DNA of 48,185 nt, taken from a virus. This document shows, one piece after another, positions 1 through 48,185 of this stretch; positions within the stretch are counted from its first letter, which is position 1, and the number at the start of each line of letters is the position of its first letter. The position numbers and the translations under genes were made by a program. The stretch lies in IMG/VR virus record IMGVR_UViG_3300042292_000186, positions 1 to 48,185 of that record; one strand, 5' to 3'. A model generated the notes under the pieces. The model saw nothing but the letters and a program-made list of their open reading frames with translations, ran no database searches and was not told the DNA's origin.

Positions 1-209
1 CCAGCAATGTAGCTACAAACATTACCTTTGCAGGAAATTTACAACTCAATAATACTCTAGTAGCACCGACCTTGGTAGCCAATGCTACTGTAGTTTATGC
101 TGCTGAACCTGCTGCGGGAACCAGCGGAGTGTATGTAATAAACGGCGCCGCCGCAAATCAAGAATTAATTACAAAAGCTCGTGCATTCGGCTTTTCACTG
201 TTACTATAG
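1..209 (+). CDS. C-terminal end of a virion/fibre-like protein (5' truncated)
   Basis: An open frame enters from the left edge (codons in phase with position 3) and stops at a TAG at 207-209, giving about 68 residues. The peptide is rich in Asn, Thr, Ala and Val, like the fibre proteins that follow. It ends in a stretch with Ala-Phe-Gly-Phe-Ser and a triple Leu. The next gene starts ten bases later on the same strand, so it belongs to the same structural cluster. The start lies outside the window and no domain can be named. Confidence 0.6.
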   Translation, partial: SNVATNITFAGNLQLNNTLVAPTLVANATVVYAAEPAAGTSGVYVINGAAANQELITKARAFGFSLLL

Positions 210-218
210 GAATAACAA

Positions 219-530
219 ATGGCAATATCTAATAATTTATTAACTACAACAATATCTAATGTATACGTTAGTTCCGGTAATACAGTAGTATCGACTATGT
301 ATTTTTGTAACACATCTACCGGAGCAAGAAATTTTGACCTCTACTTAATGCCTGCTGGAACTAGTAGTGCAAATACCAGTGTGCAAATTTACAAAAATAT
401 TCAAATAGCCGCAAGCGATACTTATGTAATGGACATGGAAAAATTAGTATTAGGCTCGGGCGATATGCTGCAGGCCAATGCTAGTGCAAATACTGCTATT
501 ACCTGTACCTTAAGTTTTGTAGGGATTTAA
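219..530 (+). CDS. Small virion-associated protein, beta-rich
   Basis: This 103-residue protein has no signal peptide or membrane segment. Its alternating Thr/Val/Ser/Asn composition suggests an all-beta fold. It sits between fibre-like genes on the same strand, 9 bases after the preceding stop, with a purine-rich stretch (aggaataaca) before the ATG as a ribosome site. Small beta-sandwich proteins in this position in T4-like aquatic phages are usually fibre or baseplate accessories. That role is inferred from context; no catalytic motif is visible. Confidence 0.6.
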   Translation: MAISNNLLTTTISNVYVSSGNTVVSTMYFCNTSTGARNFDLYLMPAGTSSANTSVQIYKNIQIAASDTYVMDMEKLVLGSGDMLQANASANTAITCTLSFVGI

Positions 531-533
531 TCT

Positions 534-953
534 ATGGGCCGCATGCTTAAAAATACAGTATTCAGAAGTGCTAGTTATGCTCTAGGTGTCCCTGTGGGAT
601 CTAGCACTATAACACCAGATAGCCCAGTGGTAGGTCAGGCCTTATGGAATACTAGTAACAGTAGATTAGAATTTTATGACGGTAGCAGCTGGCAAGGCAT
701 AGCAAAAGAGGGTGATGCAACTCTTGTTCGAGACAGCTTTACTGGTAACAGTGTTCAAACAGACTTCACTATGTCAATTAGCTACAGTGCAGGTGAGCAA
801 AATAGAGTTTTAGTATTTGTAGGTACTGTAGTTCAACAACCAACCACCAATTACATCTTTACTGGCGGCACTGTAATACAATTCTTAGCGGCACCGAGCA
901 CCGATGCTTCTATTAGTGTTATTCATAATCTTGGTAGTACAATCGTAGCTTAA
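534..953 (+). CDS. Fibre-like virion protein with YDGxxW module
   Basis: The 139-residue protein has two visible parts. Residues about 25-60 hold the module W-N-T-x-x-x-x-L-E-F-Y-D-G-x-x-W, which recurs in the two large fibre proteins downstream. Residues about 65-135 form a beta-sandwich segment with a G-N-S-V-x-T-D-F-T core and a V-x-Q-Q-P turn, also repeated in those proteins. It therefore looks like a minimal version of the C-terminal modules of the larger fibres. Translation may start at the second Met (position 543). Assignment as structural rests on shared modules and neighbours. Confidence 0.65.
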   Translation: MGRMLKNTVFRSASYALGVPVGSSTITPDSPVVGQALWNTSNSRLEFYDGSSWQGIAKEGDATLVRDSFTGNSVQTDFTMSISYSAGEQNRVLVFVGTVVQQPTTNYIFTGGTVIQFLAAPSTDASISVIHNLGSTIVA

Positions 954-958
954 ATCTG

Positions 959-966
959 GCTAAATA
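959..966 (+). promoter_or_regulatory. T4-type late promoter
   Basis: The octamer GCTAAATA matches the late-promoter form of T4-like phages (T4 consensus TATAAATA, commonly CTAAATA in cyanophages). It lies 19 bases before the ATG at 986, and a GAGGTAGG ribosome site sits between them. Confidence 0.6.
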
Positions 967-985
967 CTAAAAATGAGGTAGGTAA

Positions 986-3127
986 ATGTCGATTGCACGT
1001 GTCCCTGGATTTTCACTATTATCCGATTTAGATAGACAAGGTATAGATCTAAGATTTTCAACAAACGGTCAAACCTTAACCTACATGGATTTTGCTAACT
1101 TCCGGTTGGGCGTTAACACGGCTAGTCCTAGTCAATCATTGGAAGTTGTTGGTAATGTCTTAGTTACTAACGGTCATATTTTTTCATCAGCAAATGTTTC
1201 ATACGACATAGGTAGTGACAGTGAATGGTTTAAGCTAATCTATGCTAATAGCATAATCAGCACTAGCCTAACTGGAACACTACAAACATCCGATCAACCA
1301 AATATCACAGAGTTAGGTACACTAATCGATCTAACAGTTTCTGGGAATGTTGCAGCTGGTAATATTTCGACTGCAGGACTAATTGCAACCACAGGTAATT
1401 TATCAGCTAACAATGTAACTGCAAGTACCTATACTGGTGATATTATAACATCATCTCAACCTTTTATAACTAATCTAGCTAATATTACTTTAGACAATTT
1501 AATTTCTACAGGCAATATTACTGCAGACTGGGTAGTAGCTGATCAAGCTAATATCGGCAACATATACGGAACAATTCGTACAGGAAATCAGCCACATATT
1601 ACTAATTTAGGTAATATTTCAGTAGAAAGTATCGAGATTGCTGGAAATATTACTATTACTGGAAATACTGTTGGTGGTGTTATTGATGCAGATGAGTTGT
1701 ATGAAAATGGATTTAGAGTTTTAACAGCTAATTCTAATATTGTTGTAACAGGTGACGTATTAGGGTCTGGAACATTTAATAATGTAGCAGTATCTCTCAA
1801 TACTGTAGGAGTAAATGCAGGTGCATATGGTAGCACTAACAGTGTACCAAGTATAGTAGTAGACTCAAAAGGTAGGGTTACATCTGCAGCTAATGTGGTG
1901 TTAACAAAAGTAGGAAACGTTACTGTCGTTGATACTACTATATCTACTACAGGTAATTTAATTTTATCTCCTAGCTCAGGTATAGTAGACGCAGGTAATA
2001 GTAGAATTAGTAATATTGCGGCGCCTATAGAATCATCAGATGCAGTTACAAAAAGTTATTTAGAAGATGCTTTAATTTTTGCAGCAAATATTTTAGCAGC
2101 AGGTGACAGCACAGTTACGTTAACTGATAACGGAACAGCAAATCTAGCAACAGTGTTAGATGGAAATTTAACCAGTGTACAAACAGCAATTTCTACTACA
2201 TTTTACCAAGCAGTAACAGTAGATGAAATAACCATAGAAGACAATACTATTTCGAGTGCAGGCAATATTATATTAGATGCATTAGGTGAAGGAATAGTAC
2301 AAATTGCCGGATCCGATGCATTGGGTCTTCCTGCTGGTGGTGTAGGTACTAGACCTAGCTCACCGATGACTGGTTATACTCGATTCAACACAGATACTTT
2401 AGTTATTGAAACTTGGGACGGCAATACGTGGAACAGTCCAGGTATTTCGACTGTTACCAGCGAAACAATTATACCAGACGGAGTAAGTAATGTTTTCGTC
2501 TTATCTACCAATGCAACCAGCGCATATGGTTTATTAGTTAGTATAAACGGTACTCTACAACAACCAGTGATATCATATGATGTTGACGGTAATCAATTAA
2601 TATTCACAGAAGTTCCGCAAGATACAGATGTAGTTGAGGTTCGCAGTATTGCTGCTGGTATTGTTGTGACAGCACTGCAACTTGGTAGTACAGAAGTAGA
2701 TTTGACTGCAGGTAATGTTAATATTGCAGGCAATTTAATACCTCAAGCAGACGTTACGTACGATATTGGATCTGCAGACAAGCAATGGCGAGATTTACAT
2801 CTAAGCAGTAATACAATACACTCAGGAAATATAATAACAATATTAAACAACAACGAAACTGTAACAGTTGACAGTTTTTTAACCTCTAAATACAGAACTG
2901 CAAAATATATTTTACAAGCAACCTCTGAGACTGATTATCAGAGTGCAGAAATATTAGTAGTTCATAATGGAACCACTGCATATAGTAATGTTTATAGCGT
3001 AATTAATACCGGAAATATACTAGGTAATATTAGTACCATTGTTAGTGCAGGAAGTGTTTTAGTACAATACACTACAAGCTATGACAATACAATTATACGT
3101 TTAGCAACAAATTATATAGTTGTATAA
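986..3127 (+). CDS. Tail-fibre-like structural protein
   Basis: A 713-residue, Asn/Thr/Ser/Val-rich protein built of short beta repeats with N-I-T-x-x-G-N style turns (residues about 100-240). Residues about 450-475 carry a T-R-P-x-x-P...F-N-T-D module ending in W-D-G-N-T-W. Residues about 485-545 hold the F-V-L-S...V-S-I-N-G-T-L-Q-Q-P beta domain. The last 130 residues (from Y-D-I-G-S-A-D-K-Q-W-R-D-L) match the C-terminal domain of the next gene almost segment by segment. This architecture is typical of trimeric fibre or adhesin proteins. A late promoter precedes it. The exact fibre (long, short or whisker) cannot be stated. Confidence 0.7.
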   Translation: MSIARVPGFSLLSDLDRQGIDLRFSTNGQTLTYMDFANFRLGVNTASPSQSLEVVGNVLVTNGHIFSSANVSYDIGSDSEWFKLIYANSIISTSLTGTLQTSDQPNITELGTLIDLTVSGNVAAGNISTAGLIATTGNLSANNVTASTYTGDIITSSQPFITNLANITLDNLISTGNITADWVVADQANIGNIYGTIRTGNQPHITNLGNISVESIEIAGNITITGNTVGGVIDADELYENGFRVLTANSNIVVTGDVLGSGTFNNVAVSLNTVGVNAGAYGSTNSVPSIVVDSKGRVTSAANVVLTKVGNVTVVDTTISTTGNLILSPSSGIVDAGNSRISNIAAPIESSDAVTKSYLEDALIFAANILAAGDSTVTLTDNGTANLATVLDGNLTSVQTAISTTFYQAVTVDEITIEDNTISSAGNIILDALGEGIVQIAGSDALGLPAGGVGTRPSSPMTGYTRFNTDTLVIETWDGNTWNSPGISTVTSETIIPDGVSNVFVLSTNATSAYGLLVSINGTLQQPVISYDVDGNQLIFTEVPQDTDVVEVRSIAAGIVVTALQLGSTEVDLTAGNVNIAGNLIPQADVTYDIGSADKQWRDLHLSSNTIHSGNIITILNNNETVTVDSFLTSKYRTAKYILQATSETDYQSAEILVVHNGTTAYSNVYSVINTGNILGNISTIVSAGSVLVQYTTSYDNTIIRLATNYIVV

Positions 3128-3151
3128 TACGCCCTCTGCCTTTTCTTAAAA

Positions 3152-3163
3152 TCTAAATAAATA
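3152..3163 (+). promoter_or_regulatory. Tandem T4-type late promoter octamers
   Basis: TCTAAATA (3152-3159) overlaps AATAAATA (3156-3163). They lie about 90 bases upstream of the giant fibre gene, so its transcript would have an unusually long leader. Confidence 0.5.
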
Positions 3164-3203
3164 CTTGTAACACAACTGTACCTAGCTCTAGGGGAATATG
3201 GAA

Positions 3204-3238
3204 CCGCAGGCTCAAAACAGTGTAAAATACTATTGCGG
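3204..3238 (+). promoter_or_regulatory. Hairpin in the leader of the giant fibre mRNA
   Basis: CCGCA at 3204-3208 can pair with TGCGG at 3234-3238, 13 bases before the ATG at 3252. A small CCTAG/CTAGG palindrome lies just upstream at 3181-3192. The ribosome-binding area overlaps the distal arm, so the fold could modulate translation. This is inference from pairing only. Confidence 0.3.
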
Positions 3239-3251
3239 AGTTTAACCATAA

Positions 3252-6200
3252 ATGTCAGTCTTAACCAGAATTAAGAATAATCAGATTACTGATTCTACCA
3301 TCCTTGCTAATACCAAGATTGTTCCAGGGTCTATTGTAGGTAGCTTATTCAATACTAACCTAACAATGACGTCAGATGTTACTATTACAGGTAACTTGAC
3401 AGTACAAGGTTCCAGTACATATCTAACAGTAGCTAGTACTAATACCTACGTTAATGACCCATTAATTGTTATGAACAATGCCTTTGCGGGCACTAACACC
3501 AACGACATTGGACTACTGTTTAATCGTGGTAGTGACACTAACCAAGCGATCATCTGGGACGAAAGCGAAGACGAATTCCGCTTGATAGCTACAAGTGAAA
3601 CTGGAGAAATTTATGGCAACGTAGCCACTTCGAGCTATGCTAATGTGCGGGTGGGTAATTTAAACGTTGAAGGCGCCGCAGCCTTTGGTAGTTTAAGTAC
3701 TTCTGGAAATATAGGTGCAGTAAACATAACACTCAGCGGTGATGCTGCAGTTAACGGTGGTGATTTAACTACCACTGCTAGTACATTTAATCTAGTTAAT
3801 TCTAATGCTACTACTGTAAATTTTGCAGGTGATGCAACTACTTTAATCGTGGGCAGTACTACTGGTACAGCTAATATACGTAATGCTACTGTTAACCTAA
3901 TAGGTAATACCACCGTTGGTGGGACATTAGGTGTAACAGGTCATGTAACCTTAGAAGGAGTAACAAGTACCGGTGCTACTGGCACAGGTAATCTTGTGTT
4001 TAGTACTAGTCCAGTATTGACTACTCCAAACATAGGCACACCAAGTTTTGCTAATTTAACAAATGCCACCGAACTTCCTATTAGTACTGGTGTTAGTGGG
4101 TTGGCTACAGGCGTAGCTGATTTCTTAGTTACTCCGTCTAGCAGTAACTTAATATCAGCAGTCACAGATGAAACTGGCACAGGTAATCTTGTGTTTAGTG
4201 CAAGTCCGGTATTGACTACTCCAAACATAGGTACACCAAGTTTTGCTAACTTAACAAATGCTGTAGCCTTACCTGTAACCAGTTTAACTGGACTGGCCAC
4301 AGGCATAGCCGACTTCTTAGCTACGCCATCTAGCAGTAACTTAATATCAGCAGTCACAGATGAAACTGGCACAGGTAATCTTGTGTTTAGTACAAGTCCA
4401 ACACTCGAAACATCGTTAGCTACAACCAGCACTAATTTTGATCTATTAAACACCTCAGCAACTACAGTTAACTTTGCAGGTGCGGCTACTACATTAACCA
4501 TTGGTGCTACTTCAGGAACATTAACAGTACGTAATGCATTACTTGATGTTGATGGTAATGCAACTGTGGGTGGAACACTGGGTGTGACAGGTAATACAAC
4601 GGTAACTGGTGATTTAGCAGTTAATGGCGGAGACATTACCACAACTGCTAGTACATTTAATTTACTAGACGCAAATACTACAACAGTAAATGCATTCGGT
4701 GCTGCTACTGCAATTGATCTAGGTGCCACAACTGGTACACTGACTCTTAATAATCCAACAGTAGTTGGTAGTCAATCAACACAAGACTTATACAACACCA
4801 CAGCAACTACTGTTAATTTTGCAGGTGCAGCCACTACATTAACTGTTGGCGCTACTTCTGGCAACACAGCTATTCGCAACAATTTAAATGTAGGGTTAAC
4901 ATTAACTGCACAGGATATTAACAACACTGTTATTGGCAATGTAACTCCTGCGGCAGCAACATTTACCACAGCTAACGTTCAAGGTAATACTAGCTTAGGT
5001 TTAACTACAGCCGCTGCAATTAACAATACACCAATTGGTAATGCTACAGCAAGTTCAGGTTCATTTACTACATTAATATCTAGTGGCGTAACACAGGTAA
5101 ATGATACTACTGTAGCAACATCGGTAGGCACAGGCGCATTCCGTGTAGATGGAGGCGCAAGTGTAGCAGGCAACTTATGGGTTGGCGGCAACATTAATGT
5201 AGTAGGCAATACATTTACTATTAGTGGCAACACTGGTCAATTCTTTGGTGATATAAATGGGTTTGGTGCACTGTACGCAGGTGTTGCAGGATTCACATCA
5301 CTACCTCAAACTGTATTACAAGTAGCGGCAGATGTTAATAACTATGCGCAGATAAACTTTGAAAACGTTAATACGGGTACAGATGCAAGTGTGGACTACG
5401 TAGCTACATCAGGCAACGGTGACGACACTAATCACTATATCAATATGGGTATTACATCTCCAAATTGGGATGGTACACAAGAAAACAGTTTATCAAATTC
5501 ACTAAGTGGTAATGACGGTTACTTATATACACAAGGTGACGCAGGTAATGGTGGTAATCTAGTAATTGGTGCAAGCACTCCTAATAGAACAGTTAGTGTA
5601 ATCGTTGGTGGTAACACAGCCAGCAATATCACCGCAGTATATCGTGCTCCGGGTACAGTATCAACTAACACCACTACTGGTGCACTAACAGTTGTTGGTG
5701 GAGTAGGTATTTTAGGTAATGTCTATGCAAATAACCTAAGCACCGGCGGTGAAATTTCAGCAGCTGATTTAACTTTAACTGGTGACCTAGGAGTCAATGG
5801 CGGTGACATTACTACTACAGCTTCTACATTTAATTTATTAGATGCTAACGCTACAACTGTAAATGCATTTGGTGCAGCTACATCAATTGACTTAGGTGCA
5901 ACTACTGGTACACTAACTATCAATAACCCAACTGTAGTTGGTTCACAAACAACACAAAATTTATACAACACCACTGCTACTACAGTTAATTTTGCAGGTG
6001 CTGCAACTACACTAAACATTGGTGCAGACACCGGTACTGCGACAATTAATAATAATACTATTGATCTTGAAGGTAATGTTAACGTTAACAAAACAACACC
6101 TAGTACTAATAGTACATCAGGTGCGTTAGTTGTTGATGGCGGAGTTGGCATCGCAGGTAATTTAAACATAGGCGAAAATGTAATAATTACAGGTAATTTA

Positions 6201-9200
6201 ACAGTACAAGGAGATGTTACTACATTAAGTACATCAACTCTTGATGTTGAAGATTTGAATATTACAGTGGCTAAAGGGGCAGTAGATAGTGCAGCAGCCA
6301 ATGGTGCAGGTTTAACAGTAGATGGTGCAAATGCAACACTAACGTACAATCATGCAACCACCAGTTGGGATCTTAATAAGATTACTAGAGTTACTGATGA
6401 TACTAATACAACCAACGAGACATCGGGAGCATTACGAATAGCTGGGGGTGTAGCTATAGCTAAAGATCTATTTATTGGCGGCGGCAATGTAATCACTGAT
6501 GAAACAACATTTAACTTATTAGATGCTACAGTTACAACATTAAATATTGGTGGCGCAGCTACAGCCATTGATTTAGGTGCCGCAACTGGTACACTAACTA
6601 TCAATAACCCAACTGTAGTTGGCTCACAAACAACACAAGATTTATATAATACTACTGCTACAACTGTAAACTTTGCAGGTGCAGCCGCTACTTTAACTAT
6701 TGGTGCAGCTACAGGCACTACAAATATACGTAATGCCTTGGTTGATATTGATGGCAACGCAACAGTAGGCGGTGATACAACACTAACAGGTGACTTAGCA
6801 GTTAACGGTGGTGATCTAACTTCAACTGCAACAACATTTAATTTATTAAACAGCACAACACTTAATATTAATGCGTTTGGTGCAGCAACAGATATTAATA
6901 TGGGCGTTAATAACGCCGCCGCCAGATTTGGTATAAAAACTCCTAATATATGGTTTGACAATTTAGCAAACTTAGAAACTTATTCAAGTAGTATCAAGGT
7001 CTTTAATACTAGTGCCAGTACAGTAAACGCATTTGGTGCTGCAACAACACTTATCTTAGGCAGTGCTACTGGCGTAGCTAATATCCGCAATGCAACTACA
7101 AACATCTTAGGTAGTTTAACAGTTGGCGGCACCATTACGTTACCCAACGGCGCAGTAATTAAAGACACTACAGGTAATGGTGTAACATTTGGTGAACTTG
7201 CAGGCACTGCTAGCTCTAATGCTACGGTAGCTATCGGACGAGCTGCTGCGAACAACGGGCAAAAAGACTATGCTGTAGCAGTTGGCTCACTTGCAGGTAA
7301 TGGTAATCAAAACATAGGAGCAGTAGCAGTAGGCTACCAAGCAGGGCAAACAGATCAAGGTGTTGGTGCTGTGGCTATTGGTCGTCTTGCTGGCGGTACA
7401 ACACAAGGTAATACAGCAATTGCAATTGGTTTAAATTCTGGCGCATCAGATCAAGGCATTAATTCAATAGCCATTGGTACAAATGCAGGCAAAACATCTC
7501 AGGCAGCTAATACTATTATCATTAGTGCTACTGGAATTGAAACAAATGGTGTAGCAGCACAAACAGACAGTTTCTATGTAAACCCAATTAGAAATGCCAC
7601 AGGCAACGTCGGTACATTGCAATACAATAGTGTTACTAAAGAAGTTACATACAGTTTAGACTTAACACTGGCTAATATTACCTTAACAGGGGATTTAGCA
7701 GTCAATGGTGGAGATATAACTACAACTGCTAGTACATTTAATTTAGTTGACGCTAATGCTACTACTGTAAACTTTGCAGGTGCAGCAACTACCATTGATC
7801 TAGGTGCTACTACTGGTACATTAACTATTAATAACCCAACTGTGGTTGGCTCACAAACAACACAAGATTTATATAATACTACAGCTACTACACTTAATTT
7901 TGCAGGTGCAGCCACTACACTTATTGTTGGTGCAACTACTGGTATAGCAAACATACGTAATGCAACTACTAATGTTATTGGCAATGCTACAGTAGGCGGA
8001 ACGTTAGGTGTAACCGGCGATACAACATTGACAGGTGACTTAGCAGTTAATGGTGGTGATATTACGACTACAGCCACTACAGCCACGGTGTTTAATACCA
8101 ATGCTACTACAGTTAGCGCATTTGGTGCTGCAACTACATTAGGTATTGGTGCTACTACTGGTACGTTAACTCTTAACACTCCGACTGTAGTTGGCTCACA
8201 GTCAACACAAGACTTATATAACACCACAGCAACTACCCTAAATTTTGCAGGTGCAGCCACTACATTAACAATTGGTGCTGTTACTGGTACTGCCAATATA
8301 CGCAACGCAACTACTAATATTATTGGTAATGCAACAATTGGCGGTACTTTGGGTGTAACTGGAGCAGTTACATTTACTGACGACATAGCAGTTAACGGTG
8401 GAGATATAACAACTACAGCCACTACAGCCACAGTGTTTAACACTAATGCTACAACGGTAGACGCCTTTAAAGCAGCCACAGACTTAGAGTTTGGCGCTAC
8501 TACTGGTACACTAACCCTTAACAATCCAACAGTGGTAGGCTCGCAAACAACACAGGACTTATACAATACCACTGCAACAACAGTTAACTTTGCAGGTGCC
8601 GCAACAACATTAAACATTGGTGCTGACACAGGCACAGTAACTATTAACAATAATACAGTTAACCTTGAAGGTAACGTTAACATTAATAAAACAACACCAA
8701 GCACTAACAGTACGTCGGGTGCATTGATTGTTGATGGTGGTGCAGGGGTAGCTGGCAATTTAAATGTAGCAGCAAATTCTCAAATAGTAGTTGGTGCAGA
8801 ATTAAATTCAATCACACTAGCTAATATTGGTGCAGCATTCTTCGGAAACATTGATTTAGCATATAAAATAGAACTCCAAAATATTAGCTCAGATAGTCTA
8901 GCACTATCTGAAATTCGAATTCATAACGATGCTAGTACTGACGAAAATGATCAGAATATTCGAGTTGGTATTGCTAGTTCTACATACACTAATGCTCAGC
9001 GAACTATATTTAAACCAAACGATGGTTATGTATATAACATGGAAGGTAACCTACTTGTAGGGTCAGACACCAGTGACGTAATTATTTTTGTTGGCGGCCG
9101 CAACGCCGAAGATGAATTAGTAAGATTTAGTAATAATAATAGTAACGTTACTATTTTAAGTAATACAATATCTACGAGTTCAACTACTGGTGCATTAACA

Positions 9201-10400
9201 GTACGCGGCGGTGTTGGCTTAGGTGCCAACTTAAATGTTGCCGGCGGTGCAGTAATTAATCGTAATCAAACAGCTGAATCATTCCAAGTTAGAGGTCAAT
9301 TTGCAACTACATTAATCTATGCAGATTCAATAACAGATACAGTAACCATTGGCGGTAGCAATACTACTCCTGTTAGTGGTGCTACACTACGAATAAACGG
9401 CACAGGGGCAATGATATTGCCAGTAGGTACCACTGGTCAACGTCCAGGAGCAACCGGAAACGTCGATGTTGCGGGTATGTTGCGTGTTAACAGTTCATTA
9501 AGTATTCTAGAATATTATGATGGTGATGCTTGGCAAAGTTCACAAGGTTCGTTTACAATAATTAACAGCGAATCATTTAGTGGTAATGGCGTTGCTACAG
9601 TATTTAATATGAGTGGATCTGCAACAACTGCATCGGCCATTGTAAGTATTAACGGTATTGTGCAAATACCGATAACTTCATACAGTATAACAGAAGCCGT
9701 ACTAACATTTACAGAAGCACCAGAAATAGGTGACATTATTGATGTTCGTAGATTAACTACAACTGCGTCAGTTGACGAACTTGGATTTAATCAAAATATA
9801 TTTAAAGCTAACTTAGATTATGCTTATATTAGTACAGGCACAGTAGGATCGGTTGAGAGATTACTAATCGATGATACAGGGTTAGTTACTGTTACTGGTA
9901 ACATGGAAATTTACGGTAATCTAACTGTCAGAGGTGACACAGCTGGGCAGATTAACATTGGTGACAGTACTGCTGACAATGTAGCTATTACAGCTGAGAT
10001 TAACAGTAATTTAGTACCTAGTGCTAATAACACATTTGATTTAGGTAGCTCTACACAAAGATGGCGCGATGTTTACAGTCATGCAACTGTACACGATCAA
10101 ACACCAACTAATGTTAGTGCTAATGCTACTCCTACCTTAATTGACACTTTTACAACGTCAACGTATTCTAGTGCAAAATATCTTGTACAGATTAAAGATG
10201 GCAGTGATATACAATCCGCCGAAGTATTGTTAATACAAGATACAGCTAATGCATTCATTACTACATATAGTGTGTTAAGTAGCAATGTTGAATTAGGTAC
10301 ATTTACAGCTAGCATAGATAGTGGTAATGTAAACTTATTTTACACTAGTACCACAGCAACAAACAGCAACGTAAAAGTTCACACTACATATATTGTATAA
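3252..10400 (+). CDS. Giant repeat-built fibre/adhesin with YadA-like head segment
   Basis: A 2382-residue protein, one of the longest expected in such a phage. Residues about 240-390 contain repeats of the type T-G-T-G-N-L-V-F-x-x-S-P-x-L-x-T-P, familiar from phage tail fibres. Most of the rest is a repeat of about 110-120 residues that includes N-G-G-D-[IL]-T-[TS]-T-A (seven copies) and N-P-T-V-V-G-S-Q (six copies). Residues about 1305-1430 have the A-[IV]-A-[IV]-G spacing of YadA/trimeric autotransporter heads. The C-terminus carries a Y-D-G-D-A-W module, a beta domain and the terminal domain shared with the preceding gene. Likely a trimeric host-recognition fibre. The repeats vary mostly at synonymous positions, indicating old, selected repeats. 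Confidence 0.75.
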   Translation: MSVLTRIKNNQITDSTILANTKIVPGSIVGSLFNTNLTMTSDVTITGNLTVQGSSTYLTVASTNTYVNDPLIVMNNAFAGTNTNDIGLLFNRGSDTNQAIIWDESEDEFRLIATSETGEIYGNVATSSYANVRVGNLNVEGAAAFGSLSTSGNIGAVNITLSGDAAVNGGDLTTTASTFNLVNSNATTVNFAGDATTLIVGSTTGTANIRNATVNLIGNTTVGGTLGVTGHVTLEGVTSTGATGTGNLVFSTSPVLTTPNIGTPSFANLTNATELPISTGVSGLATGVADFLVTPSSSNLISAVTDETGTGNLVFSASPVLTTPNIGTPSFANLTNAVALPVTSLTGLATGIADFLATPSSSNLISAVTDETGTGNLVFSTSPTLETSLATTSTNFDLLNTSATTVNFAGAATTLTIGATSGTLTVRNALLDVDGNATVGGTLGVTGNTTVTGDLAVNGGDITTTASTFNLLDANTTTVNAFGAATAIDLGATTGTLTLNNPTVVGSQSTQDLYNTTATTVNFAGAATTLTVGATSGNTAIRNNLNVGLTLTAQDINNTVIGNVTPAAATFTTANVQGNTSLGLTTAAAINNTPIGNATASSGSFTTLISSGVTQVNDTTVATSVGTGAFRVDGGASVAGNLWVGGNINVVGNTFTISGNTGQFFGDINGFGALYAGVAGFTSLPQTVLQVAADVNNYAQINFENVNTGTDASVDYVATSGNGDDTNHYINMGITSPNWDGTQENSLSNSLSGNDGYLYTQGDAGNGGNLVIGASTPNRTVSVIVGGNTASNITAVYRAPGTVSTNTTTGALTVVGGVGILGNVYANNLSTGGEISAADLTLTGDLGVNGGDITTTASTFNLLDANATTVNAFGAATSIDLGATTGTLTINNPTVVGSQTTQNLYNTTATTVNFAGAATTLNIGADTGTATINNNTIDLEGNVNVNKTTPSTNSTSGALVVDGGVGIAGNLNIGENVIITGNLTVQGDVTTLSTSTLDVEDLNITVAKGAVDSAAANGAGLTVDGANATLTYNHATTSWDLNKITRVTDDTNTTNETSGALRIAGGVAIAKDLFIGGGNVITDETTFNLLDATVTTLNIGGAATAIDLGAATGTLTINNPTVVGSQTTQDLYNTTATTVNFAGAAATLTIGAATGTTNIRNALVDIDGNATVGGDTTLTGDLAVNGGDLTSTATTFNLLNSTTLNINAFGAATDINMGVNNAAARFGIKTPNIWFDNLANLETYSSSIKVFNTSASTVNAFGAATTLILGSATGVANIRNATTNILGSLTVGGTITLPNGAVIKDTTGNGVTFGELAGTASSNATVAIGRAAANNGQKDYAVAVGSLAGNGNQNIGAVAVGYQAGQTDQGVGAVAIGRLAGGTTQGNTAIAIGLNSGASDQGINSIAIGTNAGKTSQAANTIIISATGIETNGVAAQTDSFYVNPIRNATGNVGTLQYNSVTKEVTYSLDLTLANITLTGDLAVNGGDITTTASTFNLVDANATTVNFAGAATTIDLGATTGTLTINNPTVVGSQTTQDLYNTTATTLNFAGAATTLIVGATTGIANIRNATTNVIGNATVGGTLGVTGDTTLTGDLAVNGGDITTTATTATVFNTNATTVSAFGAATTLGIGATTGTLTLNTPTVVGSQSTQDLYNTTATTLNFAGAATTLTIGAVTGTANIRNATTNIIGNATIGGTLGVTGAVTFTDDIAVNGGDITTTATTATVFNTNATTVDAFKAATDLEFGATTGTLTLNNPTVVGSQTTQDLYNTTATTVNFAGAATTLNIGADTGTVTINNNTVNLEGNVNINKTTPSTNSTSGALIVDGGAGVAGNLNVAANSQIVVGAELNSITLANIGAAFFGNIDLAYKIELQNISSDSLALSEIRIHNDASTDENDQNIRVGIASSTYTNAQRTIFKPNDGYVYNMEGNLLVGSDTSDVIIFVGGRNAEDELVRFSNNNSNVTILSNTISTSSTTGALTVRGGVGLGANLNVAGGAVINRNQTAESFQVRGQFATTLIYADSITDTVTIGGSNTTPVSGATLRINGTGAMILPVGTTGQRPGATGNVDVAGMLRVNSSLSILEYYDGDAWQSSQGSFTIINSESFSGNGVATVFNMSGSATTASAIVSINGIVQIPITSYSITEAVLTFTEAPEIGDIIDVRRLTTTASVDELGFNQNIFKANLDYAYISTGTVGSVERLLIDDTGLVTVTGNMEIYGNLTVRGDTAGQINIGDSTADNVAITAEINSNLVPSANNTFDLGSSTQRWRDVYSHATVHDQTPTNVSANATPTLIDTFTTSTYSSAKYLVQIKDGSDIQSAEVLLIQDTANAFITTYSVLSSNVELGTFTASIDSGNVNLFYTSTTATNSNVKVHTTYIV

Positions 10401-10411
10401 AGAAAAGATAA

Positions 10412-11149
10412 ATGTTAAAACTTAATAAATTATACAGACAAGGATACACTGGCGAACAAATTATTGCCAGTCGTTTCTTAGAAAATGGTAGTTGGACCAC
10501 AGCTACAGAGCATGTACCTAGTAATGTAGCTAACAATCAAGTATCAAATCGAGCCGCAGTATTTGGTAATGGTCACGGGCGTGACAAGTTTGATCCAAAA
10601 TTAATTATCAATCATAAAAGCGGACTATTAGGTGCAGATACTCTACAGACTTATGCCTGTAACGCATTTTATCGAGACTATACACCTGATTTCTTAGTAG
10701 TAACAGATCGTCGCGTAGCTAAAGAAATAGTTGATACTAATTTTACACAAAATAATATTATCTATACAAGAGTTGACATTACCTTAGAATTTCCTAAAAA
10801 ATTCTATTTGATACCACATGATGTTTATGCTGATGCCGGTACCACTGCGTTATACTTGGCAGCATTTGATGGACACAAAAGAATTTATATGTTAGGCTTC
10901 GATGGACAAGACACACCCGAATACAATAATAACATCTACGCTGGTACGAACGGATATGATGCCATTAAGTTTAACCTGTCAGATGAAAAATGGACAAATA
11001 ATCAACTAACTGTGTTTAATACATACAATGATGTAGACTTTGTACATGTCAGCGAAACCGGACGTCAAACTATACCAAAATTATGGAAATACTGCTCAAA
11101 TCTGCGTAGAATTAGCTATCGTGACATGGTTTTAGAAGCAGACTTATAG
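10412..11149 (+). CDS. Glycosyltransferase-like Rossmann protein (DUF115/GT42-like)
   Basis: A 245-residue protein. Residues about 50-56 give V-F-G-N-G-H-G, followed by a C-N-A-F-Y-R-D-Y segment. Residues about 150-170 read G-T-T-A-L-Y-L-A-A-F-D-G then I-Y-M-L-G-F-D-G. This order (GNG loop, Cys-Asn-x-Phe-Tyr, small-residue helix, then a strand ending in G-[IF]-D) is that of family-42 sialyltransferases and DUF115 proteins that modify flagellin or pterins. It starts 12 bases after the giant fibre and overlaps the convergent Nudix gene by 6 bases. A role in decorating the fibre or a host glycan is inferred. No direct catalytic proof is visible. Confidence 0.5.
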   Translation: MLKLNKLYRQGYTGEQIIASRFLENGSWTTATEHVPSNVANNQVSNRAAVFGNGHGRDKFDPKLIINHKSGLLGADTLQTYACNAFYRDYTPDFLVVTDRRVAKEIVDTNFTQNNIIYTRVDITLEFPKKFYLIPHDVYADAGTTALYLAAFDGHKRIYMLGFDGQDTPEYNNNIYAGTNGYDAIKFNLSDEKWTNNQLTVFNTYNDVDFVHVSETGRQTIPKLWKYCSNLRRISYRDMVLEADL

Positions 11150-11596
11150 TACAGCTTCTAAGGTCTTGATCTTAGCAATAACAGCTTCAAAATTGATAGT
11201 TCGCCAAACTCCTGGATGTAATGGTTTAGGATGATCTTCTAAACTGACCCAACAATATCCGCGATGTTCGTAATTTATATACGGCACAAATTCTTCATCT
11301 ACCGGTATTATAAATGTATGATAGATAAATTTGTCGTTGTCGCTGGTAAATTTTTCAATTGGTATTACTTTGCTGTAACTAAAATCGTATCCTATTTCTT
11401 CACTTAGTTCTCGATGCAGAGATTCTAGTAATTGCTCACCTGACTCAATTCCTCCGCCGGCAAGACCCCATGTACCTGCATACTTTTTTGTGTTTCGAAG
11501 TAAAAATAGATAACGTTTAGTAGAGGTACAATAGATAAACGTACCTACTCCTTTTATAGGACTAGGATTAGCCGTATGTTTTTGTGCTATATGCAT
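11144..11596 (-). CDS. Nudix hydrolase
   Basis: A 150-residue protein with a complete Nudix box, GX5EX7REUXEEXGU. G48, E54, R62-E63, E66-E67, G69 and Y70 are all in place. Nudix enzymes split a nucleoside diphosphate linked to another moiety (nucleotide sugars, NADH, dNTPs, capped RNA) using a divalent metal held by the box glutamates. The strand preceding the box (W-G-L-A-G-G-G) is typical. It follows gp15 on the minus strand with 8 bases between them, so it is probably co-transcribed with gp14 and gp15. The substrate cannot be told. The glycosyltransferase-like neighbour makes a nucleotide sugar possible. Confidence 0.85.
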   Translation of the reverse strand: MHIAQKHTANPSPIKGVGTFIYCTSTKRYLFLLRNTKKYAGTWGLAGGGIESGEQLLESLHRELSEEIGYDFSYSKVIPIEKFTSDNDKFIYHTFIIPVDEEFVPYINYEHRGYCWVSLEDHPKPLHPGVWRTINFEAVIAKIKTLEAVL

Positions 11597-11604
11597 AGAT
11601 AGAA

Positions 11605-13011
11605 TTAAAGGATCAATGACCAGGATCCATTCTTATATTCGCCTTCCCAACTTTTCACCCATTGATCTCCGTTCCACTTATATTGAGTACCTGTGTTAAG
11701 GTTGCTTACATATTGTATACTCGACGATAGTTGACTGTCAAATGAAACAGTCCATTGAACACCATTGTATTGAATAATGTCATTGGCGTGTGCAACTAAT
11801 TCAACACCGTTTGTTCCTCTCCATAATGGAGCACCATCTCCTGAAGTAGTTCCTGATATTCCTATGTCGTTTAATATTAGAAATCTAGTACCGGTTACTG
11901 CAGCTTGAACTAGAGCAATGACAGAATCTTTTCTAGGATCAATGATAGCATTAATATTGTCCAGTGTGTTAGTTGGATAAGTGTCAATGTCGGCGTTAAA
12001 AATTAAAAGAGAATTGTCTGTAGGGTGGTAGCTTACTGTGCCAACAACTTCAGTGAGCTCGTCTTCGCTTAATAAACGCACCTGACTCGTACCATTTTCT
12101 AAAACACCATATACGTTAATTAAATTTGGCCAATCATCACTGGTACCAATTTTAGTTTGTGTTTCTAATGTAGGGTCTCTAGGATCTGCAATTTCTTGTA
12201 CTTTTAACAATGTTAAAGTATTTCCGACTAACAATACACCATAATTCATAGGAGTAAAATATTGTCTCTCCCCTAATAGATTAGTGTCATTGTACACAGC
12301 CGAACTTAAGTCCCCGTCGGCATCGTGAATACTAGCAATAATTTTTTGGATAACTCCAAGTTTTTTAACTTTAGCCGGAGGACTAATCCAAATTGGTAAT
12401 TTAAATGCTAGTGTAGCAACATCAATTGGATTGTCTGTTCCTATAGGAACACTACGGCTAGTCCAGGTAGTTGAGTCTAAATATATCACGCTTAGACTAG
12501 TCCAGTCTATGTAATTGTCGGTACTTTGTATTTCTAAACTTGGATTAAACAGTACCTGAAGTTGTTCTAATAGCTGTAATTTTTGTTTAGTATTACTAGT
12601 CCAAATATCAACCTTTAAATCTAACATATAAGGAACGGGCATTAATCGTTCAACTGTAAAGGCATTTCCTTGTGTTTGTTCATATTCTTGAGTAACATCG
12701 TTATATGTTCGTTGACGAATATTTAATTTACTTATAAAACTAGGCTCTTGTATGCGATCTCGATCGTAGGCTAATCCGTTGATGTATACCGTCATTGCGG
12801 GCACAGTAGGTAAAGAGTTTTCACTATTGTTAGCAATAATTTGTGCTACTTGACGACTACCGTCGCCGTAGAATACAGGAACACGTTGTAATGTAGTATT
12901 GCCCTGTTGGTCTTTACCAAATTCGACTTGAAAGCCGCTGATCATACGAATAAATTGAACTAGAAATCTTTCAATTTGTGCATCATAAAAATATTGTTGA
13001 AGTGCAGCCAT
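11605..13011 (-). CDS. gp15: Tail sheath stabiliser/completion protein, gp15-like
   Basis: A 468-residue protein. Its first 250 residues follow the pattern of T4-like gp15 from aquatic phages: Y-F-Y-D-A-Q-I near the start, V-P-V-F-Y-G-D, V-E-R-L-M-P-V-P-Y and N-P-S-L-E-I-Q-x-T-D-N-Y. T4 gp15 is 272 residues, so the C-terminal 200 residues are extra. They carry two Y-x-W-N-G / Y-N-G-x-x-W modules near the end, like those in the fibre and sheath proteins. gp15 caps the tail tube and sheath and docks the tail to the head neck. It lies directly downstream of gp14, 3 bases apart. The gp15 name is by remembered family pattern and not by alignment. Confidence 0.65.
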   Translation of the reverse strand: MAALQQYFYDAQIERFLVQFIRMISGFQVEFGKDQQGNTTLQRVPVFYGDGSRQVAQIIANNSENSLPTVPAMTVYINGLAYDRDRIQEPSFISKLNIRQRTYNDVTQEYEQTQGNAFTVERLMPVPYMLDLKVDIWTSNTKQKLQLLEQLQVLFNPSLEIQSTDNYIDWTSLSVIYLDSTTWTSRSVPIGTDNPIDVATLAFKLPIWISPPAKVKKLGVIQKIIASIHDADGDLSSAVYNDTNLLGERQYFTPMNYGVLLVGNTLTLLKVQEIADPRDPTLETQTKIGTSDDWPNLINVYGVLENGTSQVRLLSEDELTEVVGTVSYHPTDNSLLIFNADIDTYPTNTLDNINAIIDPRKDSVIALVQAAVTGTRFLILNDIGISGTTSGDGAPLWRGTNGVELVAHANDIIQYNGVQWTVSFDSQLSSSIQYVSNLNTGTQYKWNGDQWVKSWEGEYKNGSWSLIL

Positions 13012-13014
13012 AAA

Positions 13015-14370
13015 TTAATTATCCGATGAGGGTCTTAGCGCATCGCTCAGACTTTGACGTTGATGTGTGACATTTGCATATACAGTATATTCTAATACGT
13101 CATTTACATTTAATGTGTTTGACACTGTGAATGATAAATTTCCGCTACTATTACTAACAGTATTATTAATCAGCATATTATTAAGTTTAGTTTTAATACC
13201 GTATAGACTGTTAAATAATGTTTTAGTAATTACTCGATTGTTGCTTAAGGTAAATGATTGAGTATGTGCATTGGCTAATGGCGTATAAGGATTAGCAACA
13301 CGAATAGCGTCCCAAGCAATAGCATCTTTAAAGTTTTTATCATTATTATTAATAAAAGAACTAAGTTGAGTTTTATTGTTTACTCCGGGAGTAAGGTTCG
13401 TTCGAACTGAGTCTTCAATTTTAACCCAGCGTCGGCCATCATATCGAAATAATCGATTGGGCACATAGTCGATTCGTAAATAGTAATCACCTATAGTAGA
13501 AGTACTAGGAAATGCAATCCCAGCCGCTACAGCTCCGCCGTTTGGAACTAAACCGTCACCTGTTAAATATCCTTGTACTTTACCTGAACTCGATGTTGTG
13601 ACAGGGTTTCCGGGATAACCAGAATCATCAAACACCGGAGCATGATATATACCGCTGGTGTCGTAACCACTTGCTGGCACTTCTTCTTCGGCACGTGCAA
13701 CAATAGCATCATTTATAGCAAGAAACTTATCATAGGTGCTAAACAAGTCACCAATGGCAGTGTCTTCAACTCCGTCGTTGTCTGTATCGACTTTGATAAA
13801 ATTTAAGATATCTTTGTATTCTTGGCTGTCGACCAATGGTTGAACTTTAACTCGCCATAAATGTGGATACCAAGTTGGAGCGAATCCTTCTGCGGCTCGA
13901 GTAGCATCGGTGACAACATAATACCTTTTAAGTGCTGCAGGAAGACTGTCATCTAACGGATAAAAGTCTTTGAGATGAGGCAACTCCATAACATCACCTA
14001 CCATAATCTTACGACCAAATGTTTCTATCATATCGTTTAGGTGAAACACCATAAACATAGTATCACCAGTTAGAAATAGACCAAATTGACTTAGGTCGAA
14101 ATCGTTATCGTTTAATCGATAAAGACTGCGTAGTACATAGATATCCGGATCGTATTTGCGATCACGATTTTCTAAAAACAACAAATCTTGAATACTAGTG
14201 ATACCAGTAATACCAGGCTCTGTGTTACTAACGAACCCAGTTTCTGCTGGTCCCAGGTACTTGTGTATGTTTACATCAGTGCCGCCCACAGTGAGCATTT
14301 CGCTCATTCTGCGATCAAAAAATTTGTAATCGTTGCCCTTGTTAGGACGATACAGTGACAATCTTGGCAT
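13015..14370 (-). CDS. gp14: Neck protein gp14-like
   Basis: A 451-residue protein. The N-terminal half has L-S-L-Y-R-P-N-K, a D-L-L-F-L-E-N-R-D-R-K-Y-D segment, then F-G-L-F-L-x-x-D-T-M-F and G-D-V-M-E-L-P-H. It ends in T-W-Y-P-H-L-W-R-V-K, the layout of gp14 neck proteins in aquatic T4-like phages. T4 gp14 is 256 residues. Here a C-terminal extension carries an F-R-Y-D-G-R-R-W module. gp14 joins gp13 and gp15 in the head-tail connector. It is divergent from gp13, which lies on the opposite strand 1.8 kb away, and a minus-strand late octamer sits 23 bases upstream of the ATG. Confidence 0.7.
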   Translation of the reverse strand: MPRLSLYRPNKGNDYKFFDRRMSEMLTVGGTDVNIHKYLGPAETGFVSNTEPGITGITSIQDLLFLENRDRKYDPDIYVLRSLYRLNDNDFDLSQFGLFLTGDTMFMVFHLNDMIETFGRKIMVGDVMELPHLKDFYPLDDSLPAALKRYYVVTDATRAAEGFAPTWYPHLWRVKVQPLVDSQEYKDILNFIKVDTDNDGVEDTAIGDLFSTYDKFLAINDAIVARAEEEVPASGYDTSGIYHAPVFDDSGYPGNPVTTSSSGKVQGYLTGDGLVPNGGAVAAGIAFPSTSTIGDYYLRIDYVPNRLFRYDGRRWVKIEDSVRTNLTPGVNNKTQLSSFINNNDKNFKDAIAWDAIRVANPYTPLANAHTQSFTLSNNRVITKTLFNSLYGIKTKLNNMLINNTVSNSSGNLSFTVSNTLNVNDVLEYTVYANVTHQRQSLSDALRPSSDN

Positions 14371-14393
14371 TACTATATCCTATCTTATGTTAC

Positions 14394-14401
14394 TATTTAG
14401 C
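14394..14401 (-). promoter_or_regulatory. Minus-strand late promoter for gp14
   Basis: Read on the minus strand this is GCTAAATA, 23 bases before the gp14 ATG at 14370. It sits next to the divergent sigma70 promoter, so late and early transcription diverge here. Confidence 0.6.
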
Positions 14402-14404
14402 TGA

Positions 14405-14433
14405 TTGACTTCTATGTCAAATGATAGTATACT
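14405..14433 (+). promoter_or_regulatory. Sigma70-type promoter with start next to the ATG
   Basis: TTGACT (14405-14410), a 17-base spacer and TATACT (14428-14433). The predicted transcription start near 14440 leaves about three bases before the ATG at 14443, so the mRNA would be almost leaderless. Confidence 0.65.
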
Positions 14434-14442
14434 TATGAAACT

Positions 14443-14712
14443 ATGAGTAACCAAATACAAACAAGTCTAGATTGGCCTGATGTGCAGACAGCTATGGAAG
14501 CACCATTGCACAATATGAAAAAATACACACATGAAATGTGGAATATCAGTCATAATATTGGCTTGATGGTTAAAGAACTAAGTAAAGAAGAAATCAATTG
14601 TCGTAGACACCAAAAGCAGACTAGACTACATGCAGAACAGGTGGCTAAGATAAATGAACATATAGCAGACTACGAACGTATGATAACGTTTGCTGTATTA
14701 TTAGCAGGTTGA
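14443..14712 (+). CDS. Small unknown protein, early-type
   Basis: An 89-residue charged, mostly helical protein rich in Glu, Lys, His and Met, with two Cys-free long helices suggested by the spacing of hydrophobic residues. No family is recognised. It has its own near-consensus sigma70 promoter ending 10 bases before the ATG, and no Shine-Dalgarno sequence can fit. Its 3' end contains the -35 box of the next promoter. The context (first gene of a divergent early unit) suggests an early regulatory or host-takeover function, but nothing in the sequence shows one. Confidence 0.65.
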   Translation: MSNQIQTSLDWPDVQTAMEAPLHNMKKYTHEMWNISHNIGLMVKELSKEEINCRRHQKQTRLHAEQVAKINEHIADYERMITFAVLLAG

Positions 14713-14737
14713 CAAAATACCAAAAAGGCTATATAAT
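14709..14737 (+). promoter_or_regulatory. Perfect consensus sigma70 promoter
   Basis: TTGACA (14709-14714), a 17-base spacer and TATAAT (14732-14737), matching both consensus hexamers exactly. The predicted start at 14743-14745 coincides with the ATG at 14745. Confidence 0.75.
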
Positions 14738-14744
14738 GTTAATA

Positions 14745-14909
14745 ATGACTATAGAAGAAGCACACGTTGCAGTACAGTTTTATGATAGAAATTTATGGAC
14801 TGCCCTCGCACAAATGGATAGTGAGTGGGATGATCTAGATACATACGATCGTACAGCATACAAAATGATTAAACGAGAGCTAGAAAAGGAAATGGCAAAT
14901 GGCAATTAA
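14745..14909 (+). CDS. Small unknown acidic protein, probably leaderless
   Basis: A 54-residue acidic, helix-forming protein rich in Glu and Asp with a basic Lys/Arg segment near the C-terminus. An upstream TTG at 14709 in the same frame is rejected as the start because it is the -35 box of a perfect promoter. The ATG at 14736 overlaps the -10. ATG 14745 falls on the predicted transcription start, with no room for a ribosome-binding site. The gene overlaps the next one by 11 bases, so translation is probably coupled. No family is recognised. Confidence 0.6.
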   Translation: MTIEEAHVAVQFYDRNLWTALAQMDSEWDDLDTYDRTAYKMIKRELEKEMANGN

Positions 14910-16092
14910 AATTGACGGCATGAAAAAGAAAACCAAGGCTGCTACACGTGATCCTATTTTTGCAGATGAAAAATCAATGGGCACAGAGCCAGTTTGGGAT
15001 ACTGAACGTGCGCTTGTAATGGAAGATGATGAATTTGATCACTACATGCGAGAAAGTTTGCGTTATTACAACTATTTCTATTCAAGTAAAGAACTTAAAA
15101 AATATCTTGTTGACTGGCTAAAACAAACAGCAGGTGTTGCTCATAAATTAGATGCCGCAACTATTACACGTTTTGCAAAAAGTACAGATGGATATACTCC
15201 ATTGACTGCACCGGCATTGATCAAAGCACACACCTGCGGCATGCCATTACGTGAGCGTGAAATTAAGTATATTATTAGCGCGGTTAATAAAGCATTGGTA
15301 TTAGATGACGCAGATGAAAAAGTAATCGAAGTGGTTGCTGACAAAACTAAGCCGGCGGTTAGGGTGCCTACCATTCAAGATCGTATGAATGAGATTGCCA
15401 GCAAGCATACTCTATACTTTGAAGAACTTGAAGATAGTCTATACGAGGGTGCTGCAGTGGATCCTCGAGCATATGAGTATCTGTCAAGCAAAGCAGTACC
15501 ACAGGCAATGTTAGGTAAGATACAGGCAGTATTTGAACGTCGTTATGCTGAAATTACAGAAGCTAAAACAACCAAAGATGAAGATCTTAAGGATGCTTAT
15601 GCCTATATGAAAGCCGCAGATTGGAAACGTTATGATACGTTCTATACTAAGTTGTTTGAAGGTATTGCACAGTACGCTCAGGTTAAAAAAGCAACTAAGC
15701 GAGCAGCAGTGCGTAAGCCACCACAGAAAGAGAAACTTGTGGCTAAACTTAAGTATATGAAAAATGACCCTATAACTAAACTAGTAAGTGTTAGTCCTGT
15801 AGATATCGTTGGGGCACAAGAGCTTTGGGTATATAATACTAAGACACGTAAACTAGGCAAATACGTTGCTGAGGGGATGGGTGGAGCACTGGGTGTTAAA
15901 GGTACTGCTATAACAGGTTTTAACGAGTCTACAAGCGTACAAAAAACTCTGCGCAAGCCAGAGGTGCAGTTGAAAGAATTTATGGCTGCAAGCAAGATTC
16001 AATTGCGTAAGTTTTTAGATGATATCAAAGCAACTGACATTAAACTCAACGGACGTATCAATCCAGATACTATCCTACTAAAAGTCCAATAG
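14899..16092 (+). CDS. Conserved T4-like phage protein of unknown function
   Basis: A 397-residue, Lys/Ala/Glu-rich soluble protein. Residues about 50-75 (Y-Y-N-Y-F-Y then K-K-Y-L-V-D-W-L) and the C-terminal half (W-V-Y-N-T-K-T-R-K-L-G-K-Y, then I-K-L-N-G-R-I-N-P) resemble a conserved hypothetical of marine T4-like phages. The basic stretch at residues 270-290 and the K-T-R-K-L-G-K-Y strand would suit nucleic-acid binding, but this is inference. It overlaps the small gene before it and ends just before the inverted repeat upstream of gp13. Confidence 0.7.
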   Translation: MAIKIDGMKKKTKAATRDPIFADEKSMGTEPVWDTERALVMEDDEFDHYMRESLRYYNYFYSSKELKKYLVDWLKQTAGVAHKLDAATITRFAKSTDGYTPLTAPALIKAHTCGMPLREREIKYIISAVNKALVLDDADEKVIEVVADKTKPAVRVPTIQDRMNEIASKHTLYFEELEDSLYEGAAVDPRAYEYLSSKAVPQAMLGKIQAVFERRYAEITEAKTTKDEDLKDAYAYMKAADWKRYDTFYTKLFEGIAQYAQVKKATKRAAVRKPPQKEKLVAKLKYMKNDPITKLVSVSPVDIVGAQELWVYNTKTRKLGKYVAEGMGGALGVKGTAITGFNESTSVQKTLRKPEVQLKEFMAASKIQLRKFLDDIKATDIKLNGRINPDTILLKVQ

Positions 16093-16098
16093 CCAATA

Positions 16099-16143
16099 TA
16101 TCCTGTTATACTATAAACATAATAAATATAGTATAACAGGATA
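16099..16143 (+). promoter_or_regulatory. 17-bp perfect inverted repeat enclosing a late promoter
   Basis: Arms 16099-16115 and 16127-16143 are exact reverse complements over 17 bases (TATCCTGTTATACTATA), with an 11-base loop. The late octamer AATAAATA (16121-16128) begins in the loop and enters the right arm. The element lies between the stop at 16092 and the gp13 ATG at 16149. It could be a protein-binding operator over the promoter, or an RNA hairpin that ends the upstream transcript. No T-run follows, so a simple intrinsic terminator is less likely. Confidence 0.75.
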
Positions 16144-16148
16144 ATACA

Positions 16149-17039
16149 ATGGCCACACCAACCGGTAATCTAACAGCTAATTTAAGCCTTACAACAGACA
16201 GTTTATTTAATCCCGCTACAGGAACCGGAGCAGGGCATATTGCTTTTGATCCTACTCCACTTACAGCAACAGAAGCACAAAAAAATGATATTATTGACTA
16301 TGTGCGATTTAGACTAGGTGACGGTATGGTAGATATCGAAGCAGATAGGGACCACTACTATATGGGCATTAGGCAAGCTCTTATTCGCTATAGACAAAAA
16401 AGCTCAAACAGTGTTGAGGAAAGCTATGCGTTCTTAGACATACATCCTGAAACTCAAGAATACATACTTCCGCAAGAAATTATGAATGTGCGTGCTATGT
16501 ACCGTCGTGGTATAGGTAGTGTCACAGGAACAACAGCTAGTCAATTTGAGCCATTTGCATCAGGATACCTAAACACCTATATGCTACAAGCAGGAAGAGT
16601 TGGTGGCTTGGTAAATTTTGAACTATTTGCAGGCTATCAAGAATTAGCTATGAAAATGTTTGGCGGATACATACAATTTTCCTGGAATAAAGTAACTAAA
16701 AAACTTATCTTAACTCGCAAAATACCTAACTTCGGACAAAATTACAACGAGAACATCAGCGAAAGCGTTTTGCTGCACATCGACAACTATAAACCAGACC
16801 AAATGCTGCTAGCAGATCATACTGCACTACCGTGGATTCAAGATTACACCTTGGCATTTGTTATGATAGCAGTGGGTAATGCACGTGAAAAATTTTCCAC
16901 TATTGCCGGACCAGGCGGCGGCACTAGCTTAAATGGTACTCAACTCAAAACAGAAGGCCAAGCAATGCTAGACAAATTAGATGACGATATTAAAAACTAT
17001 GTTGATGGTGGAATGCCGTTGACTTGGATCACAGGCTAA
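16149..17039 (+). CDS. gp13: Neck protein gp13
   Basis: A 296-residue protein close to the usual gp13 length (T4: 309). Recognisable stretches are R-x-R-L-G-D-G-M-V-D-I-E, Y-R-Q-K-S-S-N-S-V-E-E-S-Y, and the C-terminal block N-A-R-E-K-F-S-T-I-A-G-P followed by G-G-T-S-L-N-G-T. gp13 sits on the portal after packaging and with gp14 makes the head ready for tail attachment. It has a late promoter inside a perfect inverted repeat. Its usual partners gp14 and gp15 are on the opposite strand, an inversion of the common 13-14-15 order. Confidence 0.9.
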   Translation: MATPTGNLTANLSLTTDSLFNPATGTGAGHIAFDPTPLTATEAQKNDIIDYVRFRLGDGMVDIEADRDHYYMGIRQALIRYRQKSSNSVEESYAFLDIHPETQEYILPQEIMNVRAMYRRGIGSVTGTTASQFEPFASGYLNTYMLQAGRVGGLVNFELFAGYQELAMKMFGGYIQFSWNKVTKKLILTRKIPNFGQNYNENISESVLLHIDNYKPDQMLLADHTALPWIQDYTLAFVMIAVGNAREKFSTIAGPGGGTSLNGTQLKTEGQAMLDKLDDDIKNYVDGGMPLTWITG

Positions 17040-17054
17040 CCAAAACTCTAGACC

Positions 17055-17082
17055 TTGCGGTATATTTGTAATAAAATATACA
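17055..17082 (+). promoter_or_regulatory. Sigma70-like promoter of the dNMP kinase gene
   Basis: TTGCGG (17055-17060), a 16-base spacer and TATACA (17077-17082), followed by a good ribosome site (AGGGGA) before the ATG at 17102. The -35 resembles the TTGCGA seen before gp32, so both may belong to the same expression class. Confidence 0.45.
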
Positions 17083-17101
17083 TACTATCAGGGGATTTTT
17101 A

Positions 17102-17764
17102 ATGAGTTCAATCATCGCTATCTGTGGCTTTATGGGGTCAGGCAAGGACACTATTGCTGACTATCTAGTTAATTTTCATGGTTACAAACGAGAAAGTTTT
17201 GCCAACAGTCTTAAAGATGCTGTTAGCGTAGTGTTTGGCTGGGATCGTGAGATGTTAGAAGGTCGTACTAAACAATCTAGAGAATGGCGCGAACAAAAAG
17301 ACGAATGGTGGAGTGCAAGACTAAAGCAGGATATCACTCCAAGATGGGTATTACAGTATTGGGGCACTGAAGTAGTTCGTAAAGGATTTCATGACGACAT
17401 GTGGGTAGCTAGTTTAGAGCACAGACTACTATCTAGTAAAGACGATATTGTTATCACTGATTGCCGATTTCCTAACGAAATACGAGCACTTAAAAACGTC
17501 GGTGCTATTGTACTTAGAGTTAAACGTGGTCCAGAACCAGCATGGTACAATCATGCTAAAAACTACAATAAAGGAATAAAACGTATTGGTTGGGCATTAG
17601 GTAAAACCGAGCTTGAAAAAGCCAAAGTTCATGCTAGCGAATATAGTTGGGTAGGCAGTAAGTTTGACTATGTTGTTGAAAACGATACTACATTAGACGA
17701 CTTATATACCAGAGTTGAAGATATACTAAAAGTCAGGAACCAAATCACCTTGACGCCAGCCTAA
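17102..17764 (+). CDS. gp1: Deoxynucleoside monophosphate kinase (T4 gene 1-like)
   Basis: A 220-residue P-loop kinase with G-F-M-G-S-G-K-D-T at residues 9-17, the form found in phage dNMP kinases. A D-C-R-F-P-N-E segment (about residue 120) and R-V-K-R-G-P fit the lid and base-binding parts of that family. It phosphorylates dNMPs to dNDPs for phage DNA synthesis in the cytoplasm. It has its own promoter and ribosome site between two structural genes. Its 3' end overlaps the convergent HNH-like gene by 39 bases. Confidence 0.88.
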   Translation: MSSIIAICGFMGSGKDTIADYLVNFHGYKRESFANSLKDAVSVVFGWDREMLEGRTKQSREWREQKDEWWSARLKQDITPRWVLQYWGTEVVRKGFHDDMWVASLEHRLLSSKDDIVITDCRFPNEIRALKNVGAIVLRVKRGPEPAWYNHAKNYNKGIKRIGWALGKTELEKAKVHASEYSWVGSKFDYVVENDTTLDDLYTRVEDILKVRNQITLTPA

Positions 17765-18166
17765 CCCTTCTCGAGCTACTTCAAATTGACAGTTAGCACA
17801 GATAGTTTTTAGATTATGCACAGCACTGTTATTTAGATTGCCGTCGATATAATAGACAAATAACTGTTCTTTATATTTTGCCTTAAAGCCACACTTTTCA
17901 CAGTGTGGTTTCTTTTTGTATCCTCCTACAGCCCAACTAGGCAACTGTGGTTTTAACTTCCTTTCTTTGCGAATACATCCGTTACAACGTGTTCTAAAAT
18001 GCGTGATTTCACCTCGCTGGTAATTGATAGCTGCAGGCATTTTACCACATGATTTGCATAAAGGACGATATAACATCATGTATTTATGACAACTAGCATT
18101 ATGAACCTTTGCAAAGGCATAATAACCAACCAAAATTTTAGTATCTCGATAAATAAAATAAAGCAT
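17726..18166 (-). CDS. HNH-type/zinc-ribbon putative endonuclease
   Basis: About 146 residues from the ATG at 18166. An upstream TTG (18175) is unlikely, and an internal double Met near 18079 is an alternative start that fits the shorter length of similar proteins. Two Cys pairs (C-K-S-C and C-x-x-C-I) precede a basic linker. They are followed by C-E-K-C-G-F, a Y-I-D-G-N-L-N-N stretch and L-K-T-I-C-A-N-C. This is the layout of phage HNH-like proteins in which the first His is replaced (here V-Y-Y-I-D). It may therefore be a homing endonuclease or a degenerate DNA-binding relative. It converges on the kinase gene. Confidence 0.65.
   Translation of the reverse strand: MLYFIYRDTKILVGYYAFAKVHNASCHKYMMLYRPLCKSCGKMPAAINYQRGEITHFRTRCNGCIRKERKLKPQLPSWAVGGYKKKPHCEKCGFKAKYKEQLFVYYIDGNLNNSAVHNLKTICANCQFEVAREGLGWRQGDLVPDF
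18148..18155 (+). promoter_or_regulatory. Late promoter of the sheath gene
   Basis: GATAAATA at 18148-18155, with an AAAGGA ribosome site before the ATG at 18190. The predicted leader is about 29 bases. Confidence 0.65.
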
Positions 18167-18189
18167 TAATAACAAAGGAATACAAAACT

Positions 18190-21100
18190 ATGGCACTAAT
18201 TTCCCCAGGTGTAGAAGTAACGGTAATAGACGAAAGTCAATTTACCCCAACCGCTGCAGGCACAATTGCATACGTGTTACTTGCAACAGCACAAGATAAA
18301 GCTACCCCTCAAGGTACAGCAGCTCTCGGCACATTGTCTTCAGCTGCAAACAGAATTACTACAGTAACCAGTCAACGAGAATTGGTTAGTTTGTTCGGAG
18401 CACCAAGATTTGAACTTGATGCTGCAGGTAACCCAGTTAACGGTAGTGAAATAAACGAATACGGGCTATTGGCTGCATACTCTGCATTAGGAGTTTCGAA
18501 TCAAATATACGTACAGCGTGCAGGTATTGATTTAAATGAACTCGATGGCACAAGCATTCGTCCTACTGGTCAAGCATCTGATGGAACTTATTGGTTCGAT
18601 CTTGCAACTACAGCCTGGGGAATTTTTGAATGGAGTTCAACAGGATTTATACAACAGATTCCGGATGTTATCACAAATCCTGCATTTTTAAACGCAGGGG
18701 TACCATTAAGCTCATATGGTGTTATTGGTACCTACGCAGTAGTAGCTACTAGCACTAGCAATCCTATTTATTATAAAGGTTGGAATAATGTTTGGGTGTT
18801 AGTAGGAAGCGACAGTTGGTTAACGGCTACTCCTATTGTAACAGGTACTGTTGCAAACCCATCTAATCTAGCAATAGGACAAAAATTTGTTATTAACGGA
18901 TCAAACGTAGACATTACTGGTACTACTGTAGCAGATGTTGCAGATGACATTACTGGCGCCGCTATTGTGGGAGTTTCAGCTCGTGCAAATGCAGAAGGAT
19001 TTGTTGAAATTTTTGCAACCAGCACGTCAGCAAGTACAGGTAATGTATTACTACCAGATGGTAAAATATCAATACAATCAGGCACAACAGTAGGTGCTAC
19101 TGATGCTGCTGGACTTTTAGGATTACTACAAGCAGACATTGCCACAGTAGCAGGAAATGTTTACACATATAACTCACCAGTAGTAGCATTTGATACATTC
19201 AGAAACACTCCGGCTTGGAGAACAACGGATGTAACACCTCGTCCTTTTGGATCAGTTTGGTTCAAAACATCTGCAGCAGGTCAGGGTGCTAACTGGGCAA
19301 TTAAACGTTATGAGGCAGTTATAGGTCAGTTTGTACTACAATCAGCACCTTTGTTTGACTCAGACAATGCAGCAATATTAGAATTAGATCCAGTAGGTGG
19401 CGGTGCAGGAATTGCCTTAGGTTCAGTGTATATAAAATATGATACCTTAGGTAATAACACAGGAACATTTAAAACATTTATTAAAGATGTTACAGGTATT
19501 GTAAAAGTCACAGGACCTACCCCGGCAATACCGCTAGTATTTACTAGTGGCAATGTTTTCCGATTAGAAGCAAGTGTTCCTGGTACAGATGCAACGGTGA
19601 CTGCAACAATTACATTATCGGGTACTACAGCAACTTCATTTGTAGGTGACATTTTGTCTGCTAATTTACCAAACATTGTTGCATCAGTCGAAGCAACAAA
19701 TGCAGTAAGTATTAGTCACTTAGCAGGCGGAACAATTAGATTTGAAGCAGTTACAGGTACCCCTTTAACCACAGCTGGCTGGACAACATCAAGTCGTGTA
19801 CAGACAATTACTGCAGGAGTAGCGTGGTTAGCAAGTCCGTTCACTGCATTAACATATACATTTAGTACCACTGAGCCATTCAGTAATCCAGCCGACGGCG
19901 CATTGTGGTACTATAATACTGCATTAGAAGTTGACATTATGATTAATGATGGCAGCAGTTGGAAAGGCTATCAGAACGTATCCAATGATGCTCGCGGATT
20001 TGATCTAACAACAACAGATCCAGCTGGTCCAATTTTATCACCAACTCAACCAAGAGATCAAAGCGATGGCACAACAGTAGTAGCAGGCGATTTATGGATT
20101 AATACTGCTGATTTAGAAAATTACCCGGTAATTAGTCGATATAATGGCACAGTGTGGGAACTACTTGACAATACCGATTCAGTCAGTATTGACGGCATTT
20201 CATTTGCTGATGCACGTTGGGCACCTAACGGAACAACGAATCCAATAACTGATGACGTACCTACAATTGTAAGTTTGTTGACCAGCAACTACTTAGATGA
20301 TGATGCTCCGGACTATCGTTTATTCCCAAGAGGCTCACTATTGTTTAATACACGTCGAAGCGGGTTCAATGTTAAACGTTTTGAAAGCCAATATTTTGCT
20401 GAAGCCGAAAATCCACCAACAGAACTCGGTGCATGGGTAAGTTCTAGCGGTATTGACAGTGACGGTGTTGCATATTTTGGACATTGGGCACAGCGCAACA
20501 CTATAGTTGAGTCCCTAAAGTCAGCAATTATTTCAAGTGTTGAATTACGTGAAGAACAGCAACAATTTAACCTAATTTGTTGCCCAGGTTACCCAGAGCT
20601 AATCAGTGATATGATTACCTTAAATAATGAGCGCCTACAAACAGCGTTTATCATTGGTGATAGTCCGATGTCACTAGATTCAAGTAGTACAACACTTGAC
20701 AATTGGGCTAGAAATAATAACTTAGCAACGGAAAACGGATTAGACGGTCTAGTAAGCAGAAGTGAATACTTAGGTATATACTATCCAAGCGGATTAGCAA
20801 CTAATCTAGACGGAAACACTGTAGCTGTTCCGCCGAGTCATATGATGTTGCGCACATTTATTCGTAGTGATAACATTAGCTTTCCGTGGTTTGCACCAGC
20901 AGGTGTTCGCCGTGGATTAATTGACAACGTAACAGCAATTGGGTTTATTGATATAACACAGGGTAATTTGTTCCGTAGTATCGGTGTAACAAACGGGTTA
21001 CGTGATATTCTGTACACTAATAATGTTAACCCAATTACTGTACTACCTGGTGTAGGATTAGTAGCATACGGTCAAAAAACCCGTGCAGCACAGACATCAG

Positions 21101-21426
21101 CAATGGATCGTATTAATGTAGCACGATTAACCTGCTACCTACGTACTGTTCTTGCTAAAGTTGCAGCACCGTTCATCTTTGAACCTAATGATACAATTAC
21201 ACGTAGCCAAGTACAAAAAGCATTTGAATCTGTACTTAATGATGTTGTTGCTAAACGTGGTATCTTTGACTACTTGGTAGTTTGTGATACATCAAACAAC
21301 ACACCGGATCGTATTGATCGTAATGAATTATATGTTGATATTGCTATTAAACCAGTTAAAGCGATTGAGTTTATTTATATTCCGGTGCGCTTACGTAACA
21401 CCGGAGCTAGCTTAACAACAATATAA
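18190..21426 (+). CDS. gp18: Tail sheath protein gp18, greatly enlarged
   Basis: A 1078-residue sheath subunit. The N-terminus (I-S-P-G-V-E-V-T-V-I-D-E-S) and the C-terminal third (from about residue 750, with P-G-Y-P-E-L, Y-Y-P-S-G, V-P-P-S-H and the final I-P-V-R-L-R) are those of T4-like sheath proteins, which contract to drive the tube through the host envelope. T4 gp18 is 659 residues. Here about 400 extra residues are inserted roughly between 125 and 730. The insert holds repeated W-x-x-T...Y/N-D-G-S-S-W modules and beta-rich segments, likely displayed on the outer tail surface. It has its own late promoter. A hairpin follows the gene. Confidence 0.92.
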   Translation: MALISPGVEVTVIDESQFTPTAAGTIAYVLLATAQDKATPQGTAALGTLSSAANRITTVTSQRELVSLFGAPRFELDAAGNPVNGSEINEYGLLAAYSALGVSNQIYVQRAGIDLNELDGTSIRPTGQASDGTYWFDLATTAWGIFEWSSTGFIQQIPDVITNPAFLNAGVPLSSYGVIGTYAVVATSTSNPIYYKGWNNVWVLVGSDSWLTATPIVTGTVANPSNLAIGQKFVINGSNVDITGTTVADVADDITGAAIVGVSARANAEGFVEIFATSTSASTGNVLLPDGKISIQSGTTVGATDAAGLLGLLQADIATVAGNVYTYNSPVVAFDTFRNTPAWRTTDVTPRPFGSVWFKTSAAGQGANWAIKRYEAVIGQFVLQSAPLFDSDNAAILELDPVGGGAGIALGSVYIKYDTLGNNTGTFKTFIKDVTGIVKVTGPTPAIPLVFTSGNVFRLEASVPGTDATVTATITLSGTTATSFVGDILSANLPNIVASVEATNAVSISHLAGGTIRFEAVTGTPLTTAGWTTSSRVQTITAGVAWLASPFTALTYTFSTTEPFSNPADGALWYYNTALEVDIMINDGSSWKGYQNVSNDARGFDLTTTDPAGPILSPTQPRDQSDGTTVVAGDLWINTADLENYPVISRYNGTVWELLDNTDSVSIDGISFADARWAPNGTTNPITDDVPTIVSLLTSNYLDDDAPDYRLFPRGSLLFNTRRSGFNVKRFESQYFAEAENPPTELGAWVSSSGIDSDGVAYFGHWAQRNTIVESLKSAIISSVELREEQQQFNLICCPGYPELISDMITLNNERLQTAFIIGDSPMSLDSSSTTLDNWARNNNLATENGLDGLVSRSEYLGIYYPSGLATNLDGNTVAVPPSHMMLRTFIRSDNISFPWFAPAGVRRGLIDNVTAIGFIDITQGNLFRSIGVTNGLRDILYTNNVNPITVLPGVGLVAYGQKTRAAQTSAMDRINVARLTCYLRTVLAKVAAPFIFEPNDTITRSQVQKAFESVLNDVVAKRGIFDYLVVCDTSNNTPDRIDRNELYVDIAIKPVKAIEFIYIPVRLRNTGASLTTI

Positions 21427-21447
21427 TCAATTATATACGCATATTAT

Positions 21448-21465
21448 GGGAGAGGTAACTCTCCC
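21448..21465 (+). other. RNA hairpin with GNRA loop between sheath and tube genes
   Basis: GGGAGAG and CTCTCCC form a perfect 7-bp stem with the tetraloop GTAA. No T-run follows. It lies between the gp18 stop and the gp19 late promoter. It could protect the 3' end of the sheath mRNA or reduce read-through; which one cannot be seen. Confidence 0.6.
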
Positions 21466-21484
21466 AGTAGCGTAGTGAAGAATA

Positions 21485-21492
21485 GGTAAATA
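21485..21492 (+). promoter_or_regulatory. Late promoter of the tube gene
   Basis: GGTAAATA at 21485-21492, followed by an AAAGGA ribosome site and the ATG at 21511. Confidence 0.55.
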
Positions 21493-21510
21493 TATAAAAG
21501 GAATAACAAA

Positions 21511-22128
21511 ATGGCAACATCGTCATTAAGCAAATTTACAGTACCGTTAGCCACAGACCAGAGCGCATCCGCTCAGGGTCTGTTAATGCCAAAATTAAAG
21601 TATCGCTTCCGCGTATCTTTTCTAAACTTTGGTGTTAGTCAACCAACTACTGAACTAACAAAACAAGTGGTGGAATTTAAACGCCCAAACGTAAGTTTTG
21701 AAGAAATTACTATCCCAGTGTACAATAGTAAAGTGTACCTAGCGGGCAAACATACTTGGGAACCAGTTACGTGTACTCTACGCGATGATGCCAGTGGCGA
21801 AGTTGCAAGATTAGTCGGTGAGCAAATGCAAAAACAATTCGACTTTATGGAACAAGCAAGTGCAGCCAGTGGTATTGACTACAAGTTTACCACAATCTTC
21901 GAAACACTTGATGGTGGTAACGGTGCAAGTACTCCTAATGTATTGGAAACGTGGGAAATTGTAGGTTGTTACCTATCATCAGCTGATTATGGTGATGCTA
22001 ACTATGCTACTAATGATCCTATGACAATTGGATTAACTATACGTTACGACAATGCTACACAAAGTCCAATCGGAACTGGTATTGGTAGTATAGTAGCACG
22101 TACTATAGGTGCTACAATTACTGGATAA
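21511..22128 (+). CDS. gp19: Tail tube protein gp19
   Basis: A 205-residue protein, slightly longer than T4 gp19 (163). It has the tube-protein features K-Y-R-F-R-V near residue 30, F-K-R-P-N-V-S-F-E-E-I near residue 55, and the C-terminal R-Y-D-N-A. These are shared with aquatic T4-like tube proteins. Hexamers stack to form the inner tail tube through which DNA passes. The gene directly follows the sheath gene, the usual gp18-gp19 order, but has a separate late promoter and a strong intrinsic terminator behind it, so sheath and tube levels can be set separately. Confidence 0.88.
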   Translation: MATSSLSKFTVPLATDQSASAQGLLMPKLKYRFRVSFLNFGVSQPTTELTKQVVEFKRPNVSFEEITIPVYNSKVYLAGKHTWEPVTCTLRDDASGEVARLVGEQMQKQFDFMEQASAASGIDYKFTTIFETLDGGNGASTPNVLETWEIVGCYLSSADYGDANYATNDPMTIGLTIRYDNATQSPIGTGIGSIVARTIGATITG

Positions 22129-22148
22129 TCCAGAGGAAAATTACTAAC

Positions 22149-22175
22149 AAGCCCGGATTTAATTCGGGCTTTTTT
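22149..22175 (+). terminator. Intrinsic terminator after gp19
   Basis: AAGCCCG (22149-22155) pairs with CGGGCTT (22165-22171), followed by a run of T. It is a typical rho-independent terminator. Confidence 0.85.
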
Positions 22176-22179
22176 ATTG

Positions 22180-22187
22180 GCTAAATA
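22180..22187 (+). promoter_or_regulatory. Late promoter of the gp48/54-like gene
   Basis: GCTAAATA at 22180-22187. A second, perfect TATAAATA (22205-22212) overlaps the ATG itself. Confidence 0.55.
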
Positions 22188-22211
22188 TATAAAACGGAAT
22201 AAAATATAAAT

Positions 22212-23324
22212 ATGTCTAGTTTTGGCAATCAATTTTTACAACAACTTGCTACAGGAGATACAGTTCGAGACTATCGACACGGCTCACGCACGTTTGTTGA
22301 TGGAAATTACAGACTAAGTCCTAAACTTCAAAATCTATTTCACGTATATATAGATTTAAATGCCACAGCAACCGCCGACAATCAAAATCCCAATAGCAAA
22401 TATGAAATTGGATTGTTAGCTAAATCTGCAACATTGCCTAAATTTACTATACAAAATAAAGTTTTAAACAGTTACAACAGAAAAAATATAGTTCAAGAAA
22501 GAGTAAACTACGATCCTATTACTATAGTGTTTCATGACGACAGCAGCGATGTAGTACGTAATTTTTGGACTAACTATTTTAAATTTTATTATAGAGATGT
22601 AGATCATGAAGAAGCAATGTTTAATCAACCCTATAAGTATGATGCCAGAACGGATCAGGCCTGGGGTTATAGTCCTGTAAGATCTACCACAGAACCATAT
22701 ATAAACAGTATTACAATTTATAGTATGCATCAAAAAAGTTTTTCGAGCTATAAGATTATTAGACCTACAATTACTAGTTTTCAACACGGGCAACATGTAC
22801 AAGGCGAGTATGTCCCCCTAGAACATACTATGACTTTAGCCTATGAAACTGTGATATATGATGGCGGTCGAGTTTCCGGTGAAACTATTTTAGGATTTGG
22901 TGACCTGCACTATGACAAAACTGCTAGTCCACTGACCAGCTTAGGCGGAGGAACTCGCAGTTTCTTGGGCCCGGGCGGGTTAGTTGAAAGTGGCGGGGAT
23001 GTACTGACTAATCTACAATCGGGCAACTTTGGTGCAGCGGCATTGGGTGCATTGAGAACAGGAAGAAATCTTAAGAATGCAGACTTAAGAGCAATGGCCA
23101 GCGGCGAACTAAGAACATTGGGAACAAATATTCTGCAAGGACAAAATACTCAAAATACTGTTTTTATACCTACAATAAATGCCGCCAAAGACGGATTAGC
23201 AAAAGCAGTGGGCAGTGTACCTGGACTTTTTGGATCTAGTGCTAGAACTGGAGGAGTACCTAATATGAATTCTCAAAATAATCAGACACCAAGCAGCAAT
23301 CAAGGCATAGCTACTGGAGTCTAA
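22212..23324 (+). CDS. Baseplate/tail tube initiator-like protein (gp48/gp54 family)
   Basis: A 370-residue protein whose first 230 residues follow the tube-fold pattern of baseplate tube proteins. Stretches L-P-K-F-T-I, L-N-S-Y-N-R-K and D-P-I-T-I-V-F-H-D-D are diagnostic of the aquatic phage members. In T4, gp48 and gp54 cap the baseplate and start tube polymerisation, and both are distant relatives of gp19. The C-terminal 130 residues are Gly/Ala/Asn-rich and low-complexity, reaching into the tail lumen or tape region by inference. Choosing between gp48 and gp54 is not possible from this sequence alone. Confidence 0.65.
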   Translation: MSSFGNQFLQQLATGDTVRDYRHGSRTFVDGNYRLSPKLQNLFHVYIDLNATATADNQNPNSKYEIGLLAKSATLPKFTIQNKVLNSYNRKNIVQERVNYDPITIVFHDDSSDVVRNFWTNYFKFYYRDVDHEEAMFNQPYKYDARTDQAWGYSPVRSTTEPYINSITIYSMHQKSFSSYKIIRPTITSFQHGQHVQGEYVPLEHTMTLAYETVIYDGGRVSGETILGFGDLHYDKTASPLTSLGGGTRSFLGPGGLVESGGDVLTNLQSGNFGAAALGALRTGRNLKNADLRAMASGELRTLGTNILQGQNTQNTVFIPTINAAKDGLAKAVGSVPGLFGSSARTGGVPNMNSQNNQTPSSNQGIATGV

Positions 23325-23351
23325 GGCGGATTGTTTTAACAAAGGAACTAT

Positions 23352-23717
23352 ATGATCTACGGTAATTTACCTCCACGTACTACAGATGATACTACTACAA
23401 ACTTTTTTGAAAATTTCTTTAAAGACAAAAATAACGGGACTTCATCCAATGTTAACGAAGCTATTATAGGATATTTTCAATCGATTACAGGCAATGCAGA
23501 ATCGGGAGCAACGTTGGCGGGCAGTGTACTATATGTTGCACTTGACCAAGGGCTAGATCCGATGACGCTGATCAATGATTTTCGTAAAATGAATCCACAA
23601 GAGCTTAATGCCTATCTAACTATGGTTCTTAATTTGAATCGAGTAGGGTCGAGTTTATTGGGATTAAGTAATAGTCCACAACCTAACTTGTACATTCAAC
23701 GAGCAGTGTTGCCATAA
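23352..23717 (+). CDS. Conserved phage protein of unknown function
   Basis: A 121-residue protein with N-V-N-E-A-I-I-G-Y-F, a Q-G-L-D-P-M core and L-N-R-V-G-S-S-L-L-G near the C-terminus. These are stretches I recognise from a conserved hypothetical found beside tail genes in marine T4-like phages. It is predicted helical and soluble. Its stop overlaps the gp4 start by one base, so both are likely translated together. The location suggests a role in baseplate or head-tail assembly. Confidence 0.65.
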   Translation: MIYGNLPPRTTDDTTTNFFENFFKDKNNGTSSNVNEAIIGYFQSITGNAESGATLAGSVLYVALDQGLDPMTLINDFRKMNPQELNAYLTMVLNLNRVGSSLLGLSNSPQPNLYIQRAVLP

Positions 23718-24148
23718 TGGCCAAATATGCTAATGGCAAATATAGAATTAAAAACCTAGAAAAATATATAGGCAAACGTGCGCCTACATATAGATCAAGT
23801 TGGGAATTTACATTTTGCTCATTTTGCGACAACAATCCGGCAGTGGTTAATTGGGCCAGTGAAGCTATAAATATTCCTTATTTTAATCCTGTAAGCGGAA
23901 AGAATACTATATATGTGCCAGACTTTATTATAGTTTATCTAGATGCTAGACAACGACAGCATACTGAAATAATTGAAATCAAACCTTCGACTCAGGCCAC
24001 TATGGAATCGGCTAAAAGTTATAGAGATAAATTAAGTGTGGCAATTAATATGGCCAAATGGGCCGCCGCCGATGCTTGGGCACGTGCTAACGGTATGAAA
24101 TTTCGCGTTATAACAGAATTTGATATCTTCAAAAATGTAAAACGTTAA
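23717..24148 (+). CDS. gp4: Head completion protein gp4
   Basis: A 143-residue protein, close to T4 gp4 (150). The N-terminal G-K-Y-R-I-K-N-L-E-K-Y-I-G-K and Y-R-S-S-W-E-F-T-F are the hallmark, followed by V-P-D-F-I-I and an E-I-K-P segment. The P-D-F...E-I-K layout is that of a PD-(D/E)xK nuclease fold, as seen in gp4. gp4 acts in head completion before tail joining, perhaps trimming DNA ends. It ends 24 bases before the accessory cassette. Confidence 0.85.
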   Translation: MAKYANGKYRIKNLEKYIGKRAPTYRSSWEFTFCSFCDNNPAVVNWASEAINIPYFNPVSGKNTIYVPDFIIVYLDARQRQHTEIIEIKPSTQATMESAKSYRDKLSVAINMAKWAAADAWARANGMKFRVITEFDIFKNVKR

Positions 24149-24172
24149 AGTTTAATCAATAAGTAATTTATA

Positions 24173-25051
24173 TTGAATAAACATTATTTACCCTATCTTG
24201 ATATAATGATCCAATATGCTTGTAATTTAAGCTGTATTGGTTGTATAACTATGACTGACTATAAAAGAAAAGGATCTGTAGATATATCTAAAGGAACGAA
24301 ATGGCTAACGGATTGGAGCGAAAAGTTAGAAGTGGGCACAATTTGTTTATTTGGCGGCGAGCCTTTGCTTAATAAAGATTTGAGTCTTTGGATTGGAGCA
24401 GTTAGAAAATTTTTTCCTACTACAACAATTAAAATCATTTCAAACGGCAGTTATTTAACACATGTAGATATTTTACCAAAGCTATTTAATGCAGGTAATG
24501 CAGTATATCAAATAAGTTTGCATTGGCGAGAAGGACAGCACTACAACAACATTAAAACTAATCTACTCGATCAACTCTCAAGTTACTCGGGATGGAAACC
24601 AGTAACAACAAATAGGAAAGAAGTTATACTTGCATTTAAGAATCAATCCGTAACAGTTCAATTAGCTGTATTTGGAGACTTCATAAAACCCTATAATGGC
24701 TACGGCAAAACAATGAAGCCATGGTTGAGTGATGACATTTCTCTTAGCTATAGCAATTGTGGTAGTCCTCAAAATCCAATACTTTATAAAAATAAAATAT
24801 ATAAGTGTGGCCCAATAGCCAATCTAAGAGATACCCTTGGCTTACATAATCTATTAGACGATGATGATTGGCAAGAATATCTAAAGTATACAGGATATTC
24901 GATTGATGATAACTTAGCAGAGTTAGTTGACAATTTTGATAAACCAAACGCTATATGCTCTATGTGTAGCAAAAACAAAGATACTGCTAAAATAGATCAT
25001 TATGCCACTAATGCGGTATTAGAAAAGCGTGAGATAAAATGGGTAAATTAG
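24173..25051 (+). CDS. Radical SAM enzyme with Twitch/SPASM-like C-terminal cysteines
   Basis: A 292-residue protein starting at TTG (24173). C17-x3-C21-x2-C24 is the canonical radical SAM cluster motif, and G61-G62-E63-P64 is the SAM-binding GGEP motif. C196, C212, C262 and C265 lie in a C-terminal region (L-Y-K-N-K-I-Y-K-C-G style) resembling Twitch/SPASM domains that hold a second 4Fe-4S cluster. Such enzymes modify peptides, sugars or cofactors by radical chemistry. It heads a four-gene cassette in which every gene overlaps the next. The region looks more AT-rich than its neighbours. The substrate is unknown. Confidence 0.85.
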   Translation: MNKHYLPYLDIMIQYACNLSCIGCITMTDYKRKGSVDISKGTKWLTDWSEKLEVGTICLFGGEPLLNKDLSLWIGAVRKFFPTTTIKIISNGSYLTHVDILPKLFNAGNAVYQISLHWREGQHYNNIKTNLLDQLSSYSGWKPVTTNRKEVILAFKNQSVTVQLAVFGDFIKPYNGYGKTMKPWLSDDISLSYSNCGSPQNPILYKNKIYKCGPIANLRDTLGLHNLLDDDDWQEYLKYTGYSIDDNLAELVDNFDKPNAICSMCSKNKDTAKIDHYATNAVLEKREIKWVN

Positions 25052-25830
25052 TTACAGCAGGTTGCGGGATTAGTCAAATGGGGTTTGATAAATGGCCTAC
25101 CTGGCCCAAGTATGCTGTTTTAACGCATCAGTGCAACCATCTCAATGTTGGGGGCCCAGCAAGCGGAAATGAACATATAGCAAGAAGTGTAATGCGTACT
25201 ATATACGAAAATGATGTTGATTGTTTAATTATAATATGGACATCTTATAACAAGTTAGATGTATATATAGAAGATAGCGACAAAGAACAACAGATTAAGA
25301 GTTTCCCTACCAGAAATTTTTTAATTAATTATCAAGGAAAAATAGTGTCTGCACCCGGCTGGTGGCCTAGTAGCGTCAGCGACGATAATTTATTTAAAAA
25401 GTTATATAAAGAAACAATAGAATCTAAAACTTATTACTATATTAAGACATTAGAAAGCATATTAAACGTTCAACACTTAACCAAACTTCGTAATATTCCG
25501 TGCTATATGTTTTTAGGATACGACTTTGACTTTAATTATATAAAAGAATCTAACGAATTACAATATCTTTATTCAGCAATAGAATGGGACATGTTTGTTA
25601 CTATAGAATCAATGGAAACTAATTATGTTAAGTCAAAATGGTTTGAATACAATACTACTAAAGCCAATGGATTAATACCCGTTGCAGGGTGGCACTATGA
25701 TTTTTATATTAGAGAAATTATGCCATTGCTTGATAAACATTATAATGTAAAAGATCTAACTAAATTTAACAATCTTAGAGATGAAATATTAAAAATTACC
25801 CAAAGCAGATGCGCTGAAGGAATATCATGA
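25039..25830 (+). CDS. SGNH-like protein lacking the usual nucleophile serine
   Basis: A 263-residue protein with the layout of phage SGNH/GDSL proteins. Block I is A-G-C-G-I-S-Q near residue 7, where relatives have G-C-S. Block II is N-V-G-G-P-A-S-G-N. A W-T-S-Y-N-K strand is followed by a C-terminal W-H-Y-D-F. The serine normally in block I is glycine; a Ser two residues later may or may not substitute. SGNH enzymes remove or transfer acyl groups on glycans or lipids. It overlaps the radical SAM gene by 13 bases and the next gene by 4. It may be a binding protein and not an esterase. Confidence 0.6.
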   Translation: MGKLVTAGCGISQMGFDKWPTWPKYAVLTHQCNHLNVGGPASGNEHIARSVMRTIYENDVDCLIIIWTSYNKLDVYIEDSDKEQQIKSFPTRNFLINYQGKIVSAPGWWPSSVSDDNLFKKLYKETIESKTYYYIKTLESILNVQHLTKLRNIPCYMFLGYDFDFNYIKESNELQYLYSAIEWDMFVTIESMETNYVKSKWFEYNTTKANGLIPVAGWHYDFYIREIMPLLDKHYNVKDLTKFNNLRDEILKITQSRCAEGIS

Positions 25831-26228
25831 ATTATAAAATAACATTAAGCAAAAATACAGATGAGGAAGTTGAAATTCAAATTAATTTAACTTCACATAT
25901 ATTAACAGCTCAACAAACAGTTATAGATATTGACACAGATTCAACAGTTATTAATATATCTAGGCACGATAATAGTTTATATCAAACTTTTAATCTTGTG
26001 CATACTACTTATGTTATTGTTGAACAAATACTAATAGATAATTTTTGGATCATTGGAGATAATAATCACTGGTCTAAAACAATTTACGAACAGACATACA
26101 GGGATCATTTAGCAGACAAGCCTGTCACGTGGGAACTTAGTAAAGATTTATATAATAATGTGTTGTTTTTTAACGGTAGTATAGTATATCATATAACTAA
26201 ACCTATTAGGGGGATGTTTTTTAAATGA
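25827..26228 (+). CDS. Unknown beta-rich protein, related to the gene at 47476
   Basis: A 133-residue protein with alternating hydrophobic and polar residues, consistent with a beta sandwich. From about residue 70 the order I-D-N-F-W-I, then Y-R-D-H-L-A-D, then W-E-L-S-K-D-L-Y-N-N can be lined up by eye with the C-terminal half of the 190-residue protein at 47476. There the equivalents are I-N-D-V-I, Y-I-T-D-F-L-E and a W-F-E-M...L-Y-N-W block. Both sit next to a sulfotransferase or sulfotransferase-like gene. A carbohydrate-binding role is conceivable but unproven. ATGA overlaps link it to both neighbours. Confidence 0.6.
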   Translation: MNYKITLSKNTDEEVEIQINLTSHILTAQQTVIDIDTDSTVINISRHDNSLYQTFNLVHTTYVIVEQILIDNFWIIGDNNHWSKTIYEQTYRDHLADKPVTWELSKDLYNNVLFFNGSIVYHITKPIRGMFFK

Positions 26229-26848
26229 TAGCCTATTTAGGAATGCCACGGTGTGCTAGTAGCTGGTTATATAATAATCTTAAACACATTGAAACAGGAG
26301 AGTTGGTCAAAGAACCGCATACCTTATATACTAATCCTGTTAATTTAGATAACTACTGTAATAATAGAGTATTAGATTTTTCTACTAATAATTGGAGCAT
26401 GGATAGTAATGTAGCTAAAGCCGTAGATGCGTATGTAACAGACTATATATTAATTGTTAGAGATCCAATTGATTTAGCAGTTTCTTATAAGAGTTTGTTT
26501 AATAGTGAACAATCATTGGATGATTTTATATCCACGATGATTATAAACAAACTGGTATGCTACGGAGACATAATCGAACGTTGGTATACTTTGGTTGACC
26601 CTAATAAAATTCATATCTATGATTATAATGACCTACAGGCAGATAATACAAAATTCATTACTAATATAACCTCGGTATTGGGGATTAATTCGCCATTAGT
26701 AGTTAATAATACTAAAATTAATATTTCTAAAAACAAAGAATATACAATTATATCAGATAAAAACTTATTAGTATTGCAACAACAAGTAGATAAATTTAAT
26801 AAAATTACAAATCAGTTATTTAATATTACAATAAATAATAAACTATGA
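26225..26848 (+). CDS. Sulfotransferase (PAPS-dependent)
   Basis: A 207-residue protein. The N-terminal L-G-M-P-R-C-A-S-S-W-L (residues 5-15) fits the 5'-phosphosulfate-binding loop of sulfotransferases. I-V-R-D-P-I-D...S-Y (R79, S87) fits the 3'-phosphate-binding motif. The enzyme would move sulfate from PAPS to a sugar or peptide hydroxyl or amine. It is short for the family (usually 250-350), with the C-terminal part reduced. It overlaps its upstream partner by 4 bases and the gp16 start by 4 bases, so this accessory gene is translationally coupled to terminase. The acceptor is unknown. Confidence 0.78.
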   Translation: MIAYLGMPRCASSWLYNNLKHIETGELVKEPHTLYTNPVNLDNYCNNRVLDFSTNNWSMDSNVAKAVDAYVTDYILIVRDPIDLAVSYKSLFNSEQSLDDFISTMIINKLVCYGDIIERWYTLVDPNKIHIYDYNDLQADNTKFITNITSVLGINSPLVVNNTKINISKNKEYTIISDKNLLVLQQQVDKFNKITNQLFNITINNKL

Positions 26849-27348
26849 CAGAAAAACTAAGCCAACTATTTAACTTACCACCTACAGAAGATGCCTCAGT
26901 CGAGGATGCAGTAACGACTATTGAAGAAAATCGTATGTTGATAGAAGAAACTGATCTTGCTATCGATAAGATTGATGCGGCCTTACCTTACGTTAACGAT
27001 TTAGATACCAGTGACAATGAGCTAGATGAATTAAGTGATTTGGCCAAAGAAAAATTTCAAGATTTAATTGATTTGGGAATGAATGTAGAAGCACGTTTTA
27101 GTGGACACATCTTAGCTACGGCAGGCACGTTACTAGGACACGCCATTACAGCCAAACAGGCTAAACTAGACAAGAAACTACGTATGGTCGACTTACAGCT
27201 TAAAAAAGCAAGATTAGATCTACAGATTGATCAGGCTAATAAAAAATCAGATGGCGATAAACTTGTTGATGCAGAAGATGGGCAAGGTGTAGTCATTGAC
27301 CGCAACGAACTGTTGAAGCAGATTTTAAGCAAAAACATCAACAAGTAA
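26845..27348 (+). CDS. gp16: Small terminase subunit, gp16-like
   Basis: A 167-residue, highly charged helical protein: an acidic N-terminus, a central helix pair (about residues 50-95) with A-K-E-K-F-Q-D-L-I-D-L-G, and a Lys-rich coiled-coil segment (about 100-140). This composition and length fit small terminase subunits of T4-like phages, which form rings that regulate the packaging ATPase. The large subunit lies 4.4 kb downstream on the same strand. T4 gp16 is 164 residues. No diagnostic catalytic motif exists for this family, so the name rests on layout and location. Confidence 0.6.
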   Translation: MTEKLSQLFNLPPTEDASVEDAVTTIEENRMLIEETDLAIDKIDAALPYVNDLDTSDNELDELSDLAKEKFQDLIDLGMNVEARFSGHILATAGTLLGHAITAKQAKLDKKLRMVDLQLKKARLDLQIDQANKKSDGDKLVDAEDGQGVVIDRNELLKQILSKNINK

Positions 27349-27362
27349 AAGTTACAAATTAG

Positions 27363-27370
27363 CATAAATA
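27363..27370 (+). promoter_or_regulatory. Late promoter
   Basis: CATAAATA at 27363-27370, 24 bases before the ATG at 27395. Confidence 0.6.
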
Positions 27371-27394
27371 ACACTATATCCGGGATTTATAGGC

Positions 27395-27961
27395 ATGAAG
27401 AATTTTTTAGAGTATTTAACAGAAGTAGACAAAACATACGAATTTCGTATTAAACTTGCAAACGTTGATATCAGCGAATGTTTAGAAAAATTACGTAATG
27501 CGCTTGATTCTTATGGTTTAACCAAGTTAGGAGAATCAAGACGTTTACCAATTAAAAGTGCTGACATTGACTTTCCTAATATGCCAAATGTCGAAATACA
27601 TTTGATGGATGCTGTACTTAAATATCCGTGCAACGAAGCACAATTATGTGCTATTATCAGTGAACGTGTAGGCATTCCTCAATGTTGTATTGTTGTAGTT
27701 TCACCAAATCATCCAGAAGAACAACGTCGATGGAATCTAGAAGGCAACGATGTGCGTGAATATGTGCAGGGCGAAGCTGTATTGGACAAGCCGTTAGAAG
27801 AAATCAAAAATGAAGAAGCCAGTAAACACTATGTAGAAGCTGGTACCTTATTAAAAGAATTAAGTAAAATTAAGTTTGAAATAGCTGGAACGGAAAAAGC
27901 AGACAGCAAAACATCCAATGACCTACCTGTAGGTACAACAAGCCCAATTAAAGGAAAGTAA
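27395..27961 (+). CDS. Conserved protein with capsid-targeting-like N-terminus
   Basis: A 188-residue protein. The first ten residues, M-K-N-F-L-E-Y-L-T-E, resemble the capsid-targeting peptide of T4 internal proteins (M-K-T-Y-Q-E-F-I-A-E), which the prohead protease removes after a Glu. The body (residues 15-125) is a compact alpha/beta domain with F-R-I-K-L-A and V-S-P-N-H-P-E-E-Q-R-R-W. The tail is charged and low-complexity. It has a late promoter and is followed one base later by the 827-residue protein. Incorporation into the head is inferred from the N-terminus; the biochemical role is unknown. Confidence 0.65.
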   Translation: MKNFLEYLTEVDKTYEFRIKLANVDISECLEKLRNALDSYGLTKLGESRRLPIKSADIDFPNMPNVEIHLMDAVLKYPCNEAQLCAIISERVGIPQCCIVVVSPNHPEEQRRWNLEGNDVREYVQGEAVLDKPLEEIKNEEASKHYVEAGTLLKELSKIKFEIAGTEKADSKTSNDLPVGTTSPIKGK

Positions 27962-27962
27962 C

Positions 27963-30446
27963 ATGAGCAACAATAACATTTATAACATTTTAAGCAAGCT
28001 AAATTCATTAACTGAATCAGCTAAACCTACAGCGGCACCTGAAGCTACAGTCTACGAAAGCGTAGATGCACGTGGTAGTATCACCGAAGCAGTTAAAAGT
28101 TTAGAAGCAAAATATCAAACTTTTAAAGAAGCTGCCGCTAAACCAGACTTCTTAGACTTAGATAAAGATGGCGACAAGAAAGAGCCAATGAAGCAAGCTG
28201 TTAAGGAAAAAAAAGCTGAACCTTTTAGTAGCGACGACTACGATGAATACGGTGTACGTCACTCCTCATCTTTTAATCAACCACCTAAGAAAGCAGTTAA
28301 AGATAAAAACAATGCCAAAGGTGCGTTTAACGATATGTTCGGTGGCGACGCAAATGACCTAACAAGCAAATTAAAAATTAAAGAAGGACAAGGCCCTTAC
28401 GAGTTGTATAATCCTAAACATCCTAAGTTCAAAGCTAACTACGAAAAATACAAAGCTAAACACCCAGACTGTACAATAGCAGAATATGTTGCAGCAATGA
28501 AAAAGAAAGAAGCAACTATGAATGAAGCATCATACGATGAGCCAGAAGCACCTAATGCCGATGCAATCGCTAAACGTAAACGTCTACAGGCTATCAAAGA
28601 TCGTCAAGAAGACGAGCGTGCAATGGGTAGTAAAGATGACACTAACACACCAATCCGTAAAGTTGCTGGTAAAGCCTACGGTGGTGCTGCCCAAGCTGTA
28701 GAAAAAGACGACGAGTTAGAAGAAGACAGTATAAATGAATTGGTTCGTATTGACCCTAGTCATCGCGCTGGCGGCAATTTTAAAGACCAGGCTGAACGAG
28801 ATTCGGCAGCTGCACAAGCGGCCGGTGTTAGAAAAAATAAACGTAGCTTTTGGGGCGATAAACAACCAGGGCAAGATGCGGCAATGCGTAAAGCAGATAT
28901 ACAAGGGGCAGCATCGGCTTCTAATCAGCAAACACAAGCAGGACGTATAGGTGTTGCTACAGCTACAAAATATAATGATAATTTTACTAAAAAATGGGTA
29001 GCACGCCCCGGTGATGATGGTAAAGGTGTAGTGGGTGAAGTAGCACCTCCAGGTGCTAAAGCTGAACGTATGGTTAAACATATTAAGAAAGGTTATGCTA
29101 AAGACGGCAACTTGTCTAAGAAAGAAAAAGGCATTGCTTATGCTACAGCATGGAAAGCTAAAAAAGCTGGTAGTTTAGAAGAAGCTACTGAATTCAAAGA
29201 CGCAGGCAAAATTAAAAATTCTGCTCCTGACATGAAAAAAGCCAAACCGGCTATGGTTAAAGAAAGTCGTGTTATGGAAGAAACAGATTACTTCTACGAA
29301 AAAGTTGCTAAATCATTATGTGAAAAGAATCCACATTTAGATACAGCAGGCGATGAGTTCTACGATGCAGTGCGTAAAGAAATGGTAGCACAAGGTATTC
29401 AACCTAATCGTGCTAGAAACATTCTATTAATGGATGAAGATTTCTTAGGTGACGTAGCAACATCGTATGGGCATTACTGTAAAGAAGTTGCTGAATCCGG
29501 TGTACCAATGAATAGTCATTTAGCTGGCATGGAAGAATTAGATGAATATTCAGATAGTATGACACAAGCACAGATCCCGTCACCTAGTAGTAGCCAACCT
29601 GTTACTACAGAATTGGACGAAATCGCTCGTTTGGCTGGACTACCTGCTTCGATGCAAGAAGCGGATACACAACAAGAAATTGGATTAGAAAGATCTAATT
29701 TAGAAGAGTTAGATGAAAGTTCAATCAATGAAGCTGCTACTCGTAAAGATTTCCGTATGGTAGCAGACTTAATTAGCAATATTCCAGACACAACTAAACG
29801 TGCAGAATTAGCTAATCATCATGCAGATATTTTTAAACAACAGAATCCACGTTTTAAACGTGATATGTTCTTATCAGCATGCGGTGTTAGTCCTGAAGAT
29901 GAATTACTACCTAACCCACCAGCCGAAATTAATCTTGATATGAACAGTTTGCCAGAAGCAGAAATGGCAGAAGGCAATGAATTCTCAGGCGCATTAAAAG
30001 CTGCTAAAGCAAGTGGTGCTAAAGAGTTTGAAGTTGACGGTAAACGTTATACAGTTAAAGAAGATATCAACGTCAGCATCACAGCTAACGGACAGGAAGA
30101 TGCACTTAACTTGTTCCGCAAATTAGCTGGTATGGATGAAGTTAATACACAACCAGCATTACGTACAGTTGGTGTAACTGAATTACCACAAGATTTAGAA
30201 TCAGCACTGGCACAAGGTGTTATTGAGCCAATGGAAGAAGAACGTGACATTGAATATTCAAACACACCCGATGAAAAAATTGCACCAGTTGACGCAGCAT
30301 ATCCGAGTGGCAACGACATGCACAAATCTAAAAAATCATACAGTGATAAACCATATCGCGGCGATAATCCGATGGCAGTTAAAGAAGCTGCTGAAGACAG
30401 TTTATGGAAAAAGTACAGTGGTATGTTAAAAGGTCTGATCAAATAG
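27963..30446 (+). CDS. Large acidic virion-associated protein (unknown)
   Basis: An 827-residue protein, low-complexity and rich in Glu, Lys, Ala and Asp. A calcium-loop-like D-L-D-K-D-G-D-K-K-E occurs near residue 62. A K-D-G-N-L-S-K-K-E-K-G-I-A-Y-A-T-A-W-K segment (about 380-398) is one I recall from marine T4-like phage proteins. Two copies of a short motif ending in L-A-G-[LM] (I-A-R-L-A-G-L, F-R-K-L-A-G-M) lie in the C-terminal half. Many N-E-A / E-E-A acidic patches could serve as prohead protease sites. It is likely an internal head or scaffold-related protein; function not proven. Confidence 0.65.
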   Translation: MSNNNIYNILSKLNSLTESAKPTAAPEATVYESVDARGSITEAVKSLEAKYQTFKEAAAKPDFLDLDKDGDKKEPMKQAVKEKKAEPFSSDDYDEYGVRHSSSFNQPPKKAVKDKNNAKGAFNDMFGGDANDLTSKLKIKEGQGPYELYNPKHPKFKANYEKYKAKHPDCTIAEYVAAMKKKEATMNEASYDEPEAPNADAIAKRKRLQAIKDRQEDERAMGSKDDTNTPIRKVAGKAYGGAAQAVEKDDELEEDSINELVRIDPSHRAGGNFKDQAERDSAAAQAAGVRKNKRSFWGDKQPGQDAAMRKADIQGAASASNQQTQAGRIGVATATKYNDNFTKKWVARPGDDGKGVVGEVAPPGAKAERMVKHIKKGYAKDGNLSKKEKGIAYATAWKAKKAGSLEEATEFKDAGKIKNSAPDMKKAKPAMVKESRVMEETDYFYEKVAKSLCEKNPHLDTAGDEFYDAVRKEMVAQGIQPNRARNILLMDEDFLGDVATSYGHYCKEVAESGVPMNSHLAGMEELDEYSDSMTQAQIPSPSSSQPVTTELDEIARLAGLPASMQEADTQQEIGLERSNLEELDESSINEAATRKDFRMVADLISNIPDTTKRAELANHHADIFKQQNPRFKRDMFLSACGVSPEDELLPNPPAEINLDMNSLPEAEMAEGNEFSGALKAAKASGAKEFEVDGKRYTVKEDINVSITANGQEDALNLFRKLAGMDEVNTQPALRTVGVTELPQDLESALAQGVIEPMEEERDIEYSNTPDEKIAPVDAAYPSGNDMHKSKKSYSDKPYRGDNPMAVKEAAEDSLWKKYSGMLKGLIK

Positions 30447-30447
30447 T

Positions 30448-30813
30448 ATGAAAATCAGCGAGGTAGTAAACGAAGCTAAGGGTAAAGAGAAGTTGCGTAA
30501 AGGTACACGCAATTCTCTACCCAACATGCAAAGTTATCCTAAATTAGATAATAATGCTAATCCATACCTGGCATATCGCTTTGGTATGGAGTTGGCAGGT
30601 AGTCCCGATGTTGACATGCCTGAGCGTGGCCCTGTAGGCAGTGAGTTTACTACTATAGGCTATAGTGACGCAGACCAAAAAATCATTGATCATGCTAGTA
30701 AGAAATTTGGTCTTAAACGTAAAACACATGGCGGTAAAGGCAGTGTTGAATCAGATACGGTTGGCAAAGTCAGCCCTGTGGCCAAACCCAAAAGGAACAA
30801 ATACGGTGTCTAA
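30448..30813 (+). CDS. Small conserved virion-associated protein
   Basis: A 121-residue basic protein. The N-terminus M-K-I-S-E-V-V-N-E-A-K again resembles a head-targeting peptide with a Glu at the potential cleavage point. The middle has P-Y-L-A-Y-R-F-G-M and the end is Lys/Gly-rich. It starts one base after the preceding stop and overlaps the next gene by 8 bases, so it belongs to one translational unit. The function is unknown. Confidence 0.6.
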   Translation: MKISEVVNEAKGKEKLRKGTRNSLPNMQSYPKLDNNANPYLAYRFGMELAGSPDVDMPERGPVGSEFTTIGYSDADQKIIDHASKKFGLKRKTHGGKGSVESDTVGKVSPVAKPKRNKYGV

Positions 30814-31045
30814 TTTAGACGATCTAGATCAATTAAAACATCTGGCAGGAGTCAACGGCAATGCAGGTAAACTAGCTGAATATAAAGGCTACGATAGTCC
30901 TACTAGATTAGAAGGAAGTAATCCTAGCATTACTGCCAACGAAAAAATACAATATCAACATGAGCACAACATCCAGCCTGGTACTCCGGAATGGTTTAAG
31001 CTGTGGTTTTCACTACCTAAATTAACGGGCGAAAGTCCATTCTAA
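30806..31045 (+). CDS. Small conserved protein, GTG start
   Basis: A 79-residue protein. GTG at 30806 is chosen because AAAGGA lies 10-15 bases upstream and it overlaps the previous stop in the usual way. A longer open frame from 30665 is contained in the previous gene and is rejected. The N-terminus reads L-D-D-L-D-Q-L-K-H-L-A-G-V, the same short L-A-G motif that occurs in the 827- and 716-residue proteins. The C-terminal P-E-W-F-K-L-W-F-S-L-P-K may be a binding peptide. No known domain. Confidence 0.65.
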   Translation: MSNLDDLDQLKHLAGVNGNAGKLAEYKGYDSPTRLEGSNPSITANEKIQYQHEHNIQPGTPEWFKLWFSLPKLTGESPF

Positions 31046-31058
31046 CTTAAACATTAAT

Positions 31059-31787
31059 ATGTTAGAAAAACCCATACACAATAATTCTAGATATTCTAAC
31101 CAAACTTTATTTTGGTCCGGGTCTGATTTTAAAGAACTATGGCAAAAGAATATGCTAATACCAGATAGTCTGAATTATTTAACTGACCGAGGTTGGTCAG
31201 ATGAACACTCAATAGAATACAAATACAATTCGCACGGGTTTCGGTGTAAAGAATTTGACAATACTCCATCTTATATAGCCATTGGGTGTAGTCACACCGA
31301 AGGAGTTGGATTACATATAGACCAAAGTTGGCCATCTAAATTGGCAAATAAATTGAATCAACCTGTTTTAAATCTTGGTGTCGGTGGTTCTAGTTTTGAT
31401 ACATGCTTTCGGTTACTAGATTTTTATATAAATTATATTAATGTGTTGGGAGTATTTCTATTAGAACCCCCTTCTAGTAGGTTTGAAATTTTTGAACATG
31501 AATGTCCGATAACTATTATGCCATCTAATGAGTTCAGTGGTGACAGGAAATTAATATACAGGTATTGGATATCTGGTGACAAAAATATTCATTATAATAT
31601 TAAAAAAAACAGGTTATCACTACAGGCATTGTGTAATATAAAACAAATTCCGTGCGTATCGTTGGAGTCAGATTCATCAGAATTTGACTATGATAAGGCA
31701 AGAGATTTAGCACATTATGGTATATTATCACACGAACATATTGCTAGTAAGTTTTTAGATAAGTATTTACATGGCAAAACCAACTGA
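31059..31787 (+). CDS. SGNH/GDSL hydrolase-like protein
   Basis: A 242-residue protein. Block I is I-A-I-G-C-S-H-T-E-G (nucleophile Ser in G-C-S), block II is N-L-G-V-G-G-S-S, and a C-terminal D-L-A-H gives the Asp/His pair. These are the parts of an SGNH esterase or acyltransferase. Such enzymes in phages may trim acetyl groups from surface glycans. It overlaps the terminase start by 17 bases, so it is translationally coupled to gp17. It looks AT-rich and may have been inserted between gp16-side genes and gp17. Confidence 0.7.
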   Translation: MLEKPIHNNSRYSNQTLFWSGSDFKELWQKNMLIPDSLNYLTDRGWSDEHSIEYKYNSHGFRCKEFDNTPSYIAIGCSHTEGVGLHIDQSWPSKLANKLNQPVLNLGVGGSSFDTCFRLLDFYINYINVLGVFLLEPPSSRFEIFEHECPITIMPSNEFSGDRKLIYRYWISGDKNIHYNIKKNRLSLQALCNIKQIPCVSLESDSSEFDYDKARDLAHYGILSHEHIASKFLDKYLHGKTN

Positions 31788-32694
31788 AAACGTTCTAGTA
31801 AAAAAGCCGCATACAGCGACAGCATTTACACAAGAACAAATTGCAGAATTTGTAAAATGTTCGGATCCTATTACAGGTCCAGAATATTTTATGAGCAATT
31901 ACTTCTATATACAGCATCCTACTCGAGGACGTATGCTGTATGCACCTTTCGAATATCAAAAACGACTAATACACAGCTACCACAACTATCGTTTTAGCAT
32001 AAGTCTAATGCCCAGGCAAACAGGTAAGTCAACTAGTGCCGCAGGTTATTTACTGTGGTATGCAATGTTTGTACCTGATAGTACTATCCTGATCGCCGCG
32101 CACAAATACACGGGTTCGCAAGAAATCATGCAGCGTATTCGCTATGCATACGAAAGTGTACCAGATCATATACGTGCTGGCGCCACTAGCTACAACAAAG
32201 GCAGTATTGACTTTGACAATGGTAGTCGTATAGTTTCAGCCACAACCACAGAAAACACAGGTCGTGGTATGTCAATATCATTACTTTACGCAGATGAGTT
32301 TGCATTTGTACGCCCTACTATAGGACGAGAATTTTGGACTTCGATTAGTCCCACACTAGCCACTGGTGGTAAATGTATTATTACTTCAACACCTAACAGT
32401 GATGAAGACCAGTTTGCTACCCTATGGAAAGGCGCTAACAAATGCTTGGATGAATATGGCAACGAAACAGAAATAGGCATAAATGGATTTAAAGCCTTTA
32501 GAAGCTATTGGAACGAACACCCAGATCGAGATGATGCCTGGGCTGCACAGCAACGGGCACAGCTAGGTGATGAACGCTTCCGACGTGAAATGGATTGTAT
32601 AACAGGTGATTCAACAATACAAATTAAATATCCAACTGGTGAACTAGCTACAGTATCAATAGTTGAACTTGAGGAAATATTGCGTAACACATAG
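31771..32694 (+). CDS. gp17: Large terminase gp17, N-terminal part fused to split-intein N-fragment
   Basis: This gene encodes 307 residues. The first 275 are the terminase ATPase domain. Walker A P-R-Q-T-G-K-S-T is at 81-88, Walker B L-L-Y-A-D-E-F at 171-177 and the coupling motif C-I-I-T-S-T-P-N at 202-209. At C276 the sequence changes to C-I-T-G-D-S-T, an intein start (block A), and continues for 32 residues to a TAG. The protein alone has no nuclease domain, which is found at 33559-34296. Protein trans-splicing with the C-part would give a TerL of about 520 residues (T4 gp17: 610). It powers DNA packaging. Confidence 0.93.
   Translation: MAKPTENVLVKKPHTATAFTQEQIAEFVKCSDPITGPEYFMSNYFYIQHPTRGRMLYAPFEYQKRLIHSYHNYRFSISLMPRQTGKSTSAAGYLLWYAMFVPDSTILIAAHKYTGSQEIMQRIRYAYESVPDHIRAGATSYNKGSIDFDNGSRIVSATTTENTGRGMSISLLYADEFAFVRPTIGREFWTSISPTLATGGKCIITSTPNSDEDQFATLWKGANKCLDEYGNETEIGINGFKAFRSYWNEHPDRDDAWAAQQRAQLGDERFRREMDCITGDSTIQIKYPTGELATVSIVELEEILRNT
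32596..32691 (+). other. Split intein N-fragment (about 32 residues)
   Basis: It starts with the splicing Cys (C276 of the N-terminase) and the block A motif C-I-T-G-D-S, and stops before block B would occur. Most split inteins break much later (around 100 residues). A break this early matches the atypical AceL-TerL intein (about 25 residues), which also sits in a phage terminase. Confidence 0.85.
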
Positions 32695-32716
32695 TTCTAG
32701 TTAGTTTGTAATGTTG

Positions 32717-32724
32717 GATAAATA
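32717..32724 (+). promoter_or_regulatory. Late promoter of the HNH gene, start on the ATG
   Basis: GATAAATA ends five bases before the ATG at 32730. In T4 the octamer spans -13 to -6, so the predicted +1 is the A of the ATG. The endonuclease can thus be transcribed separately, and leaderless. Confidence 0.6.
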
Positions 32725-32729
32725 ATAGT

Positions 32730-33248
32730 ATGAAAGAAATTACACACAAACATCATATTATTCCTAAACATGCTAGTGGCACAGACGATAGTACTAATCT
32801 AATAGAGTTAACAATAGAAGATCATGCAGAAGCACACAGGTTGCTATACGAGCAGTACAGACGATGGCAAGATAAAGTAGCGTGGCATGGATTGGCTAAA
32901 TTAACAAATGCTCATTATTTAATGCTTATTGAAAAAATGACCGGAGAAAATAATCCTATGTACGGAAAACCTGCTCCTAATAGAGGAGTTAAACGACCGG
33001 GTATAGGCGGTCGTAAGAAAGGAACTAAGTGGTCCGACGAAGAACGAGCTATTCACTCAGCGTCAAGAAGTAAAGAAGGGCATTATGATTATCTTAAAGA
33101 TCCCGCTAGGGCTAAGAAGATAAGTGATGCTAAAAAAGGTAGTAAAGGAACAACTACTGGCAGAAAATGGTACAATAATGGTACTAAACAAATATTAGCA
33201 AATGAATGTCCCGAAGGATATGTGCATGGCAGAATTAGTAAAAAATAA
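32730..33248 (+). CDS. Free-standing HNH homing endonuclease between the terminase halves
   Basis: A 172-residue protein. The N-terminal H-K-H-H-I-I-P-K-H followed by N-L-I-E-L-T and H-A-E-A-H-R-L is an HNH nuclease core. The middle has N-N-P-M-Y-G-K (NUMOD3-like DNA-binding repeats) and the end W-Y-N-N-G-T-K with P-E-G-Y...G-R, common in phage HNH proteins. It is in a different reading frame from both terminase parts and is not fused to the intein. The last 23 bases overlap the intein C-part. It probably cuts intein-less terminase genes to spread the element. Confidence 0.88.
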   Translation: MKEITHKHHIIPKHASGTDDSTNLIELTIEDHAEAHRLLYEQYRRWQDKVAWHGLAKLTNAHYLMLIEKMTGENNPMYGKPAPNRGVKRPGIGGRKKGTKWSDEERAIHSASRSKEGHYDYLKDPARAKKISDAKKGSKGTTTGRKWYNNGTKQILANECPEGYVHGRISKK

Positions 33249-33558
33249 TATAGGCTTACAAGTATTAACTGATACAGGGTATAGCGATTTCGATGGTCTT
33301 TTAATAAAAGGCCGACGTGAAACCATAATAATCACAATTGATAACTTTAAAATAGCGTGTACTCCTGACCATAAGATTTATGTTAAAGAAGATTTTGCTG
33401 TACCAGTTAGTGAATTGGTAGCCGGCGATATTATATTAACACGGGCTGGATTACGAAGTATTGCTGAAATTACTATAGGTGAAGAAGAAGAAGTTTACGA
33501 TTTACTTAATGTAGCACACAATAGACGATTTTATGCTAATAACGTATTGGTATCAAAT
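33226..33558 (+). other. Split intein C-fragment (about 111 residues)
   Basis: Contains block B (T46-P-D-H49), block F and block G ending in Asn111, followed by Cys+1. Together with the 32-residue N-part the intein is about 143 residues, mini-intein size, with no embedded endonuclease domain. Confidence 0.85.
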
Positions 33559-34296
33559 TGTGAATTTATCATCTGGGATGAGACTTTAATTAATCCTGGT
33601 CATTTAGTTGAAATGGCCGGAATTGACCCTATGGAACGGCAAGGACAGGTACGGTGGTATAAACGACCTGATCCTCAATACACTTATGTAGTGGCTCTGG
33701 ATCCTAGTCTAGGTACTGGTGGTGATCCTGCTGCAATACAGATCTTCGAATTGCCTACGTTCAAACAAATAGGTGAATGGCAGCATAATAAAACACCAGT
33801 TCAGCAACAGGTAGGCATTTTAACAGAAATTATTCGTTATTTAAATGACACAGTAAACCAAAATAATATCTATTACTCAGTTGAAAACAATACCCTAGGC
33901 GAGGCTGCGCTTATTAGTATCAGTGAAATTGGGGAAGAGAATATTAAAGGTATTTTCCTAAGTGAACCCAAACGTGCAGGTGCTACCCGTAGATATCGCA
34001 GAGGATTTAACACCACAAGTTCAACTAAAATTTCAGCATGTGCTAAACTAAAGAATTTAATTGAAAGTAAGCGCATGTCTATTGTAAGTAAACCGCTTAT
34101 ATCCGAACTAAAAACTTTTGTAGCACACGGACCTAGTTTTGCGGCCAAGCCAGGTGAAACAGATGATTTGGTCATGGCCTTGGTATTAGTGGTACGTATG
34201 GCTATGTTACTGCAGAGTTTCGACAGTCAAATTGATTTTAATATGAAAGATAGCCTCGAAGATGTAATCGAGCCTATGCCTTTCTACATTATGTAG
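33226..34296 (+). CDS. gp17: Split-intein C-fragment fused to terminase gp17 nuclease part
   Basis: The start at ATG 33226 is chosen because AAGGA lies seven bases before it; ATGs at 33202 and 33220 are possible. Residues 1-111 are the intein C-part: T-P-D-H block B at 46-49, a block F-like V-Y-D-L-L-N-V-A-H and a final V-L-V-S-N. Then C112 begins the C-extein C-E-F-I-I-W. The rest is the terminase nuclease domain. It has V-A-L-D-P-S-L-G-T-G-G-D, V-E-N-N-T-L-G-E and D-D-L-V-M-A, giving the catalytic acids that cut concatemeric DNA. The penultimate intein residue is Ser where most inteins have His. Confidence 0.93.
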   Translation: MAELVKNNIGLQVLTDTGYSDFDGLLIKGRRETIIITIDNFKIACTPDHKIYVKEDFAVPVSELVAGDIILTRAGLRSIAEITIGEEEEVYDLLNVAHNRRFYANNVLVSNCEFIIWDETLINPGHLVEMAGIDPMERQGQVRWYKRPDPQYTYVVALDPSLGTGGDPAAIQIFELPTFKQIGEWQHNKTPVQQQVGILTEIIRYLNDTVNQNNIYYSVENNTLGEAALISISEIGEENIKGIFLSEPKRAGATRRYRRGFNTTSSTKISACAKLKNLIESKRMSIVSKPLISELKTFVAHGPSFAAKPGETDDLVMALVLVVRMAMLLQSFDSQIDFNMKDSLEDVIEPMPFYIM

Positions 34297-34303
34297 ATAA
34301 ATA
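34296..34303 (+). promoter_or_regulatory. Late promoter with start on the ATG
   Basis: GATAAATA ends five bases before the ATG at 34309, the same spacing and nearly the same 16-base context as at 32717. It begins inside the terminase stop codon. Confidence 0.6.
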
Positions 34304-34308
34304 ATACT

Positions 34309-36459
34309 ATGAGAGAAGTTAATAAAATAGCAGAAAGTCTATTTGAAAAAATCCGTGATAGATTTGAGGACGTTAGTCTAGGTGATGAAAATGCCAAGGC
34401 TACACAGAACCCAGAAAACGCACGTTTTTTCAATTTTGACTATGTAGTCGATGAACAAAATCACGGCAACATCACCTTAAGTCTAATAGACGAAACAAGT
34501 CTAAAAGTATATTTTAGTAAAAATATTAGTTCTAAATTAGAAGGTGATGATCGCAAAAAATGGTATGCATTCCTGCGTGAACTACGTGAGTTTGCTAAAA
34601 GAAACTTATTAAGTTTTGAACCACGTGATATTACTCGCAGTACGCTTAAGCATCGTGATGTTCAGCAGGTTAGTAAAGCTGATAGCACATATACCAAAAA
34701 TGAAGTTATTGGCGAAAGCCGTATGCACGGTACTAGTCGCAGCAGTTACCAAGAATGCGGACCTGTTAAACTAATAGTACGTCATTCAGGACAAGTTAAT
34801 CCGGAACTACGTGGTGATCGTAGTCGTAAAATTCGTGCTATCTATGTTGAAACAGCAGAAGGTGAACGTTTTAAACTTCCGCATAATAACCTACGCTATG
34901 CACGTGCTATGGCATGCCATGTAAGCGAAGGTGGCGCCTTAATGGATGACTTTGGTCAGCATATTACACGTATTGCAGAAGAATGTGGTAAACTACGTCC
35001 ATTCAAATCAAGTATGCGTAGCAGAACATTCGAAGATCAAGAAACACAGGCTATGGTAGAAGCAGCATTTGAATATCACGGCCTATTAAACAACACACTA
35101 AAACGTATAGGCGGACGCAAAGGTTATGCCGCTTGTAAAGAAAGTTTCCACGCAGACGAAACATTATTAGATGATTTTGATGTAGACAGTCTACGTGAGC
35201 GTTTTGTTAAACGCAGCTATAACGAGCGCATGGAAGATGCGCTACCAATTGTACACAAGGCCTATGAAATGAAAAAATCTAATAAATTCGCACAACAATT
35301 TGAATCTTGGGCTAATAACGTAGCCGAAGGAACCTGGAACAAACCACAAGGTGAAAAAGAAGTAGCTGACTTAATTGACTTATTAAGTGAGCCTCTTGCT
35401 CTTGGAGTCGACGCACAAAATGCCACTAGTGCATTGTATAATCTATTAGGTGACGATGTATTGTTTGATCAGTTAGAGCAGTTAGCAGAAGAAGATCCGG
35501 AAGCTGACGCACGTGATGTAATCATGGCTTGGTTAGAAGAAAACATGCCAGAAGTTTATCAAAAACTTACGGCTGAAATCAGTGATGAAGATACTGCTGA
35601 TCAATACGAATCAGCTGTGGCTGAAGGCGACGATGAAATGGAATTTGATCGTGACCTTGACGAGCCTGATCAAGAATACGGTAGCGACATGGAGTTTGAT
35701 CAAGATCGTGATAATCCAGATCAGTTTAATCGTGGTATGAGTGAGGGCGAGTATGATGAAGATCAAGTTGAGTCCATTCAAACAGCAATTATCCGTAGAA
35801 TTACACAAAACATTGGGCAACATCAAGAACTATTAATGAAAGCAGGTCCAGATGGTGTTATGAATGCTGCCCGTGATGTAGCAAGTTTCCACGCACCAGT
35901 AGAAGAATTGGGCTCGAGCGATGTTAGTATTATGGTCCGTGAAGTATACCGTGAAGTAGGTGTAGAATATCCAGAAATGAACGAAGTAAAAGATACAATA
36001 AAGTATGATCCTAAAACAGGTAAACTAACTGGTTGGGAACACGAAAGTGATTGGCAGCCCGCACAAGGTAAAGATCCGCGCGGCAAAGTAACACACTCAA
36101 GTGACGTTGCTCGCCGTAAGTCTGAAGAGTTGGCTAACGCTGAACTTGACGAAGGCAAAATGAAAGAAGTTGACATGGACCTTACGGAACTGTCAGACGA
36201 AGAATTTCAGGCAAAATATGGCAAATCTAAAGAAGAAATGAAAGCGGCATTAGCAGAAGGATATGAAGATCACGTAAACAAAGATGAAAAACTAAAACGT
36301 ATGGGCGCAAAAGAACTAAGCCCATTAGATAAACTTAAAATGATGCCTGGTCAAATGAAAGCAATGGCCCGAGGCGACAGTGAAGACGATTTAGTAAACT
36401 ATAACAAACAATTTAACGAAGAAATTGCACAGATGCGCAGAATAGCAGGACTCAAGTAA
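34309..36459 (+). CDS. Large conserved virion-associated protein (unknown)
   Basis: A 716-residue protein conserved in type with marine T4-like phages. Residues 1-120 form an alpha/beta domain (N-F-D-Y-V-V, L-S-L-I-D-E-T-S-L-K-V-Y). Residues about 125-340 are basic, with R-S-R-K-I-R-A-I-Y-V-E. From about 390 the protein becomes acidic and low-complexity, with repeated E-F-D-[RQ]-D-[LR]-D and D-Q stretches. The C-terminus ends in M-R-R-I-A-G-L-K, the L-A-G-type motif found in three other places. A head-internal or packaging-linked role is suggested by the position after terminase. A strong terminator follows. Confidence 0.65.
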   Translation: MREVNKIAESLFEKIRDRFEDVSLGDENAKATQNPENARFFNFDYVVDEQNHGNITLSLIDETSLKVYFSKNISSKLEGDDRKKWYAFLRELREFAKRNLLSFEPRDITRSTLKHRDVQQVSKADSTYTKNEVIGESRMHGTSRSSYQECGPVKLIVRHSGQVNPELRGDRSRKIRAIYVETAEGERFKLPHNNLRYARAMACHVSEGGALMDDFGQHITRIAEECGKLRPFKSSMRSRTFEDQETQAMVEAAFEYHGLLNNTLKRIGGRKGYAACKESFHADETLLDDFDVDSLRERFVKRSYNERMEDALPIVHKAYEMKKSNKFAQQFESWANNVAEGTWNKPQGEKEVADLIDLLSEPLALGVDAQNATSALYNLLGDDVLFDQLEQLAEEDPEADARDVIMAWLEENMPEVYQKLTAEISDEDTADQYESAVAEGDDEMEFDRDLDEPDQEYGSDMEFDQDRDNPDQFNRGMSEGEYDEDQVESIQTAIIRRITQNIGQHQELLMKAGPDGVMNAARDVASFHAPVEELGSSDVSIMVREVYREVGVEYPEMNEVKDTIKYDPKTGKLTGWEHESDWQPAQGKDPRGKVTHSSDVARRKSEELANAELDEGKMKEVDMDLTELSDEEFQAKYGKSKEEMKAALAEGYEDHVNKDEKLKRMGAKELSPLDKLKMMPGQMKAMARGDSEDDLVNYNKQFNEEIAQMRRIAGLK

Positions 36460-36483
36460 AATAACAATAATAAATCAATTAAG

Positions 36484-36509
36484 AAAAGGTACTTTTTAGT
36501 ACCTTTTTT
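36484..36509 (+). terminator. Intrinsic terminator
   Basis: AAAAGGTACT pairs with AGTACCTTTT around a TTTT loop, and the descending arm runs into T. It separates the 716-residue gene from the glycosyltransferase unit and could work on both strands. Confidence 0.85.
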
Positions 36510-36516
36510 GTTTGCT

Positions 36517-36524
36517 AATAAATA
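36517..36524 (+). promoter_or_regulatory. Late promoter with start on the ATG
   Basis: AATAAATA ends five bases before the ATG at 36530. It is the third example of this exact spacing in the window. Confidence 0.55.
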
Positions 36525-36529
36525 AACGT

Positions 36530-37549
36530 ATGAATAATATAGAACATTTTTTCTGGCACGTATATTTAAATAGGCCATGGGATGAACGTCAAAAGCCTGT
36601 GTTAGTATTTGAAGATGTATTGGCTATAAACTTTAATAATTTTTTTGATCGCAATTATGCGTTGATGGGCACAGATCAATTAATATATCAAATTGACAAG
36701 CATGCGGCTGATAAAAATCTGCGATTTATTTTTATGTTTGAGGATGGGGCTAACCCAATCTTATCTGGCGGAATAGAAATTGTCAAACATTATGTTAAAC
36801 AGCAAAATCTTACAGCAGAAACCGCTCTTGTCTTTTGTCGTGACAATCTAGATATTTCCAACGTTACGTTGGTTAAAGAAGACAGTATTGATATGTGGGT
36901 AAGAGTATTATACCCAACAATTAACGATATTCCATTGTATACAGGTTCCTTTACTAAAAAGTTTGCGGGGTGGTTCAATCGAGGAACATTCTATAGACTG
37001 CAGATTGCCCGGCTGTTATATGAAAAATATCAAGATGATAGTTTTATTTCCTATCAAGAACACGGCATGTTGCACAACTTGTCTTTTATCGAATATTTCA
37101 AAGATGACATCGAGTGGGCCAATGCAAATACTCCTATCATATATGATCAACTATTTCCTATGCGAGTCTACGACCATAATATGATAGTTGGCGCAGGACG
37201 TAAACCATATAACGATTATTTTATAGAAATTATAGTAGAAACTGATTGTATAAGCACTACTTGGATAACTGAAAAAACTGTAAAAAATCTATACATAGGA
37301 AAACCATTCTTAATGATGTGTGGCGCAGGCAGTTTAGCACACTTGCATGAGTTAGGGTTTAAAACATTTAGCCCGTGGATTGACGAAAGTTATGATCAAA
37401 TAACAAATACCTATCTACGTTTTGAAGCAATTAAACAAGAAATTGATAGACTAGCGGCTATGAGTATGCAGGAATTAAATAATATGCATCAAGAGATGTT
37501 ACCAATATTAGCATATAATAGACAACATTTTTTAAAATTACTAACATGA
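36530..37549 (+). CDS. Glycosyltransferase-like protein (GT10/exostosin-type C-terminus)
   Basis: A 339-residue protein. ATG 36530 is preferred over an in-frame TTG at 36512 that overlaps the late promoter. The diagnostic part is near residues 235-300: E-T-D-C...W-I-T-E-K-T, then G-K-P-F-L-M, S-L-A-H-L-H-E-L-G-F and W-I-D-E-S-Y-D. This is the order seen in fucosyltransferase-like and exostosin-like enzymes that bind a nucleotide sugar. The N-terminal half is a second Rossmann-like lobe. It overlaps the SGNH gene by an ATGA. The donor and acceptor are unknown. A terminator and promoter isolate this pair from its neighbours. Confidence 0.65.
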   Translation: MNNIEHFFWHVYLNRPWDERQKPVLVFEDVLAINFNNFFDRNYALMGTDQLIYQIDKHAADKNLRFIFMFEDGANPILSGGIEIVKHYVKQQNLTAETALVFCRDNLDISNVTLVKEDSIDMWVRVLYPTINDIPLYTGSFTKKFAGWFNRGTFYRLQIARLLYEKYQDDSFISYQEHGMLHNLSFIEYFKDDIEWANANTPIIYDQLFPMRVYDHNMIVGAGRKPYNDYFIEIIVETDCISTTWITEKTVKNLYIGKPFLMMCGAGSLAHLHELGFKTFSPWIDESYDQITNTYLRFEAIKQEIDRLAAMSMQELNNMHQEMLPILAYNRQHFLKLLT

Positions 37550-38340
37550 GCACAATACTACTAGCAGGTGATAGTTGGGGCATAGGGGTCTTTGAAGGAG
37601 TAGGCAGTGCTTACGGGCCTATAGGACAGGGCATCAATACTATATTAGAATCGCAAGGACATACAGTTATTAATATCAGCAAAGCTGGTGGTAGTAACTG
37701 GCTCATGCTAGATCGTATGGAAAACCAATGGGGAGATACTGGACGTTGTTTATTTGGCCACTCACATTTCGATGAAATAAAAGATATACCGTGGGCCAAT
37801 ATAGATTATATTGTATTTCTACAAACAGATATATTTAGAGAGAGATATCTTTACGTACCAAAAGATGATACAGACACAAGATTAACTTGGAAAGCATTAG
37901 AGGAATCGTTTGTTGAATCTTTATTAGTCTATAGCAGTATACAATCAATAATTGATCAATATTTTGCTAAGTTCTACACAAAATTAAATCTAATAGCACA
38001 GCAACATAATCTCAAAGTATTAATGTTAGGTTGTTGGAGTCAATTACATCCTAGCATAACTCAATACAATAATTTAGTACCTGTAGTACACAGCGCAACT
38101 AAATTGTTAATACCAGAACTTAAAGAAGATGTCTACTTAAGTGATCCAGAATGGTATAGTCAACTCGATAACACTCCTAGTTTTATGCGCAATTTTCGCA
38201 GTGAGCTGAAACCAATGGCTATTGCAAACGCAGATAAACTAGAATTGATCTACAGCAATTGGAAGGAAGTGCATCCTAATATACAAGGATACCAAAAACT
38301 TACAGACCAAATAACTAGCCACTTTGGTAAAAATAATTAA
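37546..38340 (+). CDS. SGNH/GDSL hydrolase-like protein
   Basis: A 264-residue protein with A-G-D-S-W-G at residues 7-12 (nucleophile S10), N-I-S-K-A-G-G-S-N as block II and a C-terminal V-H-P-N-I-Q-G-Y carrying the likely catalytic His. Compared with the protein at 31059, block I is the classical GDS form. A role as a glycan esterase or acyltransferase acting on the product of the coupled glycosyltransferase is a reasonable inference. No signal peptide is seen, so it would act in the cytoplasm or on the virion. Confidence 0.72.
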   Translation: MSTILLAGDSWGIGVFEGVGSAYGPIGQGINTILESQGHTVINISKAGGSNWLMLDRMENQWGDTGRCLFGHSHFDEIKDIPWANIDYIVFLQTDIFRERYLYVPKDDTDTRLTWKALEESFVESLLVYSSIQSIIDQYFAKFYTKLNLIAQQHNLKVLMLGCWSQLHPSITQYNNLVPVVHSATKLLIPELKEDVYLSDPEWYSQLDNTPSFMRNFRSELKPMAIANADKLELIYSNWKEVHPNIQGYQKLTDQITSHFGKNN

Positions 38341-38349
38341 AAATATCTC

Positions 38350-38378
38350 TTGCGAGATAAATATATATAACGTATAGT
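38350..38378 (+). promoter_or_regulatory. Overlapping sigma70-like and late promoters of gp32
   Basis: TTGCGA (38350-38355), a 17-base spacer and TATAGT (38373-38378), with a late octamer GATAAATA at 38356-38363 inside the spacer. gp32 is needed both early and late, which fits a dual promoter. An AAAGGA ribosome site precedes the ATG. Confidence 0.55.
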
Positions 38379-38443
38379 ATATAGATGCTTATACGTTTTA
38401 GGCATATTAAAGACCAACTTAAATTAAAAAGGAAATACACATT

Positions 38444-39463
38444 ATGGCAACATCATTAGCAGAAATTCGCGCAAAACTACAAGCGCAAGAGTCACGTGGT
38501 ACAGGTGGTAATTCACAAGGCGGTGGTGACAACGCAATCTACGCACATTGGAATATTGCAGAAGGGCAAAATGCTCGTATCAGATTCCTTCCAGATGCAG
38601 ACGCAAAAAACACATTTTTCTGGGCTGAACGTTTAATGATTAACCTGACTTTTGCAGGCATTAAAGGGCAGACAGATAGTAAACCAGTAACAGTACAAGT
38701 ACCATGCGTGGAAATGTATGGTGATGCGTGTCCGGTACTTGCAGAAGTACGTACATGGTTCAAAGACGCAAGTTTAGAAGAAATGGGTCGTAAGTATTGG
38801 AAAAAGAAATCATACTTGTTCCAAGGCTTTGTACGTGATAATCCTTTAGCTGATGACCAAACTCCAGCTAATCCAATCCGCCGTTTCATCATCAGTCCAC
38901 AGATCTTTAACTTGGTTAAATCAGCATTGATGGACCCAGAGTTAGAAAACTTGCCAACAGACTATGTTGGTGGCTTAGACTTTACAGTGAGCAAAACATC
39001 AAAAGGTGGCTATGCTGACTATTCGACTTCAAAATGGTCACGTAAAGAAAGTGCCCTAACACAAGATGAAGCCGAAGCCATTGAAAAACATGGTTTATAC
39101 AATTTAAGTGACTTCTTACCTAAGAAACCAAGCGCACAAGAGTTAGCTATCATTAAAGAAATGTTTGAAGCAAGTGTTGATGGGCAGCCATATGACACAG
39201 AACGTTTTGGTAGCTACTACCGCCCACGTGGTGTTGGCGCACCAGCCGGTACTGCATCAACTACAGCAACACCTGCTGTAGCACAAACTGCTGCTGTAAC
39301 AGCACCTGTTGCTGCTGTAGTAGAAACTGTGGTTGATGTACCGTTTGAAGCAGATGAAGTGGCTGTTAGTGCACCTACTGCACCAATTGCTACTCCTGCA
39401 GCTGGCGGACAACGTGCAGAAGACATCCTTGCAATGATTCGCAATCGTCAAAAAACATCTTAA
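38444..39463 (+). CDS. gp32: Single-stranded DNA-binding protein gp32
   Basis: A 339-residue protein. The N-terminal L-A-E-I-R-A-K-L and the OB-fold core (A-R-I-R-F-L-P-D, W-A-E-R, K-K-S-Y-L-F-Q-G-F-V) match gp32 of T4-like phages. In T4 a His-Cys3 zinc site lies in this region. Here only two Cys (V-P-C-V-E-M-Y-G-D-A-C-P) remain, so a canonical zinc site is doubtful. An Ala/Thr/Pro/Val-rich linker (about 265-320) leads to a short C-terminal tail that contacts replication and recombination partners. It protects ssDNA and loads UvsX with UvsY, whose genes follow. Confidence 0.93.
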   Translation: MATSLAEIRAKLQAQESRGTGGNSQGGGDNAIYAHWNIAEGQNARIRFLPDADAKNTFFWAERLMINLTFAGIKGQTDSKPVTVQVPCVEMYGDACPVLAEVRTWFKDASLEEMGRKYWKKKSYLFQGFVRDNPLADDQTPANPIRRFIISPQIFNLVKSALMDPELENLPTDYVGGLDFTVSKTSKGGYADYSTSKWSRKESALTQDEAEAIEKHGLYNLSDFLPKKPSAQELAIIKEMFEASVDGQPYDTERFGSYYRPRGVGAPAGTASTTATPAVAQTAAVTAPVAAVVETVVDVPFEADEVAVSAPTAPIATPAAGGQRAEDILAMIRNRQKTS

Positions 39464-39477
39464 GTAGATAATGCGTA

Positions 39478-39496
39478 AGGGGGCGTGATGCCCCCT
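39478..39496 (+). other. Hairpin between gp32 and uvsX
   Basis: AGGGGGC (39478-39484) and GCCCCCT (39490-39496) form a 7-bp GC-rich stem with a GTGAT loop. Only ATTTC follows, so it is a weak terminator or an mRNA-stabilising structure that could lower uvsX expression relative to gp32. Confidence 0.65.
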
Positions 39497-39519
39497 ATTT
39501 CAATTAAAAGGACATTCTC

Positions 39520-40626
39520 ATGGCAAAACCATTCGACATTAGTAAATTTAGAAAGTCAATTACCAAAAGCATCGAAGGCTTAGGTATTGGCTTTAACGAT
39601 CCAACTGATTGGATTAGTACAGGCAACTACACATTAAACTACCTATTAAGCGGAGACTTTAACAAAGGTATTCCGATGGGCAAGGTAACTGTGTTTGCTG
39701 GTGAATCGGGCGCAGGTAAATCATTTATCTGTAGTGGTAATATTGTAAGACACGCACAACAGCAAGGCATCTATGTAATCTTAATTGATACAGAAAACGC
39801 ACTTGACGAAGCATGGTTGCACGCACTAGGTGTAGATACAGACGAAAGCAAACTGCTTAAACTTAATATGGCTATGATCGATGATGTGGCTAAAGTTATC
39901 AGTGACTTTGTTAAAGAGTATCGCACACTACCAGAAGAAGACCGTCCTAAAGTATTGTTTGTTTTAGACAGTTTGGGTATGATGTTAACTCCAACAGATG
40001 TTAACCAGTTTGAAGCAGGCGAAATGAAAGGTGATATGGGTCGTAAACCTAAAGCACTTACAGCACTTGTTCGTAACTGTGTAAACATGTTCGGTACATT
40101 AAACTTAGGTCTGGTGGCAACCAATCATACATACGCTAGCCAGGATATGTTTGACCCAGATGATAAAATCAGTGGCGGTCAAGGCTTTATCTACGCATCG
40201 AGTATTGTAGTAGCTATGCGCAAACTCAAACTTAAAACAGATGCTGACGGTAATAAGACCACAACTGTTAATGGTATCCGTGCCGCATGTAAGATTATGA
40301 AAACACGCTATGCTAAACCGTTTGAGTCAGTACAAGTAGAGATTCCGTATGAAACTGGTATGAGTCCCTATTCGGGTATGGTAGATATGTTAGAAGCCAA
40401 AGCTATGTTAAGCAAAGAAGGCAACAGTTTGGTCTACAAGTTCGTTGACGGCACAGTTATCAAGAAATTCCGCAAGGCTTGGGAACGTAACGAAGATGGT
40501 TGTTTAGACAAAGTTATGGCAGAAATTTCATCAAACGTTAATCCTTTGCTAAGTACTGAAGTTGCTGAAGCCTCAGATGAAGATTTGAGCGAAAATACAG
40601 CACAACTTGAAGGAAATGAAGAATGA
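39520..40626 (+). CDS. uvsX: UvsX recombinase (RecA-like)
   Basis: A 368-residue protein with Walker A G-E-S-G-A-G-K-S at 61-68 and Walker B V-L-F-V-L-D-S-L-G. An acidic C-terminal tail (S-D-E-D-L-S-E-N) ends the protein. UvsX catalyses strand exchange for recombination-dependent replication and repair. T4 UvsX is 391 residues. The stop overlaps the next start as ATGA, and the following genes include UvsY, its mediator, so the operon is a recombination unit. Confidence 0.93.
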   Translation: MAKPFDISKFRKSITKSIEGLGIGFNDPTDWISTGNYTLNYLLSGDFNKGIPMGKVTVFAGESGAGKSFICSGNIVRHAQQQGIYVILIDTENALDEAWLHALGVDTDESKLLKLNMAMIDDVAKVISDFVKEYRTLPEEDRPKVLFVLDSLGMMLTPTDVNQFEAGEMKGDMGRKPKALTALVRNCVNMFGTLNLGLVATNHTYASQDMFDPDDKISGGQGFIYASSIVVAMRKLKLKTDADGNKTTTVNGIRAACKIMKTRYAKPFESVQVEIPYETGMSPYSGMVDMLEAKAMLSKEGNSLVYKFVDGTVIKKFRKAWERNEDGCLDKVMAEISSNVNPLLSTEVAEASDEDLSENTAQLEGNEE

Positions 40627-40865
40627 GTTTAGAAATTGATATCTTAGGTGAAATTTGGTTAACTTGTAAAGAGTACATCAATCCCAAAGACAAGCAAGCA
40701 GCAGCTGACCACGTGATTAGTGTAGTTGCTGATCATAATATCACCGAAGCTGATCTAAAAAAGTTTGCCGGGACGGATAGTTATTTAGGTAGAGCAGTTA
40801 AAGAATATCTGAATGACGAGGATGATGCCGAATACGAAGACGACGACGGAAGTGACGACTATTAA
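40623..40865 (+). CDS. Small acidic protein between uvsX and uvsY
   Basis: An 80-residue protein. The N-terminal part is helical, with a D-H-V-I-S-V-V-A-D-H centre and A-D-L-K-K-F. The last 20 residues are almost all Asp and Glu (D-D-A-E-Y-E-D-D-D-G). I recall similar small proteins next to uvsX in marine T4-like phages. An acidic tail could mimic DNA or bind UvsX/gp32; this is inference. It overlaps uvsX by 4 bases and uvsY by one base. Confidence 0.7.
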   Translation: MSLEIDILGEIWLTCKEYINPKDKQAAADHVISVVADHNITEADLKKFAGTDSYLGRAVKEYLNDEDDAEYEDDDGSDDY

Positions 40866-41320
40866 TGTGGTATAATCGAGTAGTTCAAGATATTGCTAAA
40901 CTTCCTGACTTTATTGACTACTATTCTAACGAATTAGATCAGGCCAAACGCGAAGTTGGGGTGTATGGTAATATTGAAAAGAATCTAGCCGCACTTCCGG
41001 GTATTACAGAGCAACGTTTCAATCAGCTACAAGAGATTGAAGCGGTGCTTAACCTCTTGAATATTCGACTAAGAAAAATCCGTAAGGAACACTTTAAAAA
41101 ATACCTAGAAGGCTATGCACGTGCGCTAACATCACGCGACGCTGAAAAGTACGTAGATGGTGAAGACGAAGTTATTGATATGGAAACTATTATCAATGAA
41201 GTTGCACTACTACGTAATAAGTGGTTAGGCATTATGAAAGGCTTAGAAAGCAAGAACTTTATGTTAGGGCACGTGACTCGTTTACGCACGGCCGGAATGG
41301 AAGATGCAAGTATTAACTAA
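40865..41320 (+). CDS. uvsY: UvsY recombination mediator
   Basis: A 151-residue protein, near T4 UvsY in length (137). The C-terminal block, S-R-D-A-E-K-Y-V then W-L-G-I-M-K-G-L-E-S-K-N-F, matches the UvsY pattern (Y-W-G-I-L-L-D...I-K-S-R-G-F). It helps UvsX displace gp32 from ssDNA. It is encoded in the same overlapping operon as uvsX. Confidence 0.82.
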   Translation: MWYNRVVQDIAKLPDFIDYYSNELDQAKREVGVYGNIEKNLAALPGITEQRFNQLQEIEAVLNLLNIRLRKIRKEHFKKYLEGYARALTSRDAEKYVDGEDEVIDMETIINEVALLRNKWLGIMKGLESKNFMLGHVTRLRTAGMEDASIN

Positions 41321-41582
41321 CGTAAACGACATGCTCGAAGAGTGGGAGCAGATTAAGTATGTTAGCTCTCACATCAGTCCTACTGACGACATCGACATAC
41401 TAGATTACATGCGTCGAAAAAGCCAGCTAATGCACTATTCTCAAGAGTTACGCTATGCAAGATTGATTAACGATATCAAATCTGAACAAGAGTACACAAT
41501 CAAATTTACAGAAGCCTACACTACATTTATTAAAGATTTTGTTTTTAGGGTATTGAAAAATGACAATCAGACACAGTCTTAA
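41304..41582 (+). CDS. Small unknown helical protein
   Basis: A 92-residue charged helical protein with M-L-E-E-W-E-Q-I-K-Y and S-Q-L-M-H-Y-S-Q-E-L. It overlaps uvsY by 17 bases and the methyltransferase by 23 bases, so it is part of the recombination operon. No family is recognised. Confidence 0.65.
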   Translation: MQVLTNVNDMLEEWEQIKYVSSHISPTDDIDILDYMRRKSQLMHYSQELRYARLINDIKSEQEYTIKFTEAYTTFIKDFVFRVLKNDNQTQS

Positions 41583-42462
41583 AATACTAAATCAACTACG
41601 AGAATACGATAGTTTCTTAGACAGCTTAAAAGTCATTGCTGACATGGGCTGCGGTACAGGCGAAGATATACTATGGTGGGCTACTTTAGAAACTCGTGAC
41701 GACCCACCTAAACCCTACAATTATCACTGTTTTGCTGTTGATCGAGATGCAACTAAGTTAGCTAAAGTTGCGTCTTTACCTAATATCAAAAAATCTCAAA
41801 AAGACTTTAATCAACTTTGTTTGCCAATTAAAGTAGATCTAATGTTTAGTCATGATAGTCTGCAGTATAGTCATAATCCTCTAGCAACACTAAAGCAATG
41901 GAACGAAATGATGAATGTCGATGCTATGCTGGTGCTGTCTATACCACAACATAGCGGAGTAGAATATAACAAGTACTATAGTAGAACACACAGCGGATGC
42001 TTTTATCATTTCACTCCGACTAACTTAATTTATATGCTGGCTGTAAATGGATTTGACTGCAAGGATGCTTATCTGCTCAAACAGTTCAACGATCCTTGGA
42101 TTCACATAGCTGTTTACAAATCAGAGCAGGCTCCTAAAGACCCTGCTAATACCAGCTGGTCGGACTTAGTTGGCACAGGATTATTGCATTCAAGTATAGA
42201 AAACAGTATTAACAAATTTGGATATTTACGCCAAGAAGACATTGTGATGCCTTGGTTAGATAGAGAAAACTATTTTGTTGACTACGTAAGCGAACTTACT
42301 GAAATACCCAAAGCCGCAGGTGAGCCGGTAGTAAAGGGGATATTTAACAAGACTATAGAAACTGGTAATAGTAAATTAGAGCAAGCGCCGGCAGTGGTTA
42401 AAAGTACCAAACTACTCAAACCTGTTAAAAGTATTCGCCCACCAAAGAAAAAATATGATTAA
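41560..42462 (+). CDS. SAM-dependent methyltransferase
   Basis: A 300-residue protein. Motif I is A-D-M-G-C-G-T-G-E (residues 28-36), followed by F-A-V-D-R-D-A as the acidic loop. S-H-D-S-L-Q-Y-S-H and the L-S-I-P-Q-H strand complete a class I Rossmann methyltransferase. The last 100 residues are a charged tail ending in Pro/Lys. No DNA-methylase motif (D/N-P-P-Y/F) is seen, so a small-molecule, sugar or protein acceptor is more likely. Overlaps couple it to the preceding gene and to the nucleotidyltransferase-cupin gene (8 bases). Confidence 0.78.
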   Translation: MTIRHSLKILNQLREYDSFLDSLKVIADMGCGTGEDILWWATLETRDDPPKPYNYHCFAVDRDATKLAKVASLPNIKKSQKDFNQLCLPIKVDLMFSHDSLQYSHNPLATLKQWNEMMNVDAMLVLSIPQHSGVEYNKYYSRTHSGCFYHFTPTNLIYMLAVNGFDCKDAYLLKQFNDPWIHIAVYKSEQAPKDPANTSWSDLVGTGLLHSSIENSINKFGYLRQEDIVMPWLDRENYFVDYVSELTEIPKAAGEPVVKGIFNKTIETGNSKLEQAPAVVKSTKLLKPVKSIRPPKKKYD

Positions 42463-43219
42463 TCGTGTAGTATTAGTAACAGGAGGATTTGATCCCCTAC
42501 ACAGCGGGCACATAGCCTACTTCAAAGCCGCTAAGGCCTTAGGTGATATGTTAGTAGTTGGCATAAACAGCGATGCGTGGTTAGAACGCAAGAAAGGTCG
42601 TGCGTTTATGCCCTGTGCCGAACGTGTGGCTATTATAGAAAATTTAAAAATGGTAGATCATTGTATATTGTTCAACGACAATGACGGCACAGCTATAGAA
42701 GCAATCAACAATGTCAAGATGCTGTACCCTAACAGCCAAATTGTATTTGCCAACGGTGGTGATCGTACTCAAAATAATATACCCGAGATGAAGTGTGCAG
42801 ATGTAGAGTTCGCATTTGGAGTCGGCGGAGAAAATAAGCTCAACAGTAGCAGTTGGATATTAGAGGAGTGGAAAGCACCTAAAACCATCCGAAGTTGGGG
42901 TTATTATCGCGTATTACATGACGTTCCGGGGCTAAAAGTAAAAGAATTAACCGTCGATCCGGGTAAACAGCTAAGTATGCAGAAACATTATAACAGAGCT
43001 GAATTATGGTTCATTGCAGACGGTGAAGCAACAGTCGGCGAATATAGTCGTGTGTATCCAACTGCTCTGCAAACTCCAACTTTACTTAAACATTCAACAC
43101 ATCGAATACCAGAAGAACAATGGCATCAACTGGCTAACCCATACAATAAACCCTGTCGTATAATCGAAATACAATACGGTGATCAGTGTGTTGAAGATGA
43201 CATCGAACGCAAAGAATAA
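42455..43219 (+). CDS. Cytidylyltransferase fused to a mannose-6-phosphate-isomerase-type cupin
   Basis: A 254-residue two-domain protein. Residues 5-135 are a nucleotidyltransferase with G-F-D-P-L-H-S-G-H (the HxGH motif at 16-19) and a G-G-D-R-T strand, as in the RfaE/HldE and TagD group that activates sugar- or polyol-phosphates. Residues 145-250 are a PMI type II-like cupin. Q176, H178, E183 and H224 are in the metal-binding pattern, and E-I-Q-Y-G...E-D-D-I-E-R ends it. One polypeptide could thus convert and activate a sugar. It overlaps the methyltransferase gene and ends the recombination operon. Confidence 0.82.
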   Translation: MINRVVLVTGGFDPLHSGHIAYFKAAKALGDMLVVGINSDAWLERKKGRAFMPCAERVAIIENLKMVDHCILFNDNDGTAIEAINNVKMLYPNSQIVFANGGDRTQNNIPEMKCADVEFAFGVGGENKLNSSSWILEEWKAPKTIRSWGYYRVLHDVPGLKVKELTVDPGKQLSMQKHYNRAELWFIADGEATVGEYSRVYPTALQTPTLLKHSTHRIPEEQWHQLANPYNKPCRIIEIQYGDQCVEDDIERKE

Positions 43220-43222
43220 ATA
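43215..43222 (+). promoter_or_regulatory. Late promoter
   Basis: AATAAATA at 43215-43222. An AAGG ribosome site precedes the ATG at 43247. The 13 bases TACTATAAACATA here also occur in the left arm and loop of the inverted repeat before gp13. Confidence 0.5.
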
Positions 43223-43246
43223 TACTATAAACATAAGGTATTATTA

Positions 43247-44617
43247 ATGCGAGCAAAAGATTTTATAACAGAATACACAGAGATTACAAGAAGCAAACTA
43301 ACCGGACCTGGTAAAGAAAATGAAGACAGGGTTGGCAAATTCATTGAGTTAATTACATCAGGATTTGAGTTTAATAGTAAGCAGGGGCCTGTTACAGTTG
43401 ATGTTGCTAATATTCCAGCAATTCAACAATTCTTTGCTCCGGGGAATTCTCAACGTTCATTGAATATTAAAACTAATCTAGGTATTATGCCTATGAGTAA
43501 TTTATATTACAATGATTCTGCTTGGCGCGGCACAAAAAGTAGAGGCACAGCAGATATTTCACTTAAGCCTAGTCAGATCTGGGATGCCCAAAAAATAAAA
43601 AAAGGAGAAGAAGTAACTCCTGAATTGGCTGTTAAAATGGGCGCATTTCCTGCAAGCGAATTAGGTCAACGAATTATATCAAGTACAGTGCTAGATCAAC
43701 AAGGCGCGGCCGGCGCGGTAGTTAAACAAATGGCTAAACAAATTATGGACGGCCAGATACCAACTGTAACAGAAGATCTATCTAAACAAGAATTTGGAGC
43801 AATACAGAATGATGCTTTTGAATATCTTGGAGTGCTAGCAATAATAAATGGAGTAGCAGAATTCCCAGATATAGAAGCATTTTATACGCACTTGGGTGCA
43901 AAGTTAAACGAATTTATGTTATTTTTCCCTGGGTCTACATCAAGTCCATTGGCAGATAGTTTTGCATTACAAAATTCTAACACAGGAAATACTATTTTCT
44001 TAAGTAGCAAGGGAGGAAAATCAGGTAGTCCAAGTAGTATCAATGAACTAAAGATTCCGGCCCACATGCTACAGACAGACGATGATGCTATAAAGTTTGT
44101 TAAATTACTACAATCAACAGCACCAATGTTCCAACCTTTTGCAGCCGCAAACTGGATACACACAAACTATCCGGGGTCACTGGGGCAGTTAGAAAAATTC
44201 ATGCCATTCAACGATGCGTTTTTTGAATATATCTCAACTGTGTGGAAAAATAAAAACAAAGGTGTTCCGACTACATTAGAAGAAATACCAGCAGAATATC
44301 AACCATTGTTTAGTTATATACAAGCACAAGATACTAATTCTAAAAACCCATGGAATGCTCCGTTGTTTTATTATGTTCGTTATATAGTTAAATCGGCAGT
44401 GCATGATGCTATTCGTTCAAAACGTGCTATTCCACAATTTAGCCAACGAATGATTGAAGTGTTTGGGTGGAATTTTGTTGTAGTTAAAACAAAACCTAAA
44501 GGTGATGCGTTTATAACTTCGTGTCAGTGGCCAGCTAAAGTAGGTGGCACAGTATCATTTGAACACAAAGATCCAGCACCAAAATGGACTAGTGCCATGA
44601 CATGGTTATTATCATAA
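43247..44617 (+). CDS. Conserved protein with head-targeting-like N-terminus
   Basis: A 456-residue protein. The N-terminus M-R-A-K-D-F-I-T-E-Y-T-E resembles the T4 capsid-targeting peptide with a Glu where the prohead protease would cut. The body has G-T-A-D-I-S-L-K-P (near 105) and a central helical region, and ends in an F-G-W-N-F-V-V-V-K-T-K-P strand. The first region (V-T-V-D-V...T-A-D-I-S-L) would suit a nuclease-like fold, but no complete motif is seen. It has a late promoter and is followed by an early promoter on the same strand. Function unknown; packaging into the head is inferred. Confidence 0.62.
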   Translation: MRAKDFITEYTEITRSKLTGPGKENEDRVGKFIELITSGFEFNSKQGPVTVDVANIPAIQQFFAPGNSQRSLNIKTNLGIMPMSNLYYNDSAWRGTKSRGTADISLKPSQIWDAQKIKKGEEVTPELAVKMGAFPASELGQRIISSTVLDQQGAAGAVVKQMAKQIMDGQIPTVTEDLSKQEFGAIQNDAFEYLGVLAIINGVAEFPDIEAFYTHLGAKLNEFMLFFPGSTSSPLADSFALQNSNTGNTIFLSSKGGKSGSPSSINELKIPAHMLQTDDDAIKFVKLLQSTAPMFQPFAAANWIHTNYPGSLGQLEKFMPFNDAFFEYISTVWKNKNKGVPTTLEEIPAEYQPLFSYIQAQDTNSKNPWNAPLFYYVRYIVKSAVHDAIRSKRAIPQFSQRMIEVFGWNFVVVKTKPKGDAFITSCQWPAKVGGTVSFEHKDPAPKWTSAMTWLLS

Positions 44618-44621
44618 ACAG

Positions 44622-44650
44622 TTGACAACGATCCTAGACGGTGTTATAAT
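44622..44650 (+). promoter_or_regulatory. Perfect consensus sigma70 promoter
   Basis: TTGACA (44622-44627), a 17-base spacer and TATAAT (44645-44650). It drives the 57-residue gene at 44685, which has an AAAGGA ribosome site. Confidence 0.8.
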
Positions 44651-44684
44651 AGTATTTTAGTTAGCAATTAAGTAAAGGAATAGA

Positions 44685-44858
44685 ATGACTACAGAAGAAT
44701 ATCAACAAGCAATGCAGGAGTTTTTGACCAATGGCGGAGAGATTAAACAGATAGCCAGAGGTGTACAAAGTGAAACAGCAACTACTAATTTCTGGGGTGC
44801 ACCTAAAAAGAAAGCAAAAGAACCAGAAATAACAACAGATAATCAAACAGAAATATAA
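44685..44858 (+). CDS. Small early protein
   Basis: A 57-residue protein. An acidic helical N-terminus (T-E-E-Y-Q-Q-A-M-Q-E-F-L) is followed by a basic P-K-K-K-A-K-E-P segment and an acidic tail. It lies right behind a perfect promoter and has a good ribosome site seven bases before the ATG. No family is recognised. The coding call rests on promoter, ribosome site and composition. Confidence 0.6.
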   Translation: MTTEEYQQAMQEFLTNGGEIKQIARGVQSETATTNFWGAPKKKAKEPEITTDNQTEI

Positions 44859-44887
44859 ATAAAAGTATAAATAAATTAACAAAGAGG

Positions 44888-44916
44888 TTGACAACTGTTC
44901 TATTTGAATATATAAT
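44888..44916 (+). promoter_or_regulatory. Perfect consensus sigma70 promoter
   Basis: TTGACA (44888-44893), a 17-base spacer and TATAAT (44911-44916). A perfect T4 late octamer TATAAATA lies just upstream at 44866-44873. It would transcribe the small frame at 44958 up to the terminator at 45122. Confidence 0.8.
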
Positions 44917-44957
44917 AGTTGTATAGTAAGAAATTAATTAAGGAATGCGAAAGCAAA

Positions 44958-45089
44958 ATGTTTAACCAGCTACATCAATTTACAATATCGAAACAAGTGT
45001 GCGCACTTGCCACGATGTCTTATTGGTCAGCGATTGAGACATCAGGCAATGATCGCACACCGAATAGTATCTGTGGGGATCTTAATTAG
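44958..45089 (+). CDS. Possible 43-residue peptide
   Basis: ATG 44958 opens a 43-residue frame to a TAG at 45087. An AGGA lies 14 bases upstream, further than ideal. The peptide has two Cys and no recognisable motif. A consensus promoter precedes it and a strong terminator follows. The unit is either a very small gene or a short non-coding RNA of about 240 bases. Confidence 0.35.
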   Translation: MFNQLHQFTISKQVCALATMSYWSAIETSGNDRTPNSICGDLN

Positions 45090-45121
45090 AGTTTATATAT
45101 AATATAAAATGAATTTTAATT

Positions 45122-45160
45122 AAAAACCCTAGAACAGAAATGTTACTAGGGTTTTTTGTT
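45122..45160 (+). terminator. Strong intrinsic terminator
   Basis: AAACCCTAG (45124-45132) pairs with CTAGGGTTT (45146-45154), extended by AACA/TGTT around a GAAA loop with one bulged A, and followed by a T-run. It closes the early unit before the tRNA region. Confidence 0.9.
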
Positions 45161-45170
45161 TTTAGCAGTA

Positions 45171-45380
45171 AGTGTCTCGGAAACGAGGTCCATGACAAGG
45201 CACTATAAAGATTGTATGTTGAACGGGCGGACAAGTGGATGGCATGTTCTTATGTGAACAGAAAATACTTGTTATAATAAAGTACATTAGTCGGCAACTA
45301 GGTCCCACCCAGAGTAAAAGTGGACGATGTCTTAGGCGAGTAATTAGTGTGCTTTATTATACGCATTCGCAAGAGTGCGT
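45171..45380 (+). ncRNA. Candidate structured RNA upstream of the tRNA array
   Basis: This stretch of just over 200 bases has no convincing gene. Successive foldable parts are AGTG/CACT (45171/45201) enclosing CTCG-GAAA-CGAG and GTC-CAT-GAC, GTTC/GAAC near 45246-45259, TTAGT/ACTAG near 45287-45301, GTCC-AC/GTGGAC near 45302-45324, and an 8-bp stem with a GCAA loop at 45361-45380. A TATAAT at 45273 could be a weak promoter for the tRNAs. It may be a stand-alone RNA or a leader; no known family is recognised. Confidence 0.35.
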
Positions 45381-45384
45381 TTAA

Positions 45385-45462
45385 CTCTCGTTCGCCTAGT
45401 CTGGTATGGCACTTGCTTTGGGAGCAAGAAGAACGTAGGTTCGAATCCTACACGAGAGACCA
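45385..45462 (+). tRNA. tRNA-Pro (TGG)
   Basis: Acceptor CTCTCGT pairs with ACGAGAG; anticodon stem CTTGC/GCAAG with loop TTTGGGA; T-arm with TTCGAAT. CCA is encoded. First of ten tRNAs in one array. Confidence 0.9.
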
Positions 45463-45469
45463 ATTTAAC

Positions 45470-45553
45470 GGGTGATGAGCAGCATTGGCGACTGCAGCAG
45501 ACTGTAAATCTGTGTCCTCTGGAAACTAGGTTCGACTCCTAGATCACCCACCA
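45470..45553 (+). tRNA. tRNA-Tyr (GTA)
   Basis: Acceptor GGGTGAT/ATCACCC; anticodon loop CTGTAAA; long variable arm as expected for Tyr; CCA encoded. Confidence 0.9.
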
Positions 45554-45558
45554 AGTTT

Positions 45559-45634
45559 GGGACGGTAGCTCATTTGGAAGAGCAAGATGCTTTTAACGTC
45601 GAGGTGGTGGGATCGTAGCCCACCCGTCCTACCA
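45559..45634 (+). tRNA. tRNA-Lys (TTT)
   Basis: Acceptor GGGACGG/CCGTCCT (one G-T pair); D-stem GCTC/GAGC; anticodon loop CTTTTAA; T-stem GTGGG/CCCAC. The T-loop reads ATCGTAG instead of TTCRANT, and the top pair of the anticodon stem is A-G. CCA encoded. Slightly degenerate but probably functional. Confidence 0.8.
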
Positions 45635-45636
45635 AT

Positions 45637-45711
45637 GTTGACTATAGTGTAGTGGCAACACTAAGGATTGTGATTCCTCCATCACCGGTTCGAACCCGGT
45701 TAGTCAACCCA
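45637..45711 (+). tRNA. tRNA-His (GTG)
   Basis: The extra G at position -1 is encoded and faces C73, the identity element of tRNA-His. Acceptor TTGACTA/TAGTCAA; anticodon loop TTGTGAT; CCA encoded. Confidence 0.9.
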
Positions 45712-45766
45712 TAGTTTATTATGGCCTCTATACGTAGAATACCGCAGGGTCGTCTTAGGGGTTTTT

Positions 45767-45841
45767 GGCTCGATCGTATAATGGTTATTACGTGGGATTG
45801 TCTATCCCATCATCGGAGTTCGATTCTCCGTCGAGTCGCCA
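45767..45841 (+). tRNA. tRNA-Asp (GTC)
   Basis: Acceptor GGCTCGA/TCGAGTC (one G-T pair), discriminator G; anticodon loop TTGTCTA; CCA encoded. Confidence 0.9.
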
Positions 45842-45855
45842 AGTTTAAATAGTGG

Positions 45856-45884
45856 TTGACAGCACATATCAAAACTGCTACACT
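45856..45884 (+). promoter_or_regulatory. Sigma70-type promoter inside the tRNA array
   Basis: TTGACA (45856-45861), a 17-base spacer and TACACT (45879-45884). It would transcribe the unassigned stretch up to 46060 and the second half of the tRNA array. Confidence 0.65.
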
Positions 45885-45924
45885 ATATAGATAGTAACAA
45901 ATAAGTAAATGGAAGAAAGCTGTA

Positions 45925-46060
45925 ACTGTATATATTCGAGGTTAGGAGAGTACAGCAAACCGTCCGTGGGGTAGTTGATGCCTGTGGTGAAACTCCACCG
46001 TTGAAATCAATCATGATTCTGCACATGATAACAGGCCTGTATTTGGCCGCAGAACTTATA
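45925..46060 (+). ncRNA. Unassigned foldable stretch before tRNA-Met
   Basis: No gene is seen. GTGG/CCAC (near 45982-45995) is nested inside TTGAT/ATCAA. A second unit pairs TTCTGC (46017) with GCAGAA (46049) around a GGCC/GGCC inner stem. The stretch lies behind its own promoter. It could be a small RNA or a decayed tRNA, but no tRNA cloverleaf fits. Confidence 0.25.
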
Positions 46061-46061
46061 T

Positions 46062-46136
46062 CGCGGGGTAGGGAAGTGGCAACCCGCTAGGCTCATAACC
46101 TAGAGATCGGCGGTTCGAATCCGTCCTCCGCAACCA
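46062..46136 (+). tRNA. tRNA-Met (CAT), initiator-like
   Basis: Acceptor CGCGGGG faces CTCCGCA, so C1 opposes A72, the mismatch that marks bacterial initiator tRNA. Anticodon loop is CTCATAA. The anticodon stem CTAGG/CCTAG has only two of the three G-C pairs of true initiators. CCA encoded. Confidence 0.85.
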
Positions 46137-46151
46137 ATATAGGAGAGTAGC

Positions 46152-46313
46152 ATGGCAGTGAAAAAAGCAAATCCAATGCAGTACAAAAGTGGCAAGCCAC
46201 GTTTAGGTCCATTGAACCTAACACAGTTGACCACACTGTTAGAAAAGACCAGTAAGAAAAAAGAACAAGCAAAGATTCGTGATAGAATCGCAGTAGTAGA
46301 ATCACGTAAGTAA
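46152..46313 (+). CDS. Small basic conserved protein within the tRNA array
   Basis: A 53-residue Lys-rich protein with an AGGAGA ribosome site 6 bases before the ATG. The core G-K-P-R-L-G-P-L-N-L-T-Q-L and the helix K-I-R-D-R-I-A resemble a tiny conserved protein I recall from marine T4-like phages. The strongly basic composition suggests RNA or DNA binding. It is embedded between tRNA-Met and tRNA-Glu and transcribed with them. Confidence 0.7.
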   Translation: MAVKKANPMQYKSGKPRLGPLNLTQLTTLLEKTSKKKEQAKIRDRIAVVESRK

Positions 46314-46322
46314 AAGTTTTAT

Positions 46323-46397
46323 GCAGCTATCGTCTATCGGTTAGGACATCGGGTTTTCATCCCGGCAAGCGGGGTTCGATTCCCCGTAGCTGTACCA
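46323..46397 (+). tRNA. tRNA-Glu (TTC)
   Basis: Acceptor GCAGCTA/TAGCTGT; anticodon stem TCGGG/CCCGG with loop TTTTCAT; CCA encoded. Confidence 0.88.
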
Positions 46398-46407
46398 AGT
46401 TCTAAAA

Positions 46408-46492
46408 GCCCCTTTGCGCCGAATGGGATGGCAACGGATTTGTAATCCGTCTTCGTAAGATAGAGAGTGTTCGATTCACTCAGGGGGCACCA
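46408..46492 (+). tRNA. tRNA-Thr (TGT) with a long variable arm
   Basis: Acceptor GCCCCTT/AGGGGGC; anticodon stem ACGGA/TCCGT with loop TTTGTAA (anticodon TGT). A 14-base variable region with a CTT-CGT-AAG mini-stem replaces the usual 4-5 bases, and the D-stem is 3 bp as in class II tRNAs. CCA encoded. Confidence 0.85.
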
Positions 46493-46503
46493 AGTTTTAT
46501 GTA

Positions 46504-46588
46504 GGGCAAGTGGTGGAATTGGCAGACACCCTGGTCTTAGAAGCCAGTGCCGAAAGGCGTGAGAGTTCGAGTCTCTCCTTGCCCACCA
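46504..46588 (+). tRNA. tRNA-Leu (TAG)
   Basis: Acceptor GGGCAAG/CTTGCCC; anticodon loop CTTAGAA; long variable arm typical of Leu; CCA encoded. Confidence 0.92.
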
Positions 46589-46598
46589 AAAGTTTTAT

Positions 46599-46672
46599 GC
46601 GGGATTCGTAAAATGGTATTACCTTAGTTTTCCAAACTAAAGTCGAGGGTTCGATTCCCTTATCCCGCTCCA
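46599..46672 (+). tRNA. tRNA-Gly (TCC)
   Basis: Acceptor GCGGGAT/ATCCCGC, discriminator T; anticodon loop TTTCCAA; CCA encoded. It ends one base before the 127-bp repeat begins. Confidence 0.9.
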
Positions 46673-46673
46673 G

Positions 46674-46800
46674 AACACTGGGTTTACACTTTTACCTAAT
46701 ATAAAGTGGTGCATAGGAATTGCAAATTGATTGAGTCATTTAAAGAAAAAAAGCAGTACGTAGTTTGGTATAATGGCGGGTCTGGCGGATTTATAACATC
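46674..46800 (+). repeat. 127-bp direct repeat, copy 1
   Basis: These 127 bases are identical to 48059-48185, the last bases of the window. The base before each copy differs (G versus A). The repeat spans the upstream region and the first codons of the gene at 46727. Confidence 0.97.
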
Positions 46801-47488
46801 TTGGCTGATACAGTTATGCTTAGATCCTTCTAAATTACCCAATGCTTTTGAAAACTTTCCCAATGCATTGAAAAATGATCAGTCAAATTGGCAACGCTAT
46901 GAGCAGGTTCCACCAAATGTTGGACTAATGTGTAATGGATTTGATCCAAGTACTTATTATACAGTTGATATTGAGGATTATGCTAGAAAAATTTTAAATA
47001 AAGTTGTAACTGATGATATATCGAGTGTGTATGAGTTATTTTACTGCCGATCTAAATATTTTTTAGTTAATCATGTATATGAAAAAGGCCATGCAACTGA
47101 TGAAGACTATCAAGGGTATAGCAAAGAAATAGAAAAATACGGAACAGCAGATATTAATTATTTTAAGGCCCAAACAGACATATTATTTGAATCAGATAAA
47201 AATATATTTGTTTATGCTCCCGAAGAATATCGACGAATTGCACAACAAACTAAACAATCAAGAGATATATCCTTTGATATTAATAATGCCTTAATTGATT
47301 ATCCTACGTTAAAATGTTTCGAAACTCGATCAATTTGGGATCAAACTTATATTCAAAATTTAGAGCGTGTTTTAAATCAAAAAATATTAGAAGAATCTAA
47401 AAAAGCAATAAAAAAATTAGTTGATCATTATCTTAATGTAGCTCCTTTAAAGCTTCGTGAATACTGTAAACGGCAATGGAATATTTAA
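46727..47488 (+). CDS. Unknown protein, possibly sulfotransferase-like P-loop fold
   Basis: The start is uncertain. TTG 46727 is preferred because AGGAA lies seven bases before it; an in-frame GTG pair at 46706/46709 would lengthen it by seven residues. The product has about 253 residues. Near the N-terminus W-Y-N-G-G-S-G-G-F-I-T-S-W-L looks like a phosphate-binding loop, comparable in position to the first loop of the sulfotransferase at 26225. The C-terminal W-D-Q-T...L-E-R-V-L-N-Q-K-I would fit that fold too. The similarity is weak. It overlaps the next gene by 13 bases. Its first 74 bases recur at the window end. Confidence 0.6.
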   Translation: MIESFKEKKQYVVWYNGGSGGFITSWLIQLCLDPSKLPNAFENFPNALKNDQSNWQRYEQVPPNVGLMCNGFDPSTYYTVDIEDYARKILNKVVTDDISSVYELFYCRSKYFLVNHVYEKGHATDEDYQGYSKEIEKYGTADINYFKAQTDILFESDKNIFVYAPEEYRRIAQQTKQSRDISFDINNALIDYPTLKCFETRSIWDQTYIQNLERVLNQKILEESKKAIKKLVDHYLNVAPLKLREYCKRQWNI

Positions 47489-48048
47489 CATTTAAATTTG
47501 GGTTTTGTGTAAGTAGAACAAATAATGACACTCCTTGTGTACAAATACTTATAGATGAAAATTCCGTAATAGACAAACTGTATTTAGATCAAGCAGGAAC
47601 AGTAGACGATTTAGCTGCTACGATGCAATGGGTTACTATCAACAGTACTATCGCCGACCATGTTGCCTCTCAACATACTATCAGAGTGCAGGCACTCAAT
47701 ATTGACGATTCTAAAAAAACCTGCGGTGATTTTGGATTCCAACTAAGGTCAGTTCGAATAAACGATGTAATTTTAGAACATTTCTCAAAAAATAGTGCAG
47801 TGTATAACCCTATATTGCATTCAAGTTATATAACTGATTTTTTAGAACCAAATAATAAACTGTGTGAAATAGAATATATTGATAATCGTGCATATCATGT
47901 ACAAAGAGGAGATTATGCTAATTATGTAAATTCTAAAGATGGCTGGTTTGAAATGACTTTCGACACCCCGTTATATAATTGGTTAACAGTAGATAATAAT
48001 TTTGGTGCAATGCACCAATGGTTAATAATAAGATATTTTAAAAAATAA
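47476..48048 (+). CDS. Unknown beta-rich protein, related to the gene at 25827
   Basis: A 190-residue protein with alternating hydrophobic residues and a middle segment H-T-I-R-V-Q-A-L-N-I-D-D...F-G-F-Q-L-R-S-V-R-I-N-D, the style of a beta-sandwich carbohydrate-binding module. The C-terminal half can be lined up by eye with the 133-residue protein at 25827. It is coupled to the gene before it. A glycan-binding partner of the transferase-like neighbour is a guess from this pairing. Confidence 0.6.
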   Translation: MEYLTFKFGFCVSRTNNDTPCVQILIDENSVIDKLYLDQAGTVDDLAATMQWVTINSTIADHVASQHTIRVQALNIDDSKKTCGDFGFQLRSVRINDVILEHFSKNSAVYNPILHSSYITDFLEPNNKLCEIEYIDNRAYHVQRGDYANYVNSKDGWFEMTFDTPLYNWLTVDNNFGAMHQWLIIRYFKK

Positions 48049-48058
48049 AATATTTCCA

Positions 48059-48185
48059 AACACTGGGTTTACACTTTTACCTAATATAAAGTGGTGCATA
48101 GGAATTGCAAATTGATTGAGTCATTTAAAGAAAAAAAGCAGTACGTAGTTTGGTATAATGGCGGGTCTGGCGGATTTATAACATC
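48059..48185 (+). repeat. 127-bp direct repeat, copy 2 (ends exactly at the window end)
   Basis: Identical to 46674-46800 and cut off by the window boundary. A length of exactly 127 matches a common assembler k-mer, so this may be an assembly overlap and not a true second copy. If real, another gene with the same start follows. Confidence 0.95.

What the first reader, a model, noticed from the sequence alone, without database searches (positions are those of the whole stretch)
31771..34296. Large terminase rebuilt by an atypically split intein with a separate HNH gene between the halves
The N-terminase ends in a Cys-initiated block A of only 32 residues and a stop codon. A free-standing HNH gene with its own promoter follows. 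The C-gene then begins with a 111-residue intein C-part (TxxH block B, terminal Asn) and resumes with Cys+1 and the nuclease domain. ATPase motifs are in one gene and nuclease acids in the other, so packaging would require trans-splicing. The arrangement resembles AceL-TerL and the fractured-gene loci described from metagenomes. The very early split, the Ser-Asn end and this particular HNH partner may make it a new member.
Basis: partly seen in the sequence, partly recalled or inferred. Interest (0 to 1): 0.92.

Follow-up and report, generated by a model that had tools for sequence, protein, structure and literature searches.

The report
Split-intein cassette in phage packaging gene
A phage's DNA-packaging motor gene is broken in two by a self-splicing protein element (an intein) with a DNA-cutting gene lodged in the break; relatives carry the same kind of cassette at exactly the same spot and DNA comparisons show that such cassettes jump between phages, making this a well-supported new example of a known but rare arrangement.

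Summary
A T4-type large terminase is encoded in two genes. The N-gene ends with Cys1 plus 31 intein residues; a NUMOD3/HNH homing-endonuclease gene follows; the C-gene opens with a 111-residue IntC ending Ser-Asn before Cys+1. Joined exteins align to gp17 as one protein (E 6e-50). A contiguous homologue folds as a Hint domain (pLDDT 94), closest to the split intein VidaL. All parts are under purifying selection (dN/dS about 0.1). Many relatives have an intact terL at this exact codon junction; over 40 others carry the same intein family there. In several pairs the whole IntN-endonuclease-IntC cassette is about 92% identical in DNA while adjoining terL is about 75%, so it moves as one unit. Across relatives the endonuclease is HNH, GIY-YIG or Vsr-like; deletion relics and two contiguous inteins also occur. 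The arrangement is that of 'fractured gene' loci and atypically split TerL inteins (AceL, GOS, Cat). The window is a new member of a known kind: its early split, Ser-Asn end and HNH partner are family traits. Splicing and cleavage are inferred, not tested.

The parts
31771..32595 (+). N-extein of the large terminase (ATPase domain, 275 aa)
   Evidence: Terminase_6N E 1.9e-15; gp17 E 1.5e-31
32596..32694 (+). IntN, 32 residues from Cys1, and stop codon
   Evidence: translation; homologous IntN in relatives
32717..32724 (+). GATAAATA, T4-late-promoter-like motif before the HNH gene (unproven)
32730..33248 (+). HNH/NUMOD3 homing-endonuclease gene (172 aa)
   Evidence: phrog_655 E 3.3e-16; NUMOD3 above Pfam cut-off, HNH below it; H8 H9 P12 N23 H32 H36 invariant in 22 homologues
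33226..33248 (+). 23-nt overlap of HNH gene end and IntC start, in different frames
33226..33558 (+). IntC, 111 residues, with block B TPDH and terminal Asn
33559..34296 (+). C-extein of the large terminase from Cys+1 (nuclease domain, 245 aa) and stop
   Evidence: Terminase_6C E 1.1e-5; gp17; joined exteins to gp17 E 5.8e-50

Best explanation
A mobile cassette: a naturally, atypically split class 1 intein (IntN 32 aa, IntC 111 aa) with a homing-endonuclease gene in the split, inserted between the ATPase and nuclease parts of a T4-type terL. The two terminase halves are translated separately; IntN docks on IntC, the Hint fold forms, and trans-splicing (Cys1 thioester, Cys+1 transesterification, terminal Asn cyclisation) joins RFRREMD to CEFII to give a normal terminase of about 520 residues. 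The HNH protein is inferred to cut intein-free terL at or near the junction in a co-infecting phage, so that repair copies IntN-endonuclease-IntC as one unit. Shown: anatomy, homology, fold of a close homologue, purifying selection, exact insertion site, transfer of such cassettes as units among related phages. Inferred: splicing of these halves, HNH cleavage and its target.
For: gp17 alignment of joined exteins; IntC matches CatC, gp41-1 and VidaL; contiguous homologue L115 with pLDDT 94.4, pTM 0.86 and best match VidaL Z 21.3, rmsd 1.6; intact intein-free terL with gap 0 in many relatives; over 40 intein loci at the same junction; dN/dS 0.08-0.13 in all five parts; cassette versus flank identity and synonymous-site contrasts in L161/L162, L184/L185/L197, L171/L173; endonuclease module found at terL in 53 of 54 records; window nested among 13 intein-free terL.
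Against: No splicing or cleavage data. IntN alone has no database match. Penultimate His is absent (family-wide). For the window's own cassette recent transfer is not visible: identity to L002 is similar inside and outside. The record is a fragment, so an intact terL elsewhere in this phage is not excluded. The HNH Pfam match is under its cut-off.
Confidence: 0.88

Rival explanations
1. Gene in pieces without splicing: the endonuclease gene broke terL and the ATPase and nuclease halves work as two separate polypeptides, as reported for an HNH-split phage NrdA.
For: The halves correspond to separate domains of gp17; such a case is known for phage NrdA (Friedrich 2007, cited in PMC2988022).
Against: Intein parts with conserved splice residues flank the break on both sides, under purifying selection, and a homologue has them as one contiguous intein of Hint fold.
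Confidence: 0.05
2. The split intein is real but its HNH gene is a passenger that no longer drives mobility (inactive, or acting at another site).
For: Relatives with deleted endonucleases keep the split intein; no cleavage data; some relatives carry the endonuclease beside, not in, terL.
Against: HNH residues invariant, dN/dS 0.10 in the HNH gene, cassette transfers in relatives with this HNH type.
Confidence: 0.15
3. Assembly error or decaying pseudogene.
For: Single metagenome-derived record; reads not available.
Against: Same architecture in dozens of contigs from other samples; dN/dS about 0.1 in every part.
Confidence: 0.02

Closest known systems
Atypically split TerL inteins: AceL-TerL (25/104), GOS-TerL (37/115), Cat-TerL consensus (30/104)
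   Same: Short IntN, long IntC, Cys1/Cys+1 (GOS has Ser1), phage terL host, Cys+1-Glu+2 flank as in the CatC construct 6dsl (PMC11766414)
'Fractured gene' loci (Dassa et al. 2009)
   Same: Conserved phage enzyme broken by a split intein with a free-standing endonuclease gene between the halves
   Different: Here relatives show several endonuclease kinds, relics and contiguous forms at one junction; the 2009 paper was not held, so this comparison rests on memory
VidaL split intein (PDB 6vgv)
   Same: Closest fold to the contiguous homologue (Z 21.3, rmsd 1.6), very short IntN
   Different: 21% identity; different host gene by recollection
Campylobacter phage IBB_35 terL and Pseudomonas phage MIJ3 polB
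   Same: Gene interrupted by an intein with an HNH endonuclease gene (PMC3322345; PMC6892783)
   Different: IBB_35 was described as intein plus intron; MIJ3 is in polB and splits later; neither sequence was aligned here

Membership tests
Class 1 intein (Hint) | Hint fold | tested here: met
   Model of contiguous homologue L115, 47% identical to window IntC: pLDDT 94.4, top matches all inteins; the window's own two parts were not folded together
Class 1 intein (Hint) | Cys1, block B T-x-x-H, terminal Asn, Cys/Ser/Thr+1 | tested here: met
   C1, TPDH, N, C+1 in window; conserved in family
Class 1 intein (Hint) | Protein splicing activity | not testable with these tools
   needs expression
Atypically split TerL inteins (AceL/GOS/Cat) | Short IntN (25-37) and long IntC (104-115) | tested here: met
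   32 and 111 residues
Atypically split TerL inteins (AceL/GOS/Cat) | Located in phage terL with Cys+1-Glu+2 flank | tested here: met
   gp17 match of joined exteins; CatC construct ends in C-E aligned to ours
Atypically split TerL inteins (AceL/GOS/Cat) | Closer in sequence to AceL/GOS/Cat than to other inteins | tested here: inconclusive
   CatC 3.9e-5, gp41-1 2.5e-5, VidaL 9.8e-5
Fractured-gene locus | Conserved enzyme gene broken by split intein with separate endonuclease gene between | tested here: met
HNH/NUMOD3 homing endonucleases | HNH residues and NUMOD3 motif | tested here: met
   NUMOD3 22.3 bits over cut-off 20.4, HNH 17.8 under 21.4; phrog_655 3.3e-16; invariant H, H, N, H
HNH/NUMOD3 homing endonucleases | Cleaves the intein-free allele | not testable with these tools
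   only indirect: cassette transfer in relatives
T4-type large terminase (gp17) | ATPase and RNase H-like nuclease domains in order | tested here: met
   E 5.8e-50 over 480 residues of joined exteins
Group I or II intron | Known intron RNA family at the interruption | tested here: not met
   Rfam finds only tRNAs in the window

The most novel reading that the evidence does not exclude
This terL junction records a reversible homing cycle of a split intein. Endonucleases with one constant C-terminal (presumed targeting) module but exchangeable HNH or GIY-YIG nuclease domains, or an unrelated Vsr-like enzyme, occupy the same point of one intein family; they are lost by deletion leaving split inteins with relics, and at least once (L115) a deletion re-joined the intein, which keeps DNA of the endonuclease's tail as extra residues in another frame. 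Splitting would then be a by-product of endonuclease gain, and reversible.
Probability: 0.6. Interest if true: 0.66.

Novelty: new member of a known kind. Interest (0 to 1): 0.55.

Why it matters
It adds a well-placed member to the small set of naturally, atypically split inteins, whose short IntN is useful for protein labelling. Its relatives show intein-free, contiguous, split-with-endonuclease and split-with-relic states at one codon junction, which makes the question of how split inteins arise, and whether splitting can be undone, directly testable. It also shows an essential packaging enzyme made to depend on trans-splicing by a selfish element.

Tried and rejected
Dassa 2009 is not in the paper library. 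Genome contigs gave no relative of IntC, plasmids none of the HNH. IntN with ten extein residues finds nothing in the PDB, as expected for 42 residues. A text search for the AceL extein motif found nothing. The idea that free-standing endonucleases beside intein-free terL (L272, L278, L279) are the ancestral state of collaborative homing was dropped: they lie inside one subclade of intein-borne ones, so direction is unresolved. The idea that the window's cassette itself shows recent transfer by DNA identity was not supported. Contiguous inteins as simply ancestral: L115 carries an endonuclease-tail relic (12 nt upstream, shuffle P 0.0015, the best of five lengths tried), so it is read as a re-fusion; L202 lacks it and stays open. 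The all-pairs identity table at the end failed (NaN) and is not used. ATAAATA is not over-represented in the window as a whole; only its position relative to gene starts is. The HNH model is of moderate quality (pLDDT 76, pTM 0.37) and was not searched further.

Full report
What is in the sequence. The record is a 48,185-bp virus contig with T4-like genes (tail tube, UvsX, single-strand binding protein) and ten tRNAs. At 31771-34296 the large terminase is in two genes with a third between. The N-gene carries 275 extein residues with the ATPase motifs, then Cys1 and 31 more intein residues, then TAG. The middle gene (32730-33248) encodes a 172-residue HNH protein with a NUMOD3 motif. The C-gene carries a 111-residue IntC (from 33226), ends Ser-Asn, and resumes at Cys+1-Glu-Phe with the RNase H-like nuclease. 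The last 23 nt of the HNH gene are also the first codons of IntC in another frame. The terminase halves match Terminase_6N, Terminase_6C and one PHROG terminase family at adjoining profile positions, 628 and 626. Joined in silico, the exteins align to T4 gp17 over 480 residues with E 5.8e-50; the junction falls between the ATPase and nuclease parts.

Is it an intein? IntC matches gp41-1, the CatC construct of the TerL consensus intein and VidaL at E 2.5e-5 to 1e-4. A homologue, L115, has the same intein as one uninterrupted frame of 143 residues. Folded with an alignment of family members it gives a Hint domain with mean pLDDT 94.4 and pTM 0.86; only the stretch around the split point is less sure. 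The best structural match is VidaL, TM 0.84, Z 21.3, rmsd 1.6 over 134 residues, followed by many other inteins. Splice residues are conserved across the family; the end is Ser-Asn or Lys-Asn throughout, so that trait is not special. No intron RNA family is found. Between the window and L002, dN/dS is 0.08-0.13 in N-extein, IntN, HNH, IntC and C-extein alike: all parts are maintained.

Relatives at the same junction. Scans with the C- and N-genes brought in many contigs whose terL is intact, with a gap of exactly zero at RFRREMD|CEF. Scans with IntC alignments brought in over 40 distinct loci with the intein at that very place. Most are split with an endonuclease gene between: the window's HNH type, a longer HNH type, or GIY-YIG enzymes. 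These three share a C-terminal module (from RPGIGGRKKGT to GRISKK), and it overlaps IntC by exactly 23 nt in 31 of 34 loci. Four loci (two of them near-identical) have instead a Vsr-like enzyme that matches Pfam DUF7487; the name Vsr-like rests on its motifs and on recollection of the 2009 paper. Two loci are contiguous (L115, L202); L222 is split with no endonuclease. L191/L195 and L145 keep short remains of an endonuclease's end (blastp-short against the family, E 1.6e-20 and 4.5e-13), and in L187 IntN runs into an endonuclease tail. In the intein tree these states interleave: contiguous L202, Vsr-type L204 and GIY-type L205 form one group (92/80), and all labels together need 15 changes.

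Evidence for movement. In the extein tree the window nests among 13 intein-free terL (SH-aLRT 97), and intein presence needs about eight changes. L115 (contiguous), L145 (split, other intein branch) and L135 (no intein) have terminase exteins 99% identical in protein and about 95% in DNA. Most telling, in L161/L162 and L184/L185/L197 the cassette from Cys1 to the terminal Asn is 84-100% identical per 100 nt (about 92% on average), while terL on both sides is 55-88% identical (about 75%). Synonymous differences are 0.16-0.39 per site in the cassette and 0.73-0.88 outside; L171/L173 show 0-0.12 inside and 0.52-0.72 outside. IntN, endonuclease and IntC therefore move together, with borders at the intein ends. 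Searching with the endonuclease module alone, 50 of 54 records lie in the terL intein and three more lie directly downstream of an intein-free terL; the search patterns came from terL-associated enzymes, so more distant uses could be missed. For the window's own cassette, recent transfer is not visible in DNA identity, since its closest relative is already about 20% diverged.

How it most likely works. Shown: a split intein with its splice residues, in a gene whose two parts are each conserved; a conserved endonuclease in the split; cassettes of this family transferred as units to an exact site. Inferred: trans-splicing of the window's own halves, cleavage of intein-free terL by the HNH protein, and repair-driven copying. 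The GATAAATA before the HNH gene has the form of a T4-type late promoter, and such motifs are enriched before genes here, which suggests but does not prove separate transcription.

Split and re-join. In L115 the DNA just before and at the IntC start reads, in another frame, EGFHRGRISKK-stop, the tail of the endonucleases (10 of 11 residues as in L168). Part of this follows from the conserved IntC codons themselves; the 12 nt upstream, which do not, still match (shuffle P 0.0015, the best of five lengths tried). L115 has about ten residues more at this point than L202. The simplest reading is that L115 lost its endonuclease by a deletion that re-joined the intein. This is one locus and a short match, so it is offered as likely, not shown.

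Comparison with the known. The kind is known: AceL-TerL (25/104), GOS-TerL (37/115) and Cat-TerL (30/104) are atypically split terL inteins (PMC11766414), and fractured genes with endonucleases between split-intein halves were described by Dassa et al. 2009 (not held; from memory that work included Vsr-like endonucleases and control elements brought in with them). Isolates with intein and HNH gene in terL or polB are published (PMC3322345; PMC6892783). The window is a new member. Less familiar are the density of states at one junction and the exchange of nuclease domains on a constant module; the held papers did not let me establish whether this has been reported.

Noticed in passing
L165, L172, L188, L202 (N-terminal part of terL): These terL genes carry a second intein at another site, by the Walker B motif (ISLLY|C ... 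DEFAF), so the terminase would need two splicing events.
   Followed up: partly
L225:3998-5326 with L226; L224 with L227 (Campylobacter phages CP30A and NCTC12673): terL is split at the Walker B site: the C-part begins with an IntC, and the N-part lies about 25 kb away on the other strand.
   Followed up: partly
L272:3761-4288, L278:1788-2297, L279:897-1421: Endonucleases of the window's HNH family stand directly downstream (about 45 nt) of an intein-free, intact terL.
   Followed up: partly
L023:2961-3992, L204:3007-4023, L217:2994-3998: Proteins of Pfam DUF7487 (unknown function) occupy the endonuclease slot of the split intein, which suggests that DUF7487 is a homing-endonuclease family.
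   Followed up: no
L187, about 2564-2843: IntN reads on into the C-terminal part of an endonuclease, apparently a deletion fusion.
   Followed up: partly
window, plus strand: TAAATA (T4-late-like) is strongly enriched within 45 nt upstream of gene starts.
   Followed up: partly
window 45385-46672: Array of ten tRNA genes on the plus strand.
   Followed up: no
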